Source: Cloeon dipterum
Taxonomy: Eukaryota; Arthropoda; Insecta; Ephemeroptera; Baetidae
DNA length: 64,000 nt
Assembly: GCF_949628265.1 (NCBI RefSeq)
Contig: NC_088789.1
Location: 26,715,883 to 26,779,882 of the forward strand
Direction: 5' to 3'
Below are positions 1-64,000 of the stretch, one piece after another (the first letter of the stretch is position 1; the number at the start of each line of letters is the position of its first letter). The notes under the pieces were generated by a model that worked only from the letters and a program-made list of their open reading frames with translations, was not told where the DNA came from and ran no database searches. The position numbers were made by a program, and so were the translations under genes.

Positions 1-427
1 TTGTCTTTCAAGCTCAATGCCTAACATTGCGCTGAATCTCCTCAACGCGCTTTGCCGCGGGGCGATTTCACTTTCACTTTCAACCGGTGGAATTATTTCC
101 TCCCTACCCCCATTTTCTTTCAACTGTCAAGGCAGAAATCATGAAAAGAAAAATTTAACGCTTGTTTGGCTTACCCAAGTTGTCGATGAAACTGTGATGA
201 ACCTCTGTCACATTCAAAAATAGCTGTCAGTATCAAAACCAAATTTAAAAAAAATTACTCTACCTTAATGGGCATTTTGAGATTCATTATGCTAGCATAT
301 CTGCGCATCACTCTCCATGGCACGTGGATTTTTATAAAGCAAGTTCTTCTGTCAAACGAGTCCTGATGTGAGCAGAAGAGATTTTTTTATTTCTGTGTTT
401 GTCCATATGTTCTAATTACGGTTCTAC

Positions 428-1125
428 CTCCTTCCTCTCCAACTCAAGTTGCAATCCTTCAGCCTCGAGATTCTTCTGAAAAGTTTCCCTTTTCTCACGC
501 CTCCTCTCTTCAGCGACTTCAAGAGCGTCGCCCTCCTCGTAAGCCAACACATAGTCAATGGGTCGTATTCCGTCTCGGAACAAAAGGCTTTGCGAGTCCT
601 CGTCCTGAAATGTTAAAAAATTATAATCCCAACAATTCCATTCGTTGCATTTCAAAAGGAATGAATTATAATGTATAAAAAGCAACGCAAGTATGCGTTA
701 AAATGAATCAGATATTTTTTTTTAATTAATTCGTCGCACGTCACACTTGTGAATACAAGTCTCTTTACGTTTGGATTCCATAACTGCGCGCCGGATGAGC
801 CATGTGGTCGTCGCCACTGAGCTGATCTCCAGCTTGCCCTGTTCGCAGATCCCGGTTTTAAAAATTCACGCGTAGGCGTGAAATCCATACTGTTAGGTGT
901 TCCTGGAAGGGCTGAGTCGGCTTCCAAAGAGCTTCCTTCATTTCCTGTTGCGCCTGAATAAGAGTTTATTAATTTGTTGCCACTCGTCGGAAATTGCTTT
1001 TGCACCTTCAGGGTTAGTCTGTTGCCCTGATGATGCGTCGTCCTTGAGTTCGTGGAAGTCATGGCTGACGGCTTCTCCGTAAGAACGTCGCCATATTTCG
1101 CTTTGGCCAACGTTGAATTTCGCAT
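428..1125 (-). CDS. Anoctamin (TMEM16) family protein, N-terminal part; gene continues past the left edge
   Basis: Anoctamins are membrane Ca2+-activated chloride channels or phospholipid scramblases. Two coding exons are visible: 769-1125 (119 codons from the ATG at 1125, splice acceptor at 1134) and 428-604 (59 codons). Both junctions are phase 0: the donor after 769 reads AAAC|GTAAAG, the acceptor is TTTCAG before 604, and the donor after 428 is GAG|GTAGAA. The second exon encodes [17 protein letters not shown] followed by a charged stretch with [19 protein letters not shown]. This is the start of the cytosolic dimerisation domain that precedes the ten membrane helices in this family. The first coding exon is low-complexity and polar, as is usual for the variable anoctamin N-terminus. 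All transmembrane exons lie outside the window. The family call is firm for the second exon. The exact N-terminus is inferred, because a second frame is also open across part of the first exon. Confidence 0.75.
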
Positions 1126-2106
1126 CCACTGTAATTAAAATATTTATAGCGATTTGTGGATTGTTTTATGACCCGGCCGGACAGGAACTACGGTTAATTT
1201 TCGATTATACACTGCATGGTTAACTCACTTTCGAAGCTTACAAAATTCTTGCCAATCATCTTCACTTAATATTGGTCTCGGGAACTGGTAACAAAATTTA
1301 AATGCGCATTCATTGATAGCGGAGAAGCACAAACTCGCTTGGTTATCTGTTCCTTCTAACATTGATTTATTTACTACACTGAAGAATTAAACAAAAAGCG
1401 TTTTAGTAATATATAGGAGGAATTGATTCTCCCTCTACAAATTTGTGTGTAATTATTAACCCATTACTCTATCACTGTAAATGCGTTCACTTTCCTCAGA
1501 CTTCAATCATCGGCTCTTGCATTTATATATTTTTATTATTTGCCAAAAGTTAATGACGGATTTGTGAGTCTCCTGACATTAAATTCAGTACCGCTCGCAG
1601 AATCATGTAAATATTAAACAGAATTAATTTAAATTGACGCAAGCTTCCTATTTGCAAACGTCGACTTAATCGAATTCTCTGATGTCTCTCATCACAGGAA
1701 GTCTGTTACTCTGTTTCTTCTGATAAAATTTAATCAATTTCACAGCAAATGATTAAATGAAGTGAAGGGGGCACTGGTCTTGCAGTTAGTCAATTAGTGG
1801 TAGAATAAGATAAATATCAGCGTTAAAATTATATTAAAAATAAATTAACTGAATCTTTCAATAAAGTTTAACAAATTATCGGATATTTCTCCTGTCAAGA
1901 ATATTTGGAATGATTTACATGCATTTTTTCTATTTTCATTCAGTCAAAAGCTTTAGTTTTGTAGGAAATTAAAGTTTTTGAATAGGGGACAGTCAAGAAA
2001 GATTCGATTTCAAACATGTTAGACTTTTTTTAAAGAAATTTATGAAAGAACGGAAAACTCGGAGAGGACTTAAAGCAACAGAGAAATGCCAAGTGGAAAT
2101 TCTTAC

Positions 2107-2345
2107 CGGATGAGTGTCGGTGGTGTGCCACCCTCGAGGTCATGTCACGTAGTCCACCCGCCGTGCACTGAGGCGCTCCTCGAGCCGCGTGCCATGTGTT
2201 CCCCACCACGCTGCGCTCCAGCGAGTCCCTCGGCGGTTCTAATTACGCCAAAAACCGCGGCGCAGGTCGTAAAATAATAAAGAGCACACTGGCGGACACA
2301 CACGTACGCTAATTCTTCTCCAGCACTGCGGTCGCTCTCTACTTA
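2107..2345 (-). other. Probable 5' untranslated first exon of the anoctamin gene
   Basis: On the minus strand a strong donor, CATCCG|GTAAGA, lies at 2107/2106. It ends a GC-rich block that stands out from the AT-rich surroundings. The next acceptor downstream on that strand (ATTACAG at 1134) opens the anoctamin coding exon with an ATG eight bases inside it, so this block fits a leader exon separated by an intron of about 970 bp. The upstream limit near 2345 is a guess from base composition. No start site could be fixed. Confidence 0.4.
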
Positions 2346-4212
2346 ATAAAAATTGTAATCAAACTGCTGCAAGTGAGCAGCGCCGCCGTTAGCGGTAATT
2401 TATCTGCTGACAGTGTCGATATTCCCCGAGTGGATATATGTATAACACATCCATACAGCTCCTCATCTTTTCACCTGTCACTCCAACACTGCACAATGCA
2501 CGACCGCGGACCTTGACCTTCTCGCTCATAATCACACAATGCGCGCCCGGAACAACGGATTAGCGATATACATACCGATTTTCGCATTCTTTTTGTTCAA
2601 TGAAAGTAAAAATGTGTTATCTTTTTATCACTGCTGCTCTAACAACCTCACAAATTTCAAAATCCTTTATGAATGGCTTGAAACGAAATTTTAATTCGTT
2701 TTTGACACAGTTAGATAAATTATTTTAAGGACTTGATAAATAAAGACACCAAATTGTAATTGATAGATCAACCTTTTCTATCCTTTCAGATAAGAAGTAC
2801 GGCATACTTTTATTTATATTTTAGAAAGCTGTAATTTGAAAAATGTGTCCCGGTAAAAATAAAATAAAATAAATTTAATATAACACGACACCTTATTCAT
2901 TTTTCAACGTTTTTAAATTTTTATCTCACTCTCTTGATCTCGTTCGCTCTATTGTCATGCGTGAGTCTTTCACACCACCGCCCATACATGCAGTGAGATT
3001 AAAAAAAAAACTCATCGCACTGTGTTGAATATTAGATCAGTTCTATACGTGCTAGCGGGTGTGTTCAGCCACCCTGGCTGACAGAAGAGTCATCGCTGTT
3101 ATATTATTGTTGTCGCAAATGGGAGCATACGCTCGCGTCATGCAAGAATGCAGCTAAATAATAAATAGCAAGCCAACATAGACCACGGAGTTTTTGTCAC
3201 AAAGATCACGCGAGACTTGCAGGTGCACTTCAATGATTAATAACTTCAGCTGCTCTAGCTGATAGATTATTTGGAGTATTTAAGATCTTCAAATGGTCAC
3301 ATCTGTGGCACACGCAGTTATAACTTTAATGTTTTAATATTTTCCTCTAATTTTAGTGATTCAGGGGACCCAGAATAAGTTGAATGAGAAATAAAATAGG
3401 CATTTTTCTTGGAATTAAAACCTAATATGTATTTTAAAGTTCAATATTTGTCAATTAGGGTAACACAATTTCATCACGACCTGAAAACCCATGCCAACAA
3501 GGGTTATCCTTTGTTTGGATCCGCCTTTAGAAAAATAAGAAATTGCATTGATTACGAAAAAAAAGAATTAAAAGTGTGTATGTATTGGCATGACTCAACA
3601 GACCCATAAAATCAAATGATAAAAATACTCGATTCCAGCAGGTCAAAATGAATTTTTCATAAATAAAATGTTTATAACTTTCAGGTATCTTTTTTATCTG
3701 TTATTCCTTTCTGAATATGATTTGCCCTTGGCACCAATCAACATTCGCATTGTCGAAAGTGCCAAGGGACGTCTCAGCAAAGTCCTTGAAATTTCCCTAA
3801 TTTGCGTACGACTTTTTTCGCTTTTAGCAGTTATATGGGCCTCACGTTCTTGGCCCTGCGGGTAGCCAATAAAGCGAGTACGCTTGCAACTCTAGAGACG
3901 CTGCTCATGAAAGCTTAATGCGTATTGATCTGAATTTGCCAGCAGGTCAGAATCAACAGGGACATAAGCAAATAGTAAATATTGGGTACCGCACAAGTCG
4001 ATAAAAACATTCGACACACTCGTGTCAAGGCGGTATGCTCATACCGCAGTCTGTTGCTTGGAAACGAATCGAGAGATTTATTACCATATTTAGGGGAAAT
4101 ATTTATTTGCGTACAGAACGCAACAGATTCTTTGTACAATAAATTGAGGTTTTTAGCGAGTCAAGAGGGGTCGAGCTAGCAATAAATTATCTGTGGATTA
4201 AAGAAGACAGGC
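2346..4212. other. Intergenic stretch, no gene seen
   Basis: About 1.9 kb of mostly AT-rich sequence. The GC-richer part up to roughly 2560 may be the anoctamin promoter. Short open frames around 3409-4180 have no recognisable motif and no splice partners. I see no RNA gene. Confidence 0.5.
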
Positions 4213-4625
4213 CGACAATTCAGAGCATTTTGCGTTGTTGCCAATAGCAAAGTACTTCATGTAGTTAATATTTTGTGAAATTTTGCAACAGCTTGTCTCT
4301 ACAATAGTAAAATCAGGACAGAGAAAAATTAAATATCATTTTTGGCTAAATTTATCGGAAAATTAAATTAAATTTTTACGTAATTTTTTGTTGGATATCG
4401 TCACGATCTATCCAATTGTGTTAATTATGAGCTAAATTTCCCTTCTGGCGAAACAAATCATGTTTTCCAATAAGGAGACCGTATTAGCACACAAACTTTT
4501 GGGCTCAAAAATTTAAACGGCAACCTAGGGCGTTTTTTAGCATTTTCCTAATTTCAAAAAAAGGTCAATCACAAATTTTCTGCAAAGTTTTACTCTATTG
4601 TATCGTATTATTGTTATATAATTTA
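4213..4625 (+). repeat. Interspersed ~400-bp noncoding repeat, copy 1
   Basis: Shares an ordered set of motifs with copies near 43570, 44140, 50575 and 60195: an opening block containing CATTTTGCGTTGTTG, then GCAACAG(T/C)TTATCTCTAC, CGTCGCGATCTATCCAA, a segment with GGAGAC, and ACTTTTGAGCCGATTTTC followed by AAATTTAAACGGCAA. This copy carries diverged versions of all of these in the same order. There is no coding capacity and there are no clear terminal inverted repeats. Confidence 0.6.
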
Positions 4626-4913
4626 TAAAAGCACACACTTTTCCAAGTTAACGAGCTTGCTCATTAATTAAAAGAGAAGGCAGAAAGCACGAAGGAATAC
4701 ACATACGCTTTTCTTTGTGTGCGTAATAAAGCTAGGCGCGCGTCATCGCTGGCGCAAAGGTCAGATGTCAGTATTTGTAATTTTCCATCCACCTGCCATC
4801 TGCGAAATGAATTTTGTACGTGGCATGCAACGCTATCAAGTCACAAACCCGGATATTTTAAAGGTTCCAAAGATCAGAGAATCACTCGTGTGTGACATTT
4901 CAAGAATTATTAT

Positions 4914-4919
4914 TTTATT
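4914..4919 (-). terminator. AATAAA poly(A) signal of the fatty acyl-CoA reductase gene
   Basis: AATAAA on the minus strand, about 93 bases downstream of the stop codon at 5012-5014. It is the first canonical signal after the stop. Confidence 0.5.
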
Positions 4920-5011
4920 AAACATCAAAAACATTTATCACACAACACGTGACATAACGCAGTGGCGCCGGGTTCCATAAAAAACAGCAATATAAATTAA
5001 AAGATGCAACT

Positions 5012-7210
5012 TTATGAATCAAAGTAATTGGCAGTAATGTAATCATGAGTGCTCATCAAACCAAGGGTCATGCTGTACAAAATCCGCAAGAAGATCAAGA
5101 TCATCACAAATCTAAAAATGCAGTGAATCGTGTAGAGCCTGAAAAATATATTGAAATTTAGCAATTTAGTTGAGTGTGTGTTATCAAAATTTATTTTTTA
5201 ATTGCCGATTAAGCAAGCTAACTAAAAAAACTGATAGTGCTTCAATGAAAGCGAGACGAGTGTCAAAACACTCTCAAGGTTTAATGATTTCAAAATGTTA
5301 AATACACATTTTGTGAAAGCGTTCGATTTTGTGAGGTAAAAGAATTTCCTCTATTGATCGCACTAAAATCGAAATTGAAGCAATAATTCAGGAATAATAC
5401 CTGCTCATTCTGCGTTTCGCTGCAGGAATTGTGCTTGGGTCCTGTTTCAGGAGGTACTTCCTGGCTCCCAGGTTGTAACTGCGACACACAGTTGACCAAT
5501 CGATCATTTCCACGTTACAAGGGTATTTTTCCTTTATCTCTTCGCTCATGGAGGAGTACAGATTGGTGAAGTTTTCGTGTTTGAACTTGTAGTCCTTCAG
5601 CATGAAGTGCCAAACAGCGTCCATATTCAAATGCAACTTGTCGTAAATGTCGCCAAGCCTAAAATATCATGCATTGTGTGATTTTTGAATGAAATTAGCT
5701 CCAACTCTTTTTACCTAAATGGCTTTCCAGCAATGCCACAACAGAGGTCAAACAGGAAAGCTGGAATCGTGTGTAAGATGAATCTAAGGATCTTGAAGTG
5801 GATGCTGTTGGTCAGGTAGTACATGAGCGGATACCATATCGCATTCTCAAAAGGAGCGTCCGTTAACAAATCGCGGCGGGCGTATTTTTCGAGCATCCTG
5901 TAGTTGATGGGGTTAGTCGCGGAGGTTATGACGTTGAAAACCTCTATTTCACCTGGAGGATTTCTGGAATGAAATATTTTTTTTAAATCGCTGGTCATTC
6001 CGTTTGTTTGATAAATTCGCTTGGAGGCCTTTTATTTATTTGTTTTTAAAATATGTAATCATTTTCTATAGTCACAATATAGAGAGATCTTTTTATTTAA
6101 AAGGAAGCAGAAGAATGGCGCTTACCGGCCAATTTTGTATGCTGCAAGAATGATAGAGTTGACTAGCGTGTCCAAAGGAATAACGTCTAAGGGTTGGTCG
6201 TAATTGCCAGGCATGACTCTCACTATTCCCATAGCGCCGCCAAACATGATTCCCCCAACGCCGACGAAAGTGTCGCAAAAACCTTCCAACGGCTCTTTTT
6301 GCGTGCAGATTACTGAGGAAATTCAATAGTTAAAACATGAACAATATTTTTTGTAGGGGTAAGGTATATACCAATTGATGGTCGGACGACGGCTAAGGGC
6401 AGTTTATCTTTATAGCTTTCCACTAGAACCTCAGCCGTGTTTTTAGTGTAGCTATACGGGTTCGGCCAATCACTGCAAATACTATTAAGAAACCTGATTA
6501 GATTTGCTAAACGGGTTGCGGCTAACAGTTTGTAAGTTTATATGATTGATAGTTTTTTTAAATACCTTGCGGTCACGCAATTAAGTTGCTCCTCTGACAT
6601 CCACTCGGCGCATTGCATCAACCGCTCCGGTTTGATAGGCACGGGATAGATCTTCTCCTCGATCGTCTCTTGGGGGAATGGACAAAATGCAGTCGAGATG
6701 TACACGACAGCCTGCACCAAGGGCCACTTGGAGGCCAAATTCAAGACTCCTTGAGTGCCGTGCACGTTGATCAGCGTGCACGTTTTCATCGAGTCGCTGA
6801 AGCGCACAGTGGCCCCGGAGTGGATCACAACGGAGACCTTCCTTTGCAGTTCATCCCGCACCACAGGACTAATGCCCAGGTCAGGTTGGGTCAGGTCGCC
6901 AAGCACGGCTTGCACCTTCGATAGAGCTCCAGGTCGCATGTCTGAGAGGACACTAAAAATCTGCAGATTACGGAAATTTAAGTTATTTTAAAACAATGAT
7001 TAAAATAAAATAGTTACGCACAGGAGAAGAAAAGGTGTGCGCCAATCTTTCTTGCGGGTTTCGTCCCTTTTTCGGCCGGACCAAGAGATAAATAGTGTCG
7101 ATGTCCGCGCAAGCCCTCAGGAGTTTCTCCACGACTGCTTTGCCGACATACCCTGTTCCTCCAGTTATAAAGACGCTGCGGCCTCTGAAGAAATCGCTCA
7201 CTTCTGTCAT
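5012..7210 (-). CDS. Fatty acyl-CoA reductase (complete, 501 aa)
   Basis: Reduces long-chain acyl-CoA to fatty alcohol with NADPH, at ER or peroxisome membranes. Products feed wax, cuticular lipid, pheromone or ether-lipid synthesis. Exons: 7022-7210, 6566-6960, 6372-6472, 6126-6312, 5963-5715, 5658-5401 and 5138-5012. All have GT-AG junctions and total 1506 nt in frame. The N-terminal Rossmann fold carries TGGTGYVG (about residues 16-23, the NAD(P)-binding GxxGxxG). The catalytic YxxxK is Y201-S-Y-T-K205, after DWPNPY. The middle carries RPSIV..T and a GGIMFGGAMG loop. The C-terminal third (from about residue 360) is the 'male sterility' FAR_C domain, ending in a hydrophobic segment (MILIFLRILYSMTLGLM), as in insect membrane FARs. 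The length matches the family (about 500-530 aa). Insects have many FAR paralogues, so the substrate cannot be assigned. Confidence 0.93.
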
Positions 7211-7259
7211 TTTCTTGGATGAGCGCTAGAGCTTCTAACCGTGCAGGTGCCAATTGAGA

Positions 7260-7264
7260 ACTGA
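7260..7264 (-). promoter_or_regulatory. Possible TCAGT initiator of the fatty acyl-CoA reductase gene
   Basis: TCAGT on the minus strand, the arthropod initiator consensus, lies about 50 bases upstream of the reductase ATG. I see no TATA box at -30. This is suggestive only. Confidence 0.25.
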
Positions 7265-8800
7265 CGCGATAAATGCAAATCGCATCGCCTGGAAATGCAC
7301 TCTGATGTGTATTTATTGCTCGCACAATAACGATTCCCACGTCCTTGCCACCTGCAATTTTATTCAGATGAAACTGCATTAAATGAAATCTATTTTTTGC
7401 CAGACGTAACTGTCACATTTTTTATTTGCGATTAAATATTTATGAAAAAATCAAGTGGGACGGAATATATATAAAAATTAAAATAAGACAGATAATGTGA
7501 ATTTATCACCTTTCTTTGTAACTTTGTTGGAATTCGTGGAGCAGTTTCGCAAAGAATAAAAAAATAACGAACATATTTAAAGTTTTTTTTATTACGAACG
7601 CTTCTCGAAAAAAATGTTCTTTATTTAAAGCACCGTTTACTCGTGTCTCAATAAAATTATTTCGACTAGATCGCAATTTTAAATCGTAGTTCTATAAAAT
7701 ATTTTTACTGCTCAGAATTTAATTTTTAGTCTTTGTATAAAAAATAAAATTACGTAACAATATTTCCCGAACAAAATTCATATCACCTTTTCCTCGTTGC
7801 AGCTGCTGGGCTAAGACTGTGTCACGGTTCTCTGAGAAAGAGCAGCAGTTGAATGCATTGCACTGCAACTGCACTCGACTGCGTCTCTCGGCATTCAAGG
7901 CTGCTGCACTCTCGCGTGTACGTGCACCAGAGGCACACGGTGCATTGAGTAACTGTTCTCAATCGAGTGCATTTTCATGACCAGCGCACTCTAATACCTG
8001 ACCCACAAGTAGCAGTAACTGCAAGGAAAGCAAAACTCTATAAAGAGCCTGCGATCTTTCCTGCTGCGCACTCACTCACTGGTACTTCTATACTAGCAAA
8101 AAAAAAACCCTTTCAAGTCAATAGTGCTGCATAAATTTTTTTGATAGCTGAAAAAACTGTTTTGCATAAATTTTTGTACGTGAGTGTGACTCAATGTACC
8201 TAATTGTATCCATTGAGAATAAAGTTACGAATACAGAAATGTTAATATTTTTAAGTTCTATCCTTGAGATATGCAACGTCATATAATTTGTTCACAATCA
8301 ATGTAGTTGTTTTTGGGGTTTAAATTAATGGCTAATTTTGGAGGAAAGATGAATAAATAAAACCATTTTATTCAAATACATGATTTAAAATTTATTATCT
8401 ATTAAAATTATGACCACAGTTCAATTATGAATTGTATTCCTTGCAACACATTTCATTTTGTAAAAGATATCTCAGCATTAGTCTTAAACACAAATCAAAC
8501 AAAATATTTCAGTAATCAAATAAATATTATCTGCAAATTATTGTCAATACAAGGGGAGTGGAGCAATTATTGGAGTGTTGATGAACAATTTAAATTAAAT
8601 CTTTCAGGCTTTTAACTAACGAAGAAAAACACAAGGGCAACAAAGAGTTTAAATCATAAAAACCAAACATTATGTCATACCTGAGTTGAACAGAAAGTGT
8701 TAAGTGTGTTTCATTGACTTTTGTGCAACAAGATGGTTGAAATAACTTGCCATTGGAGAGCAAAAAACTAAATTAAAATCCTAATCAAATGAAAAACAGG
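7265..8800. other. Intergenic region between reductase promoter and SMYD3 3' end
   Basis: No gene recognised. 7800-7990 is a GC-richer patch crowded with TGCAC/GTGCA words. A plus-strand TATAAAG at 8039-8045 has CACTCACTCACT about 30 bases downstream. A minus-strand AATAAA at 8367-8372 could end the SMYD3 transcript, giving a 3' UTR of about 430 bases. The open frame at 8427-8615 is unremarkable. Confidence 0.5.
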
Positions 8801-11782
8801 CTACTGCCTAAGCTGATGCATCAGAGGTAGAAGTTGCTGCTTGAAAAGCGTGCTGTCGCGACCATGCGTGATTGTGAGGATTTTTTCGGCCTCCCTGGCG
8901 TTTTCAAACGCGTCGTCACTGCCGGTGAGATTCTGAATCTTTGCCAACTTGAGGTAAAGTATTCCAACCAGCGGATGGTTTGGCCCGTAATAGTGGCTAG
9001 AACAGTGATTACATCTAATTAGAATTTGGCATTCATGAGAGTACAGTACCCAGGATTCGGCAGGGAACAATTAGACGGTGAAGCATTTAAGATGCCGCTC
9101 CCAAATTTGGCAACGGTTGACAGAAATAGTGGGTCGAGTATTTTTGGGCTGCGAACCAGACAAAAAGGATTTGATCCCTGCGAATATTTTGGGCCGTTTC
9201 CAGGGTTGCAAAAAACCGCAGTGCAGTGGTAAAATTAGGATTTTTTTAAATTTTAACCAGTTTCTTGCAGGCAAAGTTTGCATCTGAGTTTAAAATAATT
9301 TTCTAATTATTAGCTCATGACCTCGACTCGAAAAATTGTCCCAGAGATAAATTCTTGGAGAAATTAAGGCCGCAAATCGGATTTTAAAAGAAAAAATCTG
9401 CACACAAGCGGAAATTTCGAACAATCCAATTGCAAATTCTAGATTTTCACAGGGGAAATATGAAACAAATTAATTTCTTGCGCATAAAATTGAGTGGTAA
9501 AAACCACCAGTGGTGAAAAACCGGATGGTTAGCCCGTTTCTCTATTTTTATGCCTATCAACGCATGGTGCAGTGAAATTTGATCATTTTAGCATAACGAA
9601 AATTAATGAAGTGTTTTAATAACAAACCCTTCCGCTCAAGAACAACCAGAAATGTCAGCTTTAATATTATTGTTTTTCTCTTGCTTTTAAAAGAAGATTG
9701 GGGAGTTTTCTTTGAAACGGTTTCTCCACTTAAAAAAGTCAAACCCCTGCTTTGGAAATGTTTTGGCTACAAGCCTAAATAACATCACTAACTCATAACA
9801 TAGGACAGCACACTCCTGGAGAGATGAGCCCAGTCCTGAGATCTAAAAGTTTTACTCGTATTCGCTTGACCGTTCATCCATTTTGAAATAATTCAAGAAA
9901 CAAACATTTTAGAATGTCAACTCACTGGTACGCTGGAAGGAGACTAGTGCCGAAATCCGAGCCATCGTCCCACTGCTGCAGATCAATAGAACTTTCAAAG
10001 GCCGAGTCCAGAGTTTTCGCTCGATGCAAATTCAGGGGGTGGAAGAGATCGCCCTGCTTCTTCAAAATAAATCTACATACATCAAGATCTGAACTTCAGA
10101 TAAGGAAGATCTTTATTTAAATGTTGGTCCATTAAGTCGCACTTCAAAAACAGTTCTTGAAATACATAAAAATAAGAGCAACAAAAATTTCTTAAGTGTA
10201 TTACGCAAAGTTTTAATTGAAAAAGGATACACGCAACGTCCTTCATGCTTTCAAGCTTTTCCTTGGTAAACGCAACTGCCTCTTGGTAATCGGCGACACG
10301 GGAAGACTTGACTTGCTGACCACACTTTGGACAGTTCAAAGGAGAGTCCTGCCTCAATCAAGATTAACACCGAATGACGAAAATGTTCTGAATATTACGT
10401 TTAGGTCAAAAGGAATGGCGCCATCGCACCCAGAGGTGTTGCACAGCATTGAGTTGAGGAATTTGCTCTCATTCTCAACGTCGGCACAGTGAGCACAGTC
10501 ACAAAGGAAATAATAACCCGTTTTTAATTCATTCCGCCTGTCCTGAGAGCTGTTGAGAAGATCAATGTACGAAATTCGTATCTGCGGATGAAAAGTGGAG
10601 CATTATTTATATTCTAACTAAATGACAACCTCAAACCTTAGTCCAATCAAGACTGGGCATGTCTTGGGTGGCACGAATGTAGATCGTGGTGCCTTCAAAA
10701 ACGGCGACAGCATTTGGTCGGCACGAGTGATCGATGATGGTCGGCGCCAAGTAAATGCCCGTGCCTATGCTGATCATGTCCACGTCAAGAATGTTAAAGC
10801 TGTTGACGCATATCTGCAAAGTTTAATTTTGATTTTAAAAATAAATTTCAAACAATGAATAATAATGAAGATATGAACAAGGTGAAAAGTCTTGAAAACC
10901 TTCTGCTGCCAATTTAACAAGAAAAACACACAACATTTTTAGTTACGCACTCAACTTGACATGCGGAAAGAAATCAGTGACTTACGATGATGATAAGCGC
11001 ATAAATGATATATTTGGACATTGAGTACTGAATTTACCCTTCCAAAAATTCCCATCATTTCAACCATGTTGGGCAAGTTGCTAGGTCCTAGGTAGGCGCT
11101 CAAAACTGCAACAAGAGACTGAAAGTGGTCCAACCTTTTTGAGTCGTTCTTCAAATCTGAATAGTCTGTGGAAACATGGCTAAGTACACGCTGGGCGCCT
11201 GTCCAAAAATTATTACTTACGCGACATGAGGTCCTTGAATTTTCTAAATCTGGTATTGCTAATCTGGCCCTTTTCATCATCACCTCCTTTCTAATAAAAA
11301 TAAGATTTCTAATTAAGGCAGCCGAAAATATTTTATGCTGAAAATTATTACTTTTAGTTTCATGATTATCTTTCCCATCAACCGGGCGCAATCTGGTACT
11401 ATTTTTGGAGCTACCTTTTTGAAACCTGCACACTCAGCGCTGTGATCAGGCCATGCTACGCGTGGAAAAAAATAAATACAGTTTTCAAAATCAGGTCATA
11501 TTATTTATAATAATAACTGTTCAAACCTTCTCTTTGGCACACCTGTCCACAATAGTACACGAACTTACAGCCCGAACATCTCTTGACTTCAGTACTAAAT
11601 AATTGCAAGATTTGAACACAATTGAATAAAATTTTAAATATTAACAAAGCCTTTGAATACCTTACGAAGCAAAAATCACATCGTTGGCCTTGCAGCTTTG
11701 ACTTCAGCACGTAGGCAAAGGGTTTGGCAGTGAGCAGTACACTGCCCTTTTTCACAGGTTCGTCGGTCCTGTCAACTTTCAT
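8801..11782 (-). CDS. Smyd3: SMYD3-like SET and MYND domain lysine methyltransferase (complete, 436 aa)
   Basis: Predicted S-adenosylmethionine-dependent protein-lysine methyltransferase of the cytosol and nucleus. Exons: 11661-11782, 11527-11594, 11352-11455, 11221-11290, 11038-11165, 10637-10813, 10399-10581, 10233-10348, 9926-10072 and 8801-8996. They total 1311 nt in frame with GT-AG ends. A MYND zinc finger occupies residues about 36-75 (CDFC, CSGC, YYCGQVCQ, ending in AWPDHSAEC). The SET core carries CVNSFNI and DHSCRPN (residues 192-198; family consensus NHSCxPN), and the post-SET cysteines are in LCDCAHC. The C-terminal helical TPR-like region ends with GPNHPLVG and ITHGRDSTL, which is diagnostic of SMYD3. 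Length is close to vertebrate SMYD3 (428 aa). The model starts just after where the N-terminal GxG cofactor motif of vertebrate SMYD3 would lie, and an in-frame stop precedes the ATG. Either an upstream exon is missing or the segment is truly absent. Confidence 0.92.
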
Positions 11783-12512
11783 GGCTGCAGCGAGTTAATT
11801 CAACATCTAAAGCACGAAATCGGTGTCAAACTACGATGCCGTGAGCACGTACGACGGAAGGATTCGTGTGTTTGCTGCCGCTCGATTTGCAAGACCGGCT
11901 GCGAATGATTCACTCACGCGCGCCGCAGACGAATTAAACTCACTTTCTGTCGGCAAGCTGATAAATTGATGGCACCTAAAAAGCTTGCGTGTCAGTGTGT
12001 CTAAAAATAGGAAAGTTTATAATTTTAAACAAGATCTTGGACTTGTCTTAGGACCAGGCTCGGTTTATTTTTCTAACAGCTTAGCTTCCCAGCTGGTGCC
12101 GCCGACCAATAGTAAGCCTCCTCTTGACTTTTGCCCCTCGCAAATGAACCAATCACAGGGCGGCAACAATCCCACGGCGCGAAGCCCACGATGTAACCCA
12201 AAAAGGAGGATTCTACGATTCTAGCTAATAAAAAATGAAATTTTTATTCTTTCAAGAACAAGGGAATATCGTGAAATGTGCTTAAAATTCATGTTAGCAT
12301 AGCTTTCATTGCCTTATAATGAATTGAATACATTTTTGCTGACATCTGTCGGGTGGTTGGAGAATTATTTTGACAGCTAAAACGTGAAAGGCGCCACATT
12401 CCTTAAGAGCTGAAGTTTTAAAAATAGTTACAGCAGCCAGGCGCTCGTAATAAGAAATTATCTCAAACATTTTTCAAAGTTTGGTAAAAAGTTAATATTT
12501 ATCGAATATAAG
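11783..12512. promoter_or_regulatory. Divergent intergenic region between SMYD3 (-) and TMEM216 (+)
   Basis: 730 bp separate the two start codons, so the region must hold both promoters. The 11800-11960 part is GC- and CpG-richer. No clear TATA box was found for either gene. An open frame at 11985-12224 has no recognisable features. Confidence 0.4.
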
Positions 12513-13067
12513 ATGGGTTCCTCACTAACTCTGCAGGCAAGATAAACATGATCATTATTAATTAACATTTGGCGGCTGCTTTTGCCTGTTCTCATTCATA
12601 AATTACCTGTAATAATATAATTCGTCTTACAGATTCTTCTCTACCTGACAAGCTTTTACTTTGGCATGTTCATGCTGTGCGAATTTGGGATGCTAATTTT
12701 TAAGGTGATCACGGACAGTAACAATATCTTGTAATGTTTCAAGAAAAAAAAATCATTTTAAATTTTTCCACAGGGGATGCACCTACCCTACCCAAGTTCA
12801 GGTCTTTGGATTGACGGAGTCCTGCTGGTGCTTTTAGGAGTGATTGAATCCTTCCGTATTCTCGAAGCGCAAAAAGCGAATCTGACAAACATGCAAGGCA
12901 GGATGGTTGTCTCCTTGGCGCTCTGTGTTCCATCAGCTCTTGCTGTTGTTTATTTTGCAGCCTGGCAGAATTACGTTCTCCGACTTGAACTCATTTTGTG
13001 CATCATTCAGCTTGGAATGACAGCGATTCAGTTTGTGCTGGGTGTTGTTGAACTTATAGGCAGATAA
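12513..13067 (+). CDS. Tmem216: TMEM216-like transmembrane protein of the ciliary transition zone (complete, 129 aa)
   Basis: TMEM216 is a small four-helix membrane protein of the MKS module at the ciliary transition zone. In insects it would act in ciliated sensory neurons and sperm. Exons: 12513-12536 (8 codons), 12633-12704 and 12774-13067, 390 nt in total and all phase 0. The family signature is evident: ILLYLTSFYFGMFMLCEFG in helix 1, then a Lys-Gly and HLPYP loop, a second helix with LGVIESFRI, and VPSALAVVYFAAWQNYVLRL before the last helix. Intron 1 has a GC donor (CAG|GCAAGA) instead of GT, and the join gives SSLTLQ-ILLYL, which matches the family N-terminus. The nearest alternative family member is TMEM80. 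The stop lies 61 bp from the PWP1 stop on the opposite strand, and no AATAAA follows nearby, so its 3' UTR probably runs antisense into PWP1. Confidence 0.85.
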
Positions 13068-13104
13068 ATTTTTGTTGTGTAATTTTCGAAAAAAAAAAAT
13101 GCAT

Positions 13105-13110
13105 TTTATT
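13105..13110 (-). terminator. AATAAA poly(A) signal of PWP1
   Basis: AATAAA on the minus strand, 18 bases after the PWP1 stop codon. It implies a very short 3' UTR between the two convergent genes. Confidence 0.5.
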
Positions 13111-13128
13111 TTATCGAAACTTAGAAAA

Positions 13129-16068
13129 CTAGGTAGTAGCCGCAGTAATGTCAACATTTTCCATGGATTCTTCAGCTTCCATTGATTCTGCAGAGATCAG
13201 TCCTCTCGATGAAAACCTGTCTCTCACTAAAAGTATAAAATCGTTGTGCGTTAAATTAAATTAATTTAAAAAATGAAAATGAGAGTACCTTTGGGGCTGT
13301 TTTCCATTTGCCAGACGGTGAAATTATTTTCTCTGTTGTCGCCTCCAACGCAGACAACGAAAGGCGAATTTGGCGACATTTGAAGAGTCACAATTGCTCC
13401 AACTTGCGTGTCCTTTGCATCCACCTTCTGCGGCACACCCTCCAGCATGTCCCAAATGAAGAGCTCTCCGGTCATTGAGCCAGTGACCAGCAGTCCTGGA
13501 CACGAGCAGCTGAGGGAGAGGCCTGTTACTTCCTTCGTATGCGCCTGTAGGGTCCAGATCGGGTCCTTATTCCGGACGTCATAGTAGTTAACTTGGCCAT
13601 TGTCAGTGCTCGCCTGAAACGCATTAGTTGAGCAGACTTAATAATTAAGAAGTTTCTTTCAACTTACAAGGAAATTGTACTCCTCAAAGTGATTCCAAAC
13701 CACTTTTTCGACTTCCCCTGGCAGCTCCCACTCATTGAATAAACTGTCTGTCCGACAATCGAACAATCGCACGGTCCTGTAATAAAGATTTAATTTTTGA
13801 TAAATATCAGACTCTCCAGGATACACGGAAATCTGGAATTTCACTCGTGCTTTAATATGGGGACCAGTCATAGCAGGTCATTTCAATAAAATATGAAAAG
13901 ATGTGCATCAATTTTATATTAATTATGCAATAGAATATTCTATTAATTCATGACGACTGTCCGCATGATATAAACTGAAGAAGAAAACTAAAGTATAAGG
14001 TTTAAATTGGCTAATTAGCCATTATCCATGGAAGAAGCACATAAAGGTGTTATATTTTATTGAATGGATAATTAGTGAAGGTTTATCACTATTAAGTATT
14101 GATTCAGTCAGCAATTGAAGTAAATCCAGAGGTCTCAGTGGCAAATTTTAAGTCACGTAGGCAGCCGCCAGCCGCATGAATCTAGTTAAGCTGCGCCAGC
14201 CGCCAGCCATTGATGAAAAAGGATCACAAATTAAAAAAAAGCAGGAGAAAAAATTTCTTCTGGGCCTTTCTGACCATTAAATCAAATTATGTATCCGTTT
14301 AAAATATTGTCAGCTGCACCAAACGCATGAGAAAAGCAGAAAATTGCCAGCTGCCACAGACCCCTGAAATTCTCAACTATCTCCTATTGCCTTGACACTC
14401 TAAGAATGCCTTTACAGCTAAAGGACTGATCTAATTTAAAAAAATGAATTTTTTTCTAGATATATAATATCAATTAGCCGAGAGTAAACCTAACTGTTAT
14501 TGTTTACATAGAAATAATCAGAAATCAAAGCTCGATATCACACTCACTTGTCACAACTTCCTGTCAAGAGTCCGTGCGCTTGCTTGTGGTGCCACTGCAT
14601 TGTCTGCACCTCCGCATTAAAAGGGTTGTACACGGTTGACGGAGTGCCATTGTCCAAGTCCCACAAAATGACGCTCTTGTCCGCAGAGCCGCTCGCAAGA
14701 ATGTGGCTCATGTGCTTGTTCCAGGACATGCAGAGAACCGACTTCTTGTGTCCCACACTAGGTGTCTTTTTCTTTTTGCTCGCCTTCTTTCCAAGACGGA
14801 ACGACGGCTCCAGACCATCCACAATGTCCAGGTCCCAGACATCAATTACATTGGACATTGTGCCGATTGCCACAAGATTTCCAAAACCTCCAGCTGCAGA
14901 GAAAATTTATATTTTTTTGCAGTCAGAGAAAAAATTTGCTCACCTGGCTCATGATTCAGCCACTCGAAGCAAAGCGGCACTGATGGCAGGATGATGTCAT
15001 GGTGCACATACAAGTAGCCTTCATCTTCATTGTAAACTGAATGATTAAATATTTCTTTATTAACATTTGGTTTGCTTCAAAGTTGGGCTCCATTCAAAAA
15101 CATTTAGATTCAAGACTCATTAAATTTGTTTGAAAAACACAAATTTTTAACTCATTATAGTGATTTTTATTAGGAAAAGCGTAATTATATTGGTTTAAGG
15201 AAGAAAAATTAAACAGTATTAAATTAAAGTTGTATGCCGATGGTGTCCAATAAATTAATAGTAATAATTAAGGTAGAAATATACCTTGCCTTTGAAACCA
15301 ATAGTAAACAAAAAATAGAAAAGTCTCAGGACCAATTTGGGTGGAGGCAAAGGGGATGCTCACCAAACAGGAACTCAAAATTTAGGTTTAAAATTTTCTC
15401 AAGATGTATTTAAAACATTAAAAATCTCACCATATACTTCCATGGTGGCACTTTCATCTTCCACATGACCAGTAATAATCAGGTTGTCTTCAGGCTTGAT
15501 TTCAAAGTCCTCCTCCTCGCTATCAGCTTCTGACTGAACGTCGACCTCTGGTCCTCCTCGTGGTGTTTCAACAACTGCCAACCCTCCAAGAGATAAAGGA
15601 TTTGATTGCACTAGAAATAACATTCTCAGTAAGTTTTATACAATTAAATCAACCAATTAATATATTCATACGGGTTTCACCGTCGTAGTTTGCAAAGTTG
15701 AATTCATCTCCTGGGGGTGCAGTATCAATCTCCGCTGCGTTATTTTCATCACCAGACTCTTCTTCATCGCTAAAAAACATTAAAATTCCATCATGTAAAT
15801 AAATACCTGAATGAATACACGGTTTCAAATATCTTACTCTTCTAAATCTGCCGCAGTAGCTTGAACAATATTTCTTATCTCTTCATCATTCAGCTTCACC
15901 TGAAAGTTGCAATGAGCGTAATGAGATTTTATTCTTTTGAGTGTTTTAGTAAGTTTCTGATTAAGATACAGGACATAATGATGTTAATTGTATGTATGAT
16001 AATACCTTATCTGGAATTCTTTTGGCAGCTCCCTGCTTTACCCATGAAACACTGGATATGAAATTCAT
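13129..16068 (-). CDS. pwp1: PWP1 periodic tryptophan WD40 protein (complete, 457 aa)
   Basis: PWP1 is a nucleolar and chromatin WD40 protein that promotes rRNA transcription and ribosome biogenesis (nclb in Drosophila). Exons: 16006-16068, 15838-15899, 15672-15769, 15431-15610, 14944-15036, 14548-14893, 13668-13776, 13289-13613 and 13129-13226. They total 1374 nt in frame. The protein starts MNFISSVSWVKQGAAKRIP, which matches the conserved family start. Next come an acidic stretch (residues 42-50, DDEEESGDE), a second acidic block (SEADSEEEDFE), and the hallmark VIDVWDLDIVDGLEP with a lysine cluster (SKKKK). WD repeats follow: SGSADKSVILWDLD, LTGSCDKTVRLFDCR, STDNGQVNYYDVR, TGSMTGELFIWDM and NNFTVWQM. 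Slightly shorter than human PWP1 (501 aa) through a shorter N-terminus and tail. The 771-bp intron at 13777-14547 holds no recognisable feature beyond a short GCCAGCCGCCA duplication near 14160-14205. Confidence 0.93.
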
Positions 16069-16865
16069 AATACAATTTTAAAAAATTATTGGAATTATTG
16101 AGGGAAATCAGGGAAACTTAAAGATCCCGTGCACGTGTCTATGTTTTGATTATCACAACTGGCCTGGACAGGCAAATAAGTGGGAGTGAATCGATGCTCG
16201 AGTAGCGCCTCTGGCGGAGAGGTTTAGATATACATATGTATTGCTGAGCGCGCGAACATTTTTCTCCTTTATCTCGTCTCTCGTCTTGTTCAATAGAAAC
16301 TAACTAAATTGCAGTTGATGGACTCAATTATTTGCAGCGCATGCTGTGTACTTTATGTAATACCCATATTTAATTAAACGCTAGCGAAACCTTTGAGTTG
16401 TGCGCGCTGAACTTTCATGCTAAATGTGGCAAAAAACAAAAAATGTCAGACGGCGCGCTCACATTATTAAGGACGTGTGTAGCGTGTAGCATGTGTATGA
16501 TTATAATATTATTCTTGCATTTACGCAAGTACAAAATTATTATTAATTTGATGATGGGAAATTACAGAATTTGTTAGGTCTTGTGAGCAGTAAGAATATA
16601 ATTTCCTTCTTGAACGAAGAATAAATTCGCTCTCAGAGGTTTTTAAAAAGATTAGGCGTAAAACCAAAGAGACGACTTAATGATCGCTTATCTTAACTGT
16701 GCACTAAATGCTCATTATCTTGCCACGTCGTCATAGTCATATGACTTCAGCCATTTGTCTATTACATTGTCTGCATAGCTCAATAGTTTGATCGCTGCGG
16801 TAGCTACAATCCCTTATCTTTCCGGATTGTAGCAAAATTATCGTTTTGCAAAAATCGCTCAACAT
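16069..16865. promoter_or_regulatory. Divergent region between PWP1 (-) and the small membrane protein gene (+)
   Basis: About 800 bp with no gene. A stretch at 16296-16345 (words CTAACTAAATTGCAG and GATGGACT) recurs at 23262-23302. No TATA box can be assigned. Confidence 0.35.
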
Positions 16866-17120
16866 ATGGGAGAACCGGAAAGCATTCCTCTTCAGAGGGT
16901 CGATACTGTCGATAGGGAGTCGTCTGCCAGAGACAGTAGCAATAATAAGACTCCATGTCAATGTAAATGTTGGTATTGGTTTCTGGCTGGGTTCGGTGTC
17001 GCCTTGATTGTTGGCGTCATCGTAGGAGTTACCCTCTTGATAAGTACGTGCTATAAAGTCATTTTTCATTTTTTAAAACTCAAATTTCAATTAATAATTT
17101 CAGTTGCCTTCGTAACCTAG
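16866..17120 (+). CDS. Small single-pass membrane protein, two exons (64 aa), duplicated gene A
   Basis: I do not recognise the family. Exon 1 is 16866-17043 and exon 2 is 17104-17120, joined across a 60-bp GT-AG intron (donor A|GTACGT, acceptor TTTCAG). The product is a polar N-terminus with many Ser, Asp and Arg, a cysteine cluster (PCQCKCWYWF), one strong hydrophobic helix (FGVALIVGVIVGVTLLI) and a short tail ending IAFVT. This looks like a type III or tail-anchored membrane peptide. A second gene at 22356-22574 has the same two-exon plan, an intron of exactly the same length with closely similar sequence, and similar downstream flanks. The duplication supports a real transcribed unit. An alternative last exon at 17641-17675 is also possible. 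Function unknown. Confidence 0.5.
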   Translation: MGEPESIPLQRVDTVDRESSARDSSNNKTPCQCKCWYWFLAGFGVALIVGVIVGVTLLISTCYKVIFHFLKLKFQLIISVAFVT

Positions 17121-17129
17121 TGCGAGTGT

Positions 17130-17352
17130 TACCACCACATCTGTATGACTGCTGCGTACACACACATATACTTGGAAGCAAAAGCAACTGAACTAAACAG
17201 CACAACAAATGTGAGAGATTTCACCACACATCATATTTTCCAAATCTCTACGCTAATTTAGGGCACACTATATAATTTCTGAACGCAAAATCAAGCCAAT
17301 CAAAATCGAAGAGAAAACATCCTAAAACAGGCTTTCTTAAATTTTAAAAGAT
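17130..17352 (+). repeat. Downstream part of a segmental duplication shared with 22575-22750
   Basis: Words such as GGAAGCAAAAGC, GAACTAAA.AGCACAA, TTTTCCAAATCT and GAACGCAAAATCAA occur in the same order after both small membrane protein genes. The last about 55 bases (17298-17352) also recur almost unchanged at 30213-30268. Confidence 0.6.
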
Positions 17353-17640
17353 ATTGTGAGAGAGCCGGAGCTTCAGTTTCCCTCTTCCAACATTTATAAA
17401 TTCCAAAATTGTTCAAATTTTTAATTTTTCACAATTTCAAAAAGAGGGAAGACATTTTGTTATATTCAAAGTATTGACTCAAGTGTTTTCATGTATATAT
17501 GTGTGCACGCAAAGAGTGCAGAGTATGAAATAAATTATTCGTTCTCTAGCAGTCTATAGCAGTCTTTTCCTACCCGTGCGGCAACCCCGAAACAGCTACA
17601 TTTCAAGTATTAATAGTTAAATTTTGATTTTTTTTTACAG

Positions 17641-17675
17641 ATGAAACTTGTCGCTGTTGCATAAATTGTTATTGA
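17641..17675 (+). CDS. Possible alternative last exon of small membrane protein gene A (cysteine-rich tail)
   Basis: A very strong acceptor (a run of T then ACAG) ends at 17640. Spliced in phase to the donor at 17043, the exon would replace the IAFVT tail with NETCRCCINCY and a stop, giving 70 aa with cysteine clusters on both sides of the membrane helix. It depends entirely on splice signals and phase. Confidence 0.3.
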
Positions 17676-18862
17676 ATTCAAAGATTATATTTGTATACAT
17701 ATTTACGGTTTGGTTAGTGGTTACAATAAGGCAGAATAGCAATTTTTGGCAATAATATTTTATACAGTATAATTTGTGGCCAAAATAATTAATCAGACCG
17801 GTTGAAAGAAAAGCTTATTGAAAAAAGCCTATTTTTTTCTATGAGTTGCTTCCTTGTTGTTTTAGCTTGAAGATATTTTTTGCACGACAGAAAAAGATGT
17901 AATCGTCAAATTTCTGCAAAACTCCTTGAGTTATTGGGCTTAGAAGGGTGAAGTGTTTGTGCTATATATTATTCTGAGGATATTCTCTTAAAACAATCTA
18001 CAGATTAATCCAGGATTAAAAGAACACGCGTAGCAAAAATTCACATTATATTTTAATTTTTTAGATTAATATCCTGGGCGAAGTTGATATAATACTAAAT
18101 AATCCTCGGACTACAATTTTTTGTGCGGGATTGTTTTGGCGCTATAAAAAAGTTCTACTTGTATGTGCTACACGCACGTCGCGGTGGACTTTTTGGTCGG
18201 AAAAATATCCACTGTACCACTGTAATTCGACCCTCAAGAATCGATTGGTGTGCTCAGACACTTCGTCAAAGACGGTTTTCGACAAAATAATAAAAAAATA
18301 CCTCCAATTTTTGTAAATAAATCAGACAATAATCGCTTTTTGTATGGAAGATAATCAAAAACTAGTCGTGTTGGATAAAAAATTAAAATATGTGAAAATA
18401 TAATGCTTCAAAATTGATGATTCGCACCCATTTGATAGATTCCGATAATCACAGGGGCACAAGAAAATTAATAATCTATATTTGGTTTTGCACAACCCCC
18501 ATAATTATCCAATTATCGAAACTTTGGTGCTCGATGGATGTATATATGGATAAAAAGTATTCATTACAGAGGTCTCAAATAGCCACAAGTCAGCCGCCGG
18601 TCAAATATATCAGAGTTAAAATAAATCAAAGAGGAGCTGCAGGAAAAAATCGGCCTCCTATGCCCATCGCACTATCAAATAGAGGCCATTGCGATTGCAA
18701 TTTTTCGTAACTGCGACGTCACCTCTCTTTACTTATCTGAGCTAATTCGTTAATCCCTATTTATTGCAATTATGACTAAGAGAATGAGTTAAGAAATAAA
18801 CTCGTAAAAGGCGAGTCGATGCAGATAAAAGGCGAGTCGATGCAGATAAAAGGCGTACTATA
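17676..18862. other. Intergenic stretch with short tandem and inverted repeats
   Basis: No gene seen; the open frames at 18131 and 18414 look random. At 18020-18132 a short segment has ends resembling the CCCGC termini of the large element to the right. At 18804-18855 the 21-base unit beginning AAAAGGCGAGTCG occurs about two and a half times, directly before that element. Confidence 0.4.
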
Positions 18863-21800
18863 CCCGCGTAGAAAAATTTAGTCCAGGATTGTTCTAGGAA
18901 TATACCTCTTTGGTCGAGGATCAATCCTCAGGAACAATTATGGGCTGATATTGGTGACGCTTTTTCGTGTTTTTAGATTAATCCGAGGATTATCCCAAAA
19001 AGATAATCCTAGAATGTCCCAGGGATGTTCTTAGGGAGATGTCAGAAAACTCTTGCGTTCCTCCTAAGAATATTCCTGGAACATTCTTCGGTCTTTCTTA
19101 GGAACTTCCTCAAATTAATCCAGGATCAATTTCAAACGTGAAAAAAATTAGTCCTTGGCTCTTTATTTTAATAAAATTTAATTCATTATTGTCTTAAATT
19201 TTAATTGGGATTTACACAATAATTAAACATATATATTTATTCCAAGAATAATTATTTTATTTTTAATTTCACATACAGGCAGTAGAGCATAACAATTATT
19301 ATGGTTTCACAATGACAGAGTGCATATACATCCAAACATTTTGGGCACTACACAAATATCAGTATTTAAGATTAAACACAAATCAAAATACTGCTTTTGA
19401 CAAATTAATCATACAGTTCATGTCAATAAGAACAAGAATGAAGGAGAGGCTATGCAACAAAATGATTTGGTTCAGGCAAAGGAAGCATGACAAGAACAGA
19501 TCCAGAAATGCCACCGCGATTTACATAGAAAAATTACACATTTTTCATCACCGACTTACAGTTTCCGCCACCCAAACTTATTTATGGGGTTCTAATTAAT
19601 AACTTAAGGACTTGCGAGAATCCCATATCAAAATGTTGGTGGCGAAAACTGCGTAAGTAGCAGCAAAAAGTTAAATTTTACCATAAAACCGTTGGATTTG
19701 AAAGTTGCGCGATCTTTCCTAATTTCTTTGGACGCTAATCTATAAAATGAGACTTACCCTGTTAACCGCAAGATCCAGGCCATCCGTCCGAGTCCGCGGG
19801 ACGTCCGTGATGTCCCATACTGGCGGCGTCCGGCGTCCTGCGTCCGTTAATAACTTTAACTTTGAACATCGGTTGACCGTTGACGCGTTAGACAAAGAGC
19901 GAAGCAGGATTTTGTAAGTCTCTTGTCTCTTGTTGCTGCTGCTCGCTAGTCCTGCTTAGGGTTGGCAATATCAATATCGATATATCAAAAAAATTTGATA
20001 TATCAAATATCATATCAGTTATCATGGCTGATATTTGATATATCATATCAGGCTGATATTGATATCTAAGTCGGATATCAAGGTTGATATTAGTTGACAT
20101 TTTTGACCGACAGATGGCATTTTTCATGCCGGTTTTCGCATAAAAGTTTAGGATCAAACTGTACTTTCCATCCCCAAACATGGGCGTAACCGATATTGAA
20201 GTTTTCGCAATGCACAAAGGCGCGAAAAATGTCTCAGCTGATCGATCACAGATGATCTCTCAGCTGTGGTCAACTTATAGTAGCTTTTGTGTTGAATGAA
20301 AATTAAATTAAATTGTTTGTAAACAATGGTCAGCAACGTCAGGTAGGTCAGGTTAAACCCTGACAACAATAAAGGCCACCCACGCCAGCTGATCGGTCAC
20401 AGATGACCTCTGTCAGCTGGCAGTACCACATTTACTTGTTGAATTAAAATGATATGTAACAAATTGTTTGTAAACAATGATTTTTGATTTGAATGGTGAA
20501 TAATTAAGAACTTATTGTAACTAATCCAATCAAAATGTGTACAAATAACGCAAATAATATTGCGAAAATTGCTCTGATGATGGCATAGCCCCAAATTAAA
20601 AATTGAAATACTTAATACAAAACAGCTGCTACGGTTTAAAGTAATTTCATTCTGATTTCTCTTATGTGTATCTATTAAACTCAATTATTTATTACCAGAT
20701 GAAGGTTGAAAAGCACATATGATGTGGAGAAAAACACCCCAATATTTTAATTTGAAGATAAATTGACGCTCTCACATTATCAGCTGATATTGTAAACATC
20801 AAACTTAAAAATTAATTTTAAAATGGCACAATTAAATTATAATATTTTATTTATTACCTAATAATAGCTATTAATTAATTAATTAGACACCCATGTGGCG
20901 GGTAGGGGGGAAGGGAAAGCAGCCAGATGCAAATTTTGGCGCCATATGGTGGGATCCGACACACCCCCTTCTCAAACATCTGTTTTAAAGGCGCGCAACA
21001 TTTAAATTATTTGAATACTCATCCCATATGCCTGCGGAAAACCGCCATTTTTCAAATGTTTTCTTATTTAACCGATATTTATGAAAAAACCGGTGAAAAA
21101 TGCTTAAAAAATCGGTTTTTAAGCCTTAAAAATAGCCATAACCGGTTTTGGTTCATCCGGCAGCCATTTTTTGATCATCTGGAAATATCATCGTTGATAT
21201 ATCAAATTCTGATATTTTTTCGCTGATATATCAGTGATATTGATATTTCAAATATCATATCAAATATTGATAATCGATATTGTTTTTTTCACAAAGTCAC
21301 AACCCTAGTCCTGCTGCCACCGCCCGTCGCCCCTCCCCCGCTCCACAACAGAGGCAGGCAGCAGCAGCAGGCATTCCATGCAAGTGCGTGCATGCATGTG
21401 CAGCCGCCGCTACCACGCGCACACTAAAATCGCCCTTTTAACCCTTTTTGTCCTTCTGACCTTTATTTTCAAATTTGCCCGTTTGTCGGTAGCATTAATT
21501 TAAGACTCTTTGTGTTAAGAAATTAATTTATTTAATCGAATTTATGATTTTTACCCTTTTTAATCTGGGCAGATTCTTTGAAAAATAAAGGCATCATAAT
21601 TTTTTGTTAAGATAATGAAAAATTTGGTTTTAATATAAAAATTTAATCCATCGCATTAATTAAAAAAATATTTGCGAGAAAAATTTTTTGTGATAACGAT
21701 TTCAAAATATTTAACAGTATGGCAGTTAATTTTCTTGATTAAATTATGTTTCATATTTAATTTTGTGTTTTTAATTGTAAGAAAAATATCTAAGTTCTTC

Positions 21801-22230
21801 TCTTTTAGGGTTTTTTAAAGAATATTCTAGGAACATTAAAAAAATATTTTGAATTAATCTCAGAATGATCCATGGAATAATCTGGGGATATTCTATTTAA
21901 CTTTATTCAAATTTCCCCTTTGGGATTATTCTAGGGATATTCTTGTAGATTAATCTCTAGATTGACTTTAGAACATTTTAAGGTTAATCAGGATTCATTC
22001 CAGAAACATTCCAGAAATTAATTTTTTGGATTAATCTTAGATAGATCCAAAGAATAATCAGAGGATATTTCCTGTAGATTGATCTCTAGATTGATCTTAA
22101 ACTATCTTAGGTTAATCTTGATTAATCCAGGATTAATCCTGGAACATTTTTTTGGATTAATTTTTTCAGATAAATTTAGATTAATCTAGGATTAATCAGG
22201 ATATTCCTGGGTTATATTTTTTTATGCGGG
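18863..22230. mobile_element. TA-flanked terminal-inverted-repeat element, nonautonomous, with a nested hAT element
   Basis: The left end reads TA-CCCGCGTAGAAAAAT and the right end, as its complement, CCCGCATAAAAAAAT followed by TA. This gives inverted ends and a TA target duplication, as in Tc1/mariner-type insertions. Both subterminal regions (about 18890-19140 and 21800-22215) are packed with degenerate copies of words like GGATTAATCC, CCAGGATTAATCCTGG and AGGAATATTCCT. No transposase frame is present. Without the inserted hAT element and one target-site copy it would be about 2.0 kb. Superfamily assignment from the TA duplication alone is tentative. Confidence 0.6.
19957..21307. mobile_element. 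hAT-like nonautonomous element (1351 bp) with 8-bp target duplication
   Basis: Starts TAGGGTTGGCAATATC and ends ACAACCCTA, short inverted ends typical of hAT elements. It is flanked on both sides by the same 8 bases, GTCCTGCT (19949-19956 and 21308-21315), the standard hAT target duplication. The ends are followed by dense GATATATCA/TGATATATC palindromic words. No open frame encodes a transposase, so it would have to be mobilised in trans. A 94-bp internal segment is duplicated (20235-20328 and 20386-20479). Confidence 0.85.
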
Positions 22231-22355
22231 TATGACAACCATAGAGAGAACTCATATTAATTGCTTTCATTTTACTTTTGCCTCAGTATTTGAACTGTCC
22301 ACCTTATTGTCACGTCTTGTCGTCTTTGTGACTTGGTGTGCATTGGCTGAATAGT

Positions 22356-22574
22356 ATGGGCATGATAAAAAAGTTATTTGTCGAAGAATTCAGTAAGACG
22401 CCAACGCGATACAAAGTTTTACGGTTATTTCTTGGTGCGGTTGCTGCCGTCTTTGTTGCCTGGGGTATCTATGCAATCGTCAGAAACAGGCTCGCTGCGT
22501 CAAGTACGTTCTATAGTCATTTTCCATTTTGTAAAACTCAAATTTCAATAATTTAATCTGCAGATCTCACCTAG
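22356..22574 (+). CDS. Small single-pass membrane protein, two exons (52 aa), duplicated gene B
   Basis: Not a family I recognise. Exon 1 is 22356-22503 and exon 2 is 22564-22574, with a 60-bp intron. The donor (A|GTACGT), phase and most of the intron sequence match gene A at 16866. The product has a basic amphipathic N-terminus (MGMIKKLFVEEFSK), one hydrophobic segment (LFLGAVAAVFVAWGIYAIV), then RNRLAASNLT. Unlike the intron and 3' flank, the coding exon shows no clear similarity to gene A apart from the first two residues and the general plan of one membrane helix. Both genes lie on the same strand either side of the transposon nest. The start chosen is the first ATG. Confidence 0.45.
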
Positions 22575-22750
22575 AGACGAGTTCGTGTTTCGTGTTTGTT
22601 CCTATATCAACCCTATCAACACACCTGTGCCTGTGGCTGCTGCATGTGTACATATGGAAGCAAAAGCGATTGAACTAAATAGCACAAGTGAGTGATTCCA
22701 CAAAATCATGTTTTCCAAATCTGAACGCAAAATCAAAGCCAGTAAAAACC
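22575..22750 (+). repeat. Segmental duplication partner of 17130-17352
   Basis: Carries the same ordered words as the region downstream of gene A (GGAAGCAAAAGC, GAACTAAATAGCACAA, TTTTCCAAATCTGAACGC), with small deletions. It ends just before a MITE-like element at 22776. Confidence 0.6.
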
Positions 22751-22775
22751 GATTAATGTGTCAGTCTACCGAAAG

Positions 22776-23102
22776 CAATTGACCAGTTACATAAACCCTT
22801 AGTGTTCGAAGCCGCCAACAGATTTCTTAAAAATTCAGTTTTAAGGCACTTCCGCAGCGATTTCAGACTCAATCTAGCTCTGTGCATTCCTATTCCTCAC
22901 TTAATTTTCTTCCTTTTGACGTGCCGAAAACAAAAATCGGTTCAGCCAATCGCCGTAGAAACATCAGAAAAGATTTTTTTATTCAAAAAATAGTTTTTCA
23001 GGTTTTTTCACAACTCTACGGCAATTGGCTAGACCGATTTTGGTTTTCAGCACGTCACAAGAAAGCATTAAGTAGTGAAGAATGCACAGTATAGATAGAT
23101 TG
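22776..23102. mobile_element. MITE-like inverted-repeat element, family A, copy 2 (right arm shortened)
   Basis: Begins ACCAGTTACATAAACCC and TTAGTGTTCGAAGCCGCC, then TAAGGCACTTCCGC, GCGATTTCAGACTCAATC and GGTTCAGCCAATCGCCGTAG. The second half carries the reverse complement of the inner part (CTACGGCAATTGGCTAGACCGATTTTGG, split here as CTACGGCAATTGGC and ACCGATTTTGG). The same order is found at 27185-27580. The outermost part of the right arm is missing. No coding capacity. Confidence 0.7.
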
Positions 23103-23279
23103 TAAACATCAGTAAACATTTTTTTTAATTGTTTTGTTAAGTGTCTTCTGCGTTTCAATATTTATTCACGTACAATTAAAAATTTTGGTCAATTTCGCGA
23201 TTTGAAAGCCTTTTTTGATAATTGTTAGAGTCACCTACATTTCAATACATATTAATATAAACGAACTAAATTGCAGTCG

Positions 23280-23603
23280 ATGGACTTATCTGATTGCAGT
23301 GCCGCAAGAGACGAACATCATGGCCATCAATATGCATTTCTTCAAAAGGTGCGAGGGAAGGTCGGTGCCATCGACTTCAAAAACCGTGCGCGCATCACCC
23401 TAAGGAGGCAGCTGCGAGGCGACGCGAGCCACCGGCACCAGCGTCTACAGCCGCCGCAAAAGCGCGCTGTGTTTTCGACCGGCGTGCATTTTCCTATAGA
23501 GTGGAACGACCTACCACCTGAGCTTAAGGACTGCACCGTTGCTGAATTTCCCTCCCTCTATAAGAAGCACCTCTGGCAAGTATGCAGTGAACGTGATCAG
23601 TGA
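23280..23603 (+). pseudogene. Possible 3' fragment of a non-LTR retrotransposon reverse transcriptase
   Basis: A 107-codon frame from the ATG, GC-richer than its surroundings. Its last part reads FPIEWNDLPPELKDCTVAEF followed by LYKKHLW. This resembles the C-terminal end seen in many LINE polymerases (W-N-x-L-P, a few residues, then a conserved F and a basic stretch). No reverse transcriptase core motif is present upstream. An AT-rich tail with AATAAA (23777-23782) follows. Similarity is by eye only; it could also be an unrelated chance frame. Confidence 0.35.
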
Positions 23604-24685
23604 TATACAAAGTATTTTGCGACTCAGTGCGGCGTGATATCCCCAGTGAGATGGATCGTTTAAGCAATTTTTCGCTAACACTGTTTGCCCTTCCTTGCTA
23701 TGTTTGACCTGATAATTTATTGTATCTTATTATATTTTATTGTACTCAAACTTTATGTTAATAATATGACCCACATAAATAAACGCAAACGAAACCTTTG
23801 TGCTCAATGGCACATACTATATTAACCATTATCCACGCAGGGAGAGGGATTACGGGATTCCCGTCCCGTCCCTGAGGGACAGGACGATTTTTGTAATTCG
23901 GGACAGGGACAATATGCAGCTGGAAAACACTAGTTTTGGATTTATCCGCATTTTTCCGAATTTAACCCCAAAAAAGTTGTATATTTGGTGCCAAAATAAA
24001 ATTATGTTTTGGAAAATTACGATGAGAGTAGTTAAGGTTTTCTACTCTCTCTTGGTGAAACCAGTGCAGCGTTTGCATAGATCCGCATTTTTTCGGAAAA
24101 CTTACTGCATTGAAAAACAATTTTTTAGGGGTTTTCTGCAATTATGCGCATTTTTTAGAAAAACGTGAAATTTTATTGATAATAAAAAATTCACATTATG
24201 AATGAAAAAATAATGGGATTTTTAAAAATAAGTAAAAATTATTATAATCGGTATAATTGAGGCAAATATGATCTACGTATAACCGGTGTAATGTTTCAAC
24301 ATTTTCTTCACTTTCATATATAGGAATAATATTTGAGGTTAGTTACAGAGGAATGGTTGCGAATTTCCCCGCAAACATTTAACACACATACAGATTAAGT
24401 AATAAGGATCATGTTGTACAGTTAAAAAAATACATAAGCAGCTTCATCAGACTAATATTTGTATACTTAATTAATGTGCAAAAGCACGGTTAACAGTGAA
24501 ACGAAATGAACATGGACGCTGAACTCTGGCATCTGACTCTCAATGTAGTAAACATCGCATACTTAAAAATCGACATAGTAAAAGGATTAAAAACTGTATG
24601 TGTACAAAATTCTGGCGCTTGTAGATCTGTTCGTTAGTCAACACGTAATCAGTAAATTTAAATGACAATCTTTCTCAGAGTAGCA
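23604..24685. other. Intergenic stretch left of cyclin B
   Basis: No gene recognised. 23830-23915 is a G/C-rich patch built of GGGAC and GTCCC words. The open frame at 23800-24168 has no motif. The part nearest 24685 should be cyclin B 3' UTR; a minus-strand AATAAA lies at 24172-24177. Confidence 0.4.
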
Positions 24686-27600
24686 TCATTCCCTGATAGA
24701 TTCAATTCTGTCCAGACGTCCTTCAATAAAGTTGATTGTCTCACACAGGTTCTTGGAAGAGTACTTCTTACGCAGGTACTGAAATAAAAGATTTTAAATA
24801 AGAGATGACAAAATAATTTCTAAGACTCTTTTGGTCTCGGCCACTGACTTGCCCTCGGTCGCTGGACAAAGAGAGCGGCAATTTTGCGACCGAAAGAAAT
24901 CAAGACGAACCTGCAAATTGGACGAGTGTCCCTTGAGGACGACGCGCGCGAGTTGCTTGACGGCCTCCTCAACCACGGCAAAGGAATAAGCTGAGAAGTA
25001 GTGCAGCGTGGGGCTCCAGAGGCGCTTGAGGATGTCGCTGGAGCTTTGGTCAGCCTGCTTGTGCTCGTCGTACACATCTTGGTCCAAGTTGACGAACAAC
25101 GATAGGCACATGGCAGCGGCGGCCTGCAGCGAGGGTCGCACGTGGCACATCTCATGGCGCACCAGCTGCAGTTCCATGAAGTAATTGGCCGTGCAGTGGG
25201 TCTCGAACGTGGCGTCGGCCACCGTGCTGAAGCACCGAAGGAACTGCAGCGGCAGCGGGCGCCCGATGTTAAAAGATAAGCGGGCCAAAATTTTGGCCTC
25301 CATCTCCACGACCTGCTCCGTAGTGTAAGTGTAGTCGGTGATGTAGATGCAGTCGCCAACAGTGGTCGGACACATGATCTCCTTGAATTTGGACGCGATC
25401 AGCAGGCTCGTTACACCAACCAGTTGCAGATGCGCCTTGGGAGTTGCCAGGGCGGTCTGCAAATTTATTGAACGGTTTAAAAAATAAATTTCTTCCGAAG
25501 CACTAAATAATTTATTTAAGGTTTTTTTTAAAATAAAAAATGATCTGAATCATTTTTTAGAATTTTGCCAGAGTATTTTCTATAATCCTTTACAAAAATT
25601 TTTAAAATTAATGCATAACTTTTTTAAAATCATTCTGAAAGAGCCATTATATAGGAATTATCTATCAATTATTAAAACCAATATTAAATAAAAATCACTT
25701 GGTGCATGACATCATCAACCAAATGACTCATTTTACACAAAAAAGTAAATAAGTAGCTCCTCACCGCCATGTATTTGTCAAAGATGTAAACTGCAAGGTA
25801 CAAGGTCTCGGACAGCAGCATGAACTCGCGGTGGACACCGACAAGCCAGTCAACAACGGTCGAACGCATTTCATTCGTCATGATTTTGCATCGCTTGACG
25901 TATGCTTCTGGGATGCCGTATACAACTTGGAAACAAGATAAGTTCTGAAAAAAAAAACAATCGTCAATATTAATGGCCTGGCACTAACAACAGTTTTTTG
26001 ACCTTGTTGACGTAAAGGACAAAATTGTCAAAAATAATTTTGTGCAGATTTTCTACAATCAGTAACAATTTCCCTCATGACGTTAGGAGATTTTGCACTG
26101 TTGCTTATATCCAATCACGATAAACTTTATTATGCAGACACTCTCCTTGACGAAACTATTTTTAATTTGTGACAAAATCCGGAATTTTTACAAATTTTTC
26201 TACTTGAGATCCATTCTAGATTCCCTCCTATGTCCTCAAAAACTTACAATACAAAATTGGCGCCTAAAGTAGTGAAGTGACCCCCAAGGTGATAATATCT
26301 CCAAGTATATTACACGTAAAATCGGCCAACCATTATTATTTGTCTTGTCAATGAAAGCCGACTGAGCAAAATTGATTTCAAAAATTTTCCTTAAAAAAAT
26401 TGGTCCAGCCCCCAACTTAAAATCTGCTTGATTGACAATTTTGACCTTGATAAGCACCCAAAATTAACAAACCTCAATTTGACTCATGTACGAGTATATG
26501 GCCTTCATATAGCGGACCACATTTTTGGCGTCTTTGAGGTTAGTCTTGTCCGAAATCTCGAGATTGGCTATCCCCTCCTGCGAGAAGTTGGACAGGTCCG
26601 GCTTACTGGCCTGTGCCTCAACCTTGTCCAATTGCTCTTTGGGTTTGGCAGCAACGGGTGCAGGTGGTTTGGGTCTAACTACCCGTTTCACTGATACCTT
26701 GGGCTTTCCATGCTGAGCATTCGGGGCTGATACGATGTTGGCGATACGGCGAACAACACCGGGCTTTGTCATGCTGGCGATCGGCGAAACTTGCTTGTTC
26801 CGCACATTGGTCTTCTGCCTCGCTGGCTTGCCGGTCAGTCTGGTAGTTGGCACATTCAGCCTGTGCGAAATTTCAAATTACAAAAAATAAAAAGTGGTTA
26901 GTGAATTTCATACTTAGGCTTGGTCAAAACGTGCTTTTCTTTCCTGGCATTGTCCTGTTTGCCAACGGTGACCAATTGAGCGGTCTGTCTGTTGCCGATT
27001 ACGCCAAGGGTGCTTCTCACGCGACGAACTGGCGCCGCTTTTCGCTCCAACACATCCAGCACATTCTTGGGAAAAGCATTTTCTGCATTCTTCCTATTGA
27101 TGGCCTGAAATTGTAGATCCTTAATATATTTACAAGGGAACCCTGGATATGTTCCACCCAGCAAATCGGAATATTCGCCGCCAACCCTAAGTGCTCGATG
27201 CCGCCAACAGATGGCGCCACAGTAGACTTTCGATTTTAAGGCACTTCCGCTGCGATTTCAGACTCAATCCAGCTACTGTGCATTCTTCAATTAATTTGCT
27301 TTTTTTGACGTTCTGAAAACCACAATCGGTTCAGCCAATCGCCGTAGAATCATGAAAAGCTATTTTTTGAAATAAAAAAATATTTTCCAACGTTTCTACG
27401 GCGAATGGCTGAACCGATTTTGGTTTTCAGCACGTCAAAAAAAAAGCAAATTAATTGAAGAATGCAATATAGCTAGATTGATTCTGAAATCGCAGCGGAA
27501 GTGCCTTAACATCGAAAGTCTACGGTGGCGCCATCTGTTGGCGGCTTCAAGCACTTAGGGTTTATGCAACTGGTAAATTGTTAGTATTATAAGTTCAGTA

Positions 27601-28365
27601 AGAAACGAGCACCAATTAAAATTCTGCTATCTAGCATAGTTTACGAATAACAGAGCTGCAAAGATTTTCCAATTGTCCACGTGGAAAAACAAAATATTAG
27701 TAAAAGTGCCCGAAATTGGCAAAATGCACATTTTTGAAATCGGCATGAAGTGCAGATTCAAAAAATGTTTGGTTTTATAAAATCCGAGCATTTTTCTAAA
27801 AGTAACACCATTTTTAAATAGTATGTTTTTTTTTAAATTTTCAAACTACCATAACTTTTTGAAAAATGCTCGGATTTAAAAAAAAAATCAAACATTTTTG
27901 GAATCTGCACTTCATGCCGATTTCAAAAATGTGCATTTTGCCAATTTCGGGCACTTTTACTAATATTTTGTTTTTCCACGTGGACAATTGGAAAATCTTT
28001 GCAGCTCTGTTATTCGTAAACTATGCTAGATAGAAGAATTTTAATTGGTGCTCGTTTCTTACTGAACTTTATACTAAAATTTGGCGGCGAGTATTCCGAT
28101 TCATATCTAGGGTTCCCTTTTGTTAATTCCATCAGTAAACCGTGGAATTTTTAGAAGACATTCCTCCACCATTCGGGGGACGCGACCGTTAAAACCCTAA
28201 AACCTCGAGAATTTCGGGGATTGCGAGCCGTCTTATTTGAATTTTAATTTCAACTACGACAGCTCTTAAGATGTAACTTTTAATCATGATTTGTGAATTT
28301 TATGTTATACAGTACATTGACAGACATACCTGAGCAGTGCAACGAGTCGTTCGAACGCCTGCCAT
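24686..28365 (-). CDS. CycB: G2/mitotic-specific cyclin B (complete, 477 aa)
   Basis: B-type cyclins activate Cdk1 for mitotic entry and are destroyed by the APC/C. Exons: 28330-28365 (12 codons), 26914-27104, 26473-26860, 25765-25944, 24911-25456 and 24686-24778. They total 1434 nt in frame. The N-terminus has a canonical destruction box, RSTLGVIGN (residues 42-50), in a basic disordered region rich in K, R and P. The first cyclin fold has EMRSTVVDWLVGVHREF (230-246), SETLYLAVYIFDKYM, KAHLQLVGVTSLLIASKFKE and YITDYTYTTEQVVEMEAKIL, then FNIGRPLPLQFLRCFS, a B1/B2-type feature rather than B3. The second fold runs from YFMELQLVRHEM to KKYSSKNLCETINF. The MRAIL motif is changed to MRSTV. Intron 1 (27105-28329) is largely filled by foldback elements. 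Confidence 0.9.
27134..28122. mobile_element. Long foldback element in cyclin B intron 1, interrupted by a family A MITE
   Basis: The outer left segment (27134-27184, AAGGGAACCCTGGATATG then ATCGGAATATTCGCCGCC) is the reverse complement of 28081-28122. Inside, 27581-27800 is the near-perfect reverse complement of about 27865-28077 (TTCAGTAAGAAACGAGCACC against its complement, and so on). If the MITE at 27185-27580 is removed, the outer and inner arms join into one continuous arm of about 270 bases around a short AT-rich centre. I therefore read this as one foldback element with a later insertion in its left arm. Confidence 0.75.
27185..27580. mobile_element. MITE-like inverted-repeat element, family A, copy 1
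   Basis: Left arm CCCTAAGTGCTCGATGCCGC, CAACAGATGGCGCCAC, TAAGGCACTTCCGCTGCG; right arm its complement, GTGGCGCCATCTGTTGGCGG then AAGCACTTAGGG. The two arms of about 170 bases meet near 27365. The inner part includes GGTTCAGCCAATCGCCGTAG and its complement. A second copy lies at 22776-23102. No coding capacity. Confidence 0.75.
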
Positions 28366-28556
28366 TATCGAACCGGATTCTCAACTTCTTCTCACTAATA
28401 CGTTAGATAAAGGATGGTTTTAGCAAGTCTCAAACAGTCTGACACAACGAAACGGACAGGTTCCTGTGATTTATCAAATCGCTGCTCCGCTGCTGCTCTA
28501 GTTGATGTGTCTGCTGCTGCTGGCGGATGCCGGATGAGTAGTGATGGGAATTTTCC

Positions 28557-28602
28557 TATCGATAGTTTGAACTATCGATATTTTTCGGTGAAAATATCGA
28601 TA
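28557..28602. promoter_or_regulatory. Three perfect TATCGATA octamers upstream of cyclin B
   Basis: TATCGATA occurs at 28557-28564, 28573-28580 and 28595-28602, about 190-240 bp upstream of the cyclin B ATG. In Drosophila this palindrome is the DRE, bound by DREF, and drives proliferation genes. The stretch is also internally palindromic and borders repeats, so it may belong to a transposable element and not to the promoter. Confidence 0.35.
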
Positions 28603-28626
28603 TTTCGATAGGTATTTTTTCTCAAT

Positions 28627-28849
28627 GGGGCGGATCACGGCACCGTTTTTTAGCTCGACCTTGAAACGCTGTACAATGCTTACCTAATGCCCAGCGTTGC
28701 CATTTTTTCTCAAGGTTGCGTTGCCGTGATCCGCCCCCGGGGCGGATCACGGCACCGTTTTTTAGCTCGACCTTGAAACGCTGTGCAATGCAAGCCTTAT
28801 GCCCAGCGTTGCCATTTTTTCTCAAGGTTGCGTTGCCGTGATCCGCCCC
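28627..28849. repeat. Tandem dimer of a 112-bp palindrome-ended unit
   Basis: Unit 1 is 28627-28738 and unit 2 is 28739-28849. Each begins GGGGCGGATCACGGCA and ends TGCCGTGATCCGCCCC, so each unit has its own inverted ends. The two differ at only a few positions near the middle. The dimer is embedded in an AT-rich, TATCGAT-rich region. Confidence 0.85.
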
Positions 28850-28895
28850 AACATCTAGGACTATTTTTACCATCGATGTTTTTCAGACGATAAAA

Positions 28896-28899
<4 letters not shown>

Positions 28900-28927
<28 letters not shown>
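28900..28927. repeat. (TA)n microsatellite
   Basis: Uninterrupted alternating TA of about 28 bases. Confidence 0.9.
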
Positions 28928-31900
28928 CGTTCGTGCCGCGGAAAAAAAGTCCGATCTCCAACTTGCCACTTTGTAGCAAAAGTCCGACGGACTTTTTCGC
29001 CAACGGTAAAATTGTCCGATCAAAGGTATTCCAAATTTTACAAGAGGTAATAAAAACTTAATAGCCAAGTTACATTATGTTTATCCATGGTATTCCTTCA
29101 AGATTTTGTTATTTTAAACCTTCATTTTCATAATGTGACTGTCATTTATTACTAGAAAATCTTCCATTTACTAATAAATTAGAGGTTTTTGGGTCAAGTG
29201 TATACGCTATTACATTTAAATCACTTATTATGTTGGATTTTTCAGAGAAAATATGCTCCTCGTGCATTTTTATATTGATAATATCACTTATTGTTTATAG
29301 TTTAATGGAAAAAATATTACTGCGAAGGATTTTGATATATTCTATTTGAGCAAAAATCTCTGAAAGCAACACATTGTTGTCCAAGTCGATGGATTATGAC
29401 GAAAGTTTTTTGCCAAAACTTTGCCCTAATTGACCGACAAAACAGTAGAGAAAACTCCGACTTTCCAATTTTTGCGGGTTTTACGGGCGTTCAAAGGTCA
29501 AAATCTGGGAATTTTGAGTACTTCGTAACTTTGCTCAGGGTGGTACTAGAATAAAAATTTGAAAACTGGTTTACTCGTCTCAACAAGGCAAACAACTTTT
29601 ATGTTGACCTCAAAGTTGTAGGTCAAAGGTCAAGGTCATAAAAATTGATTTTTTTATTTTAAACTCAAATTAGAAAATGAAGATATTGAATTTTTTTTTA
29701 TTTTTTCATAGCCAAATTGTAGAGCATAAAAAATTAAGTTTAAAGCGTTAGAATTAGGAACGGTGTTATCAAAAATGTTTTAATAAAAAAATGAAAATTT
29801 CGAAAACACTAGTTTTTCGAGGTTGGTAAATAACGATGATCGACTAAATCTCGACTTCTAATCATCCGATTTTAAAAAAACCGCATAGCGTTAGACTCGT
29901 CTCGACGTCCCCAAGTGCACTAAATTGGTACAAAACCCACCAACCCCCAACCCCCTTTTAACCCCCTCAATAACGGTAAATTAAGCATTTTTTCGTCCGT
30001 TTGAACACCTTAGCACGACGTTGACGAGAAATTGTCTTCTTCAAACCAATTCATTTACTTAGTTCACTCAAAGACGAGTAAAACGGTGCTTATTTTTTGT
30101 AAGTGGGACCACTACAATCCGAGATTTGGGTGCACAAAGTTTTTTATCGAGACGCGATGCAATAAAAAACTTTGTGCACCTAAATCTCAGGGTAATTTAA
30201 TTAATAACAAGGAAATCAAAACCGAAGAGAAAACATCCTAAAACAGGCTTTCTTAAATTTTAAAAGATGGTCGATAATTTTCAGAATATGTGCTATTTGA
30301 CCCATAAGACGCTTTCAGGGTGCCCATAATCTCGTTCCTGATCTTGAACACTTGAAAGAATCTCGGGGGATGAATAAATTAAACATTTTTTTTAAAGCTC
30401 TTAACTTGACCGTACCAACAGTAGCAGTGTGCAGACCTTTTGCAGATTAAACCAATACAGAGCCCATGTCAGGCGTTTTTAAAGTGGCTATACAAATAGT
30501 AAATTTTATAATAGTGATCGCTTGAGGGCTTTGCCCTACGCCAGGGTATGATTTCTCACCTATTCTGATGGTCTTGTTTGTTCCCAATCAAATTGTTTTC
30601 TTGATCTAAAAAACACCCTTTCTCAACATTTGACGCTTTGTTTCTCGCAAACTATACAAGTTTCACCATTCTGAAAATTTTTTGACTATAGTCTGAAAAT
30701 AGTTTACACACACTTACAATTAGGCCAACATTTTTTAATCTAAAATATACTTAAGAAATGAAAAATACTTTTTTGGAGATGTCTTCAACTGAAATGTTGC
30801 AATTTAGTCAGCCGCGCATGCCGCCGCAGGCAAAATGTTCTCAATCAGCCGTCGCCTTAAATTACGCGGCGGAGATTTCTATAACTCGCCGTTATGTTCA
30901 TTTGATTTAAAGCTAAAATATGCAAATTGTTTCTTTCCATTTTTTATAGGTTATAATAAAAAACTTTCCTGCTTATTCTTTTGATTGGTTTTATTAGGGT
31001 ACTTTATTCGTTACAGGGTATTTTCAGTTATTTTCCATAGTATGTATTATCGTCACATGAATCGTTTAAATCTACAGTTAACTTCTTCAGCATAAATGAT
31101 ATTATCCTAATGCAATTTTGAGGACTTAAAATTAAACAAGATCCTGAATAACTCATCAAGAAAAATGTTAATGGACTTTGCTTCAAAAATTGTGACTGAT
31201 CGCGCACAATGTAAACCTTTGAAACACATTGATGTGCACACGACTTCATATTACGTTATGCTAAAGCAGTACAAAACTATTCAACTTACTATTACACCGG
31301 CTTAAAATATAATAACTACTATTCAAGCTTGCAATATACATCATCGTTATTTAATACAGGTTCAAATGTGTTGGAAATTCTGACTAGATAAAATCAACTT
31401 TTTATGCTTGGGCAGTTCAATGTGTATAAAAATATAAAAGGATTCAATGGATTCACTACGCATGATTTAATTTCACTCACATAGTTCATTTGAATACTGA
31501 AGTATCGGCTGCGGTTATCAAGAAATACTGCCACAAAAAAGTGATTCAAATTCGTTACAAAGAAACTGCGTGTCTGCATAAATGCAGATTTAAGATAATC
31601 AATCGATATTTACAGGGACAATGTTATCACAAACATTAAAACTGTTTTCAGCGCACATTTTTAACTAGAAAACTAATTCGGCATTCGTTCCAAAAATAAT
31701 AGTAGCACACAATTCAGTCATTTTTCGATAATTTTATAGAAAATGTAAATGCATGGTCCCAAGAAAACGAAAATCAAGATTGATGCAGTATGATGAAGTG
31801 AAATGCAAAGATAATTGACAATTTAAGTCATTGATCAAGGCGGGAATAAACTTTCCAAATGTTAATTTTTATATAACAGTTAAGTGCCTCAATTTGTAAG

Positions 31901-32282
31901 AGTTATGAAAATGGGATGGCATGCCCAGATAAGCACATTTATATATCTAGATTTTTCATCTCTATTTAAAGATTTTAATTTTGAAGACGAGTCTTAAACA
32001 GTATATTATTATAGCTGCACTTTAACGATTAGTAATATATAATATAATGGATGAGATCACAAAAGGCCAAAAGTCTGGGACATTTCCAATATGGAAGTCA
32101 CTTGAGACAGAGTGAATATAGTTAATACCAAAAGGGGGTAAATTTGCAATCACTCCCTTTTCTCTCTAGGTAAGAATGCAATATTCAGGAATACAACACA
32201 ATCAATCCGCCGGAGTCGCATGTGTGTTAACATTAATCAGCCTAACGTGTGCACAATTAAATTATACAAACACCGGAGAGAA
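28928..32282. other. Repeat-rich intergenic stretch between cyclin B and PTK7
   Basis: No protein gene seen in 3.3 kb. It holds a 27-bp-stem inverted repeat at 30121-30188 and a segment at 30213-30268 nearly identical to 17298-17352. Sequence around 29400-29960, with repeated AGGTCAAAGGTCAAGGTCA-type words and poly-C/poly-A tracts, looks like old transposon DNA but could not be classified. The right part, up to 32282, should include the PTK7 3' UTR. Confidence 0.4.
30121..30188. repeat. Near-perfect inverted repeat (27-bp stem)
   Basis: GAGATTTGGGTGCACAAAG with the following T-rich bases is mirrored by CTTTGTGCACCTAAATCTC, with one mismatch and a loop of about 13 bases. No flanking target duplication was evident. 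Confidence 0.8.
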
Positions 32283-35200
32283 CTAGATCTGACTGTCAAC
32301 ACAAACAGCCTCAAAGGCGTGTACGAGTTCTGCAAACGAGGGACGGTCTCTGGGGCTGTCTGACCAGCACGCCCTGAGGATTACTTGGAGGGGTTCGGGG
32401 GCCGCCTTCGGGGGTCGCCACTGCAGCTCCCGTTTGTTCAGCAGACTGACCACGGCCTCGTCAGGGTGTTTTGCCTGAGGCGTCTCGCCGGCGTGCACCA
32501 TCTCCCAGAAGAGGACTGCGAACGACCACACGTCGCTTTTGGTGGAGAAGTCGTCTTCGAAGACTGCCTCGTAGGGCATCCACCGCACAGGTTTCAACTG
32601 AGGAATTATTTAAAGTTAGTTTCAAATGGCTAGTCTCACCCAGTCAAAATTCTACTCTCTATTTTTTCCACATCTAATTTCCCCTAAATGTAAATTTGCT
32701 GTATTTTAATATTAATTTTTTTTTTGAGGAAATAAACCAACTTGTGTCTTACGTCCAGGGTTTGCCAAAACCTGCATTTTTCCGGATAAACCCACTGAAT
32801 TTTAGCGCATTGCAAAATTGGCACACCCAAAAAATCAAGCCAAGGTTTTGTAATGAGGAAAACTCTTTTCTGAAACATGTTACTTACAATATCGTGATGT
32901 TTGATGTACTCATGGCTGTAAGTGTCCTTGCACAGGCCGATGGAAGCGATTTTCACCGTGTGAGTGGAGGTGATGAGAATGTTCCTGGCTGCCAGGTCCT
33001 TGTGTGTCAGCCGCTGGCTGGCCAAGTGGTCCATTCCCCGCAAAATCTGTAATGCCAACTGCACCAGCTGGGCCATGGTCAGCGGCGGAGGCAGGCCTTT
33101 CACGTCCCGTTTGCTTCCAGAGGTGGCCGCAGTCGTCGCCAGAAGAAGCTGTTTCAGATCACCCTGGAAGAAATTAAAACAATAAATTCAATGTTTCGAA
33201 ATTGACCCAAGCACCTACCCAATCAGTGTATTCTGAGATGACATAGTGTGGATCCGTGTCACGGCACAGACCAAGTAGCCTCGCAATGTGCTCGTGTCTC
33301 AGCTTGTGGTACATGTCCATCTCTCTTTTGAACTCCTGCAGGGCGTGCTCGTCCCGGGTCTGCAGAGCCTTGACCATCACAACCACCCCTTCATCATCTG
33401 CGCCGCCACTGCCCTTCATTCCTTTTGCTTTGGCGACAAACACCTCGCCAAACTGTCCGTGACCTGGTGAAAAATGATTTTGAGTAAAATGCTTTGCGAA
33501 TTAATGAATTAGCAAGATACCTAAGGTTAGGATCTTGTTCAGGTCTTGTCTTGGAAAGCTGAGTTTGTCGTAACTGGATCGTGATTTCTTGTGACCACCG
33601 CTGCTGTTGGAACTGTGAGACTGGGAACCTCCTTCAGCACACTCCGCAAGGCGCGGCTCCCTGAAAGGCTTGGACAGGTTGCTTTGTAGCTCAGTCTTCT
33701 CCCCATTTGGCTCTCCATTTTCCGCTTTGGTCACTACACAGAATATTGATGAGTGTCAGATTATTTCCTTAAATATTTCCACTGGCCATAAAAGCCTTGA
33801 AATATCTCTTTTTTAGGATTAAATTGATTTTGGAGCAAAAGATTTGCCTCTGAAAAAAGTTCGTCTTTGCGTAATTCTTAATAAAAATTTGAAAAAAATT
33901 TGTTTTACTCAAAATTTATGGCAAAAAATATCTGAAAAGAATTTTAATAAATAGCTGTACGAAAATATGTTATTTGAATATAGCTGTACAAACTTTCTGC
34001 ATTTATGGAAAAATACCTTGCCGACTGAGACAGTTTATTCACTATACCTTAATCAATTCTATAAACTAAATTGTAAAATCTATTATATTACAGTTAAAAA
34101 TATTTTAAATTCCAAATTTCATTGATTAACCAACACAATTGGTGCAGAAATACCACAGTTGCAAGGAAAGAAGAAAACAATTGGCAATGTTTTTCTTTCC
34201 AGATAGGAAAAGCCAGAAAAAAATACTTGAGTTCTTTTTTAACAAACTTTCAATCTTTAAAAAAGTTTAACTTACACAATGTGCCTTCAGGTGTAGCCCC
34301 GGTTTGCAGGTAGGACTGTTTGCGTTTTAGCCTTCGGTACCTGCACCAGACCATCAAGCCGACAACAAGCAGCATGTATGCAGTGGCTGCACTGAGAGTT
34401 ATTGTCACCGTGCGAGTCATCAGGGCTCCTTCCTCAGCTTCTCCCATATTCAGGAAATAGTCACGGCCTGGATTAAGTTTCCATATGAATAAATTACATG
34501 TTAAAACTGGCTGAATTTCATTTACTTCTGACAATCAGCTGCACTTCTTCCCTTTTGAATCCGCCAGTGTTTCCAGCTATGCAGGCGTACCGAGCCTCGT
34601 CAATTTGCAGCACTTCTTTTATGAAGAGAGTATTATTTTTCAAGACAGTTATCCTGAAAAGAGCACGCATTATTTGTTTGACCTGTCTAAAAATATAGGA
34701 ATTTCAAATATATGTACCTCTCTGTATCAAAATTGTTGAGTTTATTGTCCTTGTCCCACTGGATATTTGGCATAGGGTCTCCTTCCACAACACAGTGCAA
34801 CATTACAGAGCTGCCTTCGACTGCTTCGGTCGGATTGCTAGGGATGTCAATGAATTTGGGAGAAACTGCAACATTTCAGTTATAAAAATAAGAAAAGAAA
34901 ATACCAATTTGTTGCTTTTACCATATACGTCGACTTCAATGGTGGCGTTGATTAGCCCTTGAGTGTTGGTGGCAACGCAGGTGTAGTTTCCTCTATCAGT
35001 GCGCATAATTTGGTTGAAGTGAAGGGTGCCGTTGATATCTTGGATGTGTTCTGGGAGGTCAAATGTGCGTTGGTTGTTCTGTGACAGGCGTCGTTAGAGA
35101 GAGGTAGAGGCGATTAAAGTGTTAAATTCACCTTTATCCATTTGATCACTGGTTTGTCCGCTCCCTGCGCCTTGCAGTGCAACTTCGCCATTGATCCAAG

Positions 35201-38200
35201 CTCAAACTTTTTGCTCACAGGCCGAGGATGAAATTTCAATTTTTCTGTAGGTGATACCGAAAATTTAATTATGAATTTACACTTAAAAATACAAATATCA
35301 ACAACCCTTCCTGAAAGGTTATATTTTTTAAAAGAAGAAAAAACCTAATTTCCCGAGTGTTAGGATAATTAAAATATTGCACCGTTTTGAAGTTTTCAAC
35401 ATTAAAACTTACCATTAACGTATAGGCTAGCCTTCTTGGAGTAAATCGGTTTGAAACCTTTGGCAGTGATTTCGCACTGATAGATGCCCCGGTCTGGGAC
35501 CTGCACTTGCGTGAAAATCAGAGTTCCGTTGTTGTGTCTGCCCAAAAGGTCTTCAGGCATGTATTTGAAGTGGCCGTTGCCGCTGTCTTTCTTCCAGCGC
35601 ACCGTGGTAATCGGGTACGGCGGCGCGTTGAACAAGCAGGAAAGGCTCGCTTGGTTATCCTCATCCACGGTGGTGTTCTTCGGATGTTGGATCAATTTTG
35701 GGGGAGCTAAACACAGATAAATTTAACCAAAAATTAATTTTGTAACTTGTGTGATTACTTGACACGTATATCGGCAGAGATAATGAGCTGATGCCGGCCA
35801 AATTTTCTGCCACGCATGTGTAATTTCCCGCATACTCCAATCTGGCCGAATCGATGATCAAACGCGTCTCGTCAACCCTGACAGGCCCAGAGTCACTGAT
35901 CACGTGGTCATTGGGCGCTTTCCACCAAACGCGGGGCTTCGGGACACCTTTTGGCGGCAGACAAGTCACTTCAAATTCCGATTTTTCAGCAACCACGGCT
36001 GGCAGGTTCGGTTGCAGGGGCTCCAGCGAGGCAGTGTCGTTCAGGGACTCCAGGTCTTTAATCAAATAAACGTGGAGATGTAAAATAACAAGGCTTAATG
36101 TTTTAATTGAATTTTGTAATGAATAATGCATGAGATGTTTTTTTTCCGAGAAATTCACTTACAGGCTAACTGGAGTTCAGCGGAATAGGCGACTTTTTTG
36201 GCAGCCACTCCGACACAACGGTAAATGCCTTCGTCCTCACTGGACAGTTTGTGAATCACCAATGAACCGTTTTGATGGATCGAGTGCCTGAAAAATAATT
36301 GTCAGCAAATTAAAATGAGCGTGCGTGCCATTGCAGCAATTTTCATGAGTGTGCCAAGCGTCTAGAGTTAGATCTTTGTTATTCGCAAGCAACCTGCAGC
36401 CAGAACGCCAAGAATTTAGATTACAATAAGAAAATCTGTGGAGACTCTGCGGAGTGGCATCTCTCTTGATGAGAAAGGGCTTTTCGTCTGATTTGAAGTG
36501 AGACGAGTGTGAATGCGCGTAAATTCTCGGGGGAATTGTGTGCCGTAGTTCTATACATGGGGTCGGATTTGAGCAAAAATTACGCGCGATGCCAACTTGG
36601 CCAGAGGGTTCAAAAGGGGAGAGACAAAATAAAAACAATGTTTTCTAAAAGCTAAAAAAATGTTCAAATGCTTCTTGGGTTCATGCGATGGGGACTTTAC
36701 AGTAAAAAAGGAGACTAAAAAAGATTAAATTATGCATCCTCTGCAGGTCTGCTTTATAAATATTTATCAGTTCCCAAGCAGCGTGTTGTGCGCTCACGTG
36801 GGAAATATACTTTATCAATTCTTATGACTTTGCCTTTAAACAGGAAACGCATCAAGAAGAACAACATTTTGTACCCTTTACGCGTTTCCGCTCTCTTGCT
36901 TGCAGAGACAGAGGCAAAAACGTAAAAAAAAACACGACAAATTGAAGAGTCACAAGGGCCTTTTTCTAGGAATGAAAAATTCAGACGCTGCAGGTTTTAA
37001 CCCTACCATCATCACTCTCGCGGGCGCTATCAAACACTGCAGCTTTAATTTTTAATTTAACGCTCTCGGCAGCAAAAAAAAAATAACTTTCTGTAAAGTT
37101 GCAACTAATTTTGAGTGAAAAAGCACTTACTTCTCTGACATGACCAGAGGCGAAGAGTCAAAGAACCACTGCGTGTCCTCGGCGTTCTCAAAGTTGCAGT
37201 CAAATTTTGCACTTTCCCCCTTCTTCGCAATCTGCTTGACTGGAAAAGCTCTTGGGATTGGGTATCCGTCCCCTTGAAACACAAACCAAACTTTTATGAA
37301 AACACGCAGCGTTTTTCCAGCGATATTTTTTGATTTGCACGGTGCGCAGTTCCTATTTTAGCCTTGGGCCACCAGCAGCCAGATTGAATTTGCATGGAGA
37401 AAGGGTTGGAGAAGAATATCACTCACCGGGGATGGCGAGTGCGTAATTGGTGGTGCTGTCAACAGTGCCTGCCTCGTTGCGAGTGACGCACTTGAACACT
37501 CCATTGTCTGCAGCAGTTGCTCCGCGAATATGCAGCTTTTTGCCCTTCATTGTGTGCCGCTCGTTACGCACTATTTTCTCCGAGTTTCTGCAGGAAGAAC
37601 AATTGTTCACAGATATATGTACACAGCAGGTATCGCATTTTGCAGTGCTTCCTCAATTTGGAGCTTCCCCCTGCACAACCCCGCCGATTTTTTTTTTCGA
37701 AAATGAGGAGCGTTATATATGTATGTACCTTTTTTTTCAAAATATGACATTTTCACTTTTAAAAGGGACTGAAGAACTAATTTTAAAAAAAAAATCGGGG
37801 TAAATTGGAAGTGCAAAAGTATTATGGAATATAATTCCAAATCTAATTCCCGCATTCAATAGTTATCGATGGAAATAAATCAATTCTAATCTAAAAAAAC
37901 TTGCAAAATTTCCCTCTAAAATAAATTGCGGTCTGATCAGCTTTTTCGATGTGAATTTGAAAACAGACTGACAAATCGACGATGCTCACCTGTACCAATC
38001 AATTTTCAGCTCTCCGCTGCCGTCTGTTTTGCACCGGAGGGTAACATCCTCGCTGCCAGGGATGTCTGGTGGCTGCTGTTCCACTGACACTTCCTCCAAC
38101 AGCCCTGTTAACACAAGAAAACAAATTGAATTTTCCTTTCGTGGAAAACCCTGCGGAGAGGCGTTTTTTATTCGCACACAATCGATAGACAGAAACGCAA

Positions 38201-41200
38201 AAAGCGACATTTATATAATAATAACATTTAACGGTCAGTGCACGCGTCATGCGTTAAAAGTCGACTGTTTAACGACCGACGTGCACGACACTTGGGCAGG
38301 CATATATGTACACGTCGGACGGAAGAAAAATACGGGAGAGAGAGAGAGAGAGAGAGCCGCCGACTGGCCAGTCAGGCCGGAAAATAAAAGCTTTTTACGG
38401 CGAAAATCGTAAAACGCTGAGCGAGTTGGTGCCGGGGTCGCCGCCGCTTAGTATGTGCATAAATACGTTATGTATATATACGTGATCAAGTGAGTCTCCG
38501 CGTCATATGCACCCCTGGAGAACTCGTAAAAGCTGAAAAGTGACCGCTTTTCGCAGGCCGGGAGCTCATGAATGTTAATCACGTGATTTGCGGACAGCAC
38601 TACTTGGAAAAAAGTCATTTTCCTCTGTAGACCACCTCTTTAGAAACCAATTCTTTTGTATACGATAACTAATATCACTTTTCACGCATGAAGAAAAATC
38701 AAATTTTCATAGCTTTGTGCCAGATATAATTTAAGAGAGATCCTCTGAAATTTAATAAAACAATACAAGACGTGATTCATTCACGTAATCATGAAACGCT
38801 TGAAATAAAATTGGTAATTTGGCACTGATTTTAGTAAGGATATGAACATCAAGCACCTTGAAAAGTTTTCCCGAATCGTGATTGGCTTATTGGGGGTGTA
38901 CATAGATTTCGCCTGGCTAACCAATTGCCCCTCGCTGAGATAATTGAAAATAAGAGCCCAATAAGCTCGTGGGGTGACGTGAAAGTGCATCTGGGACTCG
39001 CCTCCCTGGAGGGACAGCGCGGCAGTTCGGTAATTAGATAATGCCGCGAGCTTTTGGAGGGCTTTGGTGGCTTTTTGGAGAAGGGGTTTCAATTAATTAG
39101 TATGTGTGCAGTGCAGTGCGGCCCCGACAGGCTGCTGGTGAGCCCGTCCATAATAATCGCCTCCTTTGGGAAAACTCGCGCCAGGTCCTTGGATAAATAA
39201 GAAAATAGCCCGGCTTATTATTGTGTGTGCACACCTTTTGCACTTATTGAGAAATATGGCCGGCGCGTGATCACAATAGAAGTGGGCTCCATTTCCCACC
39301 AGCGAAAACTTGTCCCGGCGCACAGAGCACGGAAGAAGAATGACTGAGCGAAAGCCCGGGCGGGGCGTAAAAATTAATGTTTGCTCTGAAATTATGCATG
39401 AAGAGCTTATTCTCGGTCCATTCTCTCTCTCTACACGTGAACTCGCTCTCGCAAAAAGGGAGAACCATCTGGCTCAAAGAGGGTTAGCCGCTGATTTCGG
39501 CCGCTTTGTCTCTTCGACTGCACGAACACGGTCAAATATTTGAGCAAAACTTGGCTCTTCCTGGCTCGCAAAGTTTCGCAACTTTCGGAATCGCACTTCT
39601 CGAACGTGCCAGGTTAATTAAAACTTTGCACGTTACACTCCTCCAGAGTGATATTGATTCAAGAACAGGAGTAAATGGGCCAATGCTGTTTGCAAAGGTA
39701 AATCCAATTAGGAAGTTTAGTTAAAATTTTCGGCAACAATTATCAAATACTACTAAAAATTAAAACAAAATCTTAACCTGCTAGAGTCAGAGTAAAAAGA
39801 AGGCAATTTTTTTAAATAAATAAGGATTTATTCTACCTAAAATGATTGTCTAATTAAAAATAAATGAATAAATTTTTCTTATCTCTCGTGTTGATGTAAA
39901 AAAAGACCACATGTCCAGACTCCTTTAAAAAATTCTCTCAAATCCAAAATTTAGAAATTATATTTTCCAAAATTGAATATTCATTTTTAAATCCAAACTA
40001 GCGGGATGCCTAAGAATGCATTAACAATTAAACAGCACTTAAATCTCTGCTCCGATCATATTGTTCATTTAAACATAAATTCAATCCCTAGGATTATGTT
40101 GGGGTAGAGTTTCTAATGCCATGAATTATTCGCATTGCTGCCTATTTTGATTTAAATGTTTGAGGCGTGAGTTGTTTGCATTTGCACTTCCAGTGCAGGG
40201 TAGCGCAAGTATGTATTTGCCTAGAGTGGTTCATAAGCTCGAGGGTGGCGGAGCGTGTGCTGTCTGCCGTCGTGGGGCTAAACATCCTGCGTGTTCCAAC
40301 CGGCTCTAATGATATTGTATCGCCGGCACGGCAGCGGCACAAAGGCAGACCGCTTGTGGCTGTCAAATGTGATAACACCATCTGCCCCCAATATCATTTG
40401 GCCAAGAGAGAGAGAGCAGATTCGCCTCCTTTGCGCGGCTGCCGACTAAAGCACAAACAGTAGCGGCATTATAACCTTTATCAAAAAGTTTATACTCGTC
40501 CAATTAACGCCGCCCAGCAGCTTTTGCGACTTCTTGTTCCATAATTATTAACTTTTGTTCGGCATGTGTGTGTGTGTTTAACTGGAAAACACAGCATTTT
40601 TTTGGGTGAATTGTAGGGTAAAATATTATGATTTTTTTGCAGAATTTTCAGTTTCTGCACCGCCTACTTCTATAAGAGTCTCTCCACAAATTCAAAAGTC
40701 GATCCTTCAGCTGCTCCAGTTTTCAAAAAGAGGGCCGGAGTGAATTCAGGCTGGAAACGCACTCGGTCTGTTTTTCAAGGGTCGTTTTAACATGAAATAT
40801 ATGCAAAGCGGCAGCGGCAGCGATTAAAGTGGCACCGTGTTTATTGTTCTTCGCTCGCGGCAGTTCAGTTCACTCGAAATCTGCTCTGCGAGTGCAACCA
40901 CAAGTCCAGCCAACAACCTTCTGCTCCAGCACCACTCGTCGCGTATAACGCACGCAGTTCAAAAAAGTGCGTCGTGCAGACCGACGCCACGAGGAGCAGC
41001 CAGGAAATGGGTTCTGCTCGACGGGAAAGCACTCAATGGGTTAGCGCTGAACGTTTGAAATATTCAGCGACTTTTTAAATTAAACCAGACAAAATGATTT
41101 TAAATGTGGGTGGGACTGTGTAATTAAGACAAGTTTAGCTTTTAGAAAAATTGAATGGAAATGACGTGGTCTCAATGATGATTACAATTTTTCTAGTGAT

Positions 41201-42302
41201 GAGAAGTGTGGTTAATAATAAATATTTCTTATCGATAACATGAGACATTACAAGTCGAGCTGATGTTGGTGCTCGTCAAAACCGATAGCGAGTGTAATAA
41301 ATTTCTCGATTTTGACGTTACGCATGTGCATTCGGCTGCCAACAATTTTGTTTGTTGTTTTTGGCCCGATAAGGTTTTTTGTAATAAAGCAATAAAACGC
41401 GGCGGTAGCTCACTGGATGTGTTTGATTTTCAGCCGCGCGCAGAACAAACAAATTTTTACGCCCAGTGAGATATTGGAAGTGCACCAACTGATGCAGGCC
41501 ATATTTCCTCTCTCTCTCACACACGTGATAGCACGCCACGCCGGCGAGCCTTCTGATTTCAAAGAATGTTAGCACAAGAGTCTATTTCCAGACCTGGGAG
41601 CGTTTGTTATCCTTGGTAATTGATAATAAATAAACAACGGACACTTTCTCTTGAAAAAATTTAAACATTTTTTGCTTCTTCAGTCCCTCTGGCTTGTGAA
41701 AGCAATGATCTTGCACGAAATGATGTTGATAATTTACAAACGACTTGTTTGATGACAACTTGACGCGTCTAAAAAATACTGAAATAAATCCAATCCGTCC
41801 TCGAAGGACGCTCAGTTTTAAATTTAATTTAGAATAGACTATATAAGAGAGAAGTGGACATAAGCCACACTATGTTTTGTTTTCCCTGCAATTAACGCGC
41901 ATATTCTGCTCTAGCTACTTTCGCACGGGTGCGTGTGTTTATTATAATTTCACCCGCCAGCAAACAAGGTCTGCACGCCTCAATTGTTTTTGTTTGCAGG
42001 GTCGGGGCGTGTGTGTCATTACTTCTTGCAATGTTAAGAGAAGCAGCCATTAAATTAACATGCGTTCTGATTCTGGAGGACTCGGAGGACTCGTGCCTGC
42101 GGAGCCAAGTCCGCCCTCGCTCACCACTCAACTATACCGCTGAAATAATTATTCGGGCGACCCAAATTACACTGCCGCGCGCGCTATAAATTTATTATTT
42201 TGCATCCCTTGATGGATGTGGGTGAGAACCCTCAGTATTCCCTCATCATTTCGCTGGATGGAATCAATCAGGCATGCCAGGCTCGCGATAATGATGTGTG
42301 TG

Positions 42303-42337
<35 letters not shown>

Positions 42338-45300
42338 CGCACAAAAGCTTTTTCATATATTTGTAAAGTTCACCAGCGCGTGGAGGACCTAAATTTATTA
42401 CATGATTTTTGCCAATGCGTTTCGTTCACGCATTTGCACATTTTTTTGGATTAAATTTTGCGCTTGCAGCATATTTCTCCTCGATCCAGTCTGGCAAGTG
42501 AACAAATTTTAATTTTGACGCGTTTTCTTCAATGTTAATTTAACATAATTCGAATGTGGATATTTTTTATTTCGAATTCAGAACAATAAAACTGACTGCT
42601 CTTTCTAGAATCATAGCAAAAGGCCCTTTCTTTCCCTTTTCAATGTTTATGTCGTCTTCACTAGATTAGCATCCATAACAAAACAATCTCATTTCAACCC
42701 CCCATGCGAATACCCATACACAATTATTCTCATCCACGGTTGTCATGCGTATAATATATAGAGATGCAATTAAGCGAATGCGAAACTGGCATCTCTGGGT
42801 TGTTTGGATTGCGCGCGGGGGCACACAAACATCGAGAGTTGCATGCAGCTGAAAACACACACGGCTGCTCTCCGAGTGAGTGTGTAAAATAATAGCTTAT
42901 TATTTTCGCGCATTCCATTGTTCGCGGTGCACAAAAGCCGGCGCTGCTGCTCGCCCGCTATTGTGCGTGTGCAAATTTATCTTGTGCACAGGTATGAGAG
43001 AATATTTAGATTCGTGGCGCACGCTAATTAGCAAAATGAAAACTCGCGGCTTTTTGTGTGTGCACGCGGCTCGGCAACCCCCGCACGCGGGGGTTGCTCT
43101 CTGCTCGCACCACCAACGGAAAATAAAGAATGTGCGTGAAAAAGGAAATAGCGAACGCACCACAGATCGCGTGTGTGCAGCGCTTTGTCCCCCGACGCCG
43201 AGTATTTGAGTGGCTTTAGTTTTTGAAAAGAGACGATTTGGCGCCGCGCGCGTGCACAATTTAAAAGCCTCGCGATGAAATTGGCAATCTGCAAAAGTGC
43301 TTCACACAAAACGCGCTGAAGAACTCAAGAACTGCGAGTTTTTTTCCGGAAAATTGATCCAGCGTGCAAAAATGTTCGGTTTCAAAATCAACATTTTACC
43401 TGAAAGAAAAAAATTCTTATTTTTTTCAACAATATCCTACATTGCAATGAGAAACACGCTTTGAGATATCGTCTAGTAAAAAAATTTCTATCCAGCCTGC
43501 TAATCAGAAGAGTGCCTCTTCTAAAATAACTTTCTTCGTATAAAAAGCATGTACAGTAAAGCTTTTCGGACCAACAATTAATAGTTACTCATATGGTATT
43601 GTTGACAATGCACGAAGTACATATGAGTTAATTTAGTTTATTGCTTGTGAAATTTAGCAACAGTTTATCTCTAAAATTAGGAACGACGAGGAACAGTTAA
43701 AAAGTGGAATGATACTGAGCAACAATTGAAAATTATTTGAATTGTTGGATGCCATAAACAATTGATCGATAAACAATCTGTTCGACAATTTGAAATAGTA
43801 AAAAAAGGACCTTCCTACAATAAAAATTCAAATTTTGCCAATTTTCTCCAAAATTTACAGTGCTTGAACATTTTTTCTTGGCATATTCCGATTCCTCTCG
43901 TCGAGATCTGTCCAACGGTGTATGCCATTAATTGGGGAAACTCTTGGTTTTGAAATTAAATCGGATTTCAAGTAAGGAGACAGCCATTACCATTTGAAAA
44001 GCACCCAACTTTCCATCCAATTTTCTCAAAAAATTACAGTGCTTCTTAGGTCAATTTAGGCTTTAACTGAATCCAAAGGGATGAGTTTATGCATTGGAAA
44101 CAAGTATTTTCCAGGCTTTTGCAGTATCATTCCTCTTTAAATATCATATTTTGCCAAATTTCTCGAAAAAATAAATGACATTTTCCACTTAATTACGCTT
44201 TTTTCGTCGCGATCTCTCCAATGGTGTGTAAATTATAAGGTATACTTCCCTAAATTGTGAAGCAAATCATGATTTTACATTTCGGAAACGACGCTTTTGC
44301 TTATCATTCAAACTTTTGAGCCGATTTTCTCACAAATTTTAACTGCAACACGGGAAATTTTAATTTGTTCCTAATTTTTAGATGGTTTTTTAGGTGAGAG
44401 TGAAAAAAATCCGCAAATTTTGTGTACAGCTTTGATTGAATTGAAATCAAAGCCATTGAAACGTATAAAAAGAAAAATTTAACAAAAGAAATTCTGAGCT
44501 CTTCAAAAACGTCGAATTGCACATAATAAGTGGAATATGAAGACACGTTGCCCTAAAGATTATTTTCCACCTGCAATTCCGATTCTGCTGACTGTCATCC
44601 TGCACGTTCGGTATCAAAAGCAAATAATGGGTGAGACGCACACCGGTGGAGACTTCTAAAGGAACACCGTTCGCAAATAAAAGAGAGGACAATGGTCGAT
44701 GTCTGTCTTTCATCATGCAGCAGAGCGGCTCTCAGGGCAAATTTTATGCACGTATTAGTTGGTGCGCGTTCACATACATACAATATCTGCGAACCCCCGT
44801 TTCATTTTCATTGTTGTCACCGGCGCGCAATTCAGCCGCCAGTCTTTCTGCCCAATTATTTACTCAGATCACGAACGAGCCCGCTTATTCTCAAGGAACC
44901 TTCTTCAATTAGGCCGACGCGCAATTGCCTCTGCCGAGCATTCAGACTTCAAGTACTCTGATTATAAAAAAAAAGAAAAGAAAGAACCGAGAGGAGCCCT
45001 ACATGTATTCAAACTAGCTTTTTGTGAGACGCAGGACGCATTGTGTTCAGATTTATTGCCGATTCCGATCAAAACCTTCTCACATTTGGGCAAGAACTTG
45101 AAAATTTAAACAGTTTTTCTAAGCTGATCAATTTTGCTGACAAATCTGAAGAAATAAGTACGTTGTCTTTATAAATTTTTAAGTAAAAAAAGCATTTGAT
45201 ATACGGCAGATGACGCATCAATAATGCAATTAATGGGCTAATAAAAATATGGCGGCGGCAGCAGGTGCACCGAGAAGACCCTGCGCACTAAAAATGAGCG

Positions 45301-48300
45301 GCCATTCAGATTTTGCGGCGGTACGGTGCAGTTTTCCGCAGACAAGAGGCCAAAATTTGATATCATTGGTGCCGCTAGTGTTACCGCGCGTGTAACTCCA
45401 TATGTGGGTAGGCCTGGCTGCTTCTGGCGAGTCCTTAGAAATGCCACAGACATGAGCTTCAACGCACGCCTCACTGCCTCGCAAAACAAATTTCTCGATT
45501 ATGCTCTTGAATTTGCATTTTTTTTTTGTATGTATGTCACTGCAACCCGCAAAACATGATCGGGATGTGTGCGGTTAAGTGACTTTTCACCAGCTCACGC
45601 AAATCACTGAGCTCTAGCTACCGGTTTCCGATACTGGCTGGTGCACTTGGGCATTGCTAATTGGCCCTTGAATAGAGCTGCCCTTTCCCGACCAATCAAT
45701 TCTGCATGACTGGATCCACGTTAGGGTATATATACTCTAGTGTCTCCCAATCGGATTGCGTGCGCCAGGCTGATTCCATCCACGGCACTCGTGGCGAAAA
45801 ATCAAAATAATCTGCTCTTTTCATTGCAGCTTTTTATTTAATGATCCCTCCTCGTTCGGCCAGAGTGGCAATAACAGTTCGAGAGTTTGAAAGTTCGAGT
45901 AGGGTGTACTCCAGCAAAAAGTTGTTTGGATACTTTTGTATACACGACATTCCAAATATCTGCAGAGTTTTATTTTCTTCCAAAAGGCGGAGATTGATCA
46001 GCCGTTCGAGGCCCTCGAAGGTTTGGCTCGTTTAGTTAAAAGGGTTATAAAAGCATTTCGGCGGAACCTTTTTGAAATTGTGCCTCTGCCGTCCCGGGCG
46101 AGGCTGTAGCGTGCAATAAATGACAAACTTGGCGTGGGCGTTTATTTTGCCGGGCCTATCAAAAGCCATCCATCGCGCAAACAGCCTGTCCGATCAGCTC
46201 TGATCAGCACAATAAAAATTGGTCCAAACGCGCGCGGCCGAAAATAGAGCAAAATATTATGTATATACGCTCGCATTGGGATTCACACGCGACGAAGGAG
46301 AATTGAATTCAGCACCTCGCAAGATAAATTCGTATATATTATTTACTCGGTGGCTATAAAAATGATTTACGACGCTGATATTGTTTAGAAGATAAACACG
46401 CTATAATTAAAGTTAAATATGAAAAGAGTCTCCCAACGCTTTTTTATGCGAGTATAATTCTTCCTCTGGCTCTCTCCGCCTGACTGCCGAGGCGAAGCAG
46501 GCGCTGATTATCTCATTACCAACTCCTATTTTATGTTTTATGGGAGTGTGTGTGTGTGTGTGTGTACGAGCGCAGCACTCGCCTCCGGACGGCAATAAAA
46601 TTATAAAAACGACAAACCTCAAGCGATGTCTCGCGTCACTTTATCAGGAAAATTTCTCTATTAATGCGTTTTTACGATTCTGTCATCCGATAAATAAGTT
46701 AACTAAAAGGCAGAATTTAATTTAATGCAACATCACTTTCATTTTGGTCTAGTTTTATTGCAATCAGGGGAGGTCACTGTTATTATTCAAATTTTCCCTC
46801 CGGAATCGAACAAAAATAAAATCATTCTTGTTTCCGATAAATCACCGACCTTGGTTTCCAGTATCTCTCGGTGATTGCTTCCGCTTGACGCCTTCTTCGA
46901 TATTTTGCAAATTTTCAGAGCGCTTCGGGTCGGCGCACATCTATGGTAAGAAAAAGTTGCTCCCCTCGCGGTCGCTTTTCGGCAGATAAGATTGGAAAAT
47001 GGTAAGCGCCGCGCTTTCTCAATTGCGATGCTTCATTCTGCAGAGGCAAAAGCAGGGATGCAGTGCGCCGAAAAACGCGCTCCCCAGTATTGTAAAACAG
47101 CAGAGTTCCTTTCTGACTGCCAACCAGCCAACCAGGCTTGCCCATAAAACTTTATGGTCTTAGCCGCATCGACCCGCGTGAGTGCTTACTTGCCTCGCTC
47201 GCTGATATGCCTTTGTGTTTGCTAGGTGGATAAGTACGTACACACGCTGCGCGTCTCTCTCTGCTCACTCAGCTCGCTCGTTCGCCCCGCATTACCACCC
47301 AGAAGTGACTCACAATCGTCACCAAACTGTCACTAGTCACTTCTGCTGAGTATCGAAAACGGTATCAAATCTGTTAGGGAACAGATAACTCTTTTTCGTG
47401 CACAGATTTGATTGAAACTAAGTGAAACTTATTTCTCTGTTTGCTGACCATCAATTTGGACAGTAATAAATCAACGAATCAAATAATTATTTAAAAATCA
47501 ACACACGAAGAAAAAACAATTGATTGCGCATAGGATTAAAAGCATGAAAAGAACCCTGCATCCCCTAAATTTGCACCTAATTAGAAAATGGTCCAAAAGA
47601 TAAAATTTTGTAGCATTTTTTTTGGATTTTAATGAAAATTTCCAAAATTAGGCGTGTCTGCCGTGACCTCCAGCTCCTATTCGCATACCTATTGCCCCTC
47701 CATAATAAAAATGTATTTTAAATTAAGGACCATTAGTTACAACGTCAGTTATAAAACTTTATTTACTGTGTTTTTGTACTGCTAAAACGCTCCTTCGTAG
47801 TGGATCAATTAATGAATAATATTGCTAAAAATATTGGAGTTAAAGATATTGAAAATTTCCAGTCATTATTTATAATTTATTTCATGTTTGAATCGTGTTA
47901 AGGGAGCCGAACATCAGTTATTTCGTTATATTGATTGAACAGCATTTAATGCCGATTATACTAAGCTGTTAGAGCACTCACATCGCAAGTACTTGACTCA
48001 GAGAAGAGACATTGTTCCCATCTGCATTTATCGCGTGCAGAGTGTTGTGCTCATAATCGTGCCAGAGCTCTTCCGCACGGTTCGCCAAACAAATACCAGA
48101 TTCTATACTCTAGAAGCATCGCAGCAAGCCCCGACAGAAAAGCACCAAATAATGCTGCGCTCTCGTTGCTCTAATTACTCGCGTGCATTTGAAAAAGTCA
48201 GCCGTAAACGTTGAAAAAGTGTGTCTGAAGCGTCGGCAAAATGCGAGGGCTAAACGCACAGCCGTCTCTCGCGAAGCAATCCAGGCATGAAAAATGAAGC

Positions 48301-51300
48301 AGCCCTCGTTTTTTCGCTATGCACCTCGTCGAGTGAGTGTACAAGGAAGACTGGGTGTGTACACACACGCATTTTTTCTGTGTTTCAGACCGAGAGGCGG
48401 CACCCCAGCGGCTTCGGTTTGCAATGCTCGCAAAAGCGTACATAGGGCAAGGATGTGTGCTCCAGAATTCATTTTTTATTTCGCACAGCCGCCAGCTCTG
48501 CTCTCTCTCTCTCTCTCTCTCTCTCGAGTAAGAATGTGCGCGCGAGGAGAGTTTTCTGCTTGCATTTCGCACAAAAAGCAACGCGGAATGAGAAAAAATG
48601 AAGCTGAAGCTTTTTAATTCAGGATATATATATTTTTTCTCTCCCTTGTTTTCGTCAAGCTGATGGTAACGGGGGTGTACAAGCGAAAAAAAATAACACG
48701 CGTAAGAAATAACAAAACATGGCGCGGGAGAAAAAGTCGCTCTCATTTGGAGAAATGTTTAATTTCGGAAATGCGGCTTTCGGTGTTAAAATAATTGAAT
48801 TTAATCCACTCTCAAACCGCGGACTGTTCGAAAATTCGCCGGATTTTCCCTTTGTCGCAGTTGCAAATGCAAATTCTGGCGCTGGCATGGCAGGATTAAG
48901 TTTTGCGGGCCGACGAGCAGCTTTAATAGCGGCCAACGATCCGGAAAATTTCAGCAAAGTCCGCCCGTTGCAGTCTTGAAATGGTCTCTCCGCCTCGCTG
49001 ATGAGGCGAGTTGCGCCCATTTCATTAAACACTTTAGTACAATGAGTTTCTCGAGCTCAGATTAGCCTCCCCAGCAAATTTTTATCTAGATTAATAAAAT
49101 AAACTAGCTGATTTTTAGCCTACAGGTTTTGATATAAACGATATAAATTAAAACTGCAACACGCAGCAGTGATTTACCTATGATTTCAGTTCTTCATTCT
49201 TGCCAACAGTCATTTACAATAACAATAAATATTTATGAAGAAATTATACTGTGTTATTAAAAGTCAAATAAGTTGAAAAACGCATTTGTTATATGCGCTG
49301 TCGATATCAGTCGGTTCATTCGGCTGCGGATGACAAATGCGTCGCGAAAGTTGCGGGAAAAAGCAATTTCAGAAATTGAAGCTCGTTGCCACCGCGAAAT
49401 GAATCGTCGACCATCTGATGCTCGGATGGTGTTTGTTATTGCGCGAGGGAGAATAATAACTGCCCGATGCCGTTTTTTTCCGCGAGAGGGAATGAGAGAA
49501 AAAGCAAAATGCCGAGTACATGCAAGGCATGAATAATGAAACGGCACTTTGCCGGCGAGTTTGTTGCCAATTCACTTACGACGGGCGAAGCCAAATGGCT
49601 GCATTTACAAGAGGATATGTTTAGCAAATTGCCGCTCCGATCATGAATGCTAAATGCTAAGTGTTGAGTAAACACATGTTGTTTGCGTCCGTCACTTATT
49701 CCCTAAGTGCGAGAAAGAGAGAATTCTAGGAAAAAACTCTTTAGTCATGCTATACACATATACACATAACAATAAAAAAAGATTTTCAAGCTTGATTTAA
49801 TCTCAAATTCGTTTGGTTTATAAAAAGTTAGCATTCTATTTACAAATGTACTATAGAAACCTTTTTAATAAAATGTTACTAATTTTTATTATTGAAACTA
49901 CTGGCTAAACATTTCATCTTCTGATTTACTTTCTGAGCATGCACGCACCTGTCATTGTCTTTCTGGTGAAACAAAGCGCATGGCTCCAGAATGTAAATTG
50001 CGGAGAGAGAAAGAGAAACACAATAATAATGATAATAAAATTTATTTCGATGCAAAGTGGACCCAAGGCTTCGTCTCGGAGCCACGGCGGCATCATCGAC
50101 GCAGACCAGAGAGCAATTTTAATAACCGGCAGAAATCCAAACAGTGGTGCCGCCGCGCCAGAGTTTATTATGCACAAAAGAGGCTAGCCCAAAAGCAAGC
50201 GCTTCATTGTTTGCGAAAGCACATAAATCAACCGGTCAATGGACCGGCCGCGCAGACATCCGACGAAAATGGCAACTCGTCGGGAGGAAAATATTTATTG
50301 GACGGCTCAGGTTGTAAAATTCACATTATACCAAGGGACCGCCGCAAACATCAGGGAAGGAGAAGGAGAATTCAAATTTGCTCGCTTTTATAAACAGGAT
50401 TTGCAAGAGCCTTCCTTATCTTTTCAGATGAAATTTAGACATTTCCCTTGCGATTATAGTTTTTTTCTTGAGAAATTTTTGTTTGTTTGTGAAATAAAAT
50501 CTTGAATGGCTCATGGGAAGAGGCCCCATTAATTTTAATGCACGTATTGTTACAAGATTTTAAGTTGAGCTGTTCATGTCAACAATTAAGAACATTTTGC
50601 ATTGTTGACTATAGCAAATAGTTCATTGAGTTTATTGTTCGTGGAATTTAGCAACGCAATAATGAAATCAGGACCTAAGAACAATTCAATTTCAGATTTT
50701 TTCGCTCGATTTCGATCCCTCTCGTCGCGATCTATCCAACTGTTTGAGAGTTTTGAGGAAAAAATCCCTAAATTTTGAAATAAATCGAGGTTTTACAGTA
50801 GGGAGACACACCTTTGAGCCGATTTTCTCACAAATTGAAACGGCAATACTGACCATTTTCCTACTTTTTTGATAATATTTCAAGTAAAGATATTTCATAA
50901 ATTTTCTGTAAAGCTTTATATTAAATGTCTTTATTTTTGTGAAATCTCCTACCGTCTTTGATTGCAATTCTGAACTACGTAGATTATTTTTTTGCAAGAG
51001 TGGCTCACCTAATGAAAAGTGTATCGAGGGGTGCTTGAAAAAATTCTGTAAACATAACACGAGTTTCCGCGGCCAACTCTGTTCTAACTAAACAAGCCCA
51101 CGACGCTAGAGAGCTCAACTTGACGCGCACAACTTAATTAGCACAGCAACATCTGCCATTCTCACGTGCACGCACAAGTCATGAATTTTCATTCCAACCC
51201 GACCTTTCCTTCACCACCTTTAGCACTTAATTTTAAATTCTAATGAAAACCGGCAAGTACATGCGTGGACGTACGCACAACATTCGTAGCGGATTATTTG

Positions 51301-53427
51301 AGTGGTTCATTAAAAAGGGAGAACCACAAAAAAAAATACGAAAGCGTCGTGGCCGCGCGCTGAAGTACGCGGAAAAGGAGCTGTTTGTGTTTGCGCGGAT
51401 AATTATCATTCGCGGAGTCCACTAGCGGTCTGAATTGAATAAAAAAGGTGCGGAGGCATCTGTTTTTAATTACCACCCACCGGCTGCCGCCGCCGCAGGG
51501 GTGGCGAGGCACAGAATGGGGCGAGTCGAGCTGTTTTCTCTTGAGAGGTGTGCGCTCGTGGAAAGTGCCGGCAAGCATGCGAGAAGAACATTCACCCGTG
51601 CAGCAGCAGTAGCAGCCGGGCACGAATTTAAAACTTTTAAGAGCTGCACGCGCCACGATTTTTCCCCGCGCGTAATGAAGTCGCTTAAAAACAGCCACGA
51701 AAAATGTCACATTCATTTACATACGTGCGCTCTATAGACTCGGGTTACCCTCGCGCCGTCCGCGTTTCTTGGAAAGAGGCGAGAATGCGTATGTGAAGGG
51801 AGGACGCAGTTTTGTATAGCCCGAGCTAAGTGAATCCTCGCCGGGCGAATTTGCATGTGTGATTTTTTTTTAAATTTTTTCGCGACTCTCGCGCTTGAGT
51901 TAATTAGAAGACGGCGGCTTTCGGGGTGAGCGTCGTGCGTGAGATTTAATTAAAATTTCCCTTCGAGGGTGCCAAGGATTTGGTGTGTTTTGAAGCAGTT
52001 TAATCGTGATTGCACACTAAATAGCGCCTTTTCAGTTTGTGAAGCGGACCTGAATTCGACTTTTTCACACTCCCCAATTAAAGAGAAATCGCATTCGAAT
52101 TGGAAATTAATTGCCAAATAAAATAAAAAAAAACTGCATTCGAGACGAGAGGGACACGTGTGTAATTAGTTAAATATGCCACACACACGGCGATTTACCT
52201 TGTCAATGTAATGAGTCCCTGATACTTGATAAACAATGGAGTCATTACGCTATTTTATTGCTCGACTGAATTTAATCAATGGCTGGAAATTTATTCACCG
52301 GGCGTAACATTCGGGGATTACATAGGAGAGTTATGTGATTATAATGGAGAGCACGCCCTCTGCTAATTGAAAAACACGTCAGGTGTCACGCAAGAAAACT
52401 CAAGTGGCAACAGTGATTTTGTCAGCAGCGAAGACCTCGCTGGAATGAGAAGGAAAAACGGTTGAGTTTCCTGGCTGTGAGCAGTTGGAGATTTATAGTA
52501 GACAAGAGACCAGGTTGCGTCAAGGTTCTGGGAACCTATAGATCCCTCCCTGATTGGTATATTGAACAAATAACTTGACAAGCTTCTACTTTACACTTTT
52601 TCTGACTTTCGTAACTACAGGGGCTTATTATTATTATTTACGCTTATTTTTGTTTGTGGCATTTTTCAGTTTTGAGCGCCCTATTTGTATAGATCAACGA
52701 CATAAACAATTGTTTGGAGATTAACACAACTTTATATCCAAGCTCAATAAATTAAAAATTAAAGTTCAGATATCTCACAGTGCATTTTTTCTTTTGGTTT
52801 AAAAAATGTTCATCAACTAAAAACCTAGAAAGGTATTTTATTTGGAATATTTCGAAAAATATATGAATTGCTCCGGCCTCTTTGAGCACTCACTGTCAGA
52901 TCAAGTTTGTTGAAAGAAATTCCGTCCTGCCGGCTGAAGACGTCATTAAACTGGACTCGAATGAAAGTGAAAATGCAAAGCAGGAACACGGCCCCATTTT
53001 TTCATCTTGCTGCAATTCTGTCTGAAGACATTACAAGGACGACAGTGAAAACAAGCGGCAAAACACATCTTCTCTACTCTTTTCAGCCGCGTGTGTGTGT
53101 GTGTTAATGGTTAGGCGTGAAAAACGAGTGCAGCCGAGTACAGAGCAAAGCAAAGAGAGCGAAAGAGAATGCGGTGCGTCTCTTTAGACATCACAGAGCG
53201 GGCGGGTGGCTGGCTGTTGTTTGAAGTTGGCACCAAAGCTGCGAAATGAAAAGTGTGCGAGGGAAATACACTTTTTGCGCGCCTGCCACGCCGAGCTGTT
53301 GATGTATATGGGCCCGCCGACTTCAAAGGAAAGCATCTACAACATTATACACTCAGCTACTGTGTGTGCAAAACTCATCCCAAAAGCACATGCGAGAAAG
53401 AGAGGCGTGACTCGCAAAATGAGCATG

Positions 53428-53459
<32 letters not shown>

Positions 53460-56400
53460 GCACGCGTATGTATACGATCCGAAGTTCTCAAAAGACCTGT
53501 GATGAAATATTCCACTGTTTTTGTTTAATATCGGAATTGCACGTTTTCGTGAAGGGAAAACAATCCCATTATCCGTGTGCGAACGGATTGCTAACGCGAG
53601 TGCCATATCGATAATTACTTTTGCAAACGGACGGAAATTTGCGTAAAAGGAAAATGTGTTGAATGCATTTCATCTCAAGATTTTGATTTCATCCATTAGC
53701 GAATAACTACCGCGCCGTTTGAGAAGAATATATATTATGTATTTTCGTGGCAAAATATCCGCCTAGACTGTTTCAACAGTCTCCGAATTTCACAGCCATG
53801 TATTTATTTTGCACATTTGCCTGTCCAGATATTTTGTTTTATCTCTGATGAAAGTTTCTCGAAAAACCAAACGTTTTTGCAGAGTAATTTAGCTTAGTCC
53901 CGACCCAACATCGCAGATCGCAAGAAAAGAACAAAATGCTAGAGAGTTATAGATGGAATATATATTATATAAAATTTAATATTCAATAAATAAAAAAATC
54001 TGAGGCGAACTCTAGGAAGAAATCCAATTTGTCAGAAAGTACATTGGCGCTCGGCATTTGGGGTGCACGTAGACGCCTGCTTCTCGCCTATTTATCCGTG
54101 GAATCACACGCATGAATCTGCCTCGGAGGAAATTCAGTCCATGAGAGCAAGAACGCGTACGCCGGCAAGTGGGATTTTACTCCTTTCTTCCGTGCGCTAT
54201 TCTGTTAAATTGGTCCAATCAGGAGTGAGTGCCGCCGCTGCCAAGCAAAAACGGTCTCATCCCGTTTTATGGACGACGATAATGACTTAACTCATTTGAT
54301 ATTCAGGAACAGCCAAACTTTTATAATATCCTCGCCTTATGTGTGTGTGTGTGTGCTGAGCTCCTGCGCGCACGTGGTTCATAATCAAATCCTTTCGCCT
54401 CGAGAAAGATTTTCGTCCCTCGAGAGAGCTCAATGATATGAATTAAAATGAGCTTCTCGTGCGGCGTTTCGCTTCGTTTAAATTTCAAATCTCGGATTTC
54501 CTCTCGTCACTTACACCTCGGCCGGTTTAAAATATTCATTTATTCCCGCGAGGAGGTGCCAAAATGCTGATCTGCAATTTGCAATTAGGATGTCGGGCGA
54601 TTCAAGAGCAGATTTCGCCGGGAAGTATCGATTCGCCTTAAGAATTCCAAATGAATATTGATTTATTGTATATTAATATTGGGTTCTTACAGAAGGAAAA
54701 AGCGTTCGGCGACTTTTCTGAGAGCGCTTATCTCTGTTTTAGGCCTCTAGTAATACTTGTTTTCTATATTATCCAATCAACGTTTTTCTGGAATGAACCA
54801 CCATAACGACATTTTTTCTCAATAAATGTTTTAAACCTTACGAGGCATGATTTAAAATCCCTCCGCATACGAACGCCCGCGAGTTTATCCCAGAAAAAGG
54901 TGAAAAAACTTGACTTGCACCTCTAAAAGCAGCATCTTTTAGAAATTGACCGGAATTATGGCACGTAGGGCTGCGCGCGGAGGCTGTTGGGGAAAAAGAC
55001 AGGACGCGCGTGTGTGTGTGTGTGCCGGTGGTGGTTTATATCGGAGAGATATAGAAGCGGCTAATGCACGAGGAGGCGGATCAAAATTGGCTACGTGTGT
55101 GGAGTAAGAAGAAGGCACAGGCGCGCGCGGAGAGCAAGAAAGGAAGAAAGGGAAAGATGCCGCAGAATTTTGGACTCGTGTGCGAAAGGGTCGGTCAGCA
55201 AAGGGGTGTAGTCCTACATTAGCTGCAGTATCAGCGGCAAATCGCCTGCTTGCTGCATTCCTAATTGTTTGGCTGCCTTGTTTACCCACATGCAGCATCT
55301 TTCCCGGGACGGGAAATTGCAAAGGGTGCAGCTGGAAAAGTTGCCGACTCACACTTCTAGCTCCCCCTCGGCGTTTCTGTCCAATAACAACCAACGTGTC
55401 TCTTCTGTTTTAGGTCGTCAAATTGAACGAAATCGGCCAAATTAGCCCTTCAAGGATCGGATAAAGGACACCGACCTTTCCTCCCAAACACTCTAGCTGG
55501 CTGAGTCCTTTTTTGTTTGTTTTTAGAAGCATGTTATTTAATTAAATCTTATGCAATGCCTGAGAATGGTTCTTCAAGAGTGCGATTTTAATCAACCGAG
55601 TTGGAAGAGCTTAATGGTGATGGCATCATTGAATTTGTTTTGAGAGGAATGTGTTCTGAAGAATTTTCTTTGTTTAATGAGTTTGTCGAATAGTTGGTCG
55701 TTTTTCTTCTTTCTGTCCTTGCTTGGTATAGAGCAGCCTGGTGGCGTCAACGCGTAATCGCAATTGAACTCGTCATGTATATAAAGCGAAAAAGCCGAAA
55801 AAGCTGTTTCTCTTGGCTCTATTCCATTCGTTGCGCTTGCTCTGCTCGCGCAGGCCGCCGCCGCCTTTGTTATGCGAAGGATAAGTCGAGATTTCGTACG
55901 CAGCAGAAACAATTGTCGACTCAATGGCCCGGAAAATTGGATTAAATGCCGGCTTAGAGGAAGATCGGCGCAGAACGGGGAATTACAGACATGCACGCAA
56001 TTTGCCAATCCATTTCATCAGCGTTTAGCGCACGATTTTCGAATATCAATTGTTTGAATATATATCTTGGCATTAAAAAGTAATGTTTTCAAATTTAAAA
56101 AATTGCAAATATGAAACAATATAAAGGAATAAATTTGTGGAATTGCAACAAAAAACGTTGCTGTGCGTACGGCTTTTTTTCTCGATTTATTGCCGTGCGT
56201 GTGCAAATCTGACGGGCGGGAAATTGCTTCAAGGAAGAAAAGAAAAAGGCGGCTGGTGCATGTGTGTGTATATGATATTAAACATCTCCCGTTCGGTCGT
56301 GTGTATGTGCGCGCGCGGTGCGACGGCAACAACACAGAGGCAATTCCATTTGGATGATTCAATTTGCAGCCGGCACAAGAAAGAATTTTTCCAGCATCCT

Positions 56401-59400
56401 TCGCTCTCACGGGACGAGCAGGCGAGCCGGCGAGCAGGCTTCGATTCGGATTCCATTTGTGCGCGAGTCTGGCAAAAAGATTTTCGCTTTTTGCCTCGAC
56501 TTCCACGGAGGAATGTGCAAATTATCACATCTCGCCGACGACGGCCGGCCGAGACGTTTGACAACTTGCGATAATTCCCTCCGCAAATGCCGAGGATTCC
56601 AGCGCATCATGTCGCGTCAAAATGCCGCTTCAATTATTTTATTATTGCGGGGCGACACTCATTTTTGCGTATGTGCTCCGCGAAACACGTTTCGAGACGC
56701 GTGTGTGTATCATGCATGAAGAGGAATTTTCCCTTTCTCGAGTATTGTGCTGCCACCGCCGCGATGCTGGAAATATTGCTTTTGGGCCGCAGTGACCGCA
56801 GCGCATATTTTATTTTGCGTGTATATTCGCATGAATTTGCCCCTGGCCGGTCTTATGAGCAAATTTATATGCGGGATCAGGCCACACGACTCAAGACAAA
56901 AGGGGGCTTTTCACAAACATAGCTGCAGGATTTTCTATCTTTTAGCTTTCAATGCTATACTTCAAGATGAGATATTGTCTTGAAATTCCCTTAAAAATTC
57001 TTTTCCAACCATGCAGCTCCATTATAAACTTTAAAAGAACGAAATAGTAATTATATATCATTGTATACAGCTCCTAAAACCTTTTAGTCGGCACAAAGAT
57101 AGGACAAAACTTAAAACACACCGCTGCGAAAAATAATTCGCCACTTTCGATTTCGGTGCGGTGAAACAAATAAAAAAGTAAGTCTCGCGTTGCTTGATTT
57201 AACGAGGTATGCATTACAGAAATGTCTTGAGGTTAAAAGCATGGCACTCGATAAGCAAATAATAAAAAATAATTGAGTAGACGATCAAATTATATGGTGA
57301 GCCAGCGCGTCCTCCATCATCTTGTGTGTGCGTACATAATATTATCAAGCTGGATGCTGAACGGCTCTTCCCGACTCAAAAGCCAGCCAGCAGAGCGAGT
57401 AACTACTTAAGCAAATAAAAAATTACGTGCATTAAAATGAGAACCGGTTGTTGGCCAGCTCGACGGAGGCCGCCGCTGTTATTTCACGTGTGTTTTATTT
57501 TATCTCGGCAAGCTGGCAGGCACTAAAAGCAACCTGAACGAGTGTGTGTGTCTTGGAAAGGAGACACACACACCACCACCACTACTCACAGTCAGCATCG
57601 GAATAGGTCCACCAGGGGCGGACTGAACCTATTCTACAATTAAATGATGCGCTTAAAACCTGAAATCCTTGCAATTTTTTAATTTACGACATCGCCCATT
57701 ATTCAGTTCCAGGAATGAAATTAATTCATAGTCGTTTCCCAACTAATTTAACAATTTTCCAACAATTGATCAATTTATATTTTTTACAGTGACTCGAAGA
57801 TGATGACGTTTTGGTATTTGTATTTATATGGAGATCTTTCTATAATTTATACTTTGGATATGATAATTTTATAGGGATTATTTTCAATTATCGACACATC
57901 ATTTAGCTTCAGCAGGTATATATAAAATATAATTTGTTGCTCTTTCTCGCTTAGTACTAAATTAGTTCCATCCATCCTATTAAATCAAGTTCGATCCGCC
58001 CCTTAACTCTGATCATAATATATAGCAAGAAACGAGTTGCCGATAAAAAGAGCACGCTGAGCGAATGCCCGCGTCCGACCGCAGCACCTGAGCCAGAATT
58101 AATTAATTGTTAATTGAGGCGATTCGGCACGGCTGAGTAATTCGACCTCCTCAATCTGCATAATCGGCGGGCAATTCTATTAGCTTATCCGTCATCAGCA
58201 GCCGAGCAGGCGAACAAAGCGCGGCCTCTCCGACAATCTCATCTCTTTCTTTTCAAAAAGGGTCCGCCCCCAAAACAATTGCTGCTGCGGCCGTGTCTTT
58301 CTTGGGCAGAGCAGAACAAACACGCGGCTAATTGTGGAATCAGAAAAGCTCGGTTGAAATACCGCAGAAAAAGGTTGTTTGCGTTTGCAGAGGTCGGGGC
58401 CGGCATCGACGAGACCTGGATGTGGAATTTTTGTGTCTGCGTACTTTTGTTCAATCGGGCGCACTTTTAATCAAAGAAATAGGGCGGCGGCCGGCCAATT
58501 TGCCAGGATTTCTCCGGGGATTCGATTTCTGCCAACTCTTTCAGCAGAATTCTGATGTGCAGCGCTTTTTCATTCCGTTCCTAATGATTTTTCGCACACA
58601 CTCCAAAGATTCTTCCGAAAATCTATTCAACCGTGATGGTGCTTTCTATATTGTCTTTTTATCTTACCCACAAAGATGAAAACTATCTGATCGTATACAA
58701 AGGCAAATAATGAAATGGAAGGTAGAAAGATCAACTTGGCAAACGCGTCCCGTTAATTCTTTTGCCAAACCACGATCCAAAGTAGTTTGATTTAACAGTC
58801 CCTTATCCTTATTGACGACGGACAATTTTTCAATTGCACATTCCGAAATGGCCATTAAAATTTATCATTAAAAAAGGTTGTAGTATACTGGGAAGAAATT
58901 TAATTGGCTTGTCTTGAATTCCACAACGCCTTTATGATTTATGTAAAATTTGAAGACTGGGGCCTGGTGAAAATCCTTCTCTCGCTCATTCTCGCCGTCT
59001 ATTTCCTAACTTAAAGGTTTGTTTATACAATTAGCCCCAAACCACCTCCTGCTGGCTGCACAAATATACTTTATCTCTCTGTTCTCTCTCTGTGCGAGGA
59101 TAGATGCCCCTCACTAAAAATCGCTCCTGCCAGAACGGGAGGTCCGCGTCCGCGTGCATCATAAAATTGAAAAATACCTGCTGCTGCCGCGTTGCATAGC
59201 TTCAACTGTCAAAATAAAAAGCCAGCAGCTCTTTAGACTTTCATTGGCCGTAAAAAGGTGGCCATAAAATGATATGGTGTGTGTGCTAGCGAAGAGGAAA
59301 ATAACGAAACTCTAAGTAAATAAAGTGGCGTCGAAAGGCTCTTTTGGAAAGTTCAGACTGGCAGAAATTCAGAGCGAAGGAGGAAACTTTTTATGGCATT

Positions 59401-62400
59401 TTATAAACAAAATTATGGGACTTGGTATCACTAGATTGGAAAGTTAAATTTTCCCAGACTCCGTCTGAAACATGATATTACAACGCTACTTGAAGGAAGA
59501 AAATATAAATCACATTTCGTGAATTTTTTGTATCAGGACATTAACAGATTGTCCGCGCATTTCATTACGAGGAAAATTAATTTTTACGGCCGATCGGAGG
59601 AGCAAGTCAAATTGATTATGTACGCTGCCGGCCGTGGCCAGTCTTGGGCTCGAGACGGACGATAAAGAGTTTGCCAGGCGCACACCAATTTGCCGCGGAA
59701 CCTGAGCGCAGCGGCGAGCAGGAGAGGAGGAACGCCCATGTAATAACTGGCTTTAACAAAACCAACAACACAATCCCCGATCATCATAATCATGTTCTCC
59801 TCTCATGAAACATACATAATACAAACACGCGATCTCGCTTGCAGCTAAACAGACCGAATCAACATTTCAATTTCGACGTCGCCACCGCAACCATATACCT
59901 GCTATTGGACTTAATGCCTCGCCTCGGTGGCATTCAGCACCACTTAATTTGGCGCTCACCGCAAATTAATTAATTGGCTAATTTGGAAATCGATAGGGTG
60001 CCGGTTATCTTATCGTATATATATATCGAGTGCCGCTACCTCACACAGATTTGCGCCAACTTCAAGTGGAAAACGATTAAAGATGGAGATAAATCGATTG
60101 ATTTCAGGCACGTTTTTTCAATTTGTATGTGACTATGTGTGATATTCTCCAATTGATAAGTTAAGCACTAAAATTATAATACTTGGGGAACGATTAAAGA
60201 CCGAAAATTGAGAACATTTTGCGTTGATAACTACAGCAAGTAATTCATTGAGTTAATTATTTGCGAAATTCAGCAACAGTTTATCTCTACAGTGTGCAAT
60301 AATGTATGCTAAGCCGAGGAACAGTTAAATTACAAATTTTTGCCGAATTTCTCGAAAAATTAAATGGGTTTCCGCCTGATTTTGATTCATCTCGTCGCGA
60401 ATTTTGAGGAAAATTTTCTAAATTGTGGAATAAATCGCATCGTGGTTTTACAGTAGGGAGACAATGCTCGATTTGCATGCAAACTTTTGAGCCGATTTTC
60501 TCACAAATTTAAACAGCAGCCTGGGAAATTTTTAGCCTTTTCCTCATTTTAAGATTTCGAGTAAAGGAAAAAAGGATTTTCTCAACTTTTCTGTACAGCT
60601 TTACTAAAAACTACGTTATTATACTTGCATCTAGATTATTGTGGATCGAATTGTCACCATTTTAGGCTCAGAACATGAATTTAAAACCAATATTCCTTTA
60701 TGATAAACATTCTAAGCTACAGATCAACTCGAAATCGCTGGCAATTGCGGTTTGAACTTTCAAATTAGGAATAACAATGCAATTCCAGCAGGGCGTATGA
60801 GGACAATTTGTGCGTCTCGGCGTCGCAGAAAAATGGCAATAACACGAGCGGCATAAACAAAAAGCAGCGGCGGCGGCGGCGGTGCGGGCGTGATTTGTGG
60901 AGCAAATGCCACACCAGAGAGAGAGAGAGAGAGAGAAAGAAAGAGAGGATTCCACCCCAGGGTGAAATAGCAACAGAGAGAGCACCAAGTTGCGCGCGGG
61001 CGGCTGTAGCTTAATGGGATTTTTGTGCGCGCGCGGACAAAACTTGTTTCATGCCTCCTTCTCCGCAGGCATTATTTCGGGGTTGCAAAATACATCCAAC
61101 CCGCAAAACTCTTTGTGGGGAAGCACTCTGGTGCAGCACACAAAAATTGCCGGCTTAATCCCAAAACCGAGCTCTATAACACTTGGTGCAAATTTTCGCT
61201 CAACAGACTCTTGAAAGTCACCATATTTTTAGCAGCCACTGGCTTATAAGGATGAGCTTCATCGTGAGTAAAAAGTCCTGTTTTCAACAATTTTAGTATT
61301 CAACAGTTTTTTTTTAGAAAATTTTTTGTTTTTTTTCTGATTTGAATAATTTTTAACATCCTTGAGAGAGCTACAGCAGGTAAAGAGCCTGCATAATGCA
61401 TAATGCAACTGCACGAGCCTTTGCACTTCCCCCAGTTAGACCTGCATTAATTATTTGTGCCTCACTCCATTAAACTTTGTGCGCTGCTCGATTTGAATAC
61501 TTCATTGAGAGTAAATGGCTGTTCCGCGTGTACATGCAACAGCCATCACGTCTCAATTTGGCCTTTTCAACTGCATAGCTGATGCCGCCGCTGGAGTGAA
61601 TATAGCGTTGCCCGCTGCTGATCGACAACGAGGAACAAAAATAGAGTCGAGGAGGAGTGTGTTTTACTTCAAAGTGTATCTCACTCTAGCTCGGCCAGAA
61701 GAGCGTTGGCATTAAATATCTGGTAACAGGCTGGCTGATTGATAGGCAGAGACAACCGTCTTCCTTTTCCTCCCGCCAACTGCAGGCCCGTTTTTGGAAT
61801 CGGAAGCGTTCTTTTTCCTGCAGTTCTCGTTTGTAAACCATTTCTTAAATTACATCAACGTCTGTCAAAATTTAACGTTGTGATGCGCAAGAAGTATATA
61901 GCGACTTAATAAGGTACTCTTCGACAAATTGCTGCGCGAGAGCGCTCCTGACGGTGCTGAGTGAGGTAAAAATGCAAATTAGCTCAACCGCTGTTGTTGT
62001 TGTTTGCATATTAAAAGGTCAAGTGGCGCTTGCTTCGTTTTTGGCGTCTTTTCCTACACCAGAAAGTTGGAACTCATAAATAAGTATGTGTATAAAGGGT
62101 ACTCACAGAGGACGTTCAACCTGGCAGCCTGGCTCTTCAGGGAAAAGTGGGAGGTGACATTTGTGGCGATGCACGTGAAGTCGCCTGCGTCCTTCTCCCT
62201 GTCCACCCTGGTGATGTGCAGGTCGGGGCCCTTTTGGAATCTGCGCGTCGTGTTGGCGAGAACGTGGCTGCCCTGCTGCCAGTAGTATGTGAGGCCGGCG
62301 TCGGCGCTAGCCTTGCAACTTAGGGTCACCGACCGCCCTGAAACCACCGAGGTCACTGGCTCGGGGTTAGTCGAGAAGTAGAATTGGTCCTCCTGCCCAA

Positions 62401-62409
62401 GAACGGGTC
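32283..62409 (-). CDS. otk: PTK7/off-track pseudokinase receptor, all but the 5' signal-peptide exon(s)
   Basis: Plasma-membrane pseudokinase co-receptor for Wnt/planar polarity and semaphorin-plexin signalling. Exons: 62107-62409, 37990-38104, 37427-37587, 37131-37272, 36163-36287, 35759-36055, 35413-35706, 35132-35244, 34922-35078, 34718-34865, 34526-34653, 34276-34467, 33521-33733, 33219-33463, 32888-33163 and 32283-32597. All junctions are GT-AG and keep phase, giving 1073 residues here. Seven Ig domains are visible from paired Cys/Trp/Cys signatures (for example TLSCKAS/FTCIAT, FEVTC/YTCVAE). A transmembrane helix (TLSAATAYMLLVVGLMVWC) with a basic stop (RYRRLKRK) follows, then a serine-rich linker and a kinase-like domain. 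That domain has GHGQFGEVFVA, VMVKAL and HKDLAARN, but ASIG in place of DFG, so it is probably inactive, as in all PTK7 proteins. The tail ends VCVDSQI. The 24-kb intron separates Ig1 from Ig2. Exons encoding the signal peptide lie to the right of the window. Confidence 0.93.
38336..38356. repeat. (GA)n microsatellite
   Basis: About ten uninterrupted GA units within the PTK7 intron. Confidence 0.9.
42306..42335. repeat. (GA)n microsatellite
   Basis: Fifteen GA units, preceded by a short GT run. Confidence 0.9.
43570..44440 (+). repeat. Interspersed ~400-bp repeat, copies 2 and 3 (adjacent)
   Basis: 43570-43990 carries the opening block, GCAACAGTTTATCTCT, CTCGTCGAGATCTGTCCAA and AAGGAGACAGCC. 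44140-44440 repeats the second half (CGTCGCGATCTCTCCAA, CAAACTTTTGAGCCGATT, TCTCACAAATTTTAACTGCAA, TGTACAGCTTT). They look like a full copy followed by a partial copy in the same orientation. Confidence 0.55.
46546..46565. repeat. (GT)n microsatellite
   Basis: Ten GT units. Confidence 0.9.
48501..48525. repeat. (CT)n microsatellite
   Basis: About twelve CT units. Confidence 0.9.
50575..50930 (+). repeat. Interspersed ~400-bp repeat, copy 4
   Basis: Has CATTTTGCATTGTTGACTA, CTCGTCGCGATCTATCCAA, TTTTACAGTAGGGAGACA, TTTGAGCCGATTTTCTCAC and ACGGCAAT, in the order seen in the other copies and in the same orientation. Confidence 0.7.
53431..53458. repeat. (CA)n microsatellite
   Basis: Fourteen CA units. 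Confidence 0.9.
54341..54355. repeat. (GT)n microsatellite
   Basis: Seven and a half GT units. A similar short run lies at 55010-55024. Confidence 0.8.
60195..60610 (+). repeat. Interspersed ~400-bp repeat, copy 5
   Basis: Opens with GAGAACATTTTGCGTTG, then CAGCAACAGTTTATCTCTAC, TCTCGTCGCGAATTTTGAG, GGTTTTACAGTAGGGAGAC, CAAACTTTTGAGCCGATT, TCTCACAAATTTAAACAGCA and, last, TTTTCTGTACAGCTTTA. It is the most complete copy and is closest to copy 4. Confidence 0.7.
60867..60882. repeat. (CGG)n trinucleotide tract
   Basis: About five CGG units inside the PTK7 intron, next to a GA microsatellite. Confidence 0.7.
60916..60936. repeat. (AG)n microsatellite
   Basis: About ten AG units, with AAAG interruptions after it. 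Confidence 0.85.
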
Positions 62410-64000
62410 CTGGAAAAAAATTGCCGTGAATTATAACCAGATTTTTCCAAAGGGGTGAGTGGCGCTCACTATTTTACTGAAAAAATATTAGAATAAGAAA
62501 TAATTATTGGGCCAAAACTTCTTTAAAATTTGAAAATTGAGGATGCCCAATGAGAAATTCCTCAAATTTAAATAGTCAAATGCATTTTCAGCGAAATATC
62601 CAGTTTAGTATTTTCATTAGCAAAATTTCGATTACAAATATTTATGAAAATTACTACGTTGGCGCCAATTCAGCAAACTCGCGGGTAATGCTCTCGCGTG
62701 CGTGTGCTGAATTTGGATTGTATCGCGCGCGTGTATGCATATGGGCACGTCAGAACAGAGACGCCGTAATAATGCTATCCCTCCCCAGATAAAATAATTC
62801 CAGAGTTTATGTGTTTCGATTATGTTTGTCTGCGCTTGCTTGCTGCTGCCGCGACTGATTTAGGGTAATGGGTCTGCTTATGCCAGGGGTGGCTGCTGGA
62901 TGCGAGAATCAACCAGCACAGCAACTATACTATACGTACGGCACCCCCTTCGGCAAACTTTCATCTGACTCACGCGCCCTTTAGCCAGGATTAGAACCAT
63001 TTTATTATCGCTTTTGTTCCTACTCGACGAAATTAACTTTTTTCGCTACGCGCCTGTCGCGTTCTATTCCTTCATTCATATGTTTGCCGTGATTAAGGCT
63101 TAATTGAAGATATGGTATGAAGAGACGCACACGAGATTAATTCGGAGAAACGAAACTGCGAGAAGTTTCGTTGGAACTTCAGTCACAATTGGTCTTTACG
63201 GATGATTCATGTAAAATCTGAAACTTTTACAACTTTGAATTGTTTATAGTAAAGAAAAATTCAACATTTTTTTTTCAGCTCGCCATTAAGATGCAAAATG
63301 TATGTGTTGCTAATCTGAAGCATGTGAGCAATTAAAAAGTAACTGCGTTCACTCAAACTCGGAGTAGATTCGCATTGTTAGCGCGATATAATTATCGTGT
63401 ATAGTTGAGTCTCGGCTCATCCCACAAGTGCTCGGCAGCACAATGAGCCCGTTAAAACGCTGTTATCTTAATTGCGAAGTCATCTCCGCCGTCTGCCTGT
63501 CTTGCGTGTGTATATGTACACAAGAACGCATGCAGATTCACTTCTTTTTCTCCTTGTTAGCAGCGAGACAGGAAGAAATTTATCTTGTCTCTCAGACAGG
63601 CGCACACATTTCGCGTCGCCTAACTTCTTTCCTGCTCGATTGCTCTGCACACCCAATTATTTAACCCGAGATGCGAGAGCAGAAGCACACATGTGCGCGG
63701 GCGTTTTTGTGCCAAATAGGCTGTATTTTTTTGGTGACTCGTCAGTTGATTCTTTTAAGTGCTATCTAATAATAACAGCCGAATAGTGTCCAGAGAGAGA
63801 TTTTTTCAGGCCGAAAATAACACGCAATGAAATAATAAAAATATATAGATTAAAAATTAAGGTTTAGAAACTTAGCTAAGTTTTGATTTTCAAGAGTTTG
63901 AATATTGTTTAGATTTTTTTTATCTCTCTTGGTAAAAAAATAGTTTTATTTCGTTGAATTCACCAAAATTGTAAAAGCTCGTAGAGTTCAAAGCCGCCAA
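62410..64000. other. Further upstream PTK7 intron sequence
   Basis: The acceptor before 62409 (TTTTCCAG) needs a donor beyond the right edge, so this stretch is intronic. No exon was found in it. The last 15 bases (GTTCAAAGCCGCCAA) resemble the start of the family A MITE. Confidence 0.6.

Follow-up and report, generated by a model that had tools for sequence, protein, structure and literature searches.

Rapid change of the first exon in a small family of short predicted membrane-protein genes

The window analysed here, a stretch of 64,000 nucleotides, contains two short predicted genes, A and B, each with one intron (Table 1). The coordinates given for both genes in a preliminary description of this DNA proved correct, as did the common intron length and phase. 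A and B had been described as a duplicated pair. Their relationship stands, but the pair belongs to a set of at least four loci, as a genome search for further members added copies C (contig C3) and D (contig C2). A putative GT-AG phase-1 intron of 55-60 bp is common to all four, with splicing assumed throughout. In addition, A, B and C have a common 3' flank, and B and C share a stretch of upstream sequence.

Table 1. Features of the window that belong to, or were compared with, the A-D family.
Feature	Position	Strand	Remarks
PWP1-like WD40 gene, exon and intron edge	14571..14904	-	broken copy next to C (contig C3), aligned over 322 columns with 20 mismatches
Gene A, exon 1	16866..17043	+	59 complete codons + 1 nt; spliced product 64 aa
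Gene A, intron	17044..17103	+	60 bp, GT-AG, phase 1, no in-frame stop codon
Gene A, coding part of exon 2 with stop codon	17104..17120	+	
Gene A, 3' flank	17121..17370	+	homologous to C and, partly, to B
LTR-retroelement 3' end	17377..17606	+	purine-rich stretch, then LTR; homologous to 3' end of elements E-H
Gene B, exon 1	22356..22503	+	49 complete codons + 1 nt; spliced product 52 aa
Gene B, intron	22504..22563	+	60 bp, GT-AG, phase 1
Gene B, coding part of exon 2 with stop codon	22564..22574	+	
Gene B, 3' flank	22630..22752	+	14 mismatches in 123 columns against C; local neutral yardstick
Kinase-domain/Ig gene exon	33205..33356	-	broken copy in two pieces flanks C, order permuted; aligned over 146 columns with 17 mismatches

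The likeness of the A and B introns was confirmed, with 6 of 58 aligned bases different and an alignment z of 13.1 over letter shuffles. The start of exon 2, which had also been considered common to both genes, matches poorly (TTGCCTTCGTAACCTAG against ATCTCACCTAG). In the downstream flank a local piece of 77 columns aligns with 11 differences, and the good match starts only 70-90 bp after the intron. A and C can be aligned with gaps over 342 columns including the intron, with 43 mismatches. B and D differ at 1 of 55 intron positions, their match consists of the intron plus one base, their upstream similarity is weak (z 4.1), and no homology was detected between their 3' flanks, where the 21 aligned columns are spurious. 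The C-D match ends at the 3' end of the intron. Only A can be read through its intron; the frames of B and C end within theirs, and that of D ends at a stop codon 13 nt upstream of its intron. A coding role of the intron was rejected on this pattern. The start codon of C lies at a position that is leader sequence in B (judged by eye). The frames of B and C stay open, although the upstream, intron and flank alignments of the two contain indels.

A search of 190 Mb with a 25-base core of the intron and 3 mismatches allowed gave five places, including a weak one, and the reversed control gave none. A fifth, intron-like place (C5:28976070) reached 17.6 bits, compared with 61.5-81.2 bits for the four members, and was set aside. 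An early search with a degenerate pattern returned noise (105 matches, 229 in the control). A high-copy transposon was rejected as source of the intron block, since the core occurs at four clear loci. The distal 3' flank of A is a separate matter: it is the remnant of an LTR retroelement and distinct from the shared intron block, with an LTR of about 148 bp at about 17458-17605 (by eye). The distal flank of C is also an LTR remnant.

The predicted products of A-D are 39-64 aa long and each contains a hydrophobic segment that would be long enough to span a membrane. There is one strong segment per member, with best 19-residue hydropathy values of 3.13 (A), 2.37 (B), 2.33 (C) and 3.14 (D); it covers residues 45-63 in the A product and 24-42 in the B product. 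Each gene thus probably encodes a short protein with a single membrane-spanning helix. Directly N-terminal of the helix, A, C and D show a stretch rich in cysteine and tryptophan (by eye). None of the four proteins reached the cut-off in Pfam (best 15.9 bits against 27), a PDB profile search gave no match at E up to 1, and in the literature searched we found neither a paper on this family nor a precedent in papers on related phenomena. These searches support the view that A-D are an undescribed family.

The surroundings of C allow its origin to be traced. C lies in a stretch of about 1.8 kb which is built from three nearby places of the window. The intact PWP1-like and PTK7-like exons lie within the window and only broken copies are found beside C; the name PTK7-like for the kinase-domain/Ig exon is our own judgement, as the Pfam run covered the next exon. 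The permuted order of these scraps around C shows that C was made by DNA-level duplication out of the window, beside scraps of two neighbouring genes. These host-gene scraps also provide a neutral clock for B and C. Neutral divergence of the two is 11-12%, as estimated from the flank (14/123), third codon positions of the PWP1 scrap (12/108) and the PTK scrap (17/146). The B-C flank is more divergent over its first ~65 bp than in the yardstick piece, and the whole flank scored 118 against 157 in simulation at d=0.18. A downstream segment shared by B and D (window positions 23132-23247) was dropped as yardstick, because it is a repeat listed at 39 places, and there is thus no valid clock for D.

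The first exons had been described as unrelated, which did not hold for most pairs. Codon-level alignment scores, compared with 100 codon shuffles, gave z values of 9.0 for B-C, 4.1 for A-B, 3.4 for B-D, 3.3 for A-C, 1.6 for A-D and 0.8 for C-D, of which the lower ones may in part reflect polar and hydrophobic codons that follow each other in the same order. Pairwise identity with cheap gaps cannot separate exon from flank (B-C exon 101/130, flank 147/173). Therefore, scores, codon alignment and simulation were used instead. In the codon alignment, 48 of 111 positions of B-C exon 1 differ (Fisher p 4.5e-8 against neutral sites), and in a plain alignment 45 of 136 (p 2.9e-5). Under simulated neutral evolution, neither of two aligners gave an exon alignment as poor as that of B-C in any of 1000 runs at d=0.12, 0.18 or 0.25; when d was raised to 0.35, such alignments numbered 0 of 1000 with the strict and 4 of 1000 with the lenient aligner. 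The alignments and simulations thus show that the change in exon 1 of B-C was three to four times that of the accompanying neutral DNA.

The intron had been called conserved, which is misleading, since it evolves, like the flank, at close to the neutral rate. The B-C intron (2/58) does not differ significantly from the flank (p 0.096) or from the flank and PWP1 third positions combined (p 0.084), and the same is true for A-C (p 0.43) and A-B (p 0.60). For B-D a p of 0.019 was obtained, but the spurious flank columns deprive it of meaning. Strong constraint on the intron is therefore not supported. Taken alone, the B-C intron gives P 0.032 against an assumed divergence of 11.4% and P 0.005 against 15%, and some constraint on it is possible. 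With exon 1 above the neutral clock and the intron near it, it is the exon that is unusually fast, not the intron that is unusually conserved.

The very fast coding evolution suggested in the preliminary description is supported by this excess and, for B-C, by dN/dS above 1, but other pairs behave differently. For B-C, codon maximum likelihood gave omega 3.63, 3.42 and 3.83 in three alignments (p 0.009, 0.022 and 0.014, modest and nominal values with several pairs tried), with a synonymous rate compatible with the flank (p 0.24). Omega was 0.93 for A-B (22 codons; free synonymous rate above the flank, p 0.007), 0.96 for A-C on 10 hand-placed codons and 0.26 for A-D (p 0.023) on 22 hand-placed codons. 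All these exon 1 alignments are short, gapped and of low identity.

We consider it somewhat probable that A-D form a small family of short predicted single-helix membrane proteins with exon 1 under diversifying selection. After the duplication that produced C, exon 1 changed three to four times as much as neutral DNA, with the open frame and the hydrophobic segment kept in B and C. It would be translated and positively selected, as may be expected of a membrane protein in molecular conflict, be it reproductive, immune or with a selfish element. The short helix near the C-terminus would insert in the membrane, and the membrane-proximal Cys/Trp segment and flanking residues would set partner specificity. 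Intron and untranslated regions would drift at about the neutral rate and so seem conserved next to the fast exon. Reproductive expression is a first guess by analogy.

It is rather unlikely that the exon 1 lineages are simply older than intron and flank, either through exon swapping between diverged copies or through ectopic gene conversion that homogenised intron and flank. The elevated synonymous divergence of A-B would fit such an exchange, as would D, which has little beyond the intron in common with B, but the synonymous rate of B-C agrees with the flank. The flank of B-C is also as diverged as the host-gene scraps, so there is no sign of homogenisation after C formed. No donor exon was found: with the proteins of A, C and D and the DNA of A, B and D as queries, the best candidates scored were only the family loci and, for A, a 61-bp piece of its 3' flank. 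In a related version, exon 1 acts as a diversification cassette. A dedicated process, either exon exchange or targeted hypermutation together with turnover of start and stop codons, would alter the membrane peptide, and promoter, intron and 3' flank would be inherited with little change. This version seems scarcely probable. The frames might also be accidental, in a duplicated segment that once held a gene or never did. The early stop of D, the displaced start of C, the shortness of the frames and the lack of any family above cut-off are compatible with such relics, which we regard as quite improbable, because a neutral exon 1 should differ by ~11% and not by the observed 33-43%, and the GT-AG phase-1 intron and the single hydrophobic segment are kept in all four loci.

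It is very unlikely that the gene spread with an LTR retroelement as its passenger or accessory gene. This is suggested by A and C, where exon 2 is followed after about 250-350 bp by the 3' end of one LTR family (purine tract and LTR, same strand), but in the four element copies E-H neither exon nor intron nor proximal flank was matched (BLAST E up to 1e-4; intron model), no LTR match was detected in the upstream sequence compared for A (1.4 kb) and C (2.6 kb), and C sits among permuted host-gene scraps and not in a retroelement copy. Least probable is a mobile intron (introner) that itself transposes and whose ends bound the shared block. The extent of the B-D and C-D matches described above would be expected of it, but only four clear copies exist, all in an apparent single gene family, in the same phase and near the same end of the frame; moreover, the common flank of A, B and C and the upstream sequence shared by B and C extend beyond the intron.

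With pieces of two conserved genes next to C, an internal neutral clock is available that tells a fast exon from a conserved intron. Such a distinction is usually difficult for orphan micro-genes. If expressed, A-D would offer a convenient example of molecular conflict that involves very short membrane proteins and was found without homology, and their signature, a fast exon between slower noncoding blocks, could then serve genome scans for similar genes. Some reproductive or immune membrane proteins of insects evolve fast and are short, lineage-specific and duplicated, with omega above 1. A-D are likewise short and duplicated, would be lineage-specific, and show omega above 1 in the pair B-C, but no sequence relative was found. 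Accelerated evolution in coding regions was reportedly described by Nakashima et al. in 1995 for snake-venom phospholipase A2 isozyme genes. In that family, too, recently duplicated genes are reported to have coding exons that evolve faster than their introns and UTRs. However, they encode secreted enzymes of known function, whereas A-D are four copies of predicted membrane proteins of 39-64 aa without homology. For other venom genes, low intron identity is reported (PMC3745941), so that they provide no precedent for A-D. The origin of C resembles that of the cattle KIT duplication, which moved the gene and neighbouring pieces through circular intermediates to another chromosome with reshuffled order (PMC3927395). 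Both cases combine transfer to another chromosome with a changed order of pieces, but C comprises only ~1.8 kb from three nearby places, and an origin by tandem duplication would lead to the same arrangement. Introners are near-identical introns at several loci (PMC9860276) and sit in many unrelated genes. In contrast, the A-D intron occurs in four copies in one apparent gene family, for which inheritance by gene duplication suffices.

A genome search for further members, proposed in the preliminary description of the micro-genes A and B, was made with DNA stretches of A, B, C and D over 190,111,064 bases in 10 contigs (window: C4:26715883-26779882) and revealed two added loci, C and D. In the whole genome, the 25-base intron core (≤3 mismatches) was found in A-D at 0-1 mismatch and at one weak place at 3 mismatches, while its reversed control gave 0 matches. 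Protein searches of the genome with A, C and part of D returned self-matches only. Since these DNA and protein searches score the best candidates only, the four loci are a lower bound. A-D are predicted to form a four-member family of micro-membrane-protein genes, undescribed within reach of the searches made.

Genes of the predicted family. Positions refer to the window (A, B), to the excerpt L011 around gene C and to the excerpt L012 around gene D.
Gene	Contig	Start	Exon 1	Intron	Exon 2	Predicted product
A	C4		16866-17043	17044-17103 (60 bp)	17104-17120	64 aa
B	C4		22356-22503	60 bp	22564-22574	52 aa
C	C3	2579		2730-2789 (60 bp)		59 aa
D	C2	2293		2423-2477 (55 bp)		39 aa

As previously described, the introns of A and B agree in length and phase; both are GT-AG introns in phase 1. 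The A intron contains no in-frame stop; therefore, a retained-intron form would also be open, to the same stop codon. In gene D, the stop codon of the frame precedes the intron by 13 nt. Each of the four predicted products carries one strong hydrophobic segment, preceded in A, C and D by a Cys/Trp-rich stretch (by eye; CKCWYWFLA, CCWIWYWVI and CKAWWWLWLA, respectively). The weak fifth intron-like match has, by eye, a Cys-rich open frame with a GTAAGT donor at its end some 280 bp upstream (L078:1103-1217).

The first exons of A and B had been considered unrelated-looking. Codon-aware alignment scores compared with 100 codon shuffles show that first exons are related in most pairs of the four genes (z: B-C 9.0, A-B 4.1, B-D 3.4, A-C 3.3, A-D 1.6, C-D 0.8). 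For the upstream 150 bp, letter shuffles gave z of 4.1 (B-D), 3.2 (B-C) and 2.7 (C-D), and of 0.8 (A-B), -0.8 (A-C) and 0.9 (A-D) for pairs with A. The start codon seems shifted between B and C, because that of C aligns by eye with the B leader, which has GTG there.

Gene C lies among scraps of other genes of the window. L011 3594-3920 matches window 14904-14571, where a PWP1-like WD40 gene has an exon and the edge of an intron (periodic tryptophan protein 1 is among its matches); this exon was found at two places only, in the window and beside gene C. L011 3917-3963 and 2185-2283 match window 33356-33310 and 33305-33205, in one exon of a kinase-domain/Ig gene. The domains behind both labels were found on neighbouring exons. 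We take the latter gene to be PTK7-like. Its two pieces flank gene C, one on each side, in reversed order, as would be expected after an opened circle or a trimmed tandem copy. Gene C was copied at the DNA level, because intron sequence came along.

The distal flanks of A (17377-17606) and C (L011:3009-3106, 3118-3275) are the 3' end of one LTR-element family. Four of its copies, E-H (L062:1610-2871, L063, L064, L065; on C1, C2, C2 and C4), are short (~1.0-1.3 kb, ~150-bp LTRs) and internally deleted, and their 3' LTR follows a purine tract. None of the four matches the gene, so that the element is a neighbour. By eye, a possible second intron has a GTGAG donor common to A (17211), B (22688) and C (L011:2893) and a (T)n-ACAG acceptor common to A (17640) and C (L011:3395); in A and C the LTR remnant would then sit inside it.

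Several other repeats occur in the window. A 66-bp copy (92%) of the A 3' flank lies 13 kb downstream (30203-30268), adjoining an inverted repeat. Foldback, MITE-like inverted repeats are found at 22776-23065 and 27183-27580, one of them where the match of the B 3' flank to C ends. A large inverted repeat (27591-28069) has 186-nt arms, 98% complementary and 107 nt apart. The stretch 23132-23247 is part of a repeat at 39 listed genome places, 38 of which are 72-79% identical to the window copy. A 49-bp repeat (82%) upstream of A (16292-16340) and downstream of B (23254-23302) is perhaps a duplication boundary.

Neutral divergence was concordant at 11-12% across the local B-C 3' flank (14/123 differences), the third codon positions of the PWP1 scrap (12/108; first and second 8/214; overall 20/322) and the PTK scrap (17/146). 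In exon 1, B and C differ at 48/111 positions over the better-aligned part; a plain nucleotide alignment, which needs 10 gaps, gives 45/136 (Fisher test against the flank: 4.5e-8 and 2.9e-5). Neutral descendants of B exon 1 were simulated and aligned with the settings of the real pair, using two aligners. Scores as low as the real one occurred in 0/1000 cases each at d=0.12, 0.18 and 0.25 with both aligners, and in 0/1000 and 4/1000 at d=0.35. Exon 1 thus evolves fast, above the neutral rate, and is not just free of constraint, which for B-C supports the very fast coding evolution suggested earlier. As a caveat to this clock, the first ~65 bp past the intron diverge more than the 123-column piece used as flank, and the whole B-C flank scores 118, compared with 157 in simulation at d=0.18.

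Introns differ at 6/58 (A-B), 4/54 (A-C), 2/58 (B-C), 5/53 (A-D), 1/55 (B-D) and 3/53 (C-D) positions. Strong intron constraint is not supported by comparison with the flank (p 0.096 for B-C, 0.43 for A-C, 0.60 for A-B); mild constraint is possible, since B-C gives P 0.032 if 11.4% is assumed.

The dN/dS comparison, also proposed earlier, exceeded 1 for B-C and not for pairs with A. For B-C, pairwise codon likelihood gave omega 3.63, 3.42 and 3.83 (alignments of 47, 48 and 37 codons; p 0.009, 0.022 and 0.014), and counting gave dN 0.75 and dS 0.33 (Fisher p 0.047). With the neutral rate set to that of the flank, the fit was no worse (p 0.24) and omega was 8.2. Exon 1 of A and B differs at 28/66 positions (22 codons; flank 11/77), with omega 0.93 and a synonymous rate above that of the flank (p 0.007). 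Omega was 0.96 for A-C on 10 and 0.26 for A-D (p 0.023) on 22 hand-placed codons. In the A pairs the exon is thus fast, but omega does not exceed 1, a pattern that would reflect either saturation with misalignment or exon exchange.
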